Source: Deltaproteobacteria bacterium
Lineage (GTDB): Bacteria > Desulfobacterota > Binatia > JACPRU01
NCBI GenBank assembly: GCA_016189835.1
Contig: JACPRU010000027.1
Location: forward strand, 1-51,873
Reading direction: 5' to 3'
DNA: 51,873 nucleotides
A program made the translations under genes and the position numbers. Positions 1 through 51,873 of the stretch are shown piece by piece. Within the stretch, counting starts at the first letter, position 1; each line of letters begins with the position of its first letter. The notes under the pieces were generated by a model. The model was not told where the DNA came from. It saw only the letters and a program-made list of their open reading frames with translations, and ran no database searches.

Positions 1-1453
1 CCTCCAAATGCGCCTGCAAGCGATCCAGATAGGACACGATCTCGGGTTGCTTGACGGCGTCTGGTGCGCCTCCTTCCGCGACGACGTAGGCCATGTACGT
101 GCCGCCGAAGAGCCGGTTCATGACTCGGTCCGCTATTCGCATGGGGTGCGCCGGCTTGAACCAGTTGACGGGGTTGTCGTTGATCCGTATTCGGGCCACT
201 CCCCAAAGGCCGACGGCCAGCAACGCGACGCTTAGAACCAGGACCATCTTCGCTCGCCCGAACGCGAAGCCCTGCACCGGCCGAAGGACTCGGTCTAAGA
301 ACGAACGCCGCTCTGCGTCCTCGCGGGGCAGGCTCCTTCGCAGGCGTTCCTCGCTCATGAGGCTCACGACCGCGGGTACCATGGTCATCGAGAAGAGCCA
401 GGCCGCCATGATGCCGAAGGCGACGAAGAGACCGAACACGCGGACCGGCGGGATGTCCGCCAGCGCCAGCGAGGCGAAGCCCACGGCGGACGTGAGCGAC
501 GTTAGGAGCATCGGGCGATACAGCGGCCTCATGCCCTCCAGAAGCGCTCGGCGCTTGTCGCCGAGCACGCGATACCGGTCGAAGAACTCGCTCAGAATGT
601 GAATGTCATCGAGAATGGCGATCGGCATGAGGAAGACCGGGATCATGGAGCTCATGATGTGAACCGTGTGCCCCGTGCCGATGAGCAGTCCCATGGCCCA
701 GACCACGGCGAACATGGCGTCCATACCGATGGGAACCAGGAACGCCAGCCGGCGGAAGAGAACGAAGACGAGGAGCAGGATCGCCATGAACGCAATGGGT
801 GCGACGACGCCCATCTGCACGAACATCTCGTGCCCGAAAGTGTCCTCTGCCACGGGTAAACCCGCCAAATGATGGCGCTGTCCCGGCAGGAGACCGTGCG
901 CCAGGATCGTGTCGATCTCGCCGGCGATCCGGTAGCTCATGCGCTTTTCCTGGATGGGGACGTAGAGCGCCACCGCGGTTCCATCTTCGGAGGCGATCTT
1001 CTCGTGCAGGAACGGATTCTCGGCGATGTCCCGCCGCAGCGATTCGATGCCCTCCGGGGTGCGGGGGACTTCTGTCATGACGGGATGGATATCCAGAAGC
1101 CCGTCGGAGGACTTCACGTTGTTCGTCGTGGTGAGACTGACGAGGTCCGGGATGATGACGCCGGGGATCTTGATGATCTCGCCGGTGGCCCTGGCGATTC
1201 GCTCCAACGATTCCGGGCGAAAGACGCCTCGTTCGTCCACGATCCCGACGACGATGATGTCGTGGACCCCGAAGTCCTTCTTGACGCGGTCGTAGAGCAC
1301 ACGGTCCGGCTGATCCGGCTCCAGCATATTCTCTGGATCGGTGTCGATGGTGATCCGAGGAAATTGAAGACCGAAGGCGACCGTCAAGAGGATCGTCGCC
1401 GCGATGACGGTCTTGGGCCGATCCAAGGCGAAGCGGGTCAGGCGTTCAAGCAC
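1..1453 (-). CDS. RND superfamily (MMPL/HAE3-like) transporter, C-terminus beyond window
   Basis: Inner-membrane proton-driven exporter of the RND superfamily, by family resemblance; the substrate is unknown. The first 484 residues are present and the reading frame is still open at the left edge. A first membrane helix (about residues 13-30) is followed by a roughly 180-residue extracytoplasmic loop. A block of helices then starts near residue 213 (motif APIAFMAILLLVFVLF). The HAE3-type signature ILDDIHILSEFFDRY lies near residue 280 in the helix bundle that carries the proton-relay acids in this superfamily. The start is GTG at 1453, with a GAGAGAGGAA ribosome site just upstream. It lies 80 bp downstream of the DsrE-like gene on the same strand and is probably the last gene of that operon. 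HAE3 proteins often export lipids or hopanoids, but nothing here fixes the cargo. Confidence 0.85.
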   Translation of the reverse strand, partial: MLERLTRFALDRPKTVIAATILLTVAFGLQFPRITIDTDPENMLEPDQPDRVLYDRVKKDFGVHDIIVVGIVDERGVFRPESLERIARATGEIIKIPGVIIPDLVSLTTTNNVKSSDGLLDIHPVMTEVPRTPEGIESLRRDIAENPFLHEKIASEDGTAVALYVPIQEKRMSYRIAGEIDTILAHGLLPGQRHHLAGLPVAEDTFGHEMFVQMGVVAPIAFMAILLLVFVLFRRLAFLVPIGMDAMFAVVWAMGLLIGTGHTVHIMSSMIPVFLMPIAILDDIHILSEFFDRYRVLGDKRRALLEGMRPLYRPMLLTSLTSAVGFASLALADIPPVRVFGLFVAFGIMAAWLFSMTMVPAVVSLMSEERLRRSLPREDAERRSFLDRVLRPVQGFAFGRAKMVLVLSVALLAVGLWGVARIRINDNPVNWFKPAHPMRIADRVMNRLFGGTYMAYVVAEGGAPDAVKQPEIVSYLDRLQAHLE

Positions 1454-1533
1454 GGGGAGATTCCTCTCTCAAGAAGTCACCGCGCGATCCGCCTCCCGAA
1501 CGACGGGGTCGCGCTCGCGCGAACACGTCCGAC

Positions 1534-1884
1534 TCAGAACACCAGCACCCGGTCGGCGCCCAGGGTCCAGGTGGCGAGCTCCTCCATGGTGCTGCGGTGA
1601 CATCCGTCCGCGAGCATCTCCCCCTTCAGCCCTCGCGCGTCCATGCACGAGCCGCAGACGCCGACCTCCCCGCCGCCTCGACCCACGGTCTTGAGCATCA
1701 CCTCGACGTTGTAGTGACCCGTGGGGACCTTCTGATCGCGCGCGGCCGCGGCGGCCGCGTCGCCGATGAGAAAGACCTTGAGCTCGACGTCGGCTTGCTT
1801 CACCAGCGATCCGGCGAGCCGCAGGCCGTTGTAGGTCCGTTCGCTGCCGTAGGGAGCGTCGTTGAGAATGATCAGGATCTTCAT
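1534..1884 (-). CDS. DsrE/DsrF-like small sulfur-relay protein
   Basis: A 116-residue soluble protein of the DsrE-like family, whose members carry persulfide sulfur on conserved cysteines. The N-terminus (MKILIILNDAPYGSERTYNG) and the C-terminal RSTMEELATWTLGADRVLVF are typical of stand-alone DsrE proteins. The likely reactive pair is C77 and C80 in the motif VCGSCMDARG. The start is ATG at 1884, only 5 nt after the stop of the VTT-rhodanese gene, so the two are almost certainly translationally coupled. A longer frame upstream is only the shadow of the rhodanese C-terminus. The rhodanese partner suggests that it accepts or donates sulfane sulfur; the physiological acceptor is not visible. Confidence 0.88.
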   Translation of the reverse strand: MKILIILNDAPYGSERTYNGLRLAGSLVKQADVELKVFLIGDAAAAAARDQKVPTGHYNVEVMLKTVGRGGGEVGVCGSCMDARGLKGEMLADGCHRSTMEELATWTLGADRVLVF

Positions 1885-1889
1885 CTGCG

Positions 1890-2906
1890 TCACCTCGATC
1901 GTGCCGCGGCCCCCGCCGCGGGTTCGGCCCGTGGGCCGCGTTCGACCGGCATTCCCTCGGCGGTCCACTTCACGAGCCCGCCCTCGAGAACACGGACGTC
2001 GCCGAACCCGGCCGCTCTCAGGATCTCCGCCGCCCGGGCGGAGCGCTTGTCCGTACGTCAGACGGGGACGAGAAGCCGCGAGCGCCATGCCTCCAGCTCC
2101 GCGAGCCTCGCCGCGAGCTGATCGACGGGGATCGATGCGGCTCCCCGGATGTGGCCGAGCGGGCCGTGAAATTCATCCGGCCCGCGCACGTCGAGGACGC
2201 AGACCGCCTCGCCCGCGTCGAGCTTCCGCGCGAGCTCTCGCGGGCCGATCGTGCCCGCGCGGCGCCGGCGGCGAACGAACCCGGGGAGGAGCGCCACCGA
2301 AGCCAGGAGCGCGAGCGCCCACAGGCCCGCCCTCGCCGCTTCCCGGCCGCCGCCGCCGAGCGCCTCCCCGCCGGCGTAGCCGAGGTAGCTGTAGGCGGCC
2401 GCGCCCGGCGCCATGCACACCAGCGTGGCCGCCACGTATTCGAGGAGCGGAATGCGCGTCAGCCCGAGCGCGTAGTTGAGCACGTTGTACGGGAAGAGCG
2501 GCACCAGCCGCACGAAGGCGACGAAGCGCCAGCCTTCCCGCTCGATTCCCTCGACCAGCTCGCCGAGCCGCGGGCCCATCCGCCTCCTCGCCCAATCGCC
2601 CACCAGGTAGCGCGCGAGCACGAACGCGAGGGTCGCTCCGACGGTGGCGCCGGCCAGGCCGTAGAGGGCGCCGGCGATCGGACCGAACAGTGCCCCGGCC
2701 GCGAGCGTGAGCGCGGCGCCGGGAACGAGGAGAACGGCGGCGGCGGCATAGAGCGCGATGAAGGCGAGCGGCGCGCCGGCACCCGTCGCCTCGACCCTCG
2801 CCTGCACCGTCGCGACGTCGAACACCCCGCCGTGGACGGCCGCCCAGGCGACCGCGCCGAGCACGCCGAGGATCGCCAGCACTCGCAGCGGATTTGCCTT
2901 CTTCAT
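1890..2906 (-). CDS. VTT (TVP38/DedA-like) membrane protein fused to rhodanese; candidate selenoprotein with in-frame TGA
   Basis: A membrane-anchored sulfurtransferase. Residues 1-215 hold an N-terminal helix, hydrophobic VTT-domain helices and the signature segment GWRFVAFVRLVPLFPYNVLN. Residues about 223-325 are a rhodanese domain (VLDVRGPDEFHGPLGHIRGA). The frame meets TGA at 2058-2060, codon 283, exactly where rhodaneses have the catalytic Cys: V-P-V-TGA-R-T-D-K-R-S-A-R-A-A-E. Reading through gives an intact rhodanese end (GFGDVRVLEGGLVKWTAEGM) and a natural TGA stop at 1890-1892, for 338 residues. A hairpin fitting the bacterial SECIS pattern follows the TGA. I read it as Sec283. Alternatives are a Cys TGC-to-TGA mutation or a sequencing error, in which case the product is a 282-residue truncated protein. 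No selA, selB or selC is in the window. It is probably first in an operon with the DsrE and RND genes. No strong ribosome site precedes ATG 2906. Confidence 0.8.
2025..2060 (-). promoter_or_regulatory. UGA codon with SECIS-like stem-loop inside the rhodanese gene
   Basis: In the mRNA sense (minus strand) the TGA (2060-2058) is followed by 14 nt, a 7-bp perfect stem CTCCGCC/GGCGGAG (2043-2037 with 2031-2025) and the loop CGGGC. The loop starts 21 nt after the UGA and has G at its second position. Both fit the published bacterial SECIS model (loop 16-37 nt from UGA, G among the first two loop bases), recalled from memory. In DNA this GC-rich such stems arise easily by chance, so the hairpin supports but does not prove recoding. 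Confidence 0.55.
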
Positions 2907-2935
2907 CGCGGACCGTCTTCGATTCGCTCGCTCGT

Positions 2936-2961
2936 CAAGTATTCAAACGAGTACTTGAATA
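2936..2961. promoter_or_regulatory. Overlapping inverted repeats upstream of the VTT-rhodanese operon (ArsR-type operator candidate)
   Basis: An AT-rich island in very GC-rich DNA holds two interleaved perfect inverted repeats: TATTCAA-N8-TTGAATA (2940-2961) and CAAGTA-N10-TACTTG (2936-2957). They lie 30-55 bp before the ATG at 2906. The half-site sequence ATTCAA/TTGAAT resembles operators of ArsR-family repressors, including persulfide sensors of the BigR/SqrR group, which would suit a sulfurtransferase operon. The spacing is not the ATTC-N8-GAAT of those sensors (here N12), and no regulator gene is adjacent. Confidence 0.5.
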
Positions 2962-3125
2962 TCTCCTCGCCGCGATGCTGTCAAGCCCGGCGCGGCGACA
3001 GCCCGGCGCGGCGACGACGAGAGCGGCAGGCCCCGGGGTTTCGAGCTTCGGGGCTTCACTCCGGCCCTCGTCGTGAAGTAGAAGGTCGGCCCCGATGCCG
3101 CCGGGCGGCAACCACAGGAGTGCGA

Positions 3126-5558
3126 ATGCTCGAATCCTACCGCGTGCTCGATCTCACCGATTCCCGCGCCGAGCTCGGTCCGCTGATCATGGCGGGCCTG
3201 GGCGCCGACGTCATCAAGGTCGAGCCTCCGGGAGGCAGCCCGTCGCGAGGCGAGCCGCCGCTCGATCCACGCCTGTCGGACGGGCTCGGCAGCTTGCGCT
3301 TTCACGCCCTGAACGCCGGCAAGCGCAGCGTCGTCATCGACCTCGAGACGGGCGGCGGCCGGGATCGGTTCGAACGGCTCGTGGCCAGCTCCGATTTCCT
3401 GTTCGAAAGCGCCGAGCCCGGCGCGATGGCCGCCCGCGGGCTCGGGTTCGATCGGCTGCGATCGGTGAATCCGAGGCTGGTCTACGTGGCGATCACCCCG
3501 TTCGGCCAGGACGGCCCGTACGCGCGCCATCTCGCCACCGACCTCACGCTGGCGGCGATGGGCGGAATGATGGCGCTGAACGGCGAGGCCGATCGGCCGC
3601 CGGTGCGCATCACCGTGCCGCAGACCTGGCATCACGCCGCGGCCGAGAGCGCGGTCGGGGCGCTGGTCGCGCATCACCGCCGCCTCGCCACCGGCGAGGC
3701 GCAGTTCGTCGACGTCTCGGTGCAGGCCGCGGTCTTCTGGACCGGCTTGAACGCGATGATCGCGCACGCGATCCAGGGGCGGGACATCGAGCGCAGCGGC
3801 ACGCTGCTGCAGCTGAGCACGCTGACCACGCCGCTGGTCTACCCCTGCGCCGACGGCGAGGTGGTGCTGATCGCCACCACCGCGACGCTGCTGCGGTTGA
3901 TTCCGTGGCTGATCGAGGACGGTACGATCAGCCGGGAATGGGCGTCCGCGGAAGACTGGAGCACCCACGAGGTGCGCATGCTGACCGGCGGGAAGCTCGT
4001 GCATCCCCTGCCCGAGCTGCAGCAGCGCATCCGGACGTTCACCGCGAAGTACCGCAAGGCCGAGCTGTTCGCCCGCGGCGTCGCCGAGGGCGTGACGATC
4101 GCTCCGGTCAACACCGTCGCCGACGTGCTGGCGCTCGACCACCTCGAGGCCCGCCGTTACTGGCGGCCCTACGCTCTTCCCGACGGCCGCGTGCTGCGCG
4201 CTCCGGGAGCGTTCGCGCGCCTGTCGCGAACGCCCGTCTCGTTCCCCCGGCCCGCGCCCGCCCCGGGCGAGCACACCGCCGAGGTGACGCAGTCGCTCGC
4301 GGCTCCGCGTCCGTCACCGGCGCCTGCCCGGGGCGCCGGCGGCGCTCCGCCGCTGCCGTTCGCCGGCTTGAAGATCGCCGACTTCTCGTGGATCGGCGTC
4401 GGCCCGATCACCGCCAAGTATTTCGCCGACCACGGGGCGACCGTCGTGCGCGTAGAGAGCGAGCGCCCGGCCGATCGCCTGCGCCTGGTCGGCCCGTTCA
4501 AGGACGACGTTCCCGGCGTGAACCGCTGCCAGTTCTTCGCGTCGTTCAACACCTCGAAGATGTCCCTCGCGCTCAACTTGAAGTGCCCCGAGGGAGTGGA
4601 GGTCGCCAAGCGGCTGATCGCCTGGGCGGACGTCTGTCTCGAGTCGTTCACGGCCGGTACGATGGACGCCCTCGGCCTCGGCTACGAGGTAGCGCGCGCG
4701 ATCAACCCGCGCGTCATCATGGCGAGCACCTGCCTGCTCGGCCAGACTGGGCCGGCGGCGGCACTCGCCGGCTACGGGTACCACGCCGCGGCGATCTGCG
4801 GGTTCTACGAGGTCACCGGGTGGAACGACCGGCCGCCGGCCGGTCCGTTCAACGCCTACACCGACACCATCGCGCCGCGCCTCCTCGCCGCGACGCTGAT
4901 GGCCGCTCTCGACCATCGGCGGCGCAACGGCGAGGGACAGTACGTCGACCAGGCGCAGATGGAGTCGGCACTCTATTTTCTCGCTCCCGAGCTGCTCGAC
5001 TACCAGGTGAGCGGACGGATGCCGCGCCGCGCGGGCAACGCATCGCCGACCGCCGCCCCGCACGATGCCTACCCCTGCGCGGGAAAGGACGAGTGGTGTG
5101 CGATCGCGGTCGAGACCGACGCGCAGTGGCGCGCGCTGCGCGGCGTGCTCGGCGACCCGGCCTGGACGAGCGCCGCGGAGCTCGACACGGCGGCCGGGCG
5201 GCTCGCCCGGCGCGATCTCATCGACCGCCGGCTCGGCGAGTTCACCCGCCGCTACGAGCCGCGCGCGCTCATGGACCTGCTCCAGGCGACCGGCGTGCCC
5301 GCCGGCATGGTGCAGCGCTCGAGCGACCATCTCGAGGACCCGCAGCTCCGTCACCGCCGCTTCTTCCGGCCGATGAACCACCCCGAGATGGGCGAGGTGC
5401 CCTACGAGGGCCATCAGTTCCGCATCCCCGGCTACGACAACGGCCCGCGCGCGCCGGCGCCCTGCCTGGGCGAACACTCGATCCAGGTGCTGCGGGATCT
5501 CCTCGGCTACGGCGACGAAGAGATCGCCGCGCTGGCCGCGAGCGGCGCGCTGGCCTAG
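3126..5558 (+). CDS. Tandem CaiB/BaiF (class III) CoA-transferase, two fused domains
   Basis: An 810-residue protein made of two class III CoA-transferase domains, each normally about 400 residues. Domain 1 starts at residue 1 (YRVLDLTDSRAELGPLIMAG) and has the catalytic-type Asp at D196 in EAQFVDVSVQA. Domain 2 starts near residue 410 (LPFAGLKIADFSWIGVGPIT) and has its Asp near residue 607 in GQYVDQAQMES. Both active-site Asp residues are kept, so either half could form the acyl-aspartyl intermediate. A Pro/Ala/Gly-rich linker (about 385-410) joins them. ATG 3126 is preceded by AGGAG. It stands at the head of the carboxylase/CoA-transferase island and probably moves CoA to or from a dicarboxylic or aromatic acid; the substrate is unknown. 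The end converges, 14 bp apart, on the next gene. Confidence 0.92.
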   Translation: MLESYRVLDLTDSRAELGPLIMAGLGADVIKVEPPGGSPSRGEPPLDPRLSDGLGSLRFHALNAGKRSVVIDLETGGGRDRFERLVASSDFLFESAEPGAMAARGLGFDRLRSVNPRLVYVAITPFGQDGPYARHLATDLTLAAMGGMMALNGEADRPPVRITVPQTWHHAAAESAVGALVAHHRRLATGEAQFVDVSVQAAVFWTGLNAMIAHAIQGRDIERSGTLLQLSTLTTPLVYPCADGEVVLIATTATLLRLIPWLIEDGTISREWASAEDWSTHEVRMLTGGKLVHPLPELQQRIRTFTAKYRKAELFARGVAEGVTIAPVNTVADVLALDHLEARRYWRPYALPDGRVLRAPGAFARLSRTPVSFPRPAPAPGEHTAEVTQSLAAPRPSPAPARGAGGAPPLPFAGLKIADFSWIGVGPITAKYFADHGATVVRVESERPADRLRLVGPFKDDVPGVNRCQFFASFNTSKMSLALNLKCPEGVEVAKRLIAWADVCLESFTAGTMDALGLGYEVARAINPRVIMASTCLLGQTGPAAALAGYGYHAAAICGFYEVTGWNDRPPAGPFNAYTDTIAPRLLAATLMAALDHRRRNGEGQYVDQAQMESALYFLAPELLDYQVSGRMPRRAGNASPTAAPHDAYPCAGKDEWCAIAVETDAQWRALRGVLGDPAWTSAAELDTAAGRLARRDLIDRRLGEFTRRYEPRALMDLLQATGVPAGMVQRSSDHLEDPQLRHRRFFRPMNHPEMGEVPYEGHQFRIPGYDNGPRAPAPCLGEHSIQVLRDLLGYGDEEIAALAASGALA

Positions 5559-5572
5559 CCTAGAGGGGGACG

Positions 5573-6589
5573 TCAGGCCCGATCGCGAAGGCCGAGCCGC
5601 CGCAGGTACTCGGCGGGGATGCTCTCGGGGCGCTTGTAGATGGTCATCGCGCACGATCCGTCGGCCCGCGCGGGATCGTCGAAGACCCATTGGGGATGCC
5701 CGAACCACGCGGTGGCTGCCACGGAGTTCCACATCGGGCAGTGCGAGCAGTACACCGCGAGCCGCGGCCGGCCGAACGTCAGCGCGCCCGGCCCCTCCAC
5801 GAACGGCAGGGCCCCGGGGCCCTGGTAGGCGCCGCCGCGCCGCAGGCGGCCGCCGCTGCCGCACGGCGAGAGCGCGAACTGGAACCTGTCCTCGTGCTCG
5901 GTGATCGCCGTGTCTCCCATGTGCTGGCGCACGAGGAAAGCCGTGGCGCGCGCGAACTCCCGCACGGGGAGGTGCTCCCAGGCTTCGAATCCGCGCCGCT
6001 GTGCCTCGGCGCTGGCCAGGTGGAAGCGGCTCAGCTCCTCGGCGCCGAGCCGCTCGAGCACCCACGCCCAGACCTCGGCCATGAAGCGGACCAGGCGATC
6101 GTGGAGCGGCACGAACTCGGCGAGCTCCTTGCGGTCGACGAGCGCGAGCGCCGCCGCGCCGTCGCCGCGATCCAGGGCTTCGACGATGCGCCGCGCGAGC
6201 TCCGCGTGCTCGCGGTCGAAGCGCGCCTCGCCCGCCGCGAGCCGCCGCCGCGCGCAGGCGAGCCCGCTCGCCGGGTCCGCGGGCTCGCCGCCGTCGTCGC
6301 CGCCGGGCGCGAGCTTCGCCACGTCGGCGCAGAAGCTCCGGAGCATCTCCGAGAGGGCCCGGCGAGCCTCGTCGGTCGCTCGCCGCGCGGCTTCCTCGAG
6401 CTGATCGAGCAGGATGCGGATCGTGATGCCGAGGCCCTTCAGCATCAGCGAGTATTCCTTCTCGAGGCTCCTCGCCATGCCGTCGCCCTCGGCGCAGAGC
6501 CGGCGCGCGGCGGCGATGTCGTTCGCCGCCAGCGCCTGGCGGACGCGATCCGAGAGCCGCACGCCCCATTCCGAACGATCGATCGACAT
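5573..6589 (-). CDS. Unrecognised 338-residue protein with Cys/His motifs in carboxylase island
   Basis: I do not recognise a family with confidence. The N-terminal two thirds look alpha-helical and charged, with no membrane segment or signal peptide. The last third is compact and carries the motifs HMGDTAITEHEDRFQFAL, SPCGSGGRLRRGG and AVYCSHCPMWN. This is a spaced set of Cys and His that could bind a metal or a cofactor. The start is ATG at 6589; a longer upstream frame is probably not coding. It lies on the opposite strand between two CoA-transferase genes and just before the hydantoinase-type carboxylase genes. Its predicted size, about 37 kDa, is near that recalled for the fifth subunit of acetophenone carboxylase (Apc5, about 34 kDa), but I cannot establish homology by eye. 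Confidence 0.75.
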   Translation of the reverse strand: MSIDRSEWGVRLSDRVRQALAANDIAAARRLCAEGDGMARSLEKEYSLMLKGLGITIRILLDQLEEAARRATDEARRALSEMLRSFCADVAKLAPGGDDGGEPADPASGLACARRRLAAGEARFDREHAELARRIVEALDRGDGAAALALVDRKELAEFVPLHDRLVRFMAEVWAWVLERLGAEELSRFHLASAEAQRRGFEAWEHLPVREFARATAFLVRQHMGDTAITEHEDRFQFALSPCGSGGRLRRGGAYQGPGALPFVEGPGALTFGRPRLAVYCSHCPMWNSVAATAWFGHPQWVFDDPARADGSCAMTIYKRPESIPAEYLRRLGLRDRA

Positions 6590-6792
6590 GGCCAGATCAA
6601 TCGGCCCGCGCCGCCTCGCTGTCAAGGCCGAGCGCGCCGCCGCGGGCCGCTTCCTCCCCAGCGCCCACCCATTTTTTACCTTGACGGCGAACCACCCCCC
6701 GGGCGAGGACGGTGGCTCGCGGCGACACGGGATCGTCTGGTGCTCCACCGACGCAACCGCCGGCTCGGGCGCCGCAGCAGAGAGGCACGCAC

Positions 6793-8022
6793 ATGGAACC
6801 CAGCGGGGAGGCGCGGCCACGGATGCTTTCCGGGGTGAAGGTGCTGGATTTCACCCAGTACCTGGCGGGTCCGACCGTGACCCGGTTCATGGCGGAGATG
6901 GGCGCCGAGATCATCAAGGTCGAGCAGGCGCCGATGGGCGACCCGGCGAGGCTCCTGCCGATCGTCAAGAACGGCCGCAGCGCCTACTTCGTGCAGCAGA
7001 ACCGCGGCAAGAAGAGCCTCTGCCTCGACTTCTCCAAGCCGAGGTCGATCGAGCTGCTCCACTCGCTGGCGGCGCGGGCGGACGTGGTGGTCGAGAACTA
7101 CGGCGCCGGGGTCCTGGAGCGCAAGCAGCTGGACTACGCGTCGTTGCGCGGCATCAACCCGCGCATCGTCATGGCGTCGATCTCGGCGTTCGGCCGGACC
7201 GGCCCGCTGGCGCACAAGACCGGCTACGATTTCATCGCCCAGGCGTTCTCCGGGTTGATGCACATGACCGGCCATCCCGACCGGCCGCCCGTGTTCGTCG
7301 GCATGGGCATCGCCGACCAGGGCAGCGGCGTCCACGCCTTCGCCGCCATCGGCTACGCGCTCTACCATCGCGAGAAGACCGGAGTCGGACAGCACATCGA
7401 CATCTCGATGGTCGATGCGCTCTACCACATGCACGAGCTGAACGTTCAGTCCTACACGATGACCGGCGGGCAGCACGTCCCGCAGCGCTCGGGCTCCCAC
7501 CACACGCTGGTGTGCCCCTGCGGCGTGTTCAAGGGCCCGCAGGGCTACATCGCGCTGCTGGTGCTCGACCGCCAATGGCCGGCGATGGCGAAAGCCATGG
7601 ATCGCGCCGACCTCGCCGCGGACGAGCGCTTCGCGACCGGCCCGAAGCGGGCCGAGAACCGCGAGGAGCTGATCGCGATCATCGAGGCATGGATGTCGTC
7701 GCTGGCTTCCGACGCCGCGGTGCTCGAGGTGCTCGAGGAATACCGGATCGCCGCCGCGCCCGTGCTGTCCGTGGCCGACAGCGTGACGCATCCCTATTTC
7801 CAAGCGCGCGGCATGATCCGCACGGTCCCGGATCCGATCCTCGGCGAGCTGACCATCCCCGGCTTCCCGCTGAAGTTCTCGGAGTTCCCGGATCTCCCCG
7901 ACATCGCCGCGCCGCTGCTCGGCGAGCACGGCGCCGAGCTGCTGCGCGGCCATCTCGGGTTGAGCGAGGAGGAAATCGGGGAGCTGCGCGCGTCCGGGAT
8001 TCTGTTCTCGGCAGAGGTGTAG
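6793..8022 (+). CDS. CaiB/BaiF family CoA-transferase
   Basis: A 409-residue class III CoA-transferase of normal family length. The N-terminal nucleotide/CoA fold is seen in MLSGVKVLDFTQYLAGPTVT and AEIIKVE. The Asp that forms the acyl-enzyme anhydride in this family lies near residue 203 in GQHIDISMVDAL. The central VVENYGAGVL and the C-terminal GEHGAELLRG are also typical. The start is ATG at 6793, after GAGAGG. It is followed 92 bp later by the hydantoinase-like genes on the same strand. It probably activates the acid made or used by that carboxylase-like complex as its CoA thioester. The acid itself cannot be told from the sequence. Confidence 0.93.
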   Translation: MEPSGEARPRMLSGVKVLDFTQYLAGPTVTRFMAEMGAEIIKVEQAPMGDPARLLPIVKNGRSAYFVQQNRGKKSLCLDFSKPRSIELLHSLAARADVVVENYGAGVLERKQLDYASLRGINPRIVMASISAFGRTGPLAHKTGYDFIAQAFSGLMHMTGHPDRPPVFVGMGIADQGSGVHAFAAIGYALYHREKTGVGQHIDISMVDALYHMHELNVQSYTMTGGQHVPQRSGSHHTLVCPCGVFKGPQGYIALLVLDRQWPAMAKAMDRADLAADERFATGPKRAENREELIAIIEAWMSSLASDAAVLEVLEEYRIAAAPVLSVADSVTHPYFQARGMIRTVPDPILGELTIPGFPLKFSEFPDLPDIAAPLLGEHGAELLRGHLGLSEEEIGELRASGILFSAEV

Positions 8023-8114
8023 ACCGGCGCGCATCGGCGAGTCCGCAGCGGAGATCCTCGCAGCGAACGGACGCGCCCGCGGTCCGCGCACGGCTCGCTG
8101 GAGAAGGGGCGACC

Positions 8115-10148
8115 ATGGGCTACACCATCGACATCGATACCGGCGGCACCTTCACCGACGGCTTCTTCTCCGACGAACGCCGCGGCGCGCGCGCCGTCAA
8201 GGTGCGCACCACGCCGCACGACCTCACCGTCTGCTTCCTCGAGTTGATCGAGGCGGGTGCCGCCGCTTACGGCGTCGCCACCGAGGCGCTGCTCTACGAC
8301 ACCGACATCGTCCGCTTCTCGAGCACCATCGGCACCAACACCATCATCCAGCGCGACGGCTCCAAGCTCGGCCTGCTGGTCAGCCGCGGCACCGCGGCCC
8401 TGGCGCCGACGTCCGATCCCGCGGGCAAGGCGCCGCTGGTCGAACCCGGCATGGTGCGCGAGGTCGATGCCGAGATGTCGCCGGCGGGACAGTCCGTCCG
8501 CGAGCCCGACGCGGCGGTCACCCTGGCCCTGGCGCAGAGCCTGATCGACCGGGGCGCCCGGGCTCTGGTCGTGGCGCTGGCCGGGTCGGAGCGCAATCCG
8601 GCGCACGAGCGCGCCGTGCGCGAGCTGATCAAGAGCGAGTATCCCCGCGACTTCCTGGGCTCGATCCCGGTGTTCCTCGCCTCCGACATCTCGTTCCGTG
8701 CCGGCCACGCGGAGCGCATCAACGCCGCCGTCATCAGCGCCTACATCCACGCCAAGCTGGCGCGCCTGCTCTACCAGGCGGAGGAGGAGCTGCGGCAGCG
8801 CCACTACCGGCGCGCCCTGTTCATCGCCCACAACAACGGGGCGGTGGCGCGAGTGGCCAAGACCCGCGCGATCGCCACCTACAATTCCGGCCCCGCCGCC
8901 GGGCTGTTCGGCGCCCGTGTGATCGGGCAGCTGTACGGCGCCGGCGACCTCATCTCGATCGACATGGGCGGCACCTCGTTCGACATCGGATGCGTCCGCG
9001 GCGGCCGTGAAAGCCACACCCTCGAGCCCGACGTCGAGGGCTTGCGCTGCAATCTGCCGATGAGCGCCATCCGCGCGCTCGGCGTCGGCGGCGGCTCGAT
9101 CGCGCGCGTCGTCGACGGCGAATTGACGGTGGGACCGAAATCGGCGGGCGCGGTGCCGGGCCCGGCGTGCTTCCGCCTCGGCGGCGGGGACGCCACGGTC
9201 ACCGACGCCAATCTGATCCTCGGCGTGCTCGACGCCGACTACTTTCTCGGCGGCGCCATCAAGCTCGGCGCCGACGAGGCGGCGGCCGCGATCCGGCAGA
9301 ACGTCGCCGAGCCGCTCGGCGTCGCCGTCGAAGAGGCGGCGCGGCGCATCCGGCGGATGGCGGACGCGCGGATGGCGGCGGGGGTGGCGGAGACCCGCAA
9401 GCAGTTCGGCGCCACCGCGCCGCTGCTGGTGGCCTACGGCGGCGGCGGCGCCATGCACGCCTGCGACATCGCCGCCGCGGCGGGGCTGAACCGGGTGGTG
9501 ATCCCGCGCTTCGCCGCGGTCTCATCGGCGTTCTCGCTGTCGCTGATGGACGTCGGCCACCTCTACCATCGCGCGCCGTACGTGCCGCTCTCGGATGGCC
9601 TCGAGGCGCCGGCCCTGGCCGCCGCCATCGAGTCGATGCGCGGCGAAGCGGCCCGCGACATGCGCGGCGAGGGCTTCGCGGGCGCGGAGCGGAGCGCCTT
9701 CCGGGTCGACGTCTTCGTCGGCGCCGAGGGCGGCGGCGAAGTCATCGTCACGGCGCCTGCCGACTTCTTCGCCAGCGCCGCCGGCATTCGCCAGTTCGAC
9801 GCGCAGGCTCGCGAAGCCATGCGGGTCGCCGAGAGCCGCGCGCTGACCATCACCGCGGTCTCCCTGCTGGTGGCGGCGGCGGTGCCGCACTTCGCCTTCA
9901 CGCCTTCGCCGGCGGCTTCCGGATCGCCGCGGGAAGCGCGCAAGGGAACGCGCGCGCTGTTCCTGGATCAGCGCCAGGGAGCGCGGAAGACTCCCGTGTA
10001 CGACCGCGCCAAGCTCGGCAACGGGCACCGCCTGGACGGGCCGGCGATCGTCGAGTCGGACCAGACGACGATGCTGGTTGCCGCCGGGTGGCACTGCCGG
10101 ATCGACGCCTACGACAACGTGGTTCTGGAGCGGGGGGTACGGTCATGA
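8115..10148 (+). CDS. HyuA-type subunit (N-methylhydantoinase A / acetone-acetophenone carboxylase family)
   Basis: A 677-residue ATPase subunit of the hydantoinase A/acetone carboxylase beta family. The phosphate-binding motif IDTGGTFTDGFF is at the N-terminus, the second ASKHA-type motif SIDMGGTSFDIG is mid-protein, and GVGGGSIARV follows. ATG 8115 is preceded by GGAGAAGG. Its TGA stop overlaps the ATG of the next gene (ATGA at 10145-10148), which shows a translationally coupled operon. Relatives phosphorylate a ketone or cyclic amide, with ATP, before ring opening or carboxylation. The neighbouring gamma subunit argues for a carboxylase rather than a hydantoinase. Confidence 0.9.
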   Translation: MGYTIDIDTGGTFTDGFFSDERRGARAVKVRTTPHDLTVCFLELIEAGAAAYGVATEALLYDTDIVRFSSTIGTNTIIQRDGSKLGLLVSRGTAALAPTSDPAGKAPLVEPGMVREVDAEMSPAGQSVREPDAAVTLALAQSLIDRGARALVVALAGSERNPAHERAVRELIKSEYPRDFLGSIPVFLASDISFRAGHAERINAAVISAYIHAKLARLLYQAEEELRQRHYRRALFIAHNNGAVARVAKTRAIATYNSGPAAGLFGARVIGQLYGAGDLISIDMGGTSFDIGCVRGGRESHTLEPDVEGLRCNLPMSAIRALGVGGGSIARVVDGELTVGPKSAGAVPGPACFRLGGGDATVTDANLILGVLDADYFLGGAIKLGADEAAAAIRQNVAEPLGVAVEEAARRIRRMADARMAAGVAETRKQFGATAPLLVAYGGGGAMHACDIAAAAGLNRVVIPRFAAVSSAFSLSLMDVGHLYHRAPYVPLSDGLEAPALAAAIESMRGEAARDMRGEGFAGAERSAFRVDVFVGAEGGGEVIVTAPADFFASAAGIRQFDAQAREAMRVAESRALTITAVSLLVAAAVPHFAFTPSPAASGSPREARKGTRALFLDQRQGARKTPVYDRAKLGNGHRLDGPAIVESDQTTMLVAAGWHCRIDAYDNVVLERGVRS

Positions 10149-10474
10149 AGGTCCGGATCACCGAATGTCTCGACATCGATCTCGAGACCGAGACCTGGTG
10201 CTGCAACCGCTGCGGCCATCCCCTCCACGGCGCCCGCGACGACTACAAGAAGGGCTGCCTGATCGCCGAGCGCGACCCGGACGAGGTCTATCCGCCCGAG
10301 CTGAAGGGTCAGGAGTACGGCTTCCGGCCCGACCCGAACTACAGCCGCCTGATCGAGTTCTACTGTCCCAACTGCGCGGTGCTGATCGAGAGCGAGAATC
10401 TTCCGCCCGGCCATCCGCTGACCCATGAGCTGGAGATCGACATCGACGCGCTCAAGCGGCGACACGGGAGGTAG
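10145..10474 (+). CDS. Acetone carboxylase gamma-subunit-like protein
   Basis: A 109-residue small subunit resembling the acetone carboxylase gamma family. It begins MKVRITECLDIDLETETWCC and contains two CxxC pairs: CNRCG near residue 20 and CPNC near residue 80. The pairs are spaced like a zinc-binding site, the type recalled for small subunits of acetone/acetophenone carboxylases. The ATG overlaps the stop of the upstream HyuA gene, and 39 bp separate it from the second HyuA start. A gamma subunit between two HyuA-type genes is what separates this locus from a plain hydantoinase operon. Confidence 0.87.
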   Translation: MKVRITECLDIDLETETWCCNRCGHPLHGARDDYKKGCLIAERDPDEVYPPELKGQEYGFRPDPNYSRLIEFYCPNCAVLIESENLPPGHPLTHELEIDIDALKRRHGR

Positions 10475-10513
10475 CTCGTGCGGGGATCGTATGCGGGCGG
10501 GGAGGCGATCGCC

Positions 10514-12652
10514 ATGAATGCCACGATCGGGATCGACGTCGGCGGAACGTTCACCGACTTCGCGCTGCGTGACGGCAACGGCGTGGAGCGGACGCACAAG
10601 ACCTTGACCACCCACTACGATCTGTCGGTGGGCTTCATGAAGGGAATGCGCCGTCTCGCCGAGCACTCGGGCATGGATCTCGCGGAGTTCCTCGGCCGGC
10701 TCGGCTCGATCCGCTACTCCACCACCATCGGCACCAACGCGCTGATCGAGCGCCGCGGCCCCAAGCTCGGGCTGATCACCACCGCCGGCTTCGAGGACAC
10801 GATCCACATCGGTCGCGGCCGCAGCTGGGCGGACGGCTCCTCGCCGGAAGCGATCGCCGACATCGCCCGCATCCGCAAGCCGCCGCCGCTGGTCGCTCCC
10901 GAGATGGTGGTGGGGCTGCGGGAGCGCATCGACTACGCCGGCAAGGTGCTGTCGCCGCTCACCCGCGAGGAGATCATCGAGAAGCTGCAAGTCCTCGTCG
11001 ATCGCGGCGCGCAGGGCTTCGCCGTCTGCCTGCTGTGGTCGTTCGTCAACCCGACCCACGAGCGGATGGTCAAGCGCGTCATCGAGGAGGAGTATCCCGA
11101 GGACTATCTGGGCTCGATGCCGGTGATGCTGTCGAGCGACGTGTCGCCCAAGGCGGGCGAATACGCGCGCATGGCGACCACCATGGTCAACGCCTACATC
11201 CACGGGATCATGGCCGACGATCTCAATCGCCTGGGCAGCGAGCTGGCCGACGCCGGCTTCACCAAGCCGCTGACGCTGGTGCACAACACCGGCGGCACCA
11301 AGAAGGCGTCGCGCACCCGGGCGGTGCTCACCCACAACGCCGGCCCGGTCGCCGGGCTCTACGCGGCGAGGGCGCTCGGTCGGGTGATCGGCTCGCCGAA
11401 CGTCATCTTCACCGACATGGGCGGCACCTCCTTCGACATCGGTCTGGCGACGGCCGGCGAGATCCACACCTACGACTTCATCCCGGTGCTCGACCGCTGG
11501 CGCAGCAACATTCCGGCCGTCGAGGTCAAGTCCATCGGCGCCGGCGGCGGCTCGATCGCGTGGGTGAACGCGCTGATGTCGAACGCCCTCGAGGTGGGGC
11601 CGCAATCCGCCGGGTCGATGCCGGGCCCCGCCTGCTACGACCAGGGCGGGTCCGAGCCCACCGTCACCGACGCCGATCTGGTGCTCGGCTACTACAATCC
11701 GGACAACTACCTGGGCGGCTCGCTGCTGCTGGATGCGGACCTGAGCCGTCAGGCGGTGGAGGACAAGATCGCCCGGCCGCTGCGCGTCGACGTCCACGAG
11801 GCGGCGCACCGCATCCGCCGCCTGGTCGACGCTCGCATGGGCCAGGAAGTGTTCAACGAGGTCGGGCTCAAGGGCCACGACCCCCGCACGTTCACCCTGT
11901 TGGCCTGCGGCGGGGCCGGCGCCGCCCACGCCTGCGGCTTCGCTGCCTACGTCGGCGTGTCCCGGGTGGTGGTCCCCGACGCTTCGTCGGTGTTCGGCGC
12001 CTACGGCGCGGCGCTGATGGAGACCAGGGAGGTGTGGGAGCGCTCGCGCGCCATCCGCATCTTCCAGTGGGCCGGGCAGAGGTACTCGACGGATTGCGAC
12101 GCCTTCAACTCGGTGGTCCGCGACCTGCGCGACCGGGCGGCGCGCGATCTGCGCCTGGAAGGATACCGCGACGATCAGATGACGTTCACGCTCGACCTGG
12201 ATATGCGCTTCGGCAGCCAGTACACGCTGACCAAGATCCGCGCGCCCAAGCTGGAAGTCGCCAGCGCCGACGATTTCCGCCGGCTCTGCGACCTGTTCGT
12301 GCAACGCTATTCCGAGCTGTACTCGCCGGAATCCACCTTCCTGGCGGGCGGCGTCAACATCGAATGCTTCTCGCTCACCGCGTCGGTGCCGAGGGACGTC
12401 CATCTGCCGCCGCCGCAGCCGCTCGGTGACGCCGAGCCGCGCGCCGACGCCCGGCGCGGTGCGCGGCCGGCGTACTGGTCGCCGGCCGAAGGGATGCGCG
12501 ACACGCCGGTCTACGATCTCGCCGCTCTGCTGCCCGGCAACCGCATCGCCGGCCCGGCGCTGATCGAGGGCGCGCAGACGACCTACGTCATCGAGCCGGG
12601 ATGGCGCTACGAGATGGACGGCTTTCGCAACGGCGTGCTGACCCGGGCCTGA
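10514..12652 (+). CDS. Second HyuA-type subunit (hydantoinase A / carboxylase family)
   Basis: A 712-residue paralogue of the upstream HyuA-type subunit. The N-terminal ATP motif is IGIDVGGTFTDFALRDG, the second motif is FTDMGGTSFDIG, followed by GAGGGSIAWV. I chose ATG 10514, placed 8 nt after a GGGGAGG site. A GTG at 10478 in the same frame also has a ribosome site and would add 12 residues. A pair of unequal HyuA subunits (677 and 712 residues) recalls the alpha/alpha-prime arrangement of acetophenone carboxylase. It is followed, 37 bp later, by the HyuB-type gene. Confidence 0.9.
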   Translation: MNATIGIDVGGTFTDFALRDGNGVERTHKTLTTHYDLSVGFMKGMRRLAEHSGMDLAEFLGRLGSIRYSTTIGTNALIERRGPKLGLITTAGFEDTIHIGRGRSWADGSSPEAIADIARIRKPPPLVAPEMVVGLRERIDYAGKVLSPLTREEIIEKLQVLVDRGAQGFAVCLLWSFVNPTHERMVKRVIEEEYPEDYLGSMPVMLSSDVSPKAGEYARMATTMVNAYIHGIMADDLNRLGSELADAGFTKPLTLVHNTGGTKKASRTRAVLTHNAGPVAGLYAARALGRVIGSPNVIFTDMGGTSFDIGLATAGEIHTYDFIPVLDRWRSNIPAVEVKSIGAGGGSIAWVNALMSNALEVGPQSAGSMPGPACYDQGGSEPTVTDADLVLGYYNPDNYLGGSLLLDADLSRQAVEDKIARPLRVDVHEAAHRIRRLVDARMGQEVFNEVGLKGHDPRTFTLLACGGAGAAHACGFAAYVGVSRVVVPDASSVFGAYGAALMETREVWERSRAIRIFQWAGQRYSTDCDAFNSVVRDLRDRAARDLRLEGYRDDQMTFTLDLDMRFGSQYTLTKIRAPKLEVASADDFRRLCDLFVQRYSELYSPESTFLAGGVNIECFSLTASVPRDVHLPPPQPLGDAEPRADARRGARPAYWSPAEGMRDTPVYDLAALLPGNRIAGPALIEGAQTTYVIEPGWRYEMDGFRNGVLTRA

Positions 12653-12689
12653 AACCGTCCCGGTTGCGGAGCGCGCAGGGAGGACGACG

Positions 12690-14768
12690 ATGTCTTCGAC
12701 GGCCTACGGACGGGACCACGAGGTCGTGCAGCGGTTGCGCCCCGAGCCGCCGTCGGCGGAGGAGCTGGCCGCCGACGAGCTGGTGAGCGGCGTCGAATTC
12801 GACATCTTCAGGCACAAGATGAAGATGGTGGCGCAGGAGGGCAAGGAGACCACCATGCGCCTCGGCGCGTCGACGGGGATGCGCTGGGGCGACGTCGCTT
12901 TCGGCATCTTCACCGCCCAGGGCGATCTCGCGGTATGCGCCACCGGCATCTATTTCCACGCCCTGCTCGGCCAGCTGCCCATCAAGTTCCTGGTCAAGCA
13001 CTGGCGGAACGACCCCTCGGTCGGCTGCAACCAAGGCGACAGCTTCTTCTACAACGATCCCTTCTACGGCGGCGTCCACGCCGCCGACATGGGTCTCGCC
13101 ATCCCGATCTTCCACGCCGGGCGCTTGATCTGTTTCGCCGCCGCCGCGGTTCACACCGGCGAGTGCGGCGGCACCGACCCGGGCGGGCTCGGCAACGGAT
13201 CGCGCTCGCGCTACGACGACGGCATCCTGATTCCGCCGCTCAAGGTCGGCGAGGGCTACCAGCTCCGCGAAGACATCCTGACCATGCTGGCGACGATGAA
13301 TCGGGACCCGCGCACCATGATCCTGGACATCAAGGCGCGGCTGGCGGCGGTGCGCGTGGTGGAGCGGCGCATCCAGGACCTCATCGCCGAGAAGGGCGCG
13401 GCGTTCTTCGTCGGCGCGCTGCGGCGCATCCTGACGGTGACGAGCGAGGCGGCGCGGCGCAAGGTCAGCCGGCTGAACGACGGCGTGTTCCGCCAGGCCC
13501 GCTTCATCGACACCCTCGGCGTCGAACCGGGCCTGATCAAGGTCATGCTGACGGTGCGGAAGAAGGGCGACAAGATCTTCCTCGACTTCGAGAACACCTC
13601 GCCGCTGATCCCCGATCGGCCGCTCAATTGCTACTTCCAGGGCGCGGTGGCGCTGGCCGCGCTGTACCTGTGCGGCTGGTTCTTCTACGACCTGCCGGCC
13701 AACAACGGCCTGCTGGAAGCGGTGGAATGGAAGTTCCCCGACGACGCTCTGGTCAACGCCAAGGGCGACGCCACCACCAGTCTGGCGCCGCTTTCCATGA
13801 ACACGGTCTACCAGGCCATGTTCCAGTGCGGCGCGCGCATGACGTTCTCTTACGATCCCGAGCGCGCGGTGGCGTCGTGGTTCACCGCCTTCGCGGTGCC
13901 GTTCTACGGCGGGCTCAACCAGCACGGCGATCCGGTGGCCGACGTCACCCCGGAGATGAACTCCTGCGGCGCCGGCGCCTGTCGCGACCGGGACGGCGTC
14001 CATTCCGCGGGCTCGTTCTTCGCCAGCATGTCGGATTGCTCCGATGTCGAGACGAGCGAGGCCGACCGGCCGTTCGTCTACACCTTCCGCGGCCACTTCG
14101 ACGGCTCCTACGGCCACGGCAAGCATCGCGGCGGCTCGGGCACCGGCTTCGGCATGATGGTCTACGAGGTGCCGGCGATGCACATGGGCGGCTTCGGCAA
14201 CGGCTCGCGCCATCCGGCCACCCCGGGCGTGTTCGGCGGCGGCGCCGTGCCTCCGGTGTTCATCCGCACCGTGCGCGGCAGCAACTACCGCAGCCTGCTC
14301 GCCGAACGGGCGCAGCGGCCGCGCAACTACGGCGAGCTGTACCGGCCGGAGAATCCGGAGACCGGCACGCCCGTCTACCACGACATCAGCATGCCGATCG
14401 AGCCGCTGAACGAAGGCGACACGTTCTACGTCTGCACCGGTGGCGGCGCCGGCTACGGCGACGCGCTGGAGCGCGATCCCCGGGCGGTGCTGCAGGACCT
14501 GCGCGACGGCGTGGTCTCGGCGTGGGCGGCGCGCAACGTCTACTTCGTCGCCACCGACGAGCATCGGCTGCGGGTGGACGAGGAGGAGACGGCGCGGCTG
14601 CGCGCGGCGGAGCGGGCGGCGCGCAAGCGCCGCGGCAAGAGCTGGGAGGCGTTCCATGCGGAATGGAACCGGAAGCGGCCGGCGCCGGAGGTGATCAGGG
14701 GCTACGGCAGCTATCCCGACCCGCTCGACGGCATGGCGGCGCAGGACCGCCCGACCGCCGCGGCGTGA
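12690..14768 (+). CDS. HyuB-type subunit (N-methylhydantoinase B / carboxylase alpha family)
   Basis: A 692-residue large subunit of the hydantoinase B/acetone carboxylase alpha family. Family features are the N-terminal EFDIFRHKMKMVAQEGKETT, YNDPFYGGVHAADMG with its metal-binding-type His and Asp residues, CFAAAAVHTGECGG, and the C-terminal GGGAGYGDALERDP. ATG 12690 has AGGGAGG upstream. In acetone/acetophenone carboxylases this subunit carries out the carboxylation after phosphorylation of the ketone. It is the last gene of the HyuA-gamma-HyuA-HyuB row and is followed by a GC-rich hairpin. Confidence 0.91.
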   Translation: MSSTAYGRDHEVVQRLRPEPPSAEELAADELVSGVEFDIFRHKMKMVAQEGKETTMRLGASTGMRWGDVAFGIFTAQGDLAVCATGIYFHALLGQLPIKFLVKHWRNDPSVGCNQGDSFFYNDPFYGGVHAADMGLAIPIFHAGRLICFAAAAVHTGECGGTDPGGLGNGSRSRYDDGILIPPLKVGEGYQLREDILTMLATMNRDPRTMILDIKARLAAVRVVERRIQDLIAEKGAAFFVGALRRILTVTSEAARRKVSRLNDGVFRQARFIDTLGVEPGLIKVMLTVRKKGDKIFLDFENTSPLIPDRPLNCYFQGAVALAALYLCGWFFYDLPANNGLLEAVEWKFPDDALVNAKGDATTSLAPLSMNTVYQAMFQCGARMTFSYDPERAVASWFTAFAVPFYGGLNQHGDPVADVTPEMNSCGAGACRDRDGVHSAGSFFASMSDCSDVETSEADRPFVYTFRGHFDGSYGHGKHRGGSGTGFGMMVYEVPAMHMGGFGNGSRHPATPGVFGGGAVPPVFIRTVRGSNYRSLLAERAQRPRNYGELYRPENPETGTPVYHDISMPIEPLNEGDTFYVCTGGGAGYGDALERDPRAVLQDLRDGVVSAWAARNVYFVATDEHRLRVDEEETARLRAAERAARKRRGKSWEAFHAEWNRKRPAPEVIRGYGSYPDPLDGMAAQDRPTAAA

Positions 14769-14780
14769 AGGGGACAGATC

Positions 14781-14808
14781 GCGGGCGCCGGCCGGCGTCG
14801 GCGCCCGC
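14781..14808 (+). terminator. Hairpin after the carboxylase operon
   Basis: A perfect 10-bp stem GCGGGCGCCG/CGGCGCCCGC with an 8-nt loop starts 12 bp after the HyuB stop. No U-tract follows, so if it ends transcription it does so weakly or with help from Rho. Confidence 0.5.
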
Positions 14809-14889
14809 TCCGTGTCGCGGCTGCGGCGCGGGCATCGGCCCGCTCGCCTTCATCGACGACCGGGCGCACGCATCGCTTCCCCGCCTGGT

Positions 14890-15042
14890 TCACGGCGGCA
14901 GGTAATAGACGGACGGATCCGTGCCCAACTCGGGCTGAAGCTGGAAGCCGCCGCGCTCCCGGATCAGCCGGCATACCTCACTGCCGGGATCATCGAGATC
15001 GCCAAATTGATCCCAAAGGAAGTAGCTGCCACCTTCGGACAC
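14890..15042 (-). CDS. Possible 50-residue small ORF or gene remnant
   Basis: The 365-bp gap between HyuB and the acyl-CoA dehydrogenase is locally less GC-rich than its surroundings. On the minus strand it holds a frame starting at GTG 15042 (GGAGAAGG ribosome site 4-5 nt before) and ending at 14890. The peptide begins VSEGGSYFLWDQFGDLDD and ends PELGTDPSVYYLPP. Its composition is protein-like rather than the Arg/Ala/Pro-rich look of shadow frames. I know of no family; it may be the surviving C-terminus of a lost gene. The plus strand of the gap carries two TTGACA hexamers (15061 and 15081), but no convincing -10 box. Confidence 0.3.
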   Translation of the reverse strand: MSEGGSYFLWDQFGDLDDPGSEVCRLIRERGGFQLQPELGTDPSVYYLPP

Positions 15043-15133
15043 AGCGCCTTCTCCGGCCAATTGACAAGCCGCGCGGGCGGTTGACACGCTCCGGTCCTCG
15101 CGCTCGCGGGCGTCACCTGGAAAGGACGACACC

Positions 15134-16360
15134 ATGGCCATCGACTTCACCTTCCCTCCCGAGATCGACGCGCTGCGCCTGAAGGTCCGCGACTTCATCG
15201 CCCAGGTGGTCCGGCCGGCCGAGGGGCGCATCGCCGAGCGCGAGGGCGACCGCCGCTTCCTCATCCAGTCGATCATCGAGATGCGCGTGGCGGCGCACGA
15301 CTGGGGCCTGTGGCTGCCGCACATGCCGAAGGAGTACGGGGGCATGGGGCTCGGCCACGTGGCCATGGCGGCGGTGTCGGCCGAGGCTGCCAAGTCGGCC
15401 TTCGGGCCGTACGCCCTCAATGCCCAGGCGCCCGACGAGGGCAACATGCACACCCTGCTGCACTGGGCCACCGACGCGCAGAAGGAGAAGTACCTGCGGC
15501 CGCTGTGCAACGGCACGCTCCGTTCCTGCTTCGCGATGACCGAGCCCGAGGTCGCCGGCTCCGACCCGACGCTCATCCGGACGCGGGCCGTGCCCGACGG
15601 CGACGACTGGGTCATCGACGGCCACAAGTGGTTCATCTCGGGCGCGACCGGCGCCAAGTTCGCCATCCTCATCGCGCGCACCGAGGACGCCCCCGAGATC
15701 CCGCAGGCGGGAAACACCGCCTTCCTCGTCGACCTGCCGGCCAAGGGCTGGACGGTGGTCCGCGACGTTCACACCATGGCCGGCCACCACAATCACGCCG
15801 AGATCCGCATCGAGGGCCTGCGCGTGCCCAGGGAGAACATGCTCGGCAGGCGCGGTCAGGGGCATCTGCTCGGCCAGGCTCGCCTCGGGCCCGCGCGCCT
15901 GGCGCACTGCATGCGCTGGATCGGGCAAGCGGAGGTTGCGCTCGACATGATGGTCGATCGCGCGCTCAACCGCTACGCGCACGGCTCGCTGCTCGCCGAC
16001 AAGCAGGGCATCCAGTGGATGATCGCCGACTCGACGATGGAGCTCTACCAGGCGAAGCTCATGGTCCTGCACGCCGCCTTCAAGATCGACCGCCGCGAGG
16101 ACTTCCGCAGCGAAGTGTCGATGGCCAAGCACTTCGTCGCGGGCGCGCTCAACCGCATCATCGATCGCGCCATCCAGGTGCACGGCGCGCTCGGCTACTC
16201 GCTCGACACGCCGCTCGCGCGCATGGCCCAGAACGCGCGCTGGGCGCGTTTCGCCGACGGCGCCGACGAGGTGCACCAGTGGCGCATCGCCCAGCGGGCG
16301 ATCGACGCCTACCGGCGCGACCGCTCGACGCGCACGGCGACCGGGAACCTGCCGCTGTAG
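15134..16360 (+). CDS. Acyl-CoA dehydrogenase
   Basis: A 408-residue FAD-dependent acyl-CoA dehydrogenase of the ACAD10/11-like branch. The FAD-binding segment CFAMTEPEVAGSDPT and the WVIDGHKWFISGAT strand are present. The C-terminal QVHGALGYSLDTPLARM and FADGADEVHQWRIA are typical of that branch. ATG 15134 is preceded by GGAAAGGA. It would perform the alpha,beta-oxidation step on an acyl-CoA, possibly a product of the upstream CoA-transferases and carboxylase. It ends 8 bp before a long palindromic repeat shared by several convergent gene ends here. Confidence 0.93.
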   Translation: MAIDFTFPPEIDALRLKVRDFIAQVVRPAEGRIAEREGDRRFLIQSIIEMRVAAHDWGLWLPHMPKEYGGMGLGHVAMAAVSAEAAKSAFGPYALNAQAPDEGNMHTLLHWATDAQKEKYLRPLCNGTLRSCFAMTEPEVAGSDPTLIRTRAVPDGDDWVIDGHKWFISGATGAKFAILIARTEDAPEIPQAGNTAFLVDLPAKGWTVVRDVHTMAGHHNHAEIRIEGLRVPRENMLGRRGQGHLLGQARLGPARLAHCMRWIGQAEVALDMMVDRALNRYAHGSLLADKQGIQWMIADSTMELYQAKLMVLHAAFKIDRREDFRSEVSMAKHFVAGALNRIIDRAIQVHGALGYSLDTPLARMAQNARWARFADGADEVHQWRIAQRAIDAYRRDRSTRTATGNLPL

Positions 16361-16368
16361 ACTTCAAG

Positions 16369-16421
16369 AAAAGGGGTCGGGAGTCTTTTTTGCTTCGCAA
16401 AAAAGACTCCCGACCCCTTTT
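16369..16421. repeat. Palindromic repeat copy 1 between convergent genes (bidirectional terminator candidate)
   Basis: Two perfect 24-nt arms (16369-16392 and 16398-16421) flank the loop CTTCG. Each strand reads A-tract, GGGGTCGGGAGTC, T-tract, then the complement ending in CCCC and a T-run. This is a textbook intrinsic terminator in both directions, between the stop of the acyl-CoA dehydrogenase (16360) and the stop of the opposing propeller gene (16425). The same sequence recurs near 22057, 38388 and 41476. Confidence 0.88.
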
Positions 16422-16424
16422 TCG

Positions 16425-18548
16425 CTAGTCGGCCAGCGGATCGGGCCGGAATTGCACCCAGCCGACGTAAGACCTCGGCACCTCGGAATGGAGCACGGGA
16501 TCGAGGCCGTTGGTGAACCATAGGCCGCGCCCCTTCCACCCCGCCGCGGGATCGTCGATCCTGCCGTCGAGCCCCCGCGTGTAGGAATTCAGCGGGTAGG
16601 GGATGCGGATCACCCTGAACTTCTCCGCGCTCGGGTCGAAGGCGAGCAGCGAGTCTGATCCGGTGCCGTTGAGGATCACCGTGTTCCGCCCCATGCCGAG
16701 CGTGTCGAACTGGTCGACCCACACGTAGTAGTGGAAGTCGGCGCTGCCGCCGTTCGGCCCGGGAGCGAGCCCCTGGATTTGCGGCCCCGGGCTCTGCCAC
16801 AGCGTCCACCCCTCGGGGCATTGATCGCCGGTGCCCCAGGTCTTGGCGCACTTGCTGCGATCGAACTTCGCCAGGTGGCCGCTGCCGCCGAGACCGATCC
16901 AGACGTTGCCCCGCGTGTCGGCATCGAGGCCCCGCGGCCCGAAGCCGGGCGCCGGGGGTGAGAACACCTCGTGCGTGTCGGTCGCGGGATCGTAGCGCAG
17001 AATCCGTCCCGGCACCCCCGCGGGACTGGTCAAGCCCTCGACGACCGCCGTCCACACGCTGCCGTCCGCCGCATTCGGGATCACCCCGTAGTGAAAGCCG
17101 ACGACCGGTGTGTCCTTCTTGCCGTCGCCGTCGGAGTCGACAATCACTGCGGACCAGCCTTGCGCCTTGCCGGCGCTGTCGGGTTTCGCGGGATCGAACT
17201 TGGCGGGGTCGAACCAGCCGACGACGTGGGAGTCGCCGCTCGTCCACAGCACGCCCTTGGCGTCGAACTGCAGATGGTGCGTGCCATAGCAGGTGTCGAT
17301 CAGCACGAACCGTTCGGCCTTTGTGTCGTAGTAGCCGAGCTGGCGGTGCTGGATGCGGGCGGCGATCTCGGGCACGCTCTTGCAGAACTCCGGCAGATCC
17401 TCCGCCCACTCGCGGCGAATCTGCGTGGTCATCCAGACCTTGCCGCCGCCGTCCATCATCGGATTGTGGGGGTTGGCGGGGTTGTCGTACTTGCCCGCGA
17501 AGCCCGACTCGCCGCCCTCGGCGGGGCATCCCAGCGAACCGACGCCGATGGGCAGGATCTGCTTGCCGTGCGGCGCCTGGTAAGTCTGCCGGCACCAGGG
17601 CGTGTCGAACCCGTCTCGGGTCGGCACCTTCGTCATGCTCGCGGTGTGCGTCATCGGATCGAGCTTGAGCAGGCGGTCGTTGCCGATGTCGACGCCGTAG
17701 ACGGGTCCGTTGGCGTAGCGGGTGGGATCGCGCTTGTCGGTTGCCACCTCGTCGTGGGCGTAGGTGAAGGTGTCGCCCCAGCCCCACTCCGTGATCACGA
17801 CGTTGCGCTCCGCGCCCGCGGGCCGCGGCGGGGCCGGCGGCAGCGTTCCCGCCGCGATCCTCGCGCTCCAGCCGCCCAAGGCCTCGATCACGCGCTCGCG
17901 GCCGAGCATGTCGGCCATCGCGCTCATCATGGCGGCCTTGCGCAGGCCGCGGTCGAGCATTTCGGCGGGCCGCGAGCGCGTGAGCAGCGAGCCGATCTGA
18001 TGGCAGAGCACGCAGTTGAGCTTGAACTGCGCGGTCCAGGCGGCCCGCGACGGGTACGCGGCCGGAGCCTGCTGCGACGCTCCGCTCAGCACGCCCGCGC
18101 CTCCCCCCGCCGGGGCGCCGCGCAGCTTTGCCTCGGCGGGCGGCTCGAGAAGCGAGAGCCAGTAATTCGCGGGGTAGATCTTGGCGGCTTCCTGCGGCGT
18201 GGCGGCGTCGGCGACCGCGATCTCGATCGTCGAGCCGGGCTTCGCCGCTACCTTCTCGGAGTCGCGCAGGCCGTAGCCGCGCACCCAGACGCGGTAGCTC
18301 GCGGCGGGAAGGCTCGGCAGCACGAACTTGCCTTCGTCGTTGGTGACGACGATCTTCCGATACTCGGTCGGCAGGCCGTCGGCCTCGGCGATCACCCAGA
18401 CGCCGGCCTCCGCCCGTCCCCCCTGCGATACGACCCGTCCCGCGATGGCGTCCGATCTCGGCTGTGGCGCGGATCGGCTCCGAGCCGGGATCCCGACGAT
18501 CACGACGGCGACGGCAACGACGACGAATGCGCGCAGAGATCGGCTCAT
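16425..18548 (-). CDS. Exported haem-c (CxxCH) / beta-propeller protein with carboxypeptidase-regulatory-like domain
   Basis: A 707-residue exported or membrane-tethered protein. A hydrophobic leader at 5-22 (RAFVVVAVAVVIVGIPA) is followed by an Ig-like carboxypeptidase-regulatory domain (about 35-110: AIAGRVVSQGGRAEAGVWVI). Next comes one haem-c motif, CVLCHQIG, near residue 180. The remainder (about 250-690) is a beta-propeller like those of streptogramin lyase/quinoprotein-type families, with repeated strand-turn units such as GVLWTSGDSHVVGWFDP and GNVWIGLGGSGHLAKFD. ATG 18548 has GGGAGGGAG upstream; a longer frame adds only 22 charged residues. It may be a periplasmic electron-transfer enzyme. 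No substrate is evident. Confidence 0.8.
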   Translation of the reverse strand: MSRSLRAFVVVAVAVVIVGIPARSRSAPQPRSDAIAGRVVSQGGRAEAGVWVIAEADGLPTEYRKIVVTNDEGKFVLPSLPAASYRVWVRGYGLRDSEKVAAKPGSTIEIAVADAATPQEAAKIYPANYWLSLLEPPAEAKLRGAPAGGGAGVLSGASQQAPAAYPSRAAWTAQFKLNCVLCHQIGSLLTRSRPAEMLDRGLRKAAMMSAMADMLGRERVIEALGGWSARIAAGTLPPAPPRPAGAERNVVITEWGWGDTFTYAHDEVATDKRDPTRYANGPVYGVDIGNDRLLKLDPMTHTASMTKVPTRDGFDTPWCRQTYQAPHGKQILPIGVGSLGCPAEGGESGFAGKYDNPANPHNPMMDGGGKVWMTTQIRREWAEDLPEFCKSVPEIAARIQHRQLGYYDTKAERFVLIDTCYGTHHLQFDAKGVLWTSGDSHVVGWFDPAKFDPAKPDSAGKAQGWSAVIVDSDGDGKKDTPVVGFHYGVIPNAADGSVWTAVVEGLTSPAGVPGRILRYDPATDTHEVFSPPAPGFGPRGLDADTRGNVWIGLGGSGHLAKFDRSKCAKTWGTGDQCPEGWTLWQSPGPQIQGLAPGPNGGSADFHYYVWVDQFDTLGMGRNTVILNGTGSDSLLAFDPSAEKFRVIRIPYPLNSYTRGLDGRIDDPAAGWKGRGLWFTNGLDPVLHSEVPRSYVGWVQFRPDPLAD

Positions 18549-18597
18549 CGGTGCTCCCTCCCGCGAAGCGCGACGCGGCGGATCGCGATCCGTGACC

Positions 18598-19311
18598 TCA
18601 CGCATAATTCGCACGCAGCGCCGCCGCCAGCGGGTTGTCCCAACCGTCGATCTGAGACGCGAGCGAGCGCCAATCGAGCGGGACCCGCCGCAGATCGACG
18701 CCGATGCCGCCCGCGCGCACGTCGACGATCGCGTACTCGGCGTGCGACAGGATCACCGGCGCGTCCCCCGTCGCGCGCTCCCGGAAGGGCTGGCCGAGCG
18801 AGCCCGGGTTCACGATCAGCATGCCGCGATGCTGGCGCAGCATCGGCAGGTGCGTGTGGCCGCCCGCCAGGACCTTCGCCCGCTCGCCGTCGAGCATCTC
18901 GTCCACCCGCTCGGCCGGCGTGGTCGCCAGCAAGTCCTCCATGTTGGAGCGCGGAGTGCCGTGGTAAAGGAAGACGTCGTCGAGGGCCAGCGAGCGGCGG
19001 AAGCTGCGGAGGAACGCGAGATCGCCGGCCGACAACGCCTCGCGCGTCGCGTCCACGGAAGCGACCACCAGTGGAACCTCCGTGTACGTGCGGACGAGCG
19101 CCGCATCGAGCATGAACTCGTCGTGGTTGCCGAGGATGCACGGGCAGGCGAGGTCACGCAGGCGCGCGAGCACCGGGCTCGGCCGCGGCCCGAGCGTCGC
19201 CACGTCGCCGAGGCAAACGATCTGGTCGTAGCCCTGGCGGCGCGCGTCGGCGAGCACCACCTCGAGCGCCAGCTCGTTGCCGTGCAGATCGGAGATCAGC
19301 GCCAGCCGCAT
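18598..19311 (-). CDS. Metallophosphoesterase (YfcE/calcineurin-like)
   Basis: A 237-residue cytosolic phosphodiesterase of the calcineurin-like superfamily. The metal-site motifs appear in order: ISDLHGN (residues 6-12), CLGDVATLGP, LGNHDEF, YHGTPRS, GGHTHLP and NPGSLGQP. All expected Asp, His and Asn ligands are present. The ATG at 19311 overlaps the TGA of the acyl-CoA dehydrogenase gene (TGATG), so the two are translated as a coupled pair. A link to acyl-CoA metabolism is not obvious. The gene ends 49 bp before the start of the propeller gene on the same strand. Confidence 0.9.
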   Translation of the reverse strand: MRLALISDLHGNELALEVVLADARRQGYDQIVCLGDVATLGPRPSPVLARLRDLACPCILGNHDEFMLDAALVRTYTEVPLVVASVDATREALSAGDLAFLRSFRRSLALDDVFLYHGTPRSNMEDLLATTPAERVDEMLDGERAKVLAGGHTHLPMLRQHRGMLIVNPGSLGQPFRERATGDAPVILSHAEYAIVDVRAGGIGVDLRRVPLDWRSLASQIDGWDNPLAAALRANYA

Positions 19312-20567
19312 CACCGTGCAGGATAGCACCGCGGATGGGCGCGGGCGATCCGGTGGCCGCCGCTGAGCGCCAGGATGTCGTTCGACCCGTCGCAGATGAG
19401 CGACGAGCGGGCGTCGCGGAAGAGCTTCTCGGCGACGCACTCGCGCGCGAGCCCGATCCCGCCGAAGATCTGGATTGCGTCGCTGGTCACCTCGAGCGCC
19501 GTCTGCGTCGCGAACGTCTTCGCCGCCTCCGCGTACTCGATCGCCCGCCGCTCCGCGGGGCTGCCCCAGTTGTGGACGAACACCGCCCGGCAGAGCTGGC
19601 GGCTGGCCTCCACCTTGCGGAACATGTCGAAGAGCTTAACCTGCACGGTCGGGTGGTCGGCGATCGGCCGGCCGCCCTGCTCGCGCTCGCGCGCGTAGGC
19701 GAGCGCCTCGTCGAACGCCGCCCGCGCCAGGCCGGTCGCCCAGGTGCCGACCATCGGCAGGGTCAGGCACAGGTGGGCTTCCAGCGCGGCCTCGTAGGCT
19801 TCCGGGCCGACGACCAGCGCCTCTCTGGGGATGCGCACCGCGTCGAAGAAGATCTCGCCCTGGTTCAAGTCGCGCGCGCCGATCTTGTCGAGCGGCTTCC
19901 CCTTCGCCACCCCGGGCCGGTCGAGCGTGAAGAGGAACATGCCGCTGCCGGCGTGCCCGCTCTGCGCGGGGTGGATCTGGCACATGAGCAGGATGCGGTT
20001 GGCGATCGTCCCGCCCGAGACCCAGGCGGACTTCTGGCCGGTGATCACCCACTCGTCGCCGTCGAGCCGGGCGTGGCAGTTCGCCTTGATCGCTGGGTCG
20101 CGGAACGTCGGGTAGCCGGGCATGACCGTGTCGGAGCCGTGATCCGGCTCGGTGATCGCCCAGCAGCCGATGTAGCTCGCGTCCGTGCACTGGCAGTACG
20201 GGATAGTGAACTGTTCGACGTGCTCACGCGTGCCGCCCATCGCCACCGCCGCATCCAGGCTGGTGTTGAGCGCGAGCGTGAGCCCGAAGCTCCCCCAGGC
20301 GAGCTCCTCCATGACGATCTGGATCTGCAGCGGCGTGAGCCCGGGACCGCCGAGCGCCTCGGGGAACGGCAGCTTGTGGTATCCGAGCCGGTAGGCTTCG
20401 CGGAGAAAGCCCCAGAACGGCGATTGCGAGGCGATCGCCTCCTCGGGGGTCATGCGGTCGAGCTGCCGCGAGACGGGGCGCATCACGCCCTGGGCGAAGG
20501 CGGCCGCGCTCGCCTTCAGGGCCAGATCCTGCTCGGAGAGGGTCTGGTCGAGATCGAAGTACGGCAT
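19311..20567 (-). CDS. Acyl-CoA dehydrogenase with altered active-site segment
   Basis: A 418-residue FAD enzyme of the acyl-CoA dehydrogenase family. The FAD loop CWAITEPDHGSDTV, the strand EWVITGQKSAWVSGG and the C-terminal QIFGGIGLARECVAEKLFRDAR are all present. In the short-chain type enzymes the catalytic Glu lies in IYEGT; here the aligned segment reads ICDGSNDI, with Asp in that place. That could lower or change activity, or mark a subfamily acting on another acyl group. ATG 20567 follows AAGGAGAG. The stop overlaps the phosphoesterase start. Confidence 0.92.
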   Translation of the reverse strand: MPYFDLDQTLSEQDLALKASAAAFAQGVMRPVSRQLDRMTPEEAIASQSPFWGFLREAYRLGYHKLPFPEALGGPGLTPLQIQIVMEELAWGSFGLTLALNTSLDAAVAMGGTREHVEQFTIPYCQCTDASYIGCWAITEPDHGSDTVMPGYPTFRDPAIKANCHARLDGDEWVITGQKSAWVSGGTIANRILLMCQIHPAQSGHAGSGMFLFTLDRPGVAKGKPLDKIGARDLNQGEIFFDAVRIPREALVVGPEAYEAALEAHLCLTLPMVGTWATGLARAAFDEALAYAREREQGGRPIADHPTVQVKLFDMFRKVEASRQLCRAVFVHNWGSPAERRAIEYAEAAKTFATQTALEVTSDAIQIFGGIGLARECVAEKLFRDARSSLICDGSNDILALSGGHRIARAHPRCYPAR

Positions 20568-20846
20568 GGGTGCTCTCCTTCGCGCCGCGGGTCGCTCCCC
20601 CGTCTCCGCGGCGCGCGCGGCGGCGGCTCGGCGGCGCGCCAGCCGATACCCCGCTGCTGGCGGACGCGCAAGAACCGTCACGCACGGCCCGGCTCGGCCG
20701 AGCTTCCGCTCAGCGCGGCACGGCCGCGACCAAACGGTGGCCGCGTACCGAGGGCTCGTATCTCGCATCTTCGTGCAAGACGGCGAGGTCGTGCCCGAGC
20801 GGCTCGTCGCGACAGGGAAAGAGGCGCCAGGTAGTGGGTCAACCGC

Positions 20847-20894
20847 CCACCACCAGCCGCCAGGTGATGTTGTCTTCCCTGGCGGTGGTGGTGG
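20847..20894 (+). other. Long imperfect hairpin in the leader of the phosphofructokinase gene
   Basis: The 365-bp gap between the divergent acyl-CoA dehydrogenase and phosphofructokinase genes has no credible gene. It contains an imperfect inverted repeat, CCACCACCA-G-CCGCCAGG (20847-20864) against CCTGGCGGTGGTGGTGG (20878-20894), with a 13-nt loop. It ends 38 nt before the phosphofructokinase ATG. It could be a leader structure acting on transcription or translation. No known riboswitch consensus is recognised. Confidence 0.4.
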
Positions 20895-20932
20895 TAAGGG
20901 TGCGGCAGGTTTCGGCTGACTCGGAGGTCCTC

Positions 20933-22048
20933 ATGCCTTCCCCCACCCCTCCCCTCCAACGCATCGCCATCTCCACCGGCGGCGGCGACGCGCCCGGCCT
21001 CAACGCCGTAATCCGCGCGGCGACGCTCTCGGCCGTCAATCGTGGCTGGGAGGTGGTCGGCATCCGCGACGGATACGACGGCTTGCTCCTGCCCGAGGCG
21101 TACGGCGAGGGCGGTCTCATCGCTCTCACCCGCGAGCGCGTGCGCGGCACGACCCACCTCGGCGGCACGATTCTCGGCACCACGAGCCGCAGCAACCCGG
21201 CTCGATTTCCGGTGAAGCAGGCCGACGGCAGCGTGATCGAGGTGGACCGCATCGACGAGCTGATCGGCCTCTTCCGGGCACGGGGCATCGACGCCCTGAT
21301 CGTGGTGGGCGGCGACGGCTCGCTGGGCATCGCCCACCGCGTCGCGCAACGGGGGATGCAAGTCGTCGGCGTGCCGAAGACCATCGACAACGATCTCGAC
21401 AAGACGGTGATCACGTTCGGGTTCGATACCGCGGTGGGCTTCGCCACGGAGTGTCTCGACCGCTTACACACCACGGCGGCGTCTCACCGGCGGGTACTGG
21501 TGGTGGAAGTGATGGGCCGCTACGCGGGCTGGATCGCGTTGAACGCTGGGGTGTCCGGCTCGGCCGATGCGATTCTGATTCCGGAGATCCCCTACGACCT
21601 GGAAAAGGTGGCGCAGAAGGTTCGACAACGCGCCGAGCGGGCCGGCGATTTCACGGTGGTGGTCGTGGCCGAGGGGGCCAAGGCGGTGGGAGGCCGGATG
21701 TCGGTCGTGGACAAGGAGGTGGGCCAGGCCGAGCGGCTGGGCGGTGCGGGCGAGAAGGTTGCGCGCGACCTGCACGCGCTCACCGGCAAGGAGACCCGCT
21801 TGGTGGTGCTCGGCCATCTCTTGCGCGGCGGCAGTCCGACGACGTTCGATCGGCTGATCGCGCTGCGCTTCGGTGCGGCGGCGGTGCGCGCATTGGAAGA
21901 GGGCCGATCCGGCGTGATGGTCGCGCTCGATCCGCCGACGGTGAACTACGTGCCGTTGTCGGCGGCCATCGGCCGCATGAAGGGCGTACCGCTCGACTGC
22001 GATACGATGCTGACGGCGCGAGAGCTGGGAATCTGCTTCGGGGATTAG
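20933..22048 (+). CDS. 6-phosphofructokinase, predicted ATP-dependent (Gly/Lys type)
   Basis: A 371-residue phosphofructokinase A-family protein that phosphorylates fructose 6-phosphate in glycolysis. Motifs in order are STGGGDAPGLN (phosphate loop), VGGDGSLGIA, GVPKTIDNDL, FGFDTAVGFA, EVMGRYAGW and GHLLRGGSPT. The GGDGS form, with Gly rather than Asp at the discriminating position, points to ATP use. The Lys in PKTIDND is shared with pyrophosphate-using relatives, so this is the mixed group III type. ATG 20933 is preceded by CGGAGGTCCT. The gene ends in a hairpin that overlaps its stop codon, followed by the convergent-gene repeat. Confidence 0.94.
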   Translation: MPSPTPPLQRIAISTGGGDAPGLNAVIRAATLSAVNRGWEVVGIRDGYDGLLLPEAYGEGGLIALTRERVRGTTHLGGTILGTTSRSNPARFPVKQADGSVIEVDRIDELIGLFRARGIDALIVVGGDGSLGIAHRVAQRGMQVVGVPKTIDNDLDKTVITFGFDTAVGFATECLDRLHTTAASHRRVLVVEVMGRYAGWIALNAGVSGSADAILIPEIPYDLEKVAQKVRQRAERAGDFTVVVVAEGAKAVGGRMSVVDKEVGQAERLGGAGEKVARDLHALTGKETRLVVLGHLLRGGSPTTFDRLIALRFGAAAVRALEEGRSGVMVALDPPTVNYVPLSAAIGRMKGVPLDCDTMLTARELGICFGD

Positions 22049-22101
22049 CCCCGAAGAAGGGGTCGGGAGTCTTTTTCTGCGAAAAAGACTCCCGACCCCT
22101 T
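22036..22101. repeat. Stop-codon hairpin plus palindromic repeat copy 2 (bidirectional terminator candidate)
   Basis: The first hairpin, CTTCGGGG-ATTAG-CCCCGAAG (22036-22056), spans the end of the phosphofructokinase gene. It is followed directly by copy 2 of the repeat family: 21-nt perfect arms 22057-22077 and 22081-22101 with loop TGC, flanked by A- and T-runs. It lies between convergent stops at 22048 and 22105. Confidence 0.87.
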
Positions 22102-22104
22102 TTT

Positions 22105-22638
22105 CTACGGGCCCGCGCGGGCGAGCGGCTCGTACTTCAGCACCTCGATCAGCAGAACGCGCCGCCGGGCGGTGCCCACGGTCCGCCGGTAGCGCACCAG
22201 CCGGCCGGTTTCGGCCTCGAATTGCGCCCTGAGGTCGATCGGCGGGGTGTCTCGGACGTGGGGCACGTCGGCCAAGCCCAGGTCCCTGCGCAGCAGGCGG
22301 AAAAGCCCCGACACCGAGTAGTCCTCGGTCTCGCCGGGCGAAACGGAGCGGCCGTCGCGTTCGGTGCTGGCAACCTTGCCGCCCGCCACCACCACGTCGT
22401 AGACGGCAGGATTGGTGCGAGGGGCTCTCACGCGGACGACGAGGTGGTAGGAATCCGACCCGTGAGCTTCCCAGCGCCGCTCGGCCGCCGCCAGCGCGCT
22501 CTCGGTCAACGGCTCCATGGGGGGCGCCCCGAGTAAGGAACAGCCCGCCAACAGCAGCAGCGCAAGGCCTCCCCACGCCGCTTTCCCCCGGTGGCTCGTT
22601 GCCCGTCGGCTGCCTTTCCTCTTGCCGTCGAAACTCAC
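22105..22638 (-). CDS. Predicted lipoprotein, DUF6174-like
   Basis: A 177-residue lipoprotein. A basic N-terminus is followed by the hydrophobic stretch GGLALLLLAGCSLLG with a lipobox (LLAGC, Cys33). The mature part (SYHLVVRVRAPRTNPAVYDVVVAGG, later SVSGLFRLLRRDL) resembles small periplasmic proteins of the DUF6174 type, of unknown function. The start is GTG at 22638 with AGGAAGG upstream. No ATG is available in the frame near the leader. It shares a terminator region with the convergent phosphofructokinase gene. Confidence 0.72.
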   Translation of the reverse strand: MSFDGKRKGSRRATSHRGKAAWGGLALLLLAGCSLLGAPPMEPLTESALAAAERRWEAHGSDSYHLVVRVRAPRTNPAVYDVVVAGGKVASTERDGRSVSPGETEDYSVSGLFRLLRRDLGLADVPHVRDTPPIDLRAQFEAETGRLVRYRRTVGTARRRVLLIEVLKYEPLARAGP

Positions 22639-22830
22639 GGGACCTTCCTAGGTCGTCCCCCGGCCCTCTCGCAAGCTCCGCTTCCGCCACGGACTCGCCG
22701 CGAGCGTCTCCGGGTGAAGGCGCACCGCTCTCGGCATCGTCGCTCGAGCGGCGGCGGCGGAAACCCGCCGCGCCGAGCTTCGCGCGGCGGCCGCGTACGC
22801 GCGTGGATCGACGGTTTCTCCCGGAACGCG

Positions 22831-22867
22831 AGAGGGCACGCCGGCTGCGCTGACCGACGTGCCCTCT
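22831..22867 (-). terminator. Inverted repeat downstream of the NO-dismutase-like gene
   Basis: The 305-bp gap 22639-22943 has no credible gene. It holds a perfect 10-bp inverted repeat AGAGGGCACG/CGTGCCCTCT (22831-22840 and 22858-22867, 17-nt loop), 77 bp past the stop of the minus-strand gene at 22944. It lacks a U-tract and is only a possible terminator. Confidence 0.35.
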
Positions 22868-22943
22868 TCCCTTCCTCGCCTGCCGCGGAGAGCGATCCGA
22901 GCCCGCGGGCCGCGGGCCTACTCTTCCGACTCTCCGGCCGCCT

Positions 22944-25358
22944 CTACTTCAACGCGCGCAGGATCTCCTCTTCGTGGGCCGCCCAATCCTTGTCGTAGAC
23001 GGTCCACTCGCCCTCCTCGACCTCCAGCTCGCGCACCATCTTGGGTCCCCTCGACAGCACGAACCAGACCAGAGGCAGCACGCCGCCGAACAGGAACACG
23101 ACTCCTCCGATCACGCGCATCCAGGTCAAGGTCGCGAACACGGGTCCGGTCACGAACTCGTTGGTGCGGGCGTACCAGTATCCGTGCGTGAGAACGGCCG
23201 CCAGCTGGTAGAGTCCGACCGGGAACAGATCGAGCGTCATCATCAACACGATTCCGATCTGCAGCGACCAGAACGTCCGCCTGAGGAGCGCCTCGTTCCA
23301 CGCGAGCCTCGGGAACAGATGCTGGCAGCAGAACAGCAGGCCCGCCAGCGCCACGTTCCCTTTGACGCCGAACATGGCGGCGTGCGCGTGATTGCCCGTC
23401 AGGTAGGTTCCGTGCTCGAAGTAGTTGACGATCGGCAGATTGATCAACGAGCCGAACACACCCGCGCCGACGATGTTCCAGAAATTGACGGCGAGGACGA
23501 ACAGCCACACGCCCTCCATGACGAACTTCTGCTTGCCCTCGACGAGATGCTCGCCGGCCCGGATCTTCTCGTTGCGCATGCGCCACGCATCCAGCGTGAT
23601 CAGCAGCAGCGGCAGCACCTGCAGAGTGGAGAAGACGCTTCCCAGCGCGATGATCCCCGTCGGCTTGGCGATCCAGTAGAAGTTGTGTGAGATCCCGACG
23701 GTCGCGGTGATGAGGAACATCATCACGGCCAGGAAGATGACCCGCTCCGCCATCGCCCGGTTCAGCAGGCCCATCTGAACCAGCATGTAGCCGACGATGC
23801 AGGTCGTGAACACCTCGAACGTCACCTCGACCCACATGTGGACGGTCATCCAGCGCCAGTAGTCGGCGATGGCGAAATTGCTGGTGGTGGTGGCCCCGAG
23901 CCCGAAGAACAGGAACATCACCATGATTCCGCTGCCGTAGAACAACCAGGCGGGGACCGACCACATGTTCTGCTTGGTGATCCACGGCCGCACGCCGCGG
24001 AAGATGATCGTGATCCACAGCACGAAGGAGGCCAGCATGAGAATGTGCCAGAATCGGCCGAGCTCGAGGAACTCCCAGCCCTGGCTGCCGAACCAGTAGG
24101 CCGCCGTGTCGCTCAGGTATCCCATCTGCCCGAAGTAGATTCCGAACAGCGCTCCCGCCCCCACGATGACGCACAGGGTGAACAGCAGATTGATCAGAAA
24201 GCGCTGTCCGTTCGGGACCTTCGAAAGCCTGGGGAGGAAGAAGATGGTGTAGCCCACCCAGCACATGAAGAACCAGTAGATCTGCAGGATGGTGTGGTAC
24301 GCTCGCACCACCGTGAAGGGCAGCGAGATGCCGAAGACCTGGACGATCGCCTCGCCCGGTCCCCCGCCGACGAAGTCCTCGGCGCTGAGGATACCGGCGA
24401 GAACCTGAACCAGGAACAGGATCACTGCAAAGGCGAAGAACTTGTACGTCGCTCTCTGCGTGGGGCGAACGAAGTCGTATCCTTTTTCCAGCTCGATCGT
24501 GGTGAGCGTGCCGCCGTTGGCCCCGTTGAACGGATCCCCGGGAAGCGCCTTCATCTCGCCGTAGACGTAGAGGACCAGCATGGCGCCCGCGAACAGCGCC
24601 AGGATCGAGAGGAAGCTCCACAGCACAGTCGGCATCGTCGGGTTGTTGCCGGCCTCGGGATCGTAGGGCCAGTTGTGCGTGTAGCTGTAGGTCTCGCCCG
24701 GTCGAGCCGCCCCAGCGACCCAGCCGCCCCAGAAGAAGTATCCGGTCAGCGCCCTCAGGTCTTCCGGGTCGGTGATGTAATTATCCAGTCTGAATTTGGC
24801 CGGATAGGTGGGGTCCGTGAACACCCGCTTGTAATGGGTCTGCAGCTCCTCGTAGGCGTGAATCTGAGCGTCGTTGATGCGGATCACGCCGGCGGCCGCG
24901 TCGTAGCCGTTCTGCTTGATCTCCCGCTGCACCCGCACGGTGATCGCGTCCTTGTCGCTCTGGGTCAGAGGACGCTCCTTCTCCATCTGCCGCTCGTAGA
25001 AGGACCGCATCCCGACCACGGTTCGGTGCAGGGCGTCGGCCGTGAAATCCGGCCCGCGTTCCGCTCCGTCGCCCCAGAACGAGCCCCAGGACATCAGGCC
25101 GCGGATGTGAAACAGCTCCTGTCCCCGCCGGATCTGCTCGATGGGAACCACCGGTTCGCCGCTGGCGGCGGACACCATGGCGACGCGCGGAGGAGCGCCG
25201 CTGTACGTCCACGAGCCCAGGGCGATCAGGCCGACGATGCTGATGCCGGAGACGATCGCGAACTGGATGAACCAGTTCGGCTTGGCCAACAGCCACGTCC
25301 CGAAGTTGCGCCGTGACTTCGAACTGCCGTTGCGGCGGTTCACGTTGCTCTTCTGCAT
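22944..25358 (-). CDS. nod: Nitric oxide dismutase-like protein (qNOR homologue lacking quinol site)
   Basis: An 804-residue integral membrane haem-copper-superfamily protein that aligns end to end with quinol-dependent NO reductase (qNOR) but differs at key sites. The qNOR quinol motif HYxxE is here A-E-D-F-V-G (327-331), so both His and Glu are lost, and the Asp in the VPD segment is Gly (R748-V-I-G-G). The FeB pair GHHYY is G-I-S-H558-N559-F-Y-W. The qNOR motif HLWVEG is H507-MWVEVTFE, keeping both Glu. Haem ligands remain (H355 in RAYHTILQ; GNHAHAAMFG near 657). These changes match those reported for NO dismutases of Methylomirabilis and relatives (2 NO to N2 + O2). The N-terminus has one helix and a roughly 160-residue soluble domain; about 13 more helices follow. 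ATG 25358 has GGGGAGGG upstream. By spot count the GC content is slightly lower than in flanking genes. Confidence 0.85.
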   Translation of the reverse strand: MQKSNVNRRNGSSKSRRNFGTWLLAKPNWFIQFAIVSGISIVGLIALGSWTYSGAPPRVAMVSAASGEPVVPIEQIRRGQELFHIRGLMSWGSFWGDGAERGPDFTADALHRTVVGMRSFYERQMEKERPLTQSDKDAITVRVQREIKQNGYDAAAGVIRINDAQIHAYEELQTHYKRVFTDPTYPAKFRLDNYITDPEDLRALTGYFFWGGWVAGAARPGETYSYTHNWPYDPEAGNNPTMPTVLWSFLSILALFAGAMLVLYVYGEMKALPGDPFNGANGGTLTTIELEKGYDFVRPTQRATYKFFAFAVILFLVQVLAGILSAEDFVGGGPGEAIVQVFGISLPFTVVRAYHTILQIYWFFMCWVGYTIFFLPRLSKVPNGQRFLINLLFTLCVIVGAGALFGIYFGQMGYLSDTAAYWFGSQGWEFLELGRFWHILMLASFVLWITIIFRGVRPWITKQNMWSVPAWLFYGSGIMVMFLFFGLGATTTSNFAIADYWRWMTVHMWVEVTFEVFTTCIVGYMLVQMGLLNRAMAERVIFLAVMMFLITATVGISHNFYWIAKPTGIIALGSVFSTLQVLPLLLITLDAWRMRNEKIRAGEHLVEGKQKFVMEGVWLFVLAVNFWNIVGAGVFGSLINLPIVNYFEHGTYLTGNHAHAAMFGVKGNVALAGLLFCCQHLFPRLAWNEALLRRTFWSLQIGIVLMMTLDLFPVGLYQLAAVLTHGYWYARTNEFVTGPVFATLTWMRVIGGVVFLFGGVLPLVWFVLSRGPKMVRELEVEEGEWTVYDKDWAAHEEEILRALK

Positions 25359-25396
25359 CTCGGGCCCTCCCCTAGCCGCACAGATGCTACGGCAGC

Positions 25397-25440
25397 TTGA
25401 TGAAATTCAGAATCGTCCTGTCGCCTCATTTCCATGAGGC
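25397..25440 (-). promoter_or_regulatory. Upstream region of nod: inverted repeat and weak FNR-like box
   Basis: A perfect inverted repeat GCCTCAT-TTCC-ATGAGGC (25423-25440) lies 65-82 bp before the nod ATG and is a candidate operator. Closer in, 25397-25410 reads on the minus strand CTGAA-TTTC-ATCAA. This matches one full half and three of five bases of the other half of an FNR/Dnr-type box (TTGAT-N4-ATCAA). A TAGCAT element (25389-25384, minus strand) could be a -10 box. None is proven. Confidence 0.35.
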
Positions 25441-25625
25441 AAATGAACTAATCGTCGTTCCCCGCGCGCGGCCCGCTGGCGCGCCGGATCGAGCGCCGCG
25501 CGGCGTCGAGCCGCCGGCGTCGCGCGGCCGCGGGAGACTCGAGCCGATCCCCGCATCGCCCGCGAGACGTGATAGGATCGTCGATGGCGGTTGGGGGGGG
25601 CAGGCACGGAAACGGAGGAGCGAGA

Positions 25626-25802
25626 ATGGCTTTCAATTCGTGGGCGGTCGTTGCCATCGTGATTGGCGTGCTCGTTTACATCGCGCTGCCGGTTGCCCTC
25701 GCGGTCGTGTATCTCTCTCGGGTCAATGCCGCGCTGGGGCGGGACAAGCCGAAGAAGACAGTCGCCGGATCCGCCGGCACTGGCGGCGGACCGGATGCGT
25801 GA
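25626..25802 (+). CDS. Small single-span membrane protein
   Basis: A 58-residue protein beginning MAFNSWAVVAIVIGVLVYIA. One strong membrane helix (about residues 6-29) is followed by a charged and Gly-rich tail (NAALGRDKPKKTVAGSAG). ATG 25626 is chosen because GGAGGAG lies 5 nt upstream; a GTG at 25569 would add 19 Gly/Arg-rich residues without a ribosome site. It is divergent from nod and may share its control region. It could be a small accessory subunit, but no family is recognised. Confidence 0.6.
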   Translation: MAFNSWAVVAIVIGVLVYIALPVALAVVYLSRVNAALGRDKPKKTVAGSAGTGGGPDA

Positions 25803-25908
25803 GGGATGGCGACGGTCGTGACCGGAGACAGTCATGGCGGGCACTGACGTGTATTCGAGCATCAAGCAGCGATGGCGCATCCTGCGGCGTACGATGCGAG
25901 GGGCAGTG

Positions 25909-26256
25909 ATGGCGGACACTGAGATCTATTGGGACGGCCAGTCCGGGAAGGAGTACCCGTACTGGATTCACCGGATCGGGACGTACTTCGACGACGAGCC
26001 GGGCAACTACATTTACGCGAAGGAAGTCGAGCCGGGATCCTGGGTAGCGCTCTACATCGGTCACACGCCCAGCCTTCAAGACCACCTCGCGGATGCGGAG
26101 AAGGAAGCGTGCGCGAAGCGCAATGGTGCGACGCACGTGCACGTGCACACCACGCCCGGCGGCGAGAGCCGGCAGGCCGCCGAAGCGGCGGACTTGATTG
26201 CGAGGTGGCAGCCGGCCTGCAACGACCGAGGGGAGCCGGCTGAGGACCCCGCCTAG
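25909..26256 (+). CDS. GIY-YIG-like small domain protein with two possible starts
   Basis: A 115-residue soluble protein resembling a minimal GIY-YIG fold. GNYIYAKEVEPGSWVALYIG is in the place of the GIY and YIG strands, GATHVHVHTT follows, and EAADLIARWQPACN matches the end with its usual Glu and Asn. The canonical Arg of nucleases is not evident, so a catalytic role is uncertain. Two starts are possible: ATG 25909 (GAGGGG upstream) or ATG 25834 (GGAGA upstream), which adds 25 residues. The DNA around the two starts is a direct duplication: MAGTDVYS versus MADTEIYW. It ends 11 bp from the convergent PAS regulator stop. Confidence 0.6.
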   Translation: MADTEIYWDGQSGKEYPYWIHRIGTYFDDEPGNYIYAKEVEPGSWVALYIGHTPSLQDHLADAEKEACAKRNGATHVHVHTTPGGESRQAAEAADLIARWQPACNDRGEPAEDPA

Positions 26257-26267
26257 CCGCGGCCGCG

Positions 26268-27188
26268 TCAGCGTTCCGAGGCGCGCGCTCGCCGATGGTG
26301 GCCGTCCGCCGACCCCGTGGCTTCCGCGCGGGGTCCCGGCAGCAATTCGGCCTCGATGCGGGTCGCCGTCTCCTGGCGCGCGATGCGGTTCACGTAGGCC
26401 ACGGCCTCGAGCCGCGTGTGCACCTTGAGCTTGGCGAAGATGCTCTGGATGTGGTTCCGCACCGTCGCCTTGCTGATGTAGAGTTGCTCGGCGATCGCCG
26501 CCGTGCTCGCCCCGGCCCGCATCAGCGTGATGACCTGCAGCTCCCGCGGGCTCAGCTCGCCCGGGGGCAGGGCGTCCTCGCTGGTGGTCAGCTTGAGCTT
26601 GGTCTGAGCCAGTTGCTGGCGGACGAGCAGCTCGATCTGATGGGACGTCGTCACGTCGCGAAAGAGATGAACGATGGTCGGCGGCCGGTCGTCGTGGCGG
26701 GACGGAACCGCCACGCAGCTCACGTCGATCCACAGCGGCTGCCCCGTCTTGGTCCGGGTAGCCATGTCGAAATGCTCGACCAGGTCGCCGCCGTGCAGCA
26801 GCGTCTTGATCGGACAGGGCCAGCCGCAGATGCGATTGCCGTTACTGTCGCAGCCGCCGAACACCTCGCCGCAGAGCCGTCCGACGACCTGTTCCGCGGG
26901 ATAGCCGAGCATGGCCTCGGCGGCCCGGTTCCAGAACAGAATCTCGCCTCGCGATCCGCTGACCCACACGCCGTCCGCGGTGTTCGCGAACAGCCGGGAG
27001 ACCTCCGCGAGCGAGTCGGGGGACGGGCTGGCCTCCGCCCCCGGGGCCTTCTCGGCGGGCTCCGAGCGCCGTGCGGGCTCCTTGCCGGCAGAGCGGGCGA
27101 GCGCGGCGTCCTTGCGTGCTCCGTCATGGAGCCGGCGGCCCGTCCGCCGGGTCTCCGCCGCACGCTGCGATCCGTTGCTGCGACTCAT
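26268..27188 (-). CDS. PAS domain-LuxR-type DNA-binding regulator with Cys-rich insert
   Basis: A 306-residue transcription regulator. A charged, disordered N-terminus (1-57) precedes a PAS domain (about 58-180: ANTADGVWVSGSRGEILFWN) and a C-terminal LuxR/NarL helix-turn-helix (about 211-270: LSPRELQVITLMRAG, ISKATVRNHIQSIFAKL). There is no receiver domain and no membrane segment. The PAS domain carries C106, C113, C121 and C125 (GGCDSNGNRICGWPCP), a spacing that could hold an Fe-S cluster or sense redox state or NO. ATG 27188 starts the gene, which follows the ferredoxin by 119 bp as the last member of the diiron operon. It may control that operon or nod. Confidence 0.85.
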   Translation of the reverse strand: MSRSNGSQRAAETRRTGRRLHDGARKDAALARSAGKEPARRSEPAEKAPGAEASPSPDSLAEVSRLFANTADGVWVSGSRGEILFWNRAAEAMLGYPAEQVVGRLCGEVFGGCDSNGNRICGWPCPIKTLLHGGDLVEHFDMATRTKTGQPLWIDVSCVAVPSRHDDRPPTIVHLFRDVTTSHQIELLVRQQLAQTKLKLTTSEDALPPGELSPRELQVITLMRAGASTAAIAEQLYISKATVRNHIQSIFAKLKVHTRLEAVAYVNRIARQETATRIEAELLPGPRAEATGSADGHHRRARASER

Positions 27189-27307
27189 ATCGTCCACCTC
27201 GGCGGGATGAGCGAGCTCGCCACGGCTCGTCCCGGCCCGACCGCCGAGCCTCGGACGCATCGTCTGCGCCTCGCGCCCGCCGTCCTCCCCTGCGCCCCGC
27301 TCGCTCC

Positions 27308-27703
<396 letters not shown>

Positions 27704-27736
27704 GGGCACGTCTCCCTGCGCCGGCCAGGTCGCGGC

Positions 27737-28213
27737 CTACGCGGCGGCGGGACTCGGCACTTCGGCGGCGAGGTCGAAGAACAGCTGCAGCGAGCCGTTG
27801 TAGCGGTAGAAGAGGTCCTCGCGGAGCTGATCGTTGGAGGAGAGCCGGGTGGCGCCGCTCAGCACCAGCGTGTTGATCGTGTGCGCCAGGTCCGCCTTGC
27901 CGTTGCGCCGCACGTTCTCCAGCATCTCGCGCCACACGGCGTCGGGGGCCTCCAGGACGAAATCGGGATCGAAGCGCTCGAGGTCCTGCGCGGTTTGCAA
28001 CGCCACCACGCGCTCACACTCGAAGGTGTCGAACACCAGCCCGGTGGCGGCGGGAGCGCCCGCCGCGGCGTCGGTGGCGCGGATCGCGAAGCGCGTGTCC
28101 ACGAAGCCGAGATCGCGAAACTCCTCGGCGTGACGCGTGGTGGCGTCCCTCAGGCTCTCGAACCACTCGGCGGAAAGCGCCCCGCCCGATCCTGCGGTCT
28201 TTGCGTCGTTCAT
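27737..28213 (-). CDS. SCP2-like small protein in diiron operon
   Basis: A 158-residue soluble protein. The C-terminal part (DPDFVLEAPDAVWREMLENV, HTINTLVLSG, YNGSLQLFFDLAAEV) resembles the SCP2 sterol-carrier fold, which binds acyl chains, sterols or other hydrophobic ligands. I am only moderately sure of this. ATG 28213 has GAGGAG 8 nt upstream. It lies 33 bp after the diiron gene and 33 bp before the ferredoxin, so the three are probably co-transcribed. A lipid-binding helper would fit a hydrophobic substrate for the diiron enzyme. Confidence 0.7.
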   Translation of the reverse strand: MNDAKTAGSGGALSAEWFESLRDATTRHAEEFRDLGFVDTRFAIRATDAAAGAPAATGLVFDTFECERVVALQTAQDLERFDPDFVLEAPDAVWREMLENVRRNGKADLAHTINTLVLSGATRLSSNDQLREDLFYRYNGSLQLFFDLAAEVPSPAAA

Positions 28214-28246
28214 GATGGCTCACTCCTCGGTGACGTATATCGGCGC

Positions 28247-29338
28247 TCACATGGGCAGCTGGGCGGGCAGGCGACAGAGCTGACGGCGCTCGCTCACTCC
28301 CGCCCGATCACAGCGGCCGAAGTACTCGTGCACCATCTTCTGCCAGATCCCGCCCACCGCCGGCTTGGCGTCCTTCATCCCCTCGATCCCTCCGCCCGCC
28401 AGAATCATCAGCGGCTCCAGGAACTCGGGCACTCCGAACATCGCCAGCATCATCCCCTCGCCCTTGGACAGGATGTGGTTCACCTCTTCGCGCGCCGCGC
28501 GCGGGTTGGGGTGGTTCTCCAGGTAGTACTTGAGATGCATCGTGCCGTAGGACACGTGGCGCGCCTCGTCCTGCATGCACATCCGGAAGATCCGCTTGTC
28601 CACGTCGGTCTTGCCGATCAGCTCCCCGGCCCGGAACAGCGACAGCACCATCCCCTCGCCCAGCACGTGCATGAAGGAGGAAGCCATCGAGTAGGTCGGC
28701 GCCTCGATGATCGCCTGCAGCGCGTCCTCGGCCTCCTTGGTGGCGCGCATCAGCCCCCCGCCGTTGACCAGGGCCCGCTTGCGAAAGACCTCGAGGTGGC
28801 GCGCCTCGTCGATGACCTGCGAGGCCAGGAAGCACTTCACCTCGTGGTAGTTCTGGTGGATCTGGTGCATCCACTTCGCCGGCAGATCGGCGGCGATGAA
28901 TTCCACCTCGGTCAGCAGCGTGCACACCTGGCACATCGCCCGCTCCAGATCCTCCGGCAGCTGGCGCAGCTCGTGCCAAGGAATGTCCGTCGTGGCGTTC
29001 CACTGCCGCGTCTTGGCCTCTTCGTAGAGGCTCGCCGCGTTCACCGACCACACCTCGTACTTGTTGTTCAGCCGGTAGCCGAGCGAGGGCAGATCCGCGT
29101 CCAGCTCCGCGCCCCGCGGCGCCATGCCGGTCCCCGGCAGCGAGTGCTCCGGTACCTCGCCGTAGGAGCCGACGTTGATGTCGTTCAGCAGCACCCCGCG
29201 CTTGGTCGGCTGCACGCGAACACCCCACTCCGTCTTGGTGTTCTCGAACCAATCCAAATCGAACTTCCCCTGCGACAGCTTCTCGAAATACGCCGCCGTG
29301 CGCGGCGCCATCTCCGTTTCGCCAAACTTGCGGGCCAT
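28247..29338 (-). CDS. Ferritin-like diiron protein, probable O2-dependent oxygenase
   Basis: A 363-residue soluble protein of the ferritin-like diiron superfamily. Both halves of a 4-Glu/2-His site are visible: E144 or E146 (LLTEVEF) with E178-x-x-H181 (IDEARHLEVF), and E228 (VLGEGM) with E258-x-x-H261 (QDEARHVSYG). This full set is used by oxygenases, desaturases, AurF-type N-oxygenases and R2-like proteins. The substrate cannot be told. ATG 29338 has AGGAGG upstream. It heads the operon with SCP2-like, ferredoxin and PAS-LuxR genes, and a sigma-54-type promoter is seen about 90 bp before the start. The nearby NO dismutase would be a source of O2 under anoxia. Confidence 0.85.
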   Translation of the reverse strand: MARKFGETEMAPRTAAYFEKLSQGKFDLDWFENTKTEWGVRVQPTKRGVLLNDINVGSYGEVPEHSLPGTGMAPRGAELDADLPSLGYRLNNKYEVWSVNAASLYEEAKTRQWNATTDIPWHELRQLPEDLERAMCQVCTLLTEVEFIAADLPAKWMHQIHQNYHEVKCFLASQVIDEARHLEVFRKRALVNGGGLMRATKEAEDALQAIIEAPTYSMASSFMHVLGEGMVLSLFRAGELIGKTDVDKRIFRMCMQDEARHVSYGTMHLKYYLENHPNPRAAREEVNHILSKGEGMMLAMFGVPEFLEPLMILAGGGIEGMKDAKPAVGGIWQKMVHEYFGRCDRAGVSERRQLCRLPAQLPM

Positions 29339-29422
29339 GGGAGCCTCCTCTTCCTTGTCTTTGCCAGGCTCCTGATGAGAGCGAGCCGGGGTTGCGAATG
29401 TGTCTTGGTCCGCTTCCGGAAA

Positions 29423-29437
29423 GCATTTCGTGTGCCA
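29423..29437 (-). promoter_or_regulatory. Sigma-54 (-24/-12) promoter candidate for the diiron operon
   Basis: On the minus strand 29437-29423 reads TGGCAC-ACGAA-ATGC, against the consensus TGGCAC-N5-TTGC. The invariant GG and GC are correctly spaced, with one mismatch. Transcription would start near 29411, giving a leader of about 73 nt before ATG 29338. Sigma-54 control is common for multicomponent oxygenase operons. No enhancer-binding activator gene is in the window. Confidence 0.5.
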
Positions 29438-29500
29438 TCGGCCGTATCGCCTTTCCAAGCAAATTCCTTAGGGAAATTAGATAATTCCGCCAGGGTGACT

Positions 29501-29686
29501 GTCTCTGTGGGAGACACGCCGCGGCTCGCATCAGGCTATCGCCGCTTACCGAAACCGAGCTAAGCCCCCCTTGCCGCAAAAAGCCGACCTCGCTTCTCGA
29601 AAATCCCCTAACCCGTTTGGGGGACGAATCGATTGCTTTAACTGACAGATTGGCCGTTTGGGAGACAGCCTGACCTCTTGGGAGAC
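29501..29686. repeat. Spaced direct repeats TTGGGAGAC upstream of the diiron operon
   Basis: Four related 9-mers lie in the 531-bp gap between the divergent diiron and dipeptidase genes: GTGGGAGAC (29507-29515), TTGGGGGAC (29617-29625), TTGGGAGAC (29658-29666) and TTGGGAGAC (29678-29686). The last three are 41 and 20 bp apart, near whole helical turns. The first is also half of the palindrome GTCTC-TGTGG-GAGAC (29501-29515). They are 65-260 bp upstream of the sigma-54-like element, where enhancer sites are expected. The gap holds no gene. Confidence 0.55.
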
Positions 29687-29781
29687 ACCTCAGCCCGCTT
29701 CGGAATCGCCACCAGCGCCAGCACTCGATGGCCCGGACCGAGCTCCGGCGCCCCGTGCCATGCCCGAAGGAGCGCCGCACT

Positions 29782-29790
29782 TGCTATACT
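29782..29790 (+). promoter_or_regulatory. Extended -10 promoter candidate for the dipeptidase gene
   Basis: TGC-TATACT (29782-29790) is an extended -10 element (TGn followed by TATACT) with no clear -35 box. The start point would be near 29797, giving a leader of about 73 nt before GTG 29870. Confidence 0.45.
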
Positions 29791-29869
29791 GGCGTTCCAT
29801 GGCCGCCGAGCCCGGGAAGCGACACGGCAGCGACGCGCCGCGGTTCGAGAAACGCCGGGGGCTTGGCGC

Positions 29870-31075
29870 GTGAACCGTCCCGCGATCCGTCGCTCGGCCA
29901 TCGCCCTGCTGCTCGCCGCCGCTCTGATCGCGCTCGGCCGCAACGCGGAGCGCTTCGCCAATCGGGTGGCCGGCTCGCGGGGGCCGGTGGTCTCACCCCG
30001 TGGCGCCGCGCTGCACCGCTCGAGCCTCGTCGCCGACCTGCACGCCGACTCGCTGCTGTGGAATCGCGATCTGGCGAGCCGCTCGGCGGTCGGCCACGCG
30101 GACCTCCCGCGCCTGCGCGAGGGCAACGTGGCGCTGCAGGTGCTGACCATCGTCACCCGCTTCCCCGTGACCGCGAGCATCCGGCGCACCGACCCGCGGG
30201 CGCCCGACCTGATCACGCTGCTGGCGGTCACCAACGGCTGGCCGGTGGCGGCCTGGACGAGCCTCGCCGACCGCGCGCTCTACCAGGCCGGCAAGCTCGA
30301 GACCCTCGCCGCGCGCGACCCGCGCCTGCGGCTGGTGCGCTCTCGCGGCGACCTCGATCGGCTGATCGCCGACCGCGCCACCGACCCGCGATGGGTCGGC
30401 GCGTTGCTCGGCATCGAAGGAGCCCACGCGCTCGATCGCGACTCCGCGCTGGACGAGCTGTACGCCGCGGGCGTGCGGCTGATCGGCCTGGCGCACTTCT
30501 TCGACAACGACTACGCGGGCTCGGCGCACGGCCTCGCCAAGGGCGGCCTGACGGCGCGCGGTCGCGATCTCGTCTTCGAGCTCGAGCGGCGCGGCGTGGC
30601 GGTGGACCTCGCGCACGCTTCGGCGCGCACCATCGATGACGTGCTCGCCATCGCCCGCAAGCCGACCGTGGTCTCTCACACCGGCATCCAGGCGACCTGC
30701 GACAACCCGCGGAACCTCTCCGACGCTCAGTTGCGGGCGATCGCCGCCGCCGGGGGCGTGATCGGCATCGGCGGCTGGGCGACCGCGGTGTGCGGCGATT
30801 CCCCGGCGGACGTCGCCCGCGCCTTCCGGCACGCCGTCGCGGTCGCCGGCGACGATCACCTGGCGCTCGGGTCCGATTTCGACGGCGCGGTGACCACGCC
30901 GTTCGACGCGGCCCGGCTCGACGCGCTCACCGAGGCGCTGCTCGAAGCCGGCCTCGCCGAGGCCTCGGTCCGCAAGCTGCTCGGCGAGAACGCGCTGCGG
31001 GTGCTGCACGCGGCGCTGCCCGACGAGCCGATCGCGGAAGACGCGCGCGGGCGGGAGGCTCGCGCCCGGCGCTGA
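29870..31075 (+). CDS. Membrane dipeptidase (peptidase family M19)
   Basis: A 401-residue zinc dipeptidase of the renal-dipeptidase family, anchored or exported by an N-terminal hydrophobic segment (SAIALLLAAALIALG). Metal-site motifs are VADLHADSLLWNRDL (HxD), GIEGAHAL (bridging Glu), VVSHTGIQATCDNPRNLSD and LGSDFDGAV. The start is GTG at 29870, the first start codon before the signal segment. A longer frame upstream would place the hydrophobic segment internally. The family cleaves dipeptides and some D-amino-acid or beta-lactam substrates. The gene ends 24 bp from the convergent HtrA stop. Confidence 0.9.
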   Translation: MNRPAIRRSAIALLLAAALIALGRNAERFANRVAGSRGPVVSPRGAALHRSSLVADLHADSLLWNRDLASRSAVGHADLPRLREGNVALQVLTIVTRFPVTASIRRTDPRAPDLITLLAVTNGWPVAAWTSLADRALYQAGKLETLAARDPRLRLVRSRGDLDRLIADRATDPRWVGALLGIEGAHALDRDSALDELYAAGVRLIGLAHFFDNDYAGSAHGLAKGGLTARGRDLVFELERRGVAVDLAHASARTIDDVLAIARKPTVVSHTGIQATCDNPRNLSDAQLRAIAAAGGVIGIGGWATAVCGDSPADVARAFRHAVAVAGDDHLALGSDFDGAVTTPFDAARLDALTEALLEAGLAEASVRKLLGENALRVLHAALPDEPIAEDARGREARARR

Positions 31076-31099
31076 GATCGCCGCGCGCGAGCCCGGCGC

Positions 31100-32644
31100 T
31101 CAGCGCTTGAGCGCCAGGAACAGGGTCGAGTCCCCGCGGCGCACCAGGAACAGCAGGCTCTCGCCGGCCTTGCCCTTGCCGACGGCTTCGGTGAACGCAT
31201 CGACGGACTTCAGCGCCTTGCGGTCGACCTCGAGGATCACGTCCCCCGGCCGCAGCCCCGCGTCCTCGGCCACGCTGCCCGACTTGACGCCTTTCACCAG
31301 CACGCCGACGCCGGGCTCGATGCCGAGCTCGCGCGCCACGTCGGGCCCGACCGGACCGACCATCAATCCCAGCTGCTCGCCGGACGGCTCCCCGCCGCCC
31401 TCGGCGCCGCCCGCTTCGGCCTCGCCCTTCGGCATCTCGCCGATCTTCACGCGCAGCGACTTCTCCTGGCCCTCGCGCAGGACCTTCACCTCGACGTCCT
31501 TGCCGATCGACGTCGCCGCCACCATCGCGGGCAGGTCGTGGGACGCCTTCACCTTCTGCCCGTCGTACTCGAGGATGACGTCGCCGCGCTCGAGGCCGCC
31601 CTTGGCGCCCGGGCCATCCTCCTTCACGCCCGACACCAGCGCGCCCTGCGGCTCGGAGAGCTTGAAGGACCTGGCGAGATCCTCGGTCACGTCCTGGATC
31701 ATCACGCCGAGCCAGCCGCGCACCACTTTGCCCTTGCTCTTCAACTGCGCCACGATCGACTTCGAGAGGTTCGACGGGATCGCGAAGCCGATGCCCAGGT
31801 TGCCGCCGGTCTCGCTGAAGATCGCGCTGTTGATGCCGACCACGTCGCCGCGCACGTTGAGCAGCGGGCCGCCGGAGTTGCCGGGATTGATCGAGGCGTC
31901 GGTCTGGATGAAGTCGTCGTACGGTCCCTGTCCGATCGCCCGGCCCTTGGCGCTGACGATGCCGGCCGTCACCGTCTGCTCGAGGCCGAACGGATTGCCG
32001 ATCGCGACCACCCAGTCGCCGACGCGCAGGCCGTCGGAGTCGCCGAGCTGGAGCGTCGGGATCGACGCCCCGGCGGGGTCGATCTTGATGACCGCTAGAT
32101 CGGTCTTCGGGTCGGTGCCGAGCACCTTGGCCTTGTAACGGTGGTCCCCCGAGGAGAGCTTGACGAGGATCTCGTCGGCGTGCTCGACGACGTGGTTGTT
32201 GGTGACGATCGTGCCGTCCGGGTCGATGACGAAGCCCGATCCCAGGCTGCGGGTTTTGAAGCTCCTCGGCATCTGCGGCATGAAGCGGCGGAAGAACTCC
32301 TCGAAGGGATCGCCGCCGCCGAACGGACCCGGCCGCCCGCCCCTCCCGCCGGGGCCGGGCATCGGCCCGCCGAAGCCCTCGTTCTTGACGGTCTGCGTGG
32401 TCGAGATGTTGACCACCGCGTGCTCCGCCCCGGCGGCGATGTCGGCGAACGAGGGCAACGCCATCGCGCGGCTCGCCGGGGCCGGGGCCGACGCCGCCGG
32501 AGCGGCGGTCGGCGCCGGCTCGGGGGTCGGCGCGCTCTTCGAGCCGCCCCACGGAAACCAGTCGGCGGCCAAGGCGGCAATCGCTCCGGCGATCAACACG
32601 GAGGCGCAACTCGCGGCGATCCACGACATCGTCTTGGGCTTCAT
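31100..32644 (-). CDS. HtrA/DegP-type periplasmic serine protease with two PDZ domains
   Basis: A 514-residue Do-family serine protease. The membrane/signal segment is at about 8-28 and a Pro/Ala-rich linker at 38-60. A Gly/Pro-rich loop (GGPMPGPGGRGGRPGPFGG) and EEFFRRFMPQ precede the trypsin-like domain. The catalytic triad is H151 (TNNHVVEHAD), D182 (KTDLAVIKI) and S257 (NPGNSGGPLL). Two PDZ domains follow (about 285-385 and 410-505). I start at ATG 32644 because the signal segment follows it; upstream residues in the same frame look non-coding. It handles misfolded envelope proteins. Confidence 0.94.
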   Translation of the reverse strand: MKPKTMSWIAASCASVLIAGAIAALAADWFPWGGSKSAPTPEPAPTAAPAASAPAPASRAMALPSFADIAAGAEHAVVNISTTQTVKNEGFGGPMPGPGGRGGRPGPFGGGDPFEEFFRRFMPQMPRSFKTRSLGSGFVIDPDGTIVTNNHVVEHADEILVKLSSGDHRYKAKVLGTDPKTDLAVIKIDPAGASIPTLQLGDSDGLRVGDWVVAIGNPFGLEQTVTAGIVSAKGRAIGQGPYDDFIQTDASINPGNSGGPLLNVRGDVVGINSAIFSETGGNLGIGFAIPSNLSKSIVAQLKSKGKVVRGWLGVMIQDVTEDLARSFKLSEPQGALVSGVKEDGPGAKGGLERGDVILEYDGQKVKASHDLPAMVAATSIGKDVEVKVLREGQEKSLRVKIGEMPKGEAEAGGAEGGGEPSGEQLGLMVGPVGPDVARELGIEPGVGVLVKGVKSGSVAEDAGLRPGDVILEVDRKALKSVDAFTEAVGKGKAGESLLFLVRRGDSTLFLALKR

Positions 32645-32781
32645 TTGCCGTTGAGACGTCACTCGTCCCAAGGATATTCGACGCTGCCCGGTTCTGGAAT
32701 TCCCTTCCTGCCGCAAAGCGAGTAACGATTCGCCGACGAACCGCCGGACATCCGGTCCGCAACGAACGAGGAGACGGGAAC

Positions 32782-33753
32782 ATGGCAGACCAGGCGCAGC
32801 CGAAGCACATGCGGGATCTTCTGCGGGACATGCCCAAGAACTGGGGTCGCTGGGGAGCGAACGACGAGCTCGGTTCGATCAACTTCCTGACCGCCGCCGA
32901 GGTGGTGCGCGGCGCCCGCGCCGTGCGCTCCGGCAAGGTGTTCGCGATCGGCGTGCCGGTCGGACGCAAGGAAGGCGACCCGATCTACCCGGGCCGCGGC
33001 CAGCCCGTGAAGACCATGAACATGGACAAGGGCTTCTACTACAACGACGCGGGGCCGGAATTCCCCGGCGGCCTCGAGTACGCCGACGACGTGATCTTCA
33101 TGTACGTGCAGGGCACCACGCAGTACGACGCGCTCGGCCACGTGTGGTACGACGACAAGCTCTACAACGGCTACGACGCCAAGACGACGATCGGCGGCCT
33201 GAAGAAGTGCTCGATCCAGCCGATCGCCGAGCACGGCGTGGTGGGGCGCGGCGTGCTGCTCGACGTGGCGCGCTACAAGGGCGTGGATCACCTCGCTCCG
33301 AACCAGCAGATCACGCTCGCCGACCTCGAGGCGACCGCCGAGAAGCAGAAGGTGAAGATCGAGAAGCACGACTTGCTGGTGATCCGCACCGGCTGGATGC
33401 GGCTGTTCTACGAGAAAGGCGCTGACGCGTTCTTCCCGAACAAGACCCTCGCGGAGCCGGGCATCACCGACGAACCGGCGCTGATCCGCTGGTTCCACGA
33501 GATGGAGATTCCGTCGTTCTCCACCGACACGATCGCCAACGAGCAGACCAGCTCGTCGGTGAGCGGCGTGTTCCTGCCGCTGCACGGCGCCCTGCTGCGC
33601 AACCTGGGCATTCCGTTCAACGAGATCTGCTACCTCGAGGATCTCGCCGACGACTGCGCGGAGGACGGTCAGTACGATTTCCTGTTCGTCGGAGCGCCGC
33701 TGAAGATCGTCGGCGGCACCGGCTCGCCCGTGAATCCGTACTGCATCAAGTAG
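32782..33753 (+). CDS. Cyclase-family (kynurenine formamidase-like) hydrolase with altered metal motif
   Basis: A 323-residue protein of the cyclase/kynurenine formamidase-like family. Family motifs are GANDELGSINFLTAAEV at the N-terminus and the C-terminal STDTIANEQTSSS. The usual metal motif HxGTHxDxxxH appears as VQGTTQYDALGH (about residues 112-123), so two His positions are replaced (by Val and Gln), while the Asp and the last His are kept. It may bind metal differently or have lost hydrolase activity. ATG 32782 has GAGGAGACGGG upstream. It is divergent from the HtrA gene and 62 bp from the next gene on the same strand. Confidence 0.88.
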   Translation: MADQAQPKHMRDLLRDMPKNWGRWGANDELGSINFLTAAEVVRGARAVRSGKVFAIGVPVGRKEGDPIYPGRGQPVKTMNMDKGFYYNDAGPEFPGGLEYADDVIFMYVQGTTQYDALGHVWYDDKLYNGYDAKTTIGGLKKCSIQPIAEHGVVGRGVLLDVARYKGVDHLAPNQQITLADLEATAEKQKVKIEKHDLLVIRTGWMRLFYEKGADAFFPNKTLAEPGITDEPALIRWFHEMEIPSFSTDTIANEQTSSSVSGVFLPLHGALLRNLGIPFNEICYLEDLADDCAEDGQYDFLFVGAPLKIVGGTGSPVNPYCIK

Positions 33754-33815
33754 CTTTCACCCCATGACCGCGAGGGGCGCCGGCAGCGGCGCTCCGCGCC
33801 CCGGGAGGTCTCGCC

Positions 33816-34370
33816 GTGCCCAAGCTATCGCCAGCGGAAATCGAAGAGCTGCTCACCGAGCGCGGCCATCTGGCGCGCATCGCCACCCTGAAGCCGGACA
33901 GCGCGCCGAGCGTCGTGCCCGTGTGGTTCCTCTACGAGAACGGCAAGATCCACATCACGCCGCGCAAGCACTCGGAGTTCGGCCGCAACCTGCGCCGCGA
34001 CCCGCGCGTGGCCATCACCATCGACGAGGAGAGCGGCGTCTACCGCAAGGTGCTCGTCGAGGGCCGGGTGGAGTTCCTCTACGAGGACGGCGAGGACGCT
34101 CGCTGGCGCGATCTCTATCGCCGGATCTCCTGCCGCTACATCGACGAGGCATCCGCCGACCACTACATCAGCGAGACCATCGACCAGCCGCGCTCGCTGA
34201 TCGCCGTCGACCTCGCGCAGGCCAAGGTCACGACCTGGCGGATGCCCCGCGAGGGCGAGCCGTACACCGGCATCTGGGCGAAGCGCTACTACGTCGAGGG
34301 CTCGAAGATGGGCAAGATCGCCGCGGCGGGCGGCGGCCCGGATCGCGGCGACAAGCTGCGCGTCGGCTGA
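33816..34370 (+). CDS. Pyridoxamine 5'-phosphate oxidase-like (FMN split-barrel) protein
   Basis: A 184-residue flavin or F420-type split-barrel protein of the PPOX-like family. It has LLTERGHLARIATLKPDSAPSVVPVWFLY at the N-terminus, RKHSEFGRNLRRDPRVAITI in the cofactor-binding region and VEGRVEFL later. The start is GTG at 33816 with GGGAGG upstream. It lies 62 bp after the cyclase gene and is probably co-transcribed. The cofactor (FMN or F420) cannot be decided by eye. A perfect GC hairpin follows the stop. Confidence 0.87.
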   Translation: MPKLSPAEIEELLTERGHLARIATLKPDSAPSVVPVWFLYENGKIHITPRKHSEFGRNLRRDPRVAITIDEESGVYRKVLVEGRVEFLYEDGEDARWRDLYRRISCRYIDEASADHYISETIDQPRSLIAVDLAQAKVTTWRMPREGEPYTGIWAKRYYVEGSKMGKIAAAGGGPDRGDKLRVG

Positions 34371-34380
34371 CGGCGCACGG

Positions 34381-34407
34381 GGCGGCCGGCGTCGCTCGCC
34401 GGCCGCC
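34381..34407. terminator. Perfect GC hairpin between convergent genes
   Basis: GGCGGCCGGCG-TCGCT-CGCCGGCCGCC forms an 11-bp perfect stem. It lies between the stop of the PPOX-like gene (34370) and the stop of the opposing lipoprotein gene (34423). No T-run is present on either side. Confidence 0.6.
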
Positions 34408-34422
34408 TCGCGCGCTTGGGCT

Positions 34423-35202
34423 TCACTCCACGGGCGTCGGGGTCGCCGTCGGTTCCGGGGTCGGGGTGGGGAGACTCTGGCAATTGCCCGTGTCGCCGCT
34501 GCCGATCACCCTCACCAAAGAGGCCTCGAGCGCCGAGAAGGCGCCGATCCCCTCCCTCTCGCCGCTGACCTCGAGCAGGTCTCCTTCTTGGAGATCCTCG
34601 AACGAGGTGTTCTCGAAGGTCGCTCCCGAGCGCGTCTTGACCGCGCGCACGTGGTTGCCTCCGCCTCCAGACGCGCAGACGTTGAGGTTCCCGTTCGGCG
34701 ACGCCGGCTTGTTCAGGAGCACGCCTTGGAAGGTCTCGGCGAGCTGTCGCACCCGTGCCGAGTTGCAGCTCACCGTCACGTCGCGAAGGTCGAGCGTCGA
34801 GCCGTTGCTCACGTCGCTCACGGGCACCGAGGCCCGACAGTTTCCGCGCGAGAACACCACGCTGACGTCGCCGGTCGGTGCGCCGCCCACGGAGAAGTTT
34901 CCTCCGTCGTCGGTGACCGCCGACGCGCGGCGTCCCGGACCTTCGACGCTGACGTCGAGCCCGCCGACGGCCGCCGCGTAGGCCTGCTTCACGACGCCGA
35001 GCACCTCGTCCGCCAACCACGCCAACCAGGTCCGCTTCTCGCCTTGCACCGCGGCCGAAGAGCTCGACACGTTGCCGCCGATGACCGCGGTACCGGACTC
35101 TACGCCGCCCCCGCCCCCGCCCCCGCCGCACCCGACGGTGACGGCGGCGGCAAGGATGCCGGCCACCAAGAAGTGGCGAAGGCCCAGGCGCTGCCCGTTC
35201 AC
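34423..35202 (-). CDS. Predicted lipoprotein with Gly-rich linker and Ig-like domain
   Basis: A 259-residue lipoprotein of unknown function. The leader HFLVAGILAAAVTVGC gives a lipobox Cys followed by a run of Gly. After this come a domain resembling carboxypeptidase-regulatory repeats (GLDVSVEGPGRRASAVTDDG, GNFSVGGAPTGDVSVVF) and a C-terminal OB/DUF5666-like part (VKTRSGATFENTSFEDLQEG, LLEVSGEREG). It ends in a PTPTPEPTATPTPVE tail. The start is GTG 35202, with GGGAGGG upstream; an ATG 36 nt further up lacks a ribosome site. A promoter candidate lies at 35248-35277. Confidence 0.75.
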   Translation of the reverse strand: MNGQRLGLRHFLVAGILAAAVTVGCGGGGGGGGVESGTAVIGGNVSSSSAAVQGEKRTWLAWLADEVLGVVKQAYAAAVGGLDVSVEGPGRRASAVTDDGGNFSVGGAPTGDVSVVFSRGNCRASVPVSDVSNGSTLDLRDVTVSCNSARVRQLAETFQGVLLNKPASPNGNLNVCASGGGGNHVRAVKTRSGATFENTSFEDLQEGDLLEVSGEREGIGAFSALEASLVRVIGSGDTGNCQSLPTPTPEPTATPTPVE

Positions 35203-35247
35203 GGCTTGCCCTCCCGCAGGTTCGCGATCGTACCCCAAGTCCGCTGG

Positions 35248-35303
35248 AGGTTAGCCGCCGCCCGAAGAGGGCGTCAATCGCTAAAATGGGAGAGTATCCC
35301 ATT
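35248..35303 (-). promoter_or_regulatory. Sigma-70-like promoter with adjacent palindrome for the lipoprotein gene
   Basis: On the minus strand TTGACG (35277-35272) and TAACCT (35253-35248) are separated by 18 bp, a good vegetative promoter for this GC content. A perfect inverted repeat AATGGGA-GAGTA-TCCCATT (35285-35303) lies just upstream and could be a regulator site. The leader to GTG 35202 would be about 39 nt. Confidence 0.55.
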
Positions 35304-35346
35304 CCACGTAGGGCGGGGAGTGCGGCGACCAGAGGGCCGGAGTGCA

Positions 35347-35480
35347 GCGCGCGGGGCGATGGCTGGCCCGCGGCGCCTGCGGCGAGCTCAAAGGACTCCA
35401 CGGCGCCGTCTTTGGAGGCGCGACCGGAGCCACGAAGAAACGAGCCGCCGAAGCCGCGAGCCAGCCACCGCCCCGCGCGC
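35347..35480. mobile_element. MITE-like element copy A (28-bp terminal inverted repeats)
   Basis: A 134-bp non-coding element in the 316-bp gap 35203-35518. Its ends (35347-35374 and 35453-35480) are inverted repeats matching at 26 of 28 positions (GCGCGCGGGGCG, then TGGCTGGC, then CGCGGC). The core shares GCCTGCGGCGAGCTCA, CGGCGCCGTC and CGAGCCGCCGAA with the element at 45820-45956, which lies in the opposite orientation. There is no ORF and no clear target-site duplication. It could be a miniature transposon or a folded RNA/DNA repeat. Confidence 0.65.
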
Positions 35481-35518
35481 TGAGCACAATCGGCCGGCCA
35501 GACACGGGCAACCGCCCG

Positions 35519-35911
35519 TCAGCTGCAGAACACGTCGTTGGCGTGCATGGTGTCGAGGTACTCGCGCACCGCGCCGATCTTGCCGCCGCGGACCTCGATC
35601 AGGAAGTGATACTGGTTCTGGTAGACCTTGCCGTTGGTGTGGCGCGCGTAGGACTCAGTCTCGACGGCCACCCGGTCGCCCTCGGCGGTGAACGCCTTCG
35701 GCGTCAGCCGGATCCCGCCCGGCACCATGGCGCCGATCTGTCCGAGCAGCTCGGCGAACTGCGCCTTGGTCTTCGTCCCCGACAGCGGAAAGCTGCCGGC
35801 GACCCACCACGTGGCGTCGTCGGTCATCATGCCGAGCGCCGTCGTCAGGTCGCCCTCCGAGAAGTGCTTCATGAAGTCGCGGACCAGCTGCTTGTTGGCT
35901 TCGAGGCTCAT
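35519..35911 (-). CDS. SnoaL-like (NTF2-fold) protein
   Basis: A 130-residue protein of the SnoaL/NTF2-like fold. It begins MSLEANKQLVRDFMKHFSEG, has GMMTDDATWWVAGSFPLSG and ends with GGKIGAVREYLDTMHANDVF. This is the usual ketosteroid-isomerase-like pattern, in which a cone-shaped barrel binds small hydrophobic molecules. ATG 35911 has AAGGAGA upstream. It lies 14 bp after the acyl-CoA ligase gene on the same strand and may process the ligase substrate or product. Confidence 0.9.
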   Translation of the reverse strand: MSLEANKQLVRDFMKHFSEGDLTTALGMMTDDATWWVAGSFPLSGTKTKAQFAELLGQIGAMVPGGIRLTPKAFTAEGDRVAVETESYARHTNGKVYQNQYHFLIEVRGGKIGAVREYLDTMHANDVFCS

Positions 35912-35925
35912 GGCTGCGGTCTCCT

Positions 35926-37608
35926 TCAATGGGTCGCTTTGCGCTTTTTCTCCTCCGCCTCGCGCAGGTCGCGGCGGCGGACCTTGCCGGTCACCGTCAT
36001 CGGGAACTCGTCGATGAACTCGATCTCGCGCGGGTACTCGTGCGCGGCGAGCTTCCTCCGCACGTGCTCCTGGATCTGGCGGATCAGCGCGTCGGACTTC
36101 TCCGTGCCCGGCAGCACCTTGACGAAGGCCTTGATGGCCTGGCCGCGCTGCGGATCGGAGACGCCGATCACCGCGCAGGACGCCACCCCCTTCACCTCGA
36201 TCACCTTGGCCTCGATCTCCGCCGGCCCGACCCGGTAGCCCGAGGTCTTGATGACGTCGTCGCCGCGCCCCTGGAAGTAGACGTAGCCCTCGTCGTCGGC
36301 GAAGCCCATGTCGCCGGTCACGCACCACTCGCCCTTGAACTTCTCCTGCATCGCCTCGGGGTTCTTCCAGTACTCCTTCATCACCACCGGGCTTTCCCGG
36401 CTGATCGCGATCTCGCCGACGTCGCGGTTCTTGACCGGCTGGCCCTCCGAGTCGACGACCGCTACGCGGTGGCCCGGGAACGGCTTGCCGAGCGGCTCGA
36501 GCTTGTAGGGCTCGAGCGCGCCGCAAGTGCCGATGAAGTAGTTGGCCTCGGTCTGGCCGAACCCCTGGTTGAAGCCGACCTTCAGCTCCTCGTTCACCCA
36601 GCGCGCCAGCTCGGGCGACACCGGCTCGGCGCCGCTGACGATGCAGCGCAGCTTCAGGTCCTTGAACCTCTCGCGCGGCTTCTTGATCTCGCGCAGGCTC
36701 TTCAGGGCGGTCGGCGGGTAGAGGCCGACGGTCGCTCCGTACTTCTCGAGCAGCCGCAGCGTCACCTCGGGATCGAAGCGCGCCTTGCTGCGGTAGGCGA
36801 GGACGGGCGTGCCGTACGGCCAGATGGCGAGCAGGCCGTCGAGCAGGCCGCCGGCCCAGGCCCAGTCGGCCATGCTGTAGTAGAGGTCGCCGTCGCGCAG
36901 GAAGTCGTAGGAGTAGTCGATGCCGTTGTGGCCGAGCAGGTAGCGCGACACGTGCAGCACGCCCTTCGGGTTGCCGGTCGTGCCCGAGGTGTACATGAGG
37001 AGGAACGGATCCTCGGCTTGCGACGCGCGGTCCGGCGTGAAGCGATCCAACCCCTGTTCGAGCAGGTCGTCGAAGGACAGACCGGCGACCTTCTCGCCCG
37101 GCAGACCGGCCGCCTTGCCGCCGCAGACGATCACGTGCTTCAGCGTCGCCACGCTCTGGCGGACGCCGTCCAGCTTGCCGACGGTCTCCGGCTCCATGAG
37201 GATCGCCTTGGCGGCGCTGTGCTCCAGCCGGTACTGGATCGCGTCGGGCCCGAACAGCTTGGAGATCGGCAGCCCGATCGCGCCGATCCGGTAGAGCGCC
37301 ATGTGGATGATCGCCGTCTCGGGGCGTTGCGGCGTGTGCACCGCGACGACGTCGCCGCGGCCGACGCCGAGGCCGCGCAGGGCGTTGGCGAACTTGTTGG
37401 AGGCGACGATCATCTGCCCCCAGGTGTAGGTGGCGGTGTGGCCCTCGTCGTCTTCGTAGAAGAGGCAGATCTTCGACCGGTCGTGGAACGGCCGATCCAG
37501 GCAATCCACGGCCGCGTTGTAGTCGGGGGGGATCACCCAGCGGTGCTTGGCGTGGGCGTCGGCGATGCTCTTCGCGCCGTGGACGGTGAGCTCCTTCAGA
37601 CCGGTCAT
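35926..37608 (-). CDS. Acyl-CoA (AMP-forming) ligase
   Basis: A 560-residue member of the adenylate-forming acetyl/medium-chain acyl-CoA synthetase family. Motifs in order are MYTSGTTGNPKGV (P-loop), QGFGQTEANYF, GDMGFADDEGYVYFQGRGDD, KTSGYRVGPAEIE, and the C-terminal Lys in TVTGKVRRRDL, which is needed for adenylation. The length is normal. The start is ATG 37608 with GGAGGTAGGGG upstream. It activates a carboxylic acid to its CoA thioester, and the residue pattern does not reveal which acid. It forms a two-gene operon with the SnoaL-like protein. Confidence 0.94.
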   Translation of the reverse strand: MTGLKELTVHGAKSIADAHAKHRWVIPPDYNAAVDCLDRPFHDRSKICLFYEDDEGHTATYTWGQMIVASNKFANALRGLGVGRGDVVAVHTPQRPETAIIHMALYRIGAIGLPISKLFGPDAIQYRLEHSAAKAILMEPETVGKLDGVRQSVATLKHVIVCGGKAAGLPGEKVAGLSFDDLLEQGLDRFTPDRASQAEDPFLLMYTSGTTGNPKGVLHVSRYLLGHNGIDYSYDFLRDGDLYYSMADWAWAGGLLDGLLAIWPYGTPVLAYRSKARFDPEVTLRLLEKYGATVGLYPPTALKSLREIKKPRERFKDLKLRCIVSGAEPVSPELARWVNEELKVGFNQGFGQTEANYFIGTCGALEPYKLEPLGKPFPGHRVAVVDSEGQPVKNRDVGEIAISRESPVVMKEYWKNPEAMQEKFKGEWCVTGDMGFADDEGYVYFQGRGDDVIKTSGYRVGPAEIEAKVIEVKGVASCAVIGVSDPQRGQAIKAFVKVLPGTEKSDALIRQIQEHVRRKLAAHEYPREIEFIDEFPMTVTGKVRRRDLREAEEKKRKATH

Positions 37609-37792
37609 GGTTCCCCTACCTCCCTGTACGGGCGTTTCCCGACATCGTTCCGTGCCACAGGCACGGACGAAAAAGAAAGGGTATCTTTCGGATCATCGCG
37701 CCGGAAGTCATCGCGGCGGAAGATTTCCGCCGGCGCGCCGGGCTGCTACAGAGGCGTCGGGCGACGACGCCGCTCGCACGGGGGGCCGGCCG

Positions 37793-38383
37793 ATGGAGAC
37801 CGCCGAGGTCAAGATGTACTCCGACTACAAGAGCCCGTTCGCCTTCCTGGCCTTCGATCTCGCCTTCGCGCTCGAACGGCGCTACCGCGTGCGCGTGCGC
37901 TGGATCCCGTTCCAGCTGCGCATCAAGGGCAAGGGCGAGCGCAGCCTCTACTCCGAGTACAAGGCGAGGTACTCCTACCTCGACGCGCGGCGCTGGGCGA
38001 AGCCGCGCGGCCTGGTCATCCGCGGCCCGCTCCAGGTCTACGACACCACGCCGGCGCTGATCGGCGGCCTGTTCGCCGCGCGCCACGGGCGCCTGCTCGA
38101 CTACAGCCGCACGGTCTACGAGCGCTTCTTCCGGCGCGAGCTGGAGGCCGACCGCGCCGAGGCGGTCGCCGGGGTGATCGCCGGCCTCGGCTTGTCGGCC
38201 GAGGAGTACCGCGATTACCTCGCCGCGGAGGGCGCGCGGGAGTACGCGCGCGCGCAGCAGGAGGCGGCGGCCGACCACGTGTTCGGCGTGCCGCTGTTCC
38301 TGTTCGCGGGCGAGCCCTTCTGGGGGCACGACCGCCTGCCCGTGCTCGAGGAGCGGCTGCGCGAGGCGGGGCTCGGGCGGTAG
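37793..38383 (+). CDS. DsbA-family protein, 2-hydroxychromene-2-carboxylate isomerase-like
   Basis: A 196-residue thioredoxin-fold protein of the DsbA/HCCA-isomerase (kappa GST) type. The N-terminal VKMYSDYKSPFAFLAFDLAF has Ser-Pro in place of a CxxC. The C-terminal HVFGVPLFLFAGEPFWGHDRLP holds the cis-Pro (GVP). Relatives isomerise ring-cleavage products in aromatic degradation or act as glutathione-dependent enzymes. The start is ATG 37793. It is divergent from the ligase operon across 184 bp that contain no gene. It ends just before copy 3 of the palindromic repeat. Confidence 0.85.
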   Translation: METAEVKMYSDYKSPFAFLAFDLAFALERRYRVRVRWIPFQLRIKGKGERSLYSEYKARYSYLDARRWAKPRGLVIRGPLQVYDTTPALIGGLFAARHGRLLDYSRTVYERFFRRELEADRAEAVAGVIAGLGLSAEEYRDYLAAEGAREYARAQQEAAADHVFGVPLFLFAGEPFWGHDRLPVLEERLREAGLGR

Positions 38384-38387
38384 CCCG

Positions 38388-38432
38388 AAAAAAGGGGTCG
38401 GGAGTGGTCGGGAGTTTCTTGCAGGAGTCTTT
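38388..38432. repeat. Palindromic repeat copy 3, degenerate, between convergent genes
   Basis: The A-tract plus GGGGTCGGGAGT arm is present, with an internal tandem duplication (GGTCGGGAGTGGTCGGGAGT). The complementary arm is mostly lost and only AGGAGTCTTTGCC remains. It sits between the convergent stops at 38383 and 38455, as the other copies do. Confidence 0.7.
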
Positions 38433-38454
38433 GCCGCCGCTCGGCGCCGCTCGC

Positions 38455-39288
38455 CTACGGCATCCACCACCCGCCGCTCGGGCTGATCACCTGGCCGGTG
38501 ACGAAGCGGCCGTCGTCGCCGGCGAGATAGAGGGCGGCGGCGGCGATGTCCTCGGGCTTGCCGGAGGTCTTCAGCGGCGTGTTCAGCACCCACATCTGCT
38601 TGATCACGGGCGACAGCGGATCGGTCATCGGCGTCTCGATGTAGCCCGGTGCAATCGCGTTCACCGTGATGCCGGCCGGCCCGACCTCGCGCGCCACCGA
38701 GCGCGTGAAGCCGAGGATGCCGGCCTTGGCCGCCGAATAGTGCGGCGCGCCTTCGAGGCCGGCGGTGCCCGCCACCGAGGAGAGGTTGATGATGCGCCCC
38801 GACCCGTTCTTCTCCATCACCTTGAGCGCCTCGCGCGTGCAGTAGAACGTGCCGTAGAGGTGGACCTTCAACATGCGCTCGAAGACCGCGTCCTCGAGGT
38901 TCTGCGTCACCTCCCAGCGGGTCTTCAGCGGCCCGCCCGCCAGCATCTCCTGCACCTGGGCCTCGGCGATGCGGTTCATGCGCTCGACCTCGCCCTGGCC
39001 GCTCACCTCGCCGATGCCCGCGTTGTTCACCAGGATGTCGATCGTCTCGTAGCGGGCGAGGATCGCGGCGAACATCTTGCGCACCGCGCCGCTGTCGGCC
39101 ACGTCGGCGGGAACGCCGAGGGCGCGCCCGCCGGCCTCGCCCATCTGCGCGACGGTCTCCTGGATCGAGCCGGCGTTGACGTCGTTGACGGCGACGCTCG
39201 CTCCCTCGCGGGCGAACGCCAGGCACACGGCCCGGCCGATTCCCGAGCCTCCTCCGGTGACGAGCGCGACCTTTCCCTCGAGTCTCAT
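38455..39288 (-). CDS. Short-chain dehydrogenase/reductase (SDR)
   Basis: A 277-residue classical SDR. It has the NAD(P)-binding TGGGSGIGRA near the N-terminus, NNAG in ILVNNAGIGE, the catalytic Ser in IINLSSVAGT and YSAAK (Tyr and Lys). An acidic Asp after strand 2 (VNDVNAGS) suggests NAD. A roughly 30-residue insert (GEVERMNRIAEAQVQEMLAG to TRWEVTQNLED) is longer than usual and typical of some hydroxyacyl-CoA dehydrogenase-like members. I chose ATG 39288, 7 nt after GGAGG, over a GTG 6 nt upstream. The substrate is unknown. Confidence 0.92.
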   Translation of the reverse strand: MRLEGKVALVTGGGSGIGRAVCLAFAREGASVAVNDVNAGSIQETVAQMGEAGGRALGVPADVADSGAVRKMFAAILARYETIDILVNNAGIGEVSGQGEVERMNRIAEAQVQEMLAGGPLKTRWEVTQNLEDAVFERMLKVHLYGTFYCTREALKVMEKNGSGRIINLSSVAGTAGLEGAPHYSAAKAGILGFTRSVAREVGPAGITVNAIAPGYIETPMTDPLSPVIKQMWVLNTPLKTSGKPEDIAAAALYLAGDDGRFVTGQVISPSGGWWMP

Positions 39289-39342
39289 GCGCACACCTCC
39301 GACCGCTGACCCTACACCGATCGGCCGGGCGGCGTCACGCGC

Positions 39343-40479
39343 TCAGCGGCGCAGTGCGCTGCGCTCGTCCAGGGCGGCGATGTGGTGCTCGACGGCGCGG
39401 CGCTCGCGCCGCACGAAGTCGGCCACGGCGCGAGCCAGCCGGGGGTCGGCGAGGTAGTGCATGCTGTCGGTCGGCGTCGCCTCGAAGCCGCGCAGGTGCT
39501 TGAACTCGCCGCCCGCGCCGGGCTCGAAGCGCCGGATGCCCTGCTCGATGCAGTATTCGATCGCCGCGTAATAGCAGACGTTGAAATGCAGGAAGCGGAT
39601 CTCCTCGAACGCGCCCCAGTACCGGCCGTAGAGCGCCTCGCCCTTGCGCACGTTGACGGTGCCGGCGACGACCTCGCCGCCCCGCCGCGCGACCACGAAG
39701 CACAGGCGACGCTTCCAGCGTGCGCGCAGCAGGTCGAAGAGCTTGCGGTTCAGGTATTGCCGGCCCCAGTAGAGCTTGTCGATCGTCGCCTTGTACAGCC
39801 GGAACATCACCGCGAACAGCTCGTCGGGGATCTCCTCGCCGGCGAGCACCTCGATCGTGATGCCCTGCTCCTCGAGCGCGCGCCGCTCGCGCCGCACCTG
39901 CGTCCGCCGCTTGCTCTTGAGCGCCGCGAGGTAGTCCTCGAAGCTCCGCCAGCCCGGGTTCCTCCACTGGTACTGGTAGCCGGTGCGCCGCACGTAGCCG
40001 AGCGCGCCTAGCCCGTCGACCTCCTCGGCGCCGCAGAAGTTCACGTGCGCCGACGAGAAGCCGCCCTGCCGGCAGACCTCGGTCAGACCCTCGCCGAGCG
40101 CGCGAATCACCGCCGGCCGCTCGGCGCCGCTGCGGGCGAGGAAGCGATCCCCGGTGGCGGGCGTGAACGGCACGCCGACCAGCAGCTTCGGGTAGTAGGC
40201 GATGCCGGCGCTCTGCGCGGCTTCGGCCCAGCCGTGGTCGAACACGAACTCGCCGAGGCTGTGCTGCTTCGCGTAGAGCGGACACGCGCCGACCAGATCG
40301 TCTCCGTCCCACAGCGTCCAGTGCCGCGGCAGCCAGCCAGTGCGCGCGCCGACGCACCCCGCCTCCTCGAGCGAGGCGAGCCATTCCCACTCGAGGAACG
40401 GCGAGCCGTCGCCGACCAGCGCGTTCCATGCTTCGGCCGGCACGCCGGCCAGCCGCTCCTTCACCTCGACGCGCACCAC
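39343..40479 (-). CDS. COG3146 (GNAT/FemAB-like) acyltransferase
   Basis: A 378-residue protein of the COG3146 (formerly DUF482) GNAT-fold family. Recognisable segments are SPFLEWEWLASLEEAGCVG, WLPRHWTLWDGDDLVGACP, the PGWRSFEDYLAALKSKRR block and HFNVCYYAAIEYCIEQG. This family resembles FemAB peptidyl-transferases and is probably an aminoacyl- or acyltransferase of the cell surface or secondary metabolism. The start is GTG 40479 or the adjacent GTG 40476, with a weak ribosome site. It is divergent, 99 bp apart, from the 2-hydroxyacid dehydrogenase. The far longer open frame upstream is a shadow of that gene. Confidence 0.88.
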   Translation of the reverse strand: MVRVEVKERLAGVPAEAWNALVGDGSPFLEWEWLASLEEAGCVGARTGWLPRHWTLWDGDDLVGACPLYAKQHSLGEFVFDHGWAEAAQSAGIAYYPKLLVGVPFTPATGDRFLARSGAERPAVIRALGEGLTEVCRQGGFSSAHVNFCGAEEVDGLGALGYVRRTGYQYQWRNPGWRSFEDYLAALKSKRRTQVRRERRALEEQGITIEVLAGEEIPDELFAVMFRLYKATIDKLYWGRQYLNRKLFDLLRARWKRRLCFVVARRGGEVVAGTVNVRKGEALYGRYWGAFEEIRFLHFNVCYYAAIEYCIEQGIRRFEPGAGGEFKHLRGFEATPTDSMHYLADPRLARAVADFVRRERRAVEHHIAALDERSALRR

Positions 40480-40578
40480 GCCGCCGACTGTAGCAGGCGC
40501 CGCGCGGCCGGTCTGCGGCGCGACAGGCGCGCGGCGGAGGATCTGCGCGCCGCGTCGAAAGCGGCTATAAGGCTCGCC

Positions 40579-41475
40579 ATGAAGCTCCTGCGCTGGGGCT
40601 GGTCGCAGTACGAGACGCCGCAGATCGCCGGGCTCCCCGCGGCGGTCGAGGCGATCGCCCTCGCCGGCGAAGCCGCGCCGCTCGAGCAGGCCGAGGTGCT
40701 CGTGGTGCCGACCACCGTGCGCGTCGGCGCCGACGCGGCCCGCCGTCTGCGCCGCTGCCGGCTGGTGCTGACCACGACCTCGGGATTCGACCAGCTCGAC
40801 CTCGCGGCGCTGCGCGCGGCCGGCATCCCGGCCGCTCGGCTGCCGCTGGCGCGACGCGACGCCGTCGTCGAGACCGCTCTGGGAATGATGCTGTCGCTCA
40901 CGCGCCGGCTCGGCCGCTTTCAGGACGCCGCCCGCGCCGGCGCCTGGGAGCGGCCGCGCCTGGCCGCCCATGGCGCCACGCTGCTCGGCACGGTCGGCGT
41001 GGTCGGCGTCGGCGTCATCGGCAGCCGCATGGCCGAGGTGCTCGAGTCGCTGCGGGCGCGCGTCCTGCGTTGCGACCCGCTGCTCGCGGGCGGCGCGTCG
41101 CTGGCCACGGTCCTCGAGCAGAGCGACGCCGTGACGCTCCACTGCGGGCTCACGGCCGACAACCGCGGCATGATCGGGCGGCGCGAGATCCGCGCGCTGC
41201 GCCGCGGCGCGGTGCTCGTCAACACCGCGCGGGGAGAGCTCGTCGACGTCGACGCCGCGCTCGCGGCGGTGCGCGACGGGCATCTCGCCGGTCTCGGCCT
41301 CGACGTCTTTCCCGTCGAGCCGGCGGAGCTGTCGCGCTACGTCGACCCGCGCGTGCTGGTCACCCCGCACGCCGCGGGATGGCACCCCGCGCTCGGCGCG
41401 AAGATCGCCGAGGGGATCGTCGACGCCGTGCGCGCGTTGCTCGAGGGGCGCGAGATCCCGTTTCGCGTCCTCTAG
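40579..41475 (+). CDS. D-isomer 2-hydroxyacid dehydrogenase family protein
   Basis: A 298-residue NAD-dependent 2-hydroxyacid dehydrogenase-like protein. It has the nucleotide-binding loop GTVGVVGVGVIGSRMAE, the substrate-contact Arg in LVNTARGELVDVDAA, and LDVFPVEP with its Glu and HAAGWHP with its His. The catalytic Arg-Glu-His set is thus complete, although it is shorter than the usual 310-330 residues. ATG 40579 follows an AAGG site. The natural substrate (glycerate, erythronate-4-phosphate, keto acids) cannot be told. Copy 4 of the palindromic repeat begins directly after its stop. Confidence 0.9.
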   Translation: MKLLRWGWSQYETPQIAGLPAAVEAIALAGEAAPLEQAEVLVVPTTVRVGADAARRLRRCRLVLTTTSGFDQLDLAALRAAGIPAARLPLARRDAVVETALGMMLSLTRRLGRFQDAARAGAWERPRLAAHGATLLGTVGVVGVGVIGSRMAEVLESLRARVLRCDPLLAGGASLATVLEQSDAVTLHCGLTADNRGMIGRREIRALRRGAVLVNTARGELVDVDAALAAVRDGHLAGLGLDVFPVEPAELSRYVDPRVLVTPHAAGWHPALGAKIAEGIVDAVRALLEGREIPFRVL

Positions 41476-41554
41476 AAAAGGGGTCGGGAGTCTTTTCCGG
41501 AACGGCCCGAAGGGTGCTTCGCAAAAAGACTCCCGACTACTCCCGACCCCTTTT
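41476..41554. repeat. Palindromic repeat copy 4, expanded, between convergent genes
   Basis: Arm 1 (41476-41496) is AAAAGGGGTCGGGAGTCTTTT. Arm 2 (41523-41554) is its complement with a 10-bp tandem duplication of ACTCCCGACT. The loop is 26 nt and includes CTTCG as in copy 1. It is located between the convergent stops at 41475 and 41587, and a further CGTCCCGCGACCCCTGTTCG tail follows. Confidence 0.82.
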
Positions 41555-41586
41555 CGTCCCGCGACCCCTGTTCGTCCCGACGGCGC

Positions 41587-42213
41587 TCACTCGATCGGCA
41601 GCCACCACGAGGGCTGGCCACCGTAGCGCTTCACCGCCTCGGCGCGCAGCTCGGCGTATTGCTTGCGGATATCCTCGGCGCGCTTGTCGGCGGTGGCTTT
41701 CTGCTTGCGCAGATCCTCCTCCTCGGTCGAGGCGTGCTGGTCGGGGCCGTAGGCCTTCTGCAGGATCTCGATGCCCATGCGCGCCGGCTGGTCGCGCTCC
41801 TTCTTGAGCGCCGTGAGCTTGTCGTCGGCCGCCTGCGCCTGCTCCTTGGCCTGCGCGAGCTCGCGTTTGAGGCGCAGCCGGGTACCGCTCACCTTCGAGG
41901 AGAAGTCCTCGTCCGAGACCTCGGCTCGCGCGCCGGAAGCCTCGGGCGCGGCCGGCTCCGCGGCCCGCGGCGGCGGCGCCTCGGACTCGGCGGACGACGC
42001 CGTCGCCGGGCTCTCCGCCTCTACGCCCTGCGGCGAGCCTCCCGGCCGCTCCTCGCCCGCCGCGCCCTCGCCGCCCGGCGAGACGTTCGAGAAGTGAACC
42101 TTCCCGTCCGGGTCCGTCCATTTGTAGACCTTCTGCGCCGCGGCGTCGGGCGCGGCGCCCGCGAGCCAGACAAAGACGGCGGCGGCTGCGGCGAATACCA
42201 AACCTCGGCTCAT
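41587..42213 (-). CDS. Exported DUF4124-domain protein
   Basis: A 208-residue exported protein. A signal peptide (GLVFAAAAAVFVWLAGAAPDAAA) is followed by the DUF4124 start QKVYKWTDPDGKVHFSN, a low-complexity Ala/Pro/Glu region (about 55-100) and a charged coiled-coil-like C-terminus (RLRLKRELAQAKEQAQAADD; EEEDLRKQKATADKRAEDIR). It ends with GGQPSWWLPIE. ATG 42213 has GGGAGG upstream. The function of DUF4124 is unknown; it is widespread in proteobacterial envelopes. Confidence 0.85.
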   Translation of the reverse strand: MSRGLVFAAAAAVFVWLAGAAPDAAAQKVYKWTDPDGKVHFSNVSPGGEGAAGEERPGGSPQGVEAESPATASSAESEAPPPRAAEPAAPEASGARAEVSDEDFSSKVSGTRLRLKRELAQAKEQAQAADDKLTALKKERDQPARMGIEILQKAYGPDQHASTEEEDLRKQKATADKRAEDIRKQYAELRAEAVKRYGGQPSWWLPIE

Positions 42214-42260
42214 GCGTGCCTCCCTCGCTCCTCCCTCGATGGGGCCGAGCAGGGTTCAGG

Positions 42261-43315
42261 TTACACCGTTTCGCCCGCTCGAGGCGAGGCTCGACGGGGG
42301 TCCTCGAGATCGACGAGCGGGCCGTCGGCGCGCCACATGTGGCAGCTGTCGAGCTGCGGGTTCCCCGCCCGCTCGCGCCGCATCTGCTCCGGCGCCAGCC
42401 GGAGCAGCCCGGCGAGCGCTCCGGCGGCCTGCGGCACCACCGGGGCGAGGGCGATCACCAGCGCCGAGAGATGCGCGCAGCCCGCCGACCCGCCGACCCG
42501 CGCCAGCGCCGCCGCGGTGAACCCCTTGACGATCGACAGCCCCTCGAGCGCGGCGACGCCGGCGAGCGTGACGCCGCATTCGGAGAACGGTTCGCCGAGC
42601 AGGCGCCCCTCGGCGCAGAGGATCGTGAACTCCGGCAACGCGAGGCCCAGCGTCAGCGATGCGCCGCGGTGCACGCCGCCAGCCGTCTCGTCGGCGAGCT
42701 CCGCCGTCATACCGAGCGCGCGGCGCGCGTCGGCGAACGCGCGCACGCACAGGCGGCGGCGGAAGTCGCCGAAGCCGCCGCCCGCGCCCTCGCGCGCCTC
42801 CGCCCAGCGTGGGCTGTCCGCTCGCCACGGCGCGCAGCTGTCCTCGACGCCGGCGCGCGCGCCGCGTGGCAGGCGGACGGCGGCGGCGCAGAGCCGTGCC
42901 GAGGCGGCGCGCACCGCCAGCGGCAGGCATTGCGCCAGCGCGAGGATGTGGAAGCAGCCGAGCCGCCCGCCCACGGTCTCCAGCACGCGCAGCGGATAGT
43001 CGGCGTCGAGCGGCGTGCCGACCAGGCGCTGGTAGCTCGGCAGCACGTTGCGGCAGCCTTCGCCCCGGGTCTTCGCCGAGGGCTCGAACGGAATCGATCC
43101 CATGCGCGCGTCGACCGCGCGGATCGTCAGCTCGCGGTCGACCTCGAGGTCGAGCGTCATGTGATGGACCACGCCCGCCGGATGCGCCACGCCGAGGTAG
43201 ACCGGCAGGTCGACGTGGCGCACGTCGCGCAGCTCCGCGCGCACCGCCAGGCAATCGTCGCCGGCAGCGCGGGTCTCGACGGACAGCGTGCGGGTGTGGA
43301 GATCGCTGTGAACGC

Positions 43316-43319
<4 letters not shown>
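42261..43319 (-). CDS. DUF2889-like protein
   Basis: A 352-residue protein. The N-terminal half looks like DUF2889: HSDLHTRTLSVETRAAGDD, then a DLEVDRELTIRAVDARM strand with conserved Asp and the Cys-containing GEGCRNVLPSYQRLVG. The C-terminal half is Ala-rich with scattered Cys (FTILCAEG, GGSAGCAHL, QLDSCHMWRADGP). There is no signal peptide. Its ATG (43319) overlaps the stop of cysS (ATGA), showing coupling. DUF2889 proteins are often found with acyl-CoA metabolism genes; a molecular function is not known to me. Confidence 0.75.
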
Positions 43320-44793
<1,474 letters not shown>

Positions 44794-44797
<4 letters not shown>

Positions 44798-45717
44798 GGC
44801 ATCTCCCCGGAGTAGATCTTCATCACCGTGTCGAGGAACTTCAGCGCCTCGGGCTTCCTCCGCTGGAAGGAGTTGCGGCCCATGATCGAGCCGAAGCCGC
44901 CGCCGTCGCGGATGCCGCGCACCTCCTCGAAGATCGCCTCGTCTCCCTTGGCGGGGCCGCCGGAGAAGATCACGATGCGGCGCCCGTCGAACGCGCTCTG
45001 CACGACGTGGCGGACCCGCTCGGCGATGGTGCCGGCCGGGATGCGTTCCTTCTCGTAGACCTTCTTCGCCTCGGCCAGCTCGATGTGCGCGGAGGGCAGC
45101 TTCACCTTGATGACGTGGGCGCCGAGCTCGGCGGCGATGTGCGCGGCGTAGGCGACGACGTCGATCGCGGTCTCGCCCTCCTTGCTGAGGCTCGAGCCCC
45201 GCGGGTAGGACCACACGACCACCGCCAGGCCGACGCTCTTCGCCTCCTCGGCGATCTCGCGGAGCTGCTCGTACATCTCGCGGATGCGCGACGAGCCGGG
45301 GTAGATCGTGAAGCCGACGGCGGCGCAGCCCAGGCGCAGCGCCTCCCTCACGCTGCCGGTCACCGACGAGCACGGGTCCTTCTCGTCGTAGAGCACGTCG
45401 TGGCTGTTGAGCTTCAAGATCAGCGGCACCTCGCCGAGGAACTGGCCGACGCCGCCCTCGAGGAAGCCGAGCGGCGCCGCGTAGGCGTTGCAGCCGGCGT
45501 CGATGGCGAGCTGGAAGTGGTAGTTCGGGTCGTAGCCCGGCGGGTTCGGCGCGAAGCTGCGGCCGGGGCCGTGCTCGAAGCCTTGATCGACCGGCAGGAT
45601 GACCATCCGGCCGCTGCCGCCGAGCTTGCCGTGGTTCAGCAGGCGCGCGAGGTTCGTGCGCGTGCCGGGGTTGTCGCTCGCATACCAGCTCAAGATCTCT
45701 CGAACGCGTTCGGTCAT
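44794..45717 (-). CDS. fbaB: Class I fructose-bisphosphate aldolase (FbaB/DhnA, archaeal type)
   Basis: A 307-residue class I aldolase of the DhnA/FbaB family that splits fructose 1,6-bisphosphate through a Schiff base. It has VILPVDQGFEHGPGRSFAPN at the N-terminus, ILKLNSHDVL, AVGFTIYPGSS, VVVWSYPRGSS, the Schiff-base Lys in HVIKVKLPSA, and the C-terminal phosphate-binding IFSGGPAKGDE and GSIMGRNSFQR. ATG 45717 follows AGGAGA. It is the first gene of an operon with cysS and the DUF2889 gene. It fits with the phosphofructokinase elsewhere in the window for glycolysis. Confidence 0.95.
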
Positions 45718-45753
45718 GGCGATTCTCCTGGCGAGAAGCTGCGGAACTTATGC

Positions 45754-45781
45754 CCAATCTCTTCCGCAAAATCGAGATTGG
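45754..45781 (-). promoter_or_regulatory. Inverted repeat upstream of the aldolase operon
   Basis: Perfect 8-bp arms CCAATCTC/GAGATTGG (45754-45761 and 45774-45781, 12-nt spacer) lie 37-64 bp before ATG 45717 in an AT-richer stretch. It is a candidate operator; no known consensus is matched. Confidence 0.35.
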
Positions 45782-45819
45782 CAATCGCGACTCCGCGGGT
45801 GCTGCTTTTCTTGGTGTCC

Positions 45820-45956
45820 GGCGAGCGGGGTGGTGCCTGGCTCGCGGCTTCGGCGGCTCGTGGATCCACGGCGTCGCTCGCGCCTCTGCGGACGGCGCCG
45901 CGCCCTGATCTGAGCTCGCCGCAGGCGGCCGCGAACCAGGCTCCACCCCGCTCGCC
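45820..45956. mobile_element. MITE-like element copy B (29-bp terminal inverted repeats)
   Basis: A 137-bp non-coding element in the 310-bp gap 45718-46027. Its ends, 45820-45848 and 45928-45956, are inverted repeats matching at 27 of 29 positions (GGCGAGCGGGGTGG, then GCCTGG, then TCGCGGC). The core read on the minus strand matches the core of copy A at 35347-35480 read on the plus strand. It has no coding capacity. The rest of the gap holds only the operator-like repeat near 45754. Confidence 0.65.
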
Positions 45957-46027
45957 GTGCTTCGGCCCTCCGGCGGCGGCAGCCGCGGTCGGGGGCGCAA
46001 GAACGTGACCGGGGGGCCGCGGCGGGG

Positions 46028-47077
46028 CTACTCCTCGGGCGCCTCGCCGGTCAGCGTGGCGAGCGACCAGTCGCGCTCCTCGACGAACGGGTGCGCGCGC
46101 ACCGGGCACGGCGCCACGCGACAGTTGCTGCAGTAGACGGCGCGGCAGGGGTCGAGGTGGAAGATGCACTCGGCGTCCTGACTGATGCCGCGCACGACGT
46201 CGAGCTCGAAAGCGTCGGAGAAGTCGTGCGCCTGCACCACCGACCAGAAGCGCGGCAGCACCACGTGCGCGTCGACGTGCACCACGCCGCCCGAGCGGAT
46301 CGCCCTCAGGCGGTGGATGGCGATGATGCCGGGGGTGCGCACCGTGTGGATCACCGAGGTGAGCTTGTCGAGCAGCGCGGGGTCCGATTCGTCGAGCAGC
46401 CCGCCGACCGCGCCGCGCAGCAGGCGGGCCCCGACCACCGCGAGGTTGCCGCCCACGGCGATCGCCACCAGTGGATCGAGAGGCTGCCACCCGCTCACCC
46501 GCACCAGCACGAGCCCGACGACGACGCCGAGGCTGGTCCAGAAGTCGCTGAGCACGTGCAGGCCGTCGGCCTCGATCGCCGGGGAGTTCGTCCTGCGCCC
46601 GGTGCGCAGCAGGAAGTAGCCGAGCAGCGCGTTGGCCGCGCCCGCGACGATCACCAGCGCCAGACCCTGCTCGATCGCCGCCACCTCGTGCCCCGACCAC
46701 AGCGCCTGCAGCGCCTGATAGACGATCACCAGCGCGGCGAAGGCGATCAGCCCGCCCTCGAAGCCGCTCGACAGGAACTCGACCTTGCCGTGGCCGTAGG
46801 GATGCGACGGATCCGCCGGCCGGCTGGCGATCGTCAAGCTGGCCAGCGTGAAGGCCGCCGCCACGATGTTGACGATCGACTCGAGGGCGTCGGAGAGGAT
46901 CGCCGTCGAGCCGGTGATCTGGTAAGCGACGAACTTGGCCGCGAAGATCGCCGCTGCGAGCACCAGCGAGATCACTCCGGCGCGCAGCCGCAGGGCGCGG
47001 TCGGCGATCTCCGCCTGCGGCGCCCGGGGCAGGCGGCGGGCGCGCGACTCGGCGAGGTCGGAGGCGCGCAGGGCCAT
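46028..47077 (-). CDS. Cation diffusion facilitator (CDF) metal efflux protein with Cys-rich tail
   Basis: A 349-residue inner-membrane cation efflux protein. About six helices lie between residues 30 and 225. The metal-site motifs are ILSDALESIVN (helix 2) and ADGLHVLSDFWTSLGV (helix 5, HxxxD). A cytoplasmic domain follows (VHVDAHVVLPRFWSVVQAHD). An unusual C-terminal tail has four close Cys residues (LDPCRAVYCSNCRVAPCPVR), perhaps a metal-sensing or storage site. ATG 47077 is chosen as the start; a longer frame upstream overlaps the divergent PrpD gene. The metal is not determined (typically Zn, Fe, Mn, Co). Confidence 0.92.
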   Translation of the reverse strand: MALRASDLAESRARRLPRAPQAEIADRALRLRAGVISLVLAAAIFAAKFVAYQITGSTAILSDALESIVNIVAAAFTLASLTIASRPADPSHPYGHGKVEFLSSGFEGGLIAFAALVIVYQALQALWSGHEVAAIEQGLALVIVAGAANALLGYFLLRTGRRTNSPAIEADGLHVLSDFWTSLGVVVGLVLVRVSGWQPLDPLVAIAVGGNLAVVGARLLRGAVGGLLDESDPALLDKLTSVIHTVRTPGIIAIHRLRAIRSGGVVHVDAHVVLPRFWSVVQAHDFSDAFELDVVRGISQDAECIFHLDPCRAVYCSNCRVAPCPVRAHPFVEERDWSLATLTGEAPEE

Positions 47078-47159
47078 GCGGCGAGCATACCCCGTCGCCG
47101 GCGCGATGTCTCGGCGCGGCCGTGTGGCATTCGCCGCTCGATTGCGCTTAGCTGGCCGG

Positions 47160-48536
47160 GTGACTCCCGCGCAGCGCCTCGCCGCCTGGACGGCCGCGCT
47201 CGACCTCGAGGCGATCCCCGCCGCAGTCGCCGAAGCCGCCAAGCTCCATCTGCTCGACGCCCTCGGCTGCGGCCTCGCCGCGCACGCGCTCGGCGTGGCG
47301 ACCGCGGCACGCGCGCTGGCGCTCGAGAGCGGCGGCCGCGCGGAATCCTCGGTGATCGGCGCCGCGCCGCTGCCGGCCGCGTCGGCGGCGTTCGCCAACG
47401 GCATGCTCTGCCACGGGCTCGACTACGACGACACGCACAGCGACGCGGTTTGCCACGTGAGCGCGGTGATGGCGCCCGCCGCGGTCGCCGCCGCCGAGGC
47501 GGCGGGCGCGGGCGGCGCCGAGCTGCTCGCCGCGCTGGTCGCCGGCAACGAGATCGCCGCGCGCATCGGCATGGCCGCGCCCGCCGCCTTTCACCGCCGC
47601 GGCTTCCACCCCACCTCGGTGTGCGGCGTGTTCGGCGCGGCCGCGGCGGCGGCGCGGCTGCGCGGTCTCGACGCCCGCGCCACGGCGCAAGCGCTCGGCA
47701 TCGCCGGCAGCCTCGCCGGCGGCATCTTCGAGTACCTCGCCGACGGCTCGCAGACCAAGCCGATCCACGCCGCGGCGGCGGCGCGCGACGGCATCGTCGC
47801 CGCCGGACTCGCCGCGCACGGCGCGACCGGCCCGGCCACGGTGCTCGAGGGGCGATTCGGCCTGTTCGCCGCGTTCGCCGACCGGCACGCGATCGACCTC
47901 GAGCCCGCGCTCGCCGACCTCGGCCGGCGGTGGGAGACGCCGCGCATCGCCTTCAAGCCCTATCCCGCGTGTCACTACGTCCACGCGCCGCTCGACGCCG
48001 CGGTGCAAGCCGTCGCCGGGCAGCCGATCGACCCCGAGCAGATCGCCGAGATCGTCGTGCGCGTTCCCGAGCCCGCCGTGGCGCTGGTGCTCGAGCCGGC
48101 CGCGGACAAGGCGCGGCCGCGCACCCCCTACGACGCGAAGTTCAGCCTCCCCTACAGCGTCGCGGCGAGGCTCGTGCGCGGCAGCTTGGGGCTCGACGCC
48201 TACCGGGACGACGCAATCTCCGACCCGCGCGTGCTGTCGCTGGCGCGGCGCGTGCGCTACGAGGTGGTGCCGTTCGCCACCTTCCCCAAGGCGTTCCCGG
48301 GCGGCGCCCGCGTCCGCCTCGTCGACGGACGCGTGCTCGCGGCCGAGCTGCCCTACCAGCGCGGCGGCCCGGAGAATCCGATGGCCGCCGACGAAGTGCG
48401 CGCGAAGTTTCGCGCCAACGCGCGGCTGGCGCTCGACGACGACCAGTTCGAGCGCCTCGAAGCCGCGATCCTCGCGCTCGAGAGCGCGGGCGACGTGCGA
48501 CCGGTGTTCGCTGCGGTCTCTTCGCTCTCGCCGTGA
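47160..48536 (+). CDS. MmgE/PrpD family protein
   Basis: A 458-residue member of the MmgE/PrpD (2-methylcitrate dehydratase-like) family. It has HLLDALGCGLAAHALGVATA, CHGLDYDDTHSDAVCHVSA, HRRGFHPTSVCGVFGAAAAA and FKPYPACHYVHAPLDAA, then a small C-terminal domain (YQRGGPENPMAADEV). The start is GTG 47160, which sits just before the first family helix. It is divergent, 82 bp apart, from the CDF gene. Family members dehydrate 2-methylcitrate or isomerise and decarboxylate related acids. A second, truncated copy of its C-terminal domain lies at 50960-51211. Confidence 0.9.
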   Translation: MTPAQRLAAWTAALDLEAIPAAVAEAAKLHLLDALGCGLAAHALGVATAARALALESGGRAESSVIGAAPLPAASAAFANGMLCHGLDYDDTHSDAVCHVSAVMAPAAVAAAEAAGAGGAELLAALVAGNEIAARIGMAAPAAFHRRGFHPTSVCGVFGAAAAAARLRGLDARATAQALGIAGSLAGGIFEYLADGSQTKPIHAAAAARDGIVAAGLAAHGATGPATVLEGRFGLFAAFADRHAIDLEPALADLGRRWETPRIAFKPYPACHYVHAPLDAAVQAVAGQPIDPEQIAEIVVRVPEPAVALVLEPAADKARPRTPYDAKFSLPYSVAARLVRGSLGLDAYRDDAISDPRVLSLARRVRYEVVPFATFPKAFPGGARVRLVDGRVLAAELPYQRGGPENPMAADEVRAKFRANARLALDDDQFERLEAAILALESAGDVRPVFAAVSSLSP

Positions 48537-48698
48537 GCTACGAGCCTGCGCTCGGCTTGTGGGTCACCAGCGCGCTCGACCGGATCCTCCGAGCGCTCGT
48601 GCTTCCCGCGAATCCGTCGTAGGTTGGGGCGGAAATCCAGCTGCGGTCGGATTGTCGGCGCGGCGGTCCCCTGCGGCAAATTCCACGGAGGATCTGCG

Positions 48699-49808
48699 AT
48701 GACGGCAGCACGCCACTCCATCGATCTCGACCTGAACATCGCTCGGGCGCGCCTCATCCTCGCGCCGGCCATGCTGCTGTCGATCTACGTCGATTCGGCC
48801 AAGCCGGACCTCACGCCCTGGTTTTCGCTGACCGGAGGGCTTCTCGAGATCGATCGCTACGCGTTCGCCTCGCTGCTCTTGCACTTCGCCTACAGCGCAG
48901 CGGTCCACCTGTTCGCGAGCACGCGCCGGATCGGTGACCGGTTCGTCTGCGGCACGGCGGCGATCGACGTTCTGTGCGCGATCGTCGTTGCCGTCTTCAC
49001 CGAGGGCCCGACCAGTCCGGCCTATGCGTTCTTCGCGTTCGCCATCATCGCGGTGGGATGCCGCGCAGGCTTCCGCGCGACGCTGGCGGTGACCGCCTGC
49101 AGCATGCTCGCGTACTTCGTGTTGATCCTGCTGTCGGCGAACGGCGCCACCCACTACTACCTGATGCGGCCGTTCTACCTGGGGATCACCGGATACCTGA
49201 TCGGCTACCTCGGCCAGCAGCGCGTCCACTTCGAGGCGCGGGTGCGCGAGCTCGAGACCCGAGACCAGCGACACTCGATCGCCCGCTCGCTGCACGACGG
49301 CTACGTCCAGGCGCTGGCCGCCGTGAACCTGCGCATCGTCGCCTGCCGCCAGCTCCTGCAGCGAGGCAACGTCGAGGCGGCCGGCGGCCAGCTGACCGAC
49401 CTGCAAGCCGGCGTGGCCCGCGAGTACGACGGAGTGCGCGCCTACATCCGCTCGCTCGTCGACCTCGACGGGACGGCGGCGGCCTCGCCGGACAACGTGG
49501 AAACCGTATTCCACGTTCAGGCCGACTTCCGCGCGCGCGGCCTGCGGGCCGAACAGATCCTGCTGATCCTGCTCGAAGGCGTGCGCAACACCATTCAACA
49601 CGCCAACGCCGAGGCCGCGCTGATCCGCACCACGGAAACCGGTGCGGCCGTTCGCATCGCCATCGACGACGACGGTGTCGGGTTCCCGGAGGGCGGCGAG
49701 CCGCCGTGGTCGATCTCTTCGCGGGTTGCCGAGCTCGGCGGAGAGACGAGGATGGTCCCCAAGCCGGACTGCGGCGCGCGCCTCGAGATCGAGCTGCCGG
49801 CGGGCTGA
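48699..49808 (+). CDS. Membrane sensor histidine kinase (HisKA_3, NarX/DesK-like)
   Basis: A 369-residue sensor kinase. About five to six membrane helices lie in residues 15-172, with no large extracytoplasmic domain. A linker (173-190) precedes the HisKA_3 dimerisation helix with the phospho-acceptor H199 in IARSLHDGYVQAL. The ATPase domain (about 270-365) has the N-box ILLEGVRNTIQHANAEAA and the G-box IDDDGVGFPEGG. ATG 48699 has CGGAGGA upstream. It is followed after 6 bp by its response regulator. The signal is not known; membrane-embedded sensors of this kind often detect membrane state or small hydrophobic molecules. Confidence 0.92.
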   Translation: MTAARHSIDLDLNIARARLILAPAMLLSIYVDSAKPDLTPWFSLTGGLLEIDRYAFASLLLHFAYSAAVHLFASTRRIGDRFVCGTAAIDVLCAIVVAVFTEGPTSPAYAFFAFAIIAVGCRAGFRATLAVTACSMLAYFVLILLSANGATHYYLMRPFYLGITGYLIGYLGQQRVHFEARVRELETRDQRHSIARSLHDGYVQALAAVNLRIVACRQLLQRGNVEAAGGQLTDLQAGVAREYDGVRAYIRSLVDLDGTAAASPDNVETVFHVQADFRARGLRAEQILLILLEGVRNTIQHANAEAALIRTTETGAAVRIAIDDDGVGFPEGGEPPWSISSRVAELGGETRMVPKPDCGARLEIELPAG

Positions 49809-49814
49809 GGAACG

Positions 49815-50450
49815 ATGAAGGCGCCGATCCGCACGATCATCGCCGACGATCACGCGCTGTTTCGCCAGGGCCTGCGACTGCTGCTCGAGCTCGAGCCGGA
49901 GATCGAGGTCGTCGCCGAGGTACACCGTGCCGCCGACCTGGAGGCGACGGTGAAGAAGGTGCCGAGCGACGTGCTGCTGCTCGACCTGCAGATGGAGCGA
50001 TGGTCGCTCGCCGACATCGAGCCCTTGTCGGCACTAGTGCGGATCGTCGTGGTGACCGCCAGCGAGCGCACCGAGGACGGGCTCGCGGCGATCCGGCTCG
50101 GAGCGCGGGCGGTCGTCCAGAAGCGCTTCGCCTCCGAGACGCTGATGGACGCCATCCGCGCGGCGGCGCAGGATCTCGTCTGGCTGCCGCCGGAGCTGCA
50201 GCGCGAGCTCGCCAAGCAGTGGCGCGCGCCGGAGGCGAAGACGCTGACCGGCCGCGAGCGCGATATCGTCCGGTTGGTCGGGCTGGGGCTCCGCAACCCC
50301 GAGATCGCCAAGCGGCTCTTCATCAGCGAGGTGACCGTCAAGACCCACCTGAACAACGTCTTTCACAAGCTCGCGCTTCGCGACCGGGTCGATCTCGCTC
50401 GCTACGCGATCCGCATGGGGCTGGCAGGAGTGCACGAGCAAGACCGCTGA
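49815..50450 (+). CDS. NarL/FixJ-type response regulator
   Basis: A 211-residue response regulator. The receiver domain (1-120) has the acidic pair D11/D12, the phospho-acceptor D57 (VLLLDLQM), the Thr of VVVTAS and the Lys of VVQKRF. The output helix-turn-helix (about 145-205) is LuxR-type (LTGRERDIVRLVGLG, ISEVTVKTHLNNVFHKL). ATG 49815 follows GAGGA. The 6-bp gap to the kinase shows a coupled pair. The next gene downstream, a small membrane protein, may be a target, but no evidence ties them. Confidence 0.94.
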   Translation: MKAPIRTIIADDHALFRQGLRLLLELEPEIEVVAEVHRAADLEATVKKVPSDVLLLDLQMERWSLADIEPLSALVRIVVVTASERTEDGLAAIRLGARAVVQKRFASETLMDAIRAAAQDLVWLPPELQRELAKQWRAPEAKTLTGRERDIVRLVGLGLRNPEIAKRLFISEVTVKTHLNNVFHKLALRDRVDLARYAIRMGLAGVHEQDR

Positions 50451-50621
50451 CCCGCCCCCTCCCGCGGGTGGAGAAAGATTCCGGCCGCGGGCCAATAGGC
50501 CGAGCCGGAGCTTTGTCGTAGCACCTCCGTACCGGCGCACCGCCTGGCGTGCGAGCGGCAGCATCGCTGCGCGAAGCTCGTGATGAGTGCCCCAGCCGGA
50601 TTTCACCTCCGGAGGATGACC

Positions 50622-50849
50622 GTGAACAAAGCTCTCTTTCTCCTACCCGCGGCGTTCGTAATCGCTGGCGCGTATCTACTGATGGTCTCGCTTGGCGGGG
50701 GCGAGACGGTCCAGCTCTTCTACGGCGATGAGGTGCCGAGGCGGTTCACTCTGCTGCTCGGCGGCATCAGCGTGTTCGGCGCGATCGTGATCGGCGTCGA
50801 AATGGTCGCCAGGGCGAAGAAGCCGACCGCGGCGCGACATTCGGAATAG
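50622..50849 (+). CDS. Small two-helix membrane protein
   Basis: A 75-residue protein beginning VNKALFLLPAAFVIAGAYLL. Two membrane helices (about 4-24 and 45-65) are joined by a polar loop (GGGETVQLFYGDEVPRRF), with a basic tail (ARAKKPTAARHSE). I start at GTG 50622 because the GGAGG site at 50611 is 6 nt away; ATG 50616 would abut that site. No family is recognised. It lies downstream of the two-component pair. Confidence 0.6.
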   Translation: MNKALFLLPAAFVIAGAYLLMVSLGGGETVQLFYGDEVPRRFTLLLGGISVFGAIVIGVEMVARAKKPTAARHSE

Positions 50850-50959
50850 GCGGTCGCGTCGACGCCCTGGTTGGGGGCGCCGAGTCGGGAGGATGAGCAC
50901 GTCTCCGCCCGCCCCGGCGTCATTGCATGAAGCGGCTCTGATTTCGAAGCGGCAAGCAC

Positions 50960-51211
50960 GGAGGCGGCGCGCGCATCCGTCTGGTCGACGGTCGCGTGCT
51001 CGAGGCCGAGGTCCCGTACCAGCGCGGCGGCCCCGAGAACCCGATGAGCCGTGAAGAGGTGTGCGCGAAGTTTCGCGCCAACGCGCGGCTCGCGCTCGGC
51101 GAAGGGCGCGTCGAGCGGCTCGAGCGGGCGATCCTCGCCCTCGAGCAGGAGTCCGACCTGCCGGGCCCGCTGGCCATCCTCGGCGAAGCCCGAGCCCCCC
51201 GCTCCCGCTGA
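50960..51211 (+). pseudogene. C-terminal fragment of an MmgE/PrpD gene (duplicated remnant)
   Basis: The frame from about 50960 to the stop at 51211 reads GGARIRLVDGRVLEAEVPYQ, then RGGPENPMSREEVCAKFRAN and ARLALGEGRVERLERAILAL. It is closely similar to the last roughly 75 residues of the intact MmgE/PrpD protein encoded at 47160-48536. No N-terminal part and no start precede it. The bases just upstream (50850-50959) show no gene. It is most likely a leftover of a duplication or of a second, deleted prpD copy. The remaining gap to 51288 contains nothing recognisable. Confidence 0.8.
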
Positions 51212-51288
51212 GCGCGCCGTTCGCGCGCACGCGACGGTCGGCGGCTGCCGAACGGCGCCCTGCCGGCGCTCGATCGCGCCTCGCGCGC

Positions 51289-51714
51289 TCAGCTCTCGGC
51301 CGCGCTCAGCTTGTAGGTCACCAGGGCGCTCGCGACCCGCTGCCCGGCGCGGCTCTCGACGCTCACCTCGCAGACGGTGATCGTCCGCCCGCGCTGGATC
51401 ACCCGCGCTTCGGCGACGATGTCCTGGCCGCGCGCGGGCGCCAGGAAGTTGACCGTGAGGGCGATCGTCGTGCCGCGCGGATTCCGTCCCAGGTCGTCTC
51501 CCGACCACGCCGCCGCGGTCGCGGCGGTGTCGATCAGCGCGCAGGTCGCGCCGCCGTGGACGAGGTCGGCGCCGGTGGTGAGCGCGGGGCGAAACGGCAG
51601 CCGGACACGGACGTGATCGACCTCGAGCGTCTCCACCTCCATGCCGAGCAGCGCCCCGAGCGGCGAGCGCACGATCATCTCCTGCACGAGCTGCGAGTTG
51701 GCGCCGCGATCCAT
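51289..51714 (-). CDS. Hotdog-fold thioesterase (PaaI-like)
   Basis: A 141-residue hotdog-fold acyl-CoA thioesterase of the PaaI family. The typical LVHGGATCALIDTAATAAAW stretch contains the His-Gly-Gly turn and the acidic Asp of the active site. VRLPFRPALTTGAD precedes it and TTIALTVNFLAPARGQD follows. ATG 51714 is chosen as the start; 32 further upstream residues are Arg/Ser-rich and overlap the preceding gene. It would hydrolyse CoA thioesters, perhaps to free CoA during aromatic or fatty acid catabolism. It follows the UPF0182 gene by 10 bp. Confidence 0.92.
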   Translation of the reverse strand: MDRGANSQLVQEMIVRSPLGALLGMEVETLEVDHVRVRLPFRPALTTGADLVHGGATCALIDTAATAAAWSGDDLGRNPRGTTIALTVNFLAPARGQDIVAEARVIQRGRTITVCEVSVESRAGQRVASALVTYKLSAAES

Positions 51715-51724
51715 GCCCGAACGC

Positions 51725-51873
51725 CTACTCGAGCGACTTGCCGAGCGCTTCCATCTCGCGCCCGAACGCCGCCCAGTCGCCGGCGCGCAGCCGTTCGAGG
51801 GCGGCGCCATAGTGCTCGCGGGCGCTCTCGGAGGCCGGCGGCGGGGGGGCGGGCGCGGCGCCCGGGGCGGGGC
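51725..51873 (-). CDS. UPF0182 family membrane protein, C-terminal end only
   Basis: Only the last 49 codons are in the window. They read a Pro/Ala-rich linker and then HYGAALERLRAGDWAAFGRE and MEALGKSLE before the TAG at 51725. This ending (basic helix, GDWAxFGxEM, then L-rich end) is characteristic of the C-terminus of UPF0182 proteins, which are large polytopic membrane proteins with a big exported domain. The function of the family is unknown. The gene starts beyond the right edge. Confidence 0.7.
   Translation of the reverse strand, partial: PAPGAAPAPPPPASESAREHYGAALERLRAGDWAAFGREMEALGKSLE

Follow-up and report, generated by a model that had tools for sequence, protein, structure and literature searches.

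A putative nitric oxide dismutase gene near a diiron protein gene in the class of UTPRO1 (Candidatus Binatota)

Does the large membrane protein encoded near the middle of a 51,873-bp contig (hereafter the window) belong with the quinol nitric oxide reductases (qNORs) that it resembles or with the putative nitric oxide dismutases (Nods), and what might its host do with O2 made in this way? Nods are an already known and widespread kind of protein, with genes reported from many phyla. What looks new in the window is the neighbourhood of the gene, together with the lineage that carries it. We combined residue-level comparison, phylogeny, and structure prediction with a survey of gene neighbourhoods and genome content in the host and its relatives.

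Sequence, fold, and active site of the putative Nod

The nod gene (22944..25358, minus strand) opens with ATG, contains no internal stops, and encodes an 804-residue, qNOR-like multi-helix membrane protein. Its codon composition is that of a real gene (GC3 0.90 versus GC2 0.42), and no frameshift was present in any of four nod-bearing genomes. Pairwise dN/dS was about 0.13–0.19 against three relatives of the same class, one Acidobacteria metagenome-assembled genome (MAG), and Methylomirabilis, so the protein is being maintained, with purifying selection acting on an intact gene. Scans for promoters and terminators yielded no useful signal. Pfam returned only COX1 and NorB cytochrome-c-like matches and NCBIfam none, which makes it plausible that automatic annotation would hide the gene, as a sequence-only reading of the window had warned.

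That reading had also aligned the protein with qNOR over its length, in agreement with the match of residues 39–767 to Geobacillus qNOR (3ayf, E 7e-131). In a phmmer search of the PDB, 3ayf was the top match and cNOR lay far behind; the AlphaFold model (pLDDT 83.9, pTM 0.86) likewise found 3ayf as its best Foldseek match (TM 0.86/0.91). The window protein thus shares length and predicted fold with 3ayf, and it keeps the haem-ligand histidines (H507, H558) save one FeB ligand. By contrast, the quinol ligands, FeB His560, Glu581, Asp746, and Leu509 are all replaced, and overall identity to qNORs is about 30–38%.

Mapping the residue columns onto 3ayf numbering located these differences precisely. 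At the quinol site, H328 is replaced by E327, E332 by G331, F336 by A337, and D746 by G752; the first two fall in the segment E327-D-F-V-G331 (24366..24380, minus strand) and the last at 23103..23105 (minus strand). In the catalytic region, L509 is replaced by M508, H560 by N559, and E581 by Q580, whereas H508 (H507), E512 (E511), H559 (H558), and E516 are kept. The codons support both key changes: in the FeB ligand pair H558-N559 (23682..23687, minus strand) the asparagine is read from AAC at 23684-23682, and the glutamine replacing the catalytic glutamate (23619..23621, minus strand) from CAG at 23621-23619. Ettwig et al. (2012, PMC3413370) give three marks of putative NO dismutases: a His-to-Asn change, a Glu-to-Gln change, and a lost quinol site. 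All three occur in the window protein, which has neither the His328/Glu332/Asp746 quinol site nor the HH/Glu581 catalytic site of a qNOR. Every residue named in the sequence-only reading proved correct, although the list had overlooked the change of E581 to Q580.

Inspection of the aligned columns, as that reading had recommended, showed Met509/Asn560/Gln581 in 81/81 Nod-side sequences, the window protein sharing the pattern, and His560/Glu581 in 36/36 qNOR-side sequences, none of which had N560/Q581; the active-site pattern is therefore not due to chance. Columns 328, 332, and 746 are weaker evidence than 509, 560, and 581, because His328 is kept in many Bacteroidota Nod-like proteins and a few qNORs vary at these three positions. 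Because of the Bacteroidota proteins, we rejected loss of the quinol histidine as a universal mark of Nods. The YTHNWP motif was also dropped as a diagnostic, being present in a true qNOR (L016). Three qNOR-side proteins (L029, L031, and L032) carry D746H or H328S yet retain an intact HH pair and Glu581; they are possibly qNOR variants that use another donor.

Among about 85,000 species genomes scanned, 228 relatives were recovered, of which 80 were kept. They originated from Acidobacteria, Myxococcota-labelled MAGs, Methylomirabilis, alpha-, beta-, and gamma-Proteobacteria, Planctomycetota, Bdellovibrionota, and Bacteroidota. The scan patterns (YTHNWPY and QIYW[FM]FM) favour Nods, and YTHNWP can therefore not be counted as independent evidence. 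In a maximum-likelihood tree (quick search, SH-aLRT) of 114 proteins, comprising 78 Nods and 36 qNORs and leaving aside the published intermediate qNor-related clusters, the Nod/qNOR split had a support of 100; the tree carries a long-branch warning, and the split rests on more than the tree. The window protein fell inside the Nod clade, not within the canonical qNORs, where a placement would have contradicted the dismutase assignment. It grouped with the proteins of G019, G027, and G042 (support 97), then with Acidobacteria Nods (96), and this assemblage joined a group containing Methylomirabilis (100). Columns and tree together led us to reject a canonical qNOR identity. Tree, active-site columns, fold, and conservation clearly assign the window protein to the putative Nods and not to the qNORs, as the sequence-only reading had proposed.

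Named relatives illustrate this position. Polyangiaceae bacterium UTPRO1 and its relatives (G042, G027, and G019), members of the same class, encode Nods 81–83% identical to that of the window. The nearest Nods outside the class are those of Acidobacteria RIFCSPLOWO2 and NC_groundwater MAGs (L053–L057, L060; 75–83% full-length identity). The Methylomirabilis Nod (L063, isolate Ru_enrich_MO2) is 71–76% identical and likewise has E/G/A at the quinol columns and H-M-E-H-N-Q in the active site. Methylomirabilis has two nod copies near pmoA-C (PMC13386854), unlike the window, which has a single copy with a diiron protein, a ferredoxin, and a PAS-LuxR regulator nearby. The Acidobacteria MAG MEKU01 also carries two differing copies (L053, L057), recalling the Methylomirabilis pair. 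Two viral-database contigs were among the loci recovered. One (L049; IMGVR_UViG_3300035492_000331, 231 kb) has a nod-like gene at 10001-11578 with 55% identity, without the N-terminal 95 residues and with an in-frame loss of residues about 436–602 that includes the catalytic core; ribonucleotide-reductase-like and DHFR-like open reading frames were recognized by eye on the contig, and the gene is either a phage relic or an assembly chimera. The other (L051; IMGVR_UViG_3300024339_000480) ends inside a nod-like gene that is 60–62% identical.

The gene neighbourhood and the diiron protein

Downstream of nod lies a gene for a small lipoprotein (22105..22638, minus strand; 177 aa, lipobox-like LLLAGC), homologues of which directly follow nod at five other loci (L054, L055, L058, L059, and L203; 56–71% identity); several of the Acidobacteria nod loci share this gene. 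Upstream is a small divergent gene (25834..26256, plus strand; 140 aa, no Pfam match) whose homologue adjoins nod in the Acidobacteria MAG L054 (69–75% identity). It is followed by a PAS-LuxR (GerE) regulator (26268..27188, minus strand; Pfam PAS 3.9e-12, GerE 3.3e-16) with homologues in nod loci L057, L064, and L085; LuxR regulators near nod have been reported earlier for M. oxyfera and HdN1 (cited in PMC13386854). Beyond the regulator, a minus-strand run with gaps of 27–33 bp encodes an FdxA-like ferredoxin (27308..27709; its NCBIfam FdxA match, about 1e-21, does not reach the curated cut-off), a small protein of 158 aa with no family assignment (27737..28213), and a ferritin-like diiron protein with an R2lox-like fold and an E...EARH...E...EARH pattern (28247..29338). 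Homologues of the small protein, here called the small partner, adjoin the diiron gene at six further loci (L059, L058, L203, L088, L090, and L202).

All 4/4 nod-bearing genomes of the class have the diiron pair beside or near nod. G042, G027, and G019 resemble the window in carrying the pair and the lipoprotein gene at the nod locus; the diiron gene, the small-partner gene, nod, and the lipoprotein gene follow one another there on a single strand, separated by about 13–43 bp (13–23 bp between nod and the lipoprotein gene). In contrast to this tight four-gene operon, the pair in the window lies 2.4 kb upstream of nod, with the ferredoxin, PAS-LuxR, and small divergent genes in between. No diiron pair was recognized beside nod in the Acidobacteria loci L053–L057 and L060. 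Two loci of another Nod sub-clade, L088 and L090, do have related diiron genes no more than a few kb from nod.

For the diiron protein, no Pfam or NCBIfam family was found over its cut-off, with RNR R2 matching at E 0.0044 only and the NCBIfam R2lox model scoring 28.6 bits where its cut-off is 194. Its AlphaFold model, of moderate confidence (pLDDT 72), predicts a ferritin-like fold with paired EXXH motifs, and the best Foldseek match was R2lox (E 1.8e-4), followed by a phenylacetate-degradation-like protein and RNR R2. Fold and motifs are thus shared with R2lox, whereas identity is about 14%, and an extra N-terminal region, a dedicated small partner, and the absence of a curated family set the protein apart. 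It is probably an O2-activating oxidase or oxygenase.

In each of the three UTPRO1-genus genomes, the nod-adjacent gene is the sole diiron copy at E below 1e-50. Across the class, the diiron family occurs in 61/148 genomes, nearly all of them without nod, and we therefore rejected the idea that it is specific to Nod. The class-wide homologues form a large uncharacterized ferritin-like family. In nod-less genomes they often stand as tandem pairs (e.g. G003:C19:5711-8159 and G006:C1:1584588-1586766). The window genome itself has a second diiron protein with a small partner on contig 12 (L202:7912-9552), in a cluster with acyl-CoA dehydrogenase-like and other catabolic-looking genes. According to a 2026 survey (PMC13386854), the genomes examined, none of which were known methanotrophs, showed no clear O2-consuming system next to nod, and the diiron pair is worth considering as a consumer of Nod-derived O2 for this reason. 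Since nod-less relatives commonly carry the family as well, coupling between nod and the diiron protein is only a lead.

Proposed function and proposed source of nitric oxide

The window genome (2.6 Mb, 74.8% complete) encodes NirK and NosZ, both over cut-off, a cNOR NorB (best PDB match 3o0r_B, E 1.5e-117), and another haem-copper oxidase. Neither a cd1 nitrite reductase (nirS) nor narG over cut-off was found in this 74.8%-complete genome; narG is present in all three UTPRO1-genus genomes. With NirK, cNOR, and NosZ present, NO can be made and also removed classically, so that a need for detoxification does not by itself readily explain why Nod is kept. Two of these enzymes, cNOR and NosZ, also count against our preferred explanation, as they allow NO disposal without Nod.

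We consider it probable that the protein truly belongs to the putative Nod family, converting NO supplied by NirK to N2 and O2, and that the O2 is used by the cell. Family membership, the site changes, conservation, and the co-occurrence of nirK are direct observations, from which we infer the O2 step. A qNOR-derived Nod of this kind would have no quinol donor and altered proton and FeB chemistry. NirK would supply NO, the haem b3/FeB site would take up two molecules, and these would be rearranged, with no net input of electrons, to N2 and O2. The O2 could then serve the haem-copper oxidase in respiration or O2-activating enzymes in oxygenation; the best candidate consumer in this lineage would be the R2lox-like diiron protein encoded nearby, together with its small partner and the ferredoxin.

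Alternatively, the protein could be a divergent NO reductase, or an enzyme of NO detoxification, whose product is still N2O and whose electrons come from a donor other than quinol, O2 production being an assumption; we regard this as unlikely. Such an enzyme would fit the fold shared with qNOR and the NO- or stress-responsive regulators found near nod in several lineages, with a PAS-LuxR gene in the window; elsewhere, the presence of LuxR or NsrR regulators close to nod has been interpreted as a sign of NO detoxification (PMC13386854). As of 2026, no Nod had been isolated or biochemically characterized, and there are opposing results on NO dismutation by Nod-bearing organisms (PMC13386854), so that O2 production is an inference for the family as a whole. 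A reductase is nevertheless at odds with the loss of quinol ligands, the Glu-to-Gln change, and the FeB His-to-Asn change common to the whole clade, and with a genome that already has cNOR and NosZ. Studies of Methylomirabilis cultures (reviewed in PMC3413370) support O2 formation at the level of the organism.

Host lineage, possible gene transfer, and a possible use of Nod-derived O2

The window genome belongs to the class of UTPRO1 and to a different family from G042. UTPRO1 is an order of Candidatus Binatota (PMC8262859); NCBI files Polyangiaceae bacterium UTPRO1 (G042) in Myxococcota. Judged through this one relative, the window probably comes from a member of Binatota. PMC8262859 portrays Binatota as aerobic methylotrophs and degraders of alkanes that all possess an aerobic respiratory chain, and leaves nitric oxide unmentioned. 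Elsewhere in the window (10478-14768), a hydantoinase/oxoprolinase A and B pair belongs to a catabolic region that also encodes CoA-transferase III and acyl-CoA dehydrogenases.

Only 4/148 genomes of the class carry nod. The dS of the window gene to that of the Acidobacteria MAG L054 (0.61) does not exceed the values to its class relatives (0.66–0.87), and L054 has counterparts of both the lipoprotein and the small divergent gene. These observations suggest that the nod cassette moved horizontally. The same rarity and low dS would be expected of a recently transferred or misbinned fragment standing outside the organism's physiology, a reading we find very improbable: the 51.9-kb contig has normal coding composition, nod shows no decay, and nod, the diiron pair, and the lipoprotein gene recur in three further members of the class. 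Transfer is plausible in itself, yet would not make nod non-functional. That the gene is a canonical qNOR altered by sequencing errors or quinol-site drift, as its best PDB match might suggest, can hardly be entertained. It is already contradicted: identical changes recur in three relatives with independent assemblies and in about 75 further Nods, the tree position outside qNOR has full support (100), and the gene is under purifying selection.

Within the preferred reading, Nod followed by use of its O2 in the cell, a more specific arrangement is conceivable, though we hold it rather doubtful: in this lineage nod, an uncharacterized two-component diiron oxygenase, and the ferredoxin may form one functional unit in which Nod-made O2 is used directly for oxygenation in anoxic, nitrite-fed cells. 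If so, a dedicated module for intra-aerobic metabolism would exist outside the methanotrophs. The window adds a lineage, the class of UTPRO1 in Candidatus Binatota, to the putative makers of dark oxygen. How Nod-derived O2 is used is the larger question, for which the operon of diiron protein, small partner, nod, and lipoprotein offers a concrete, testable candidate.
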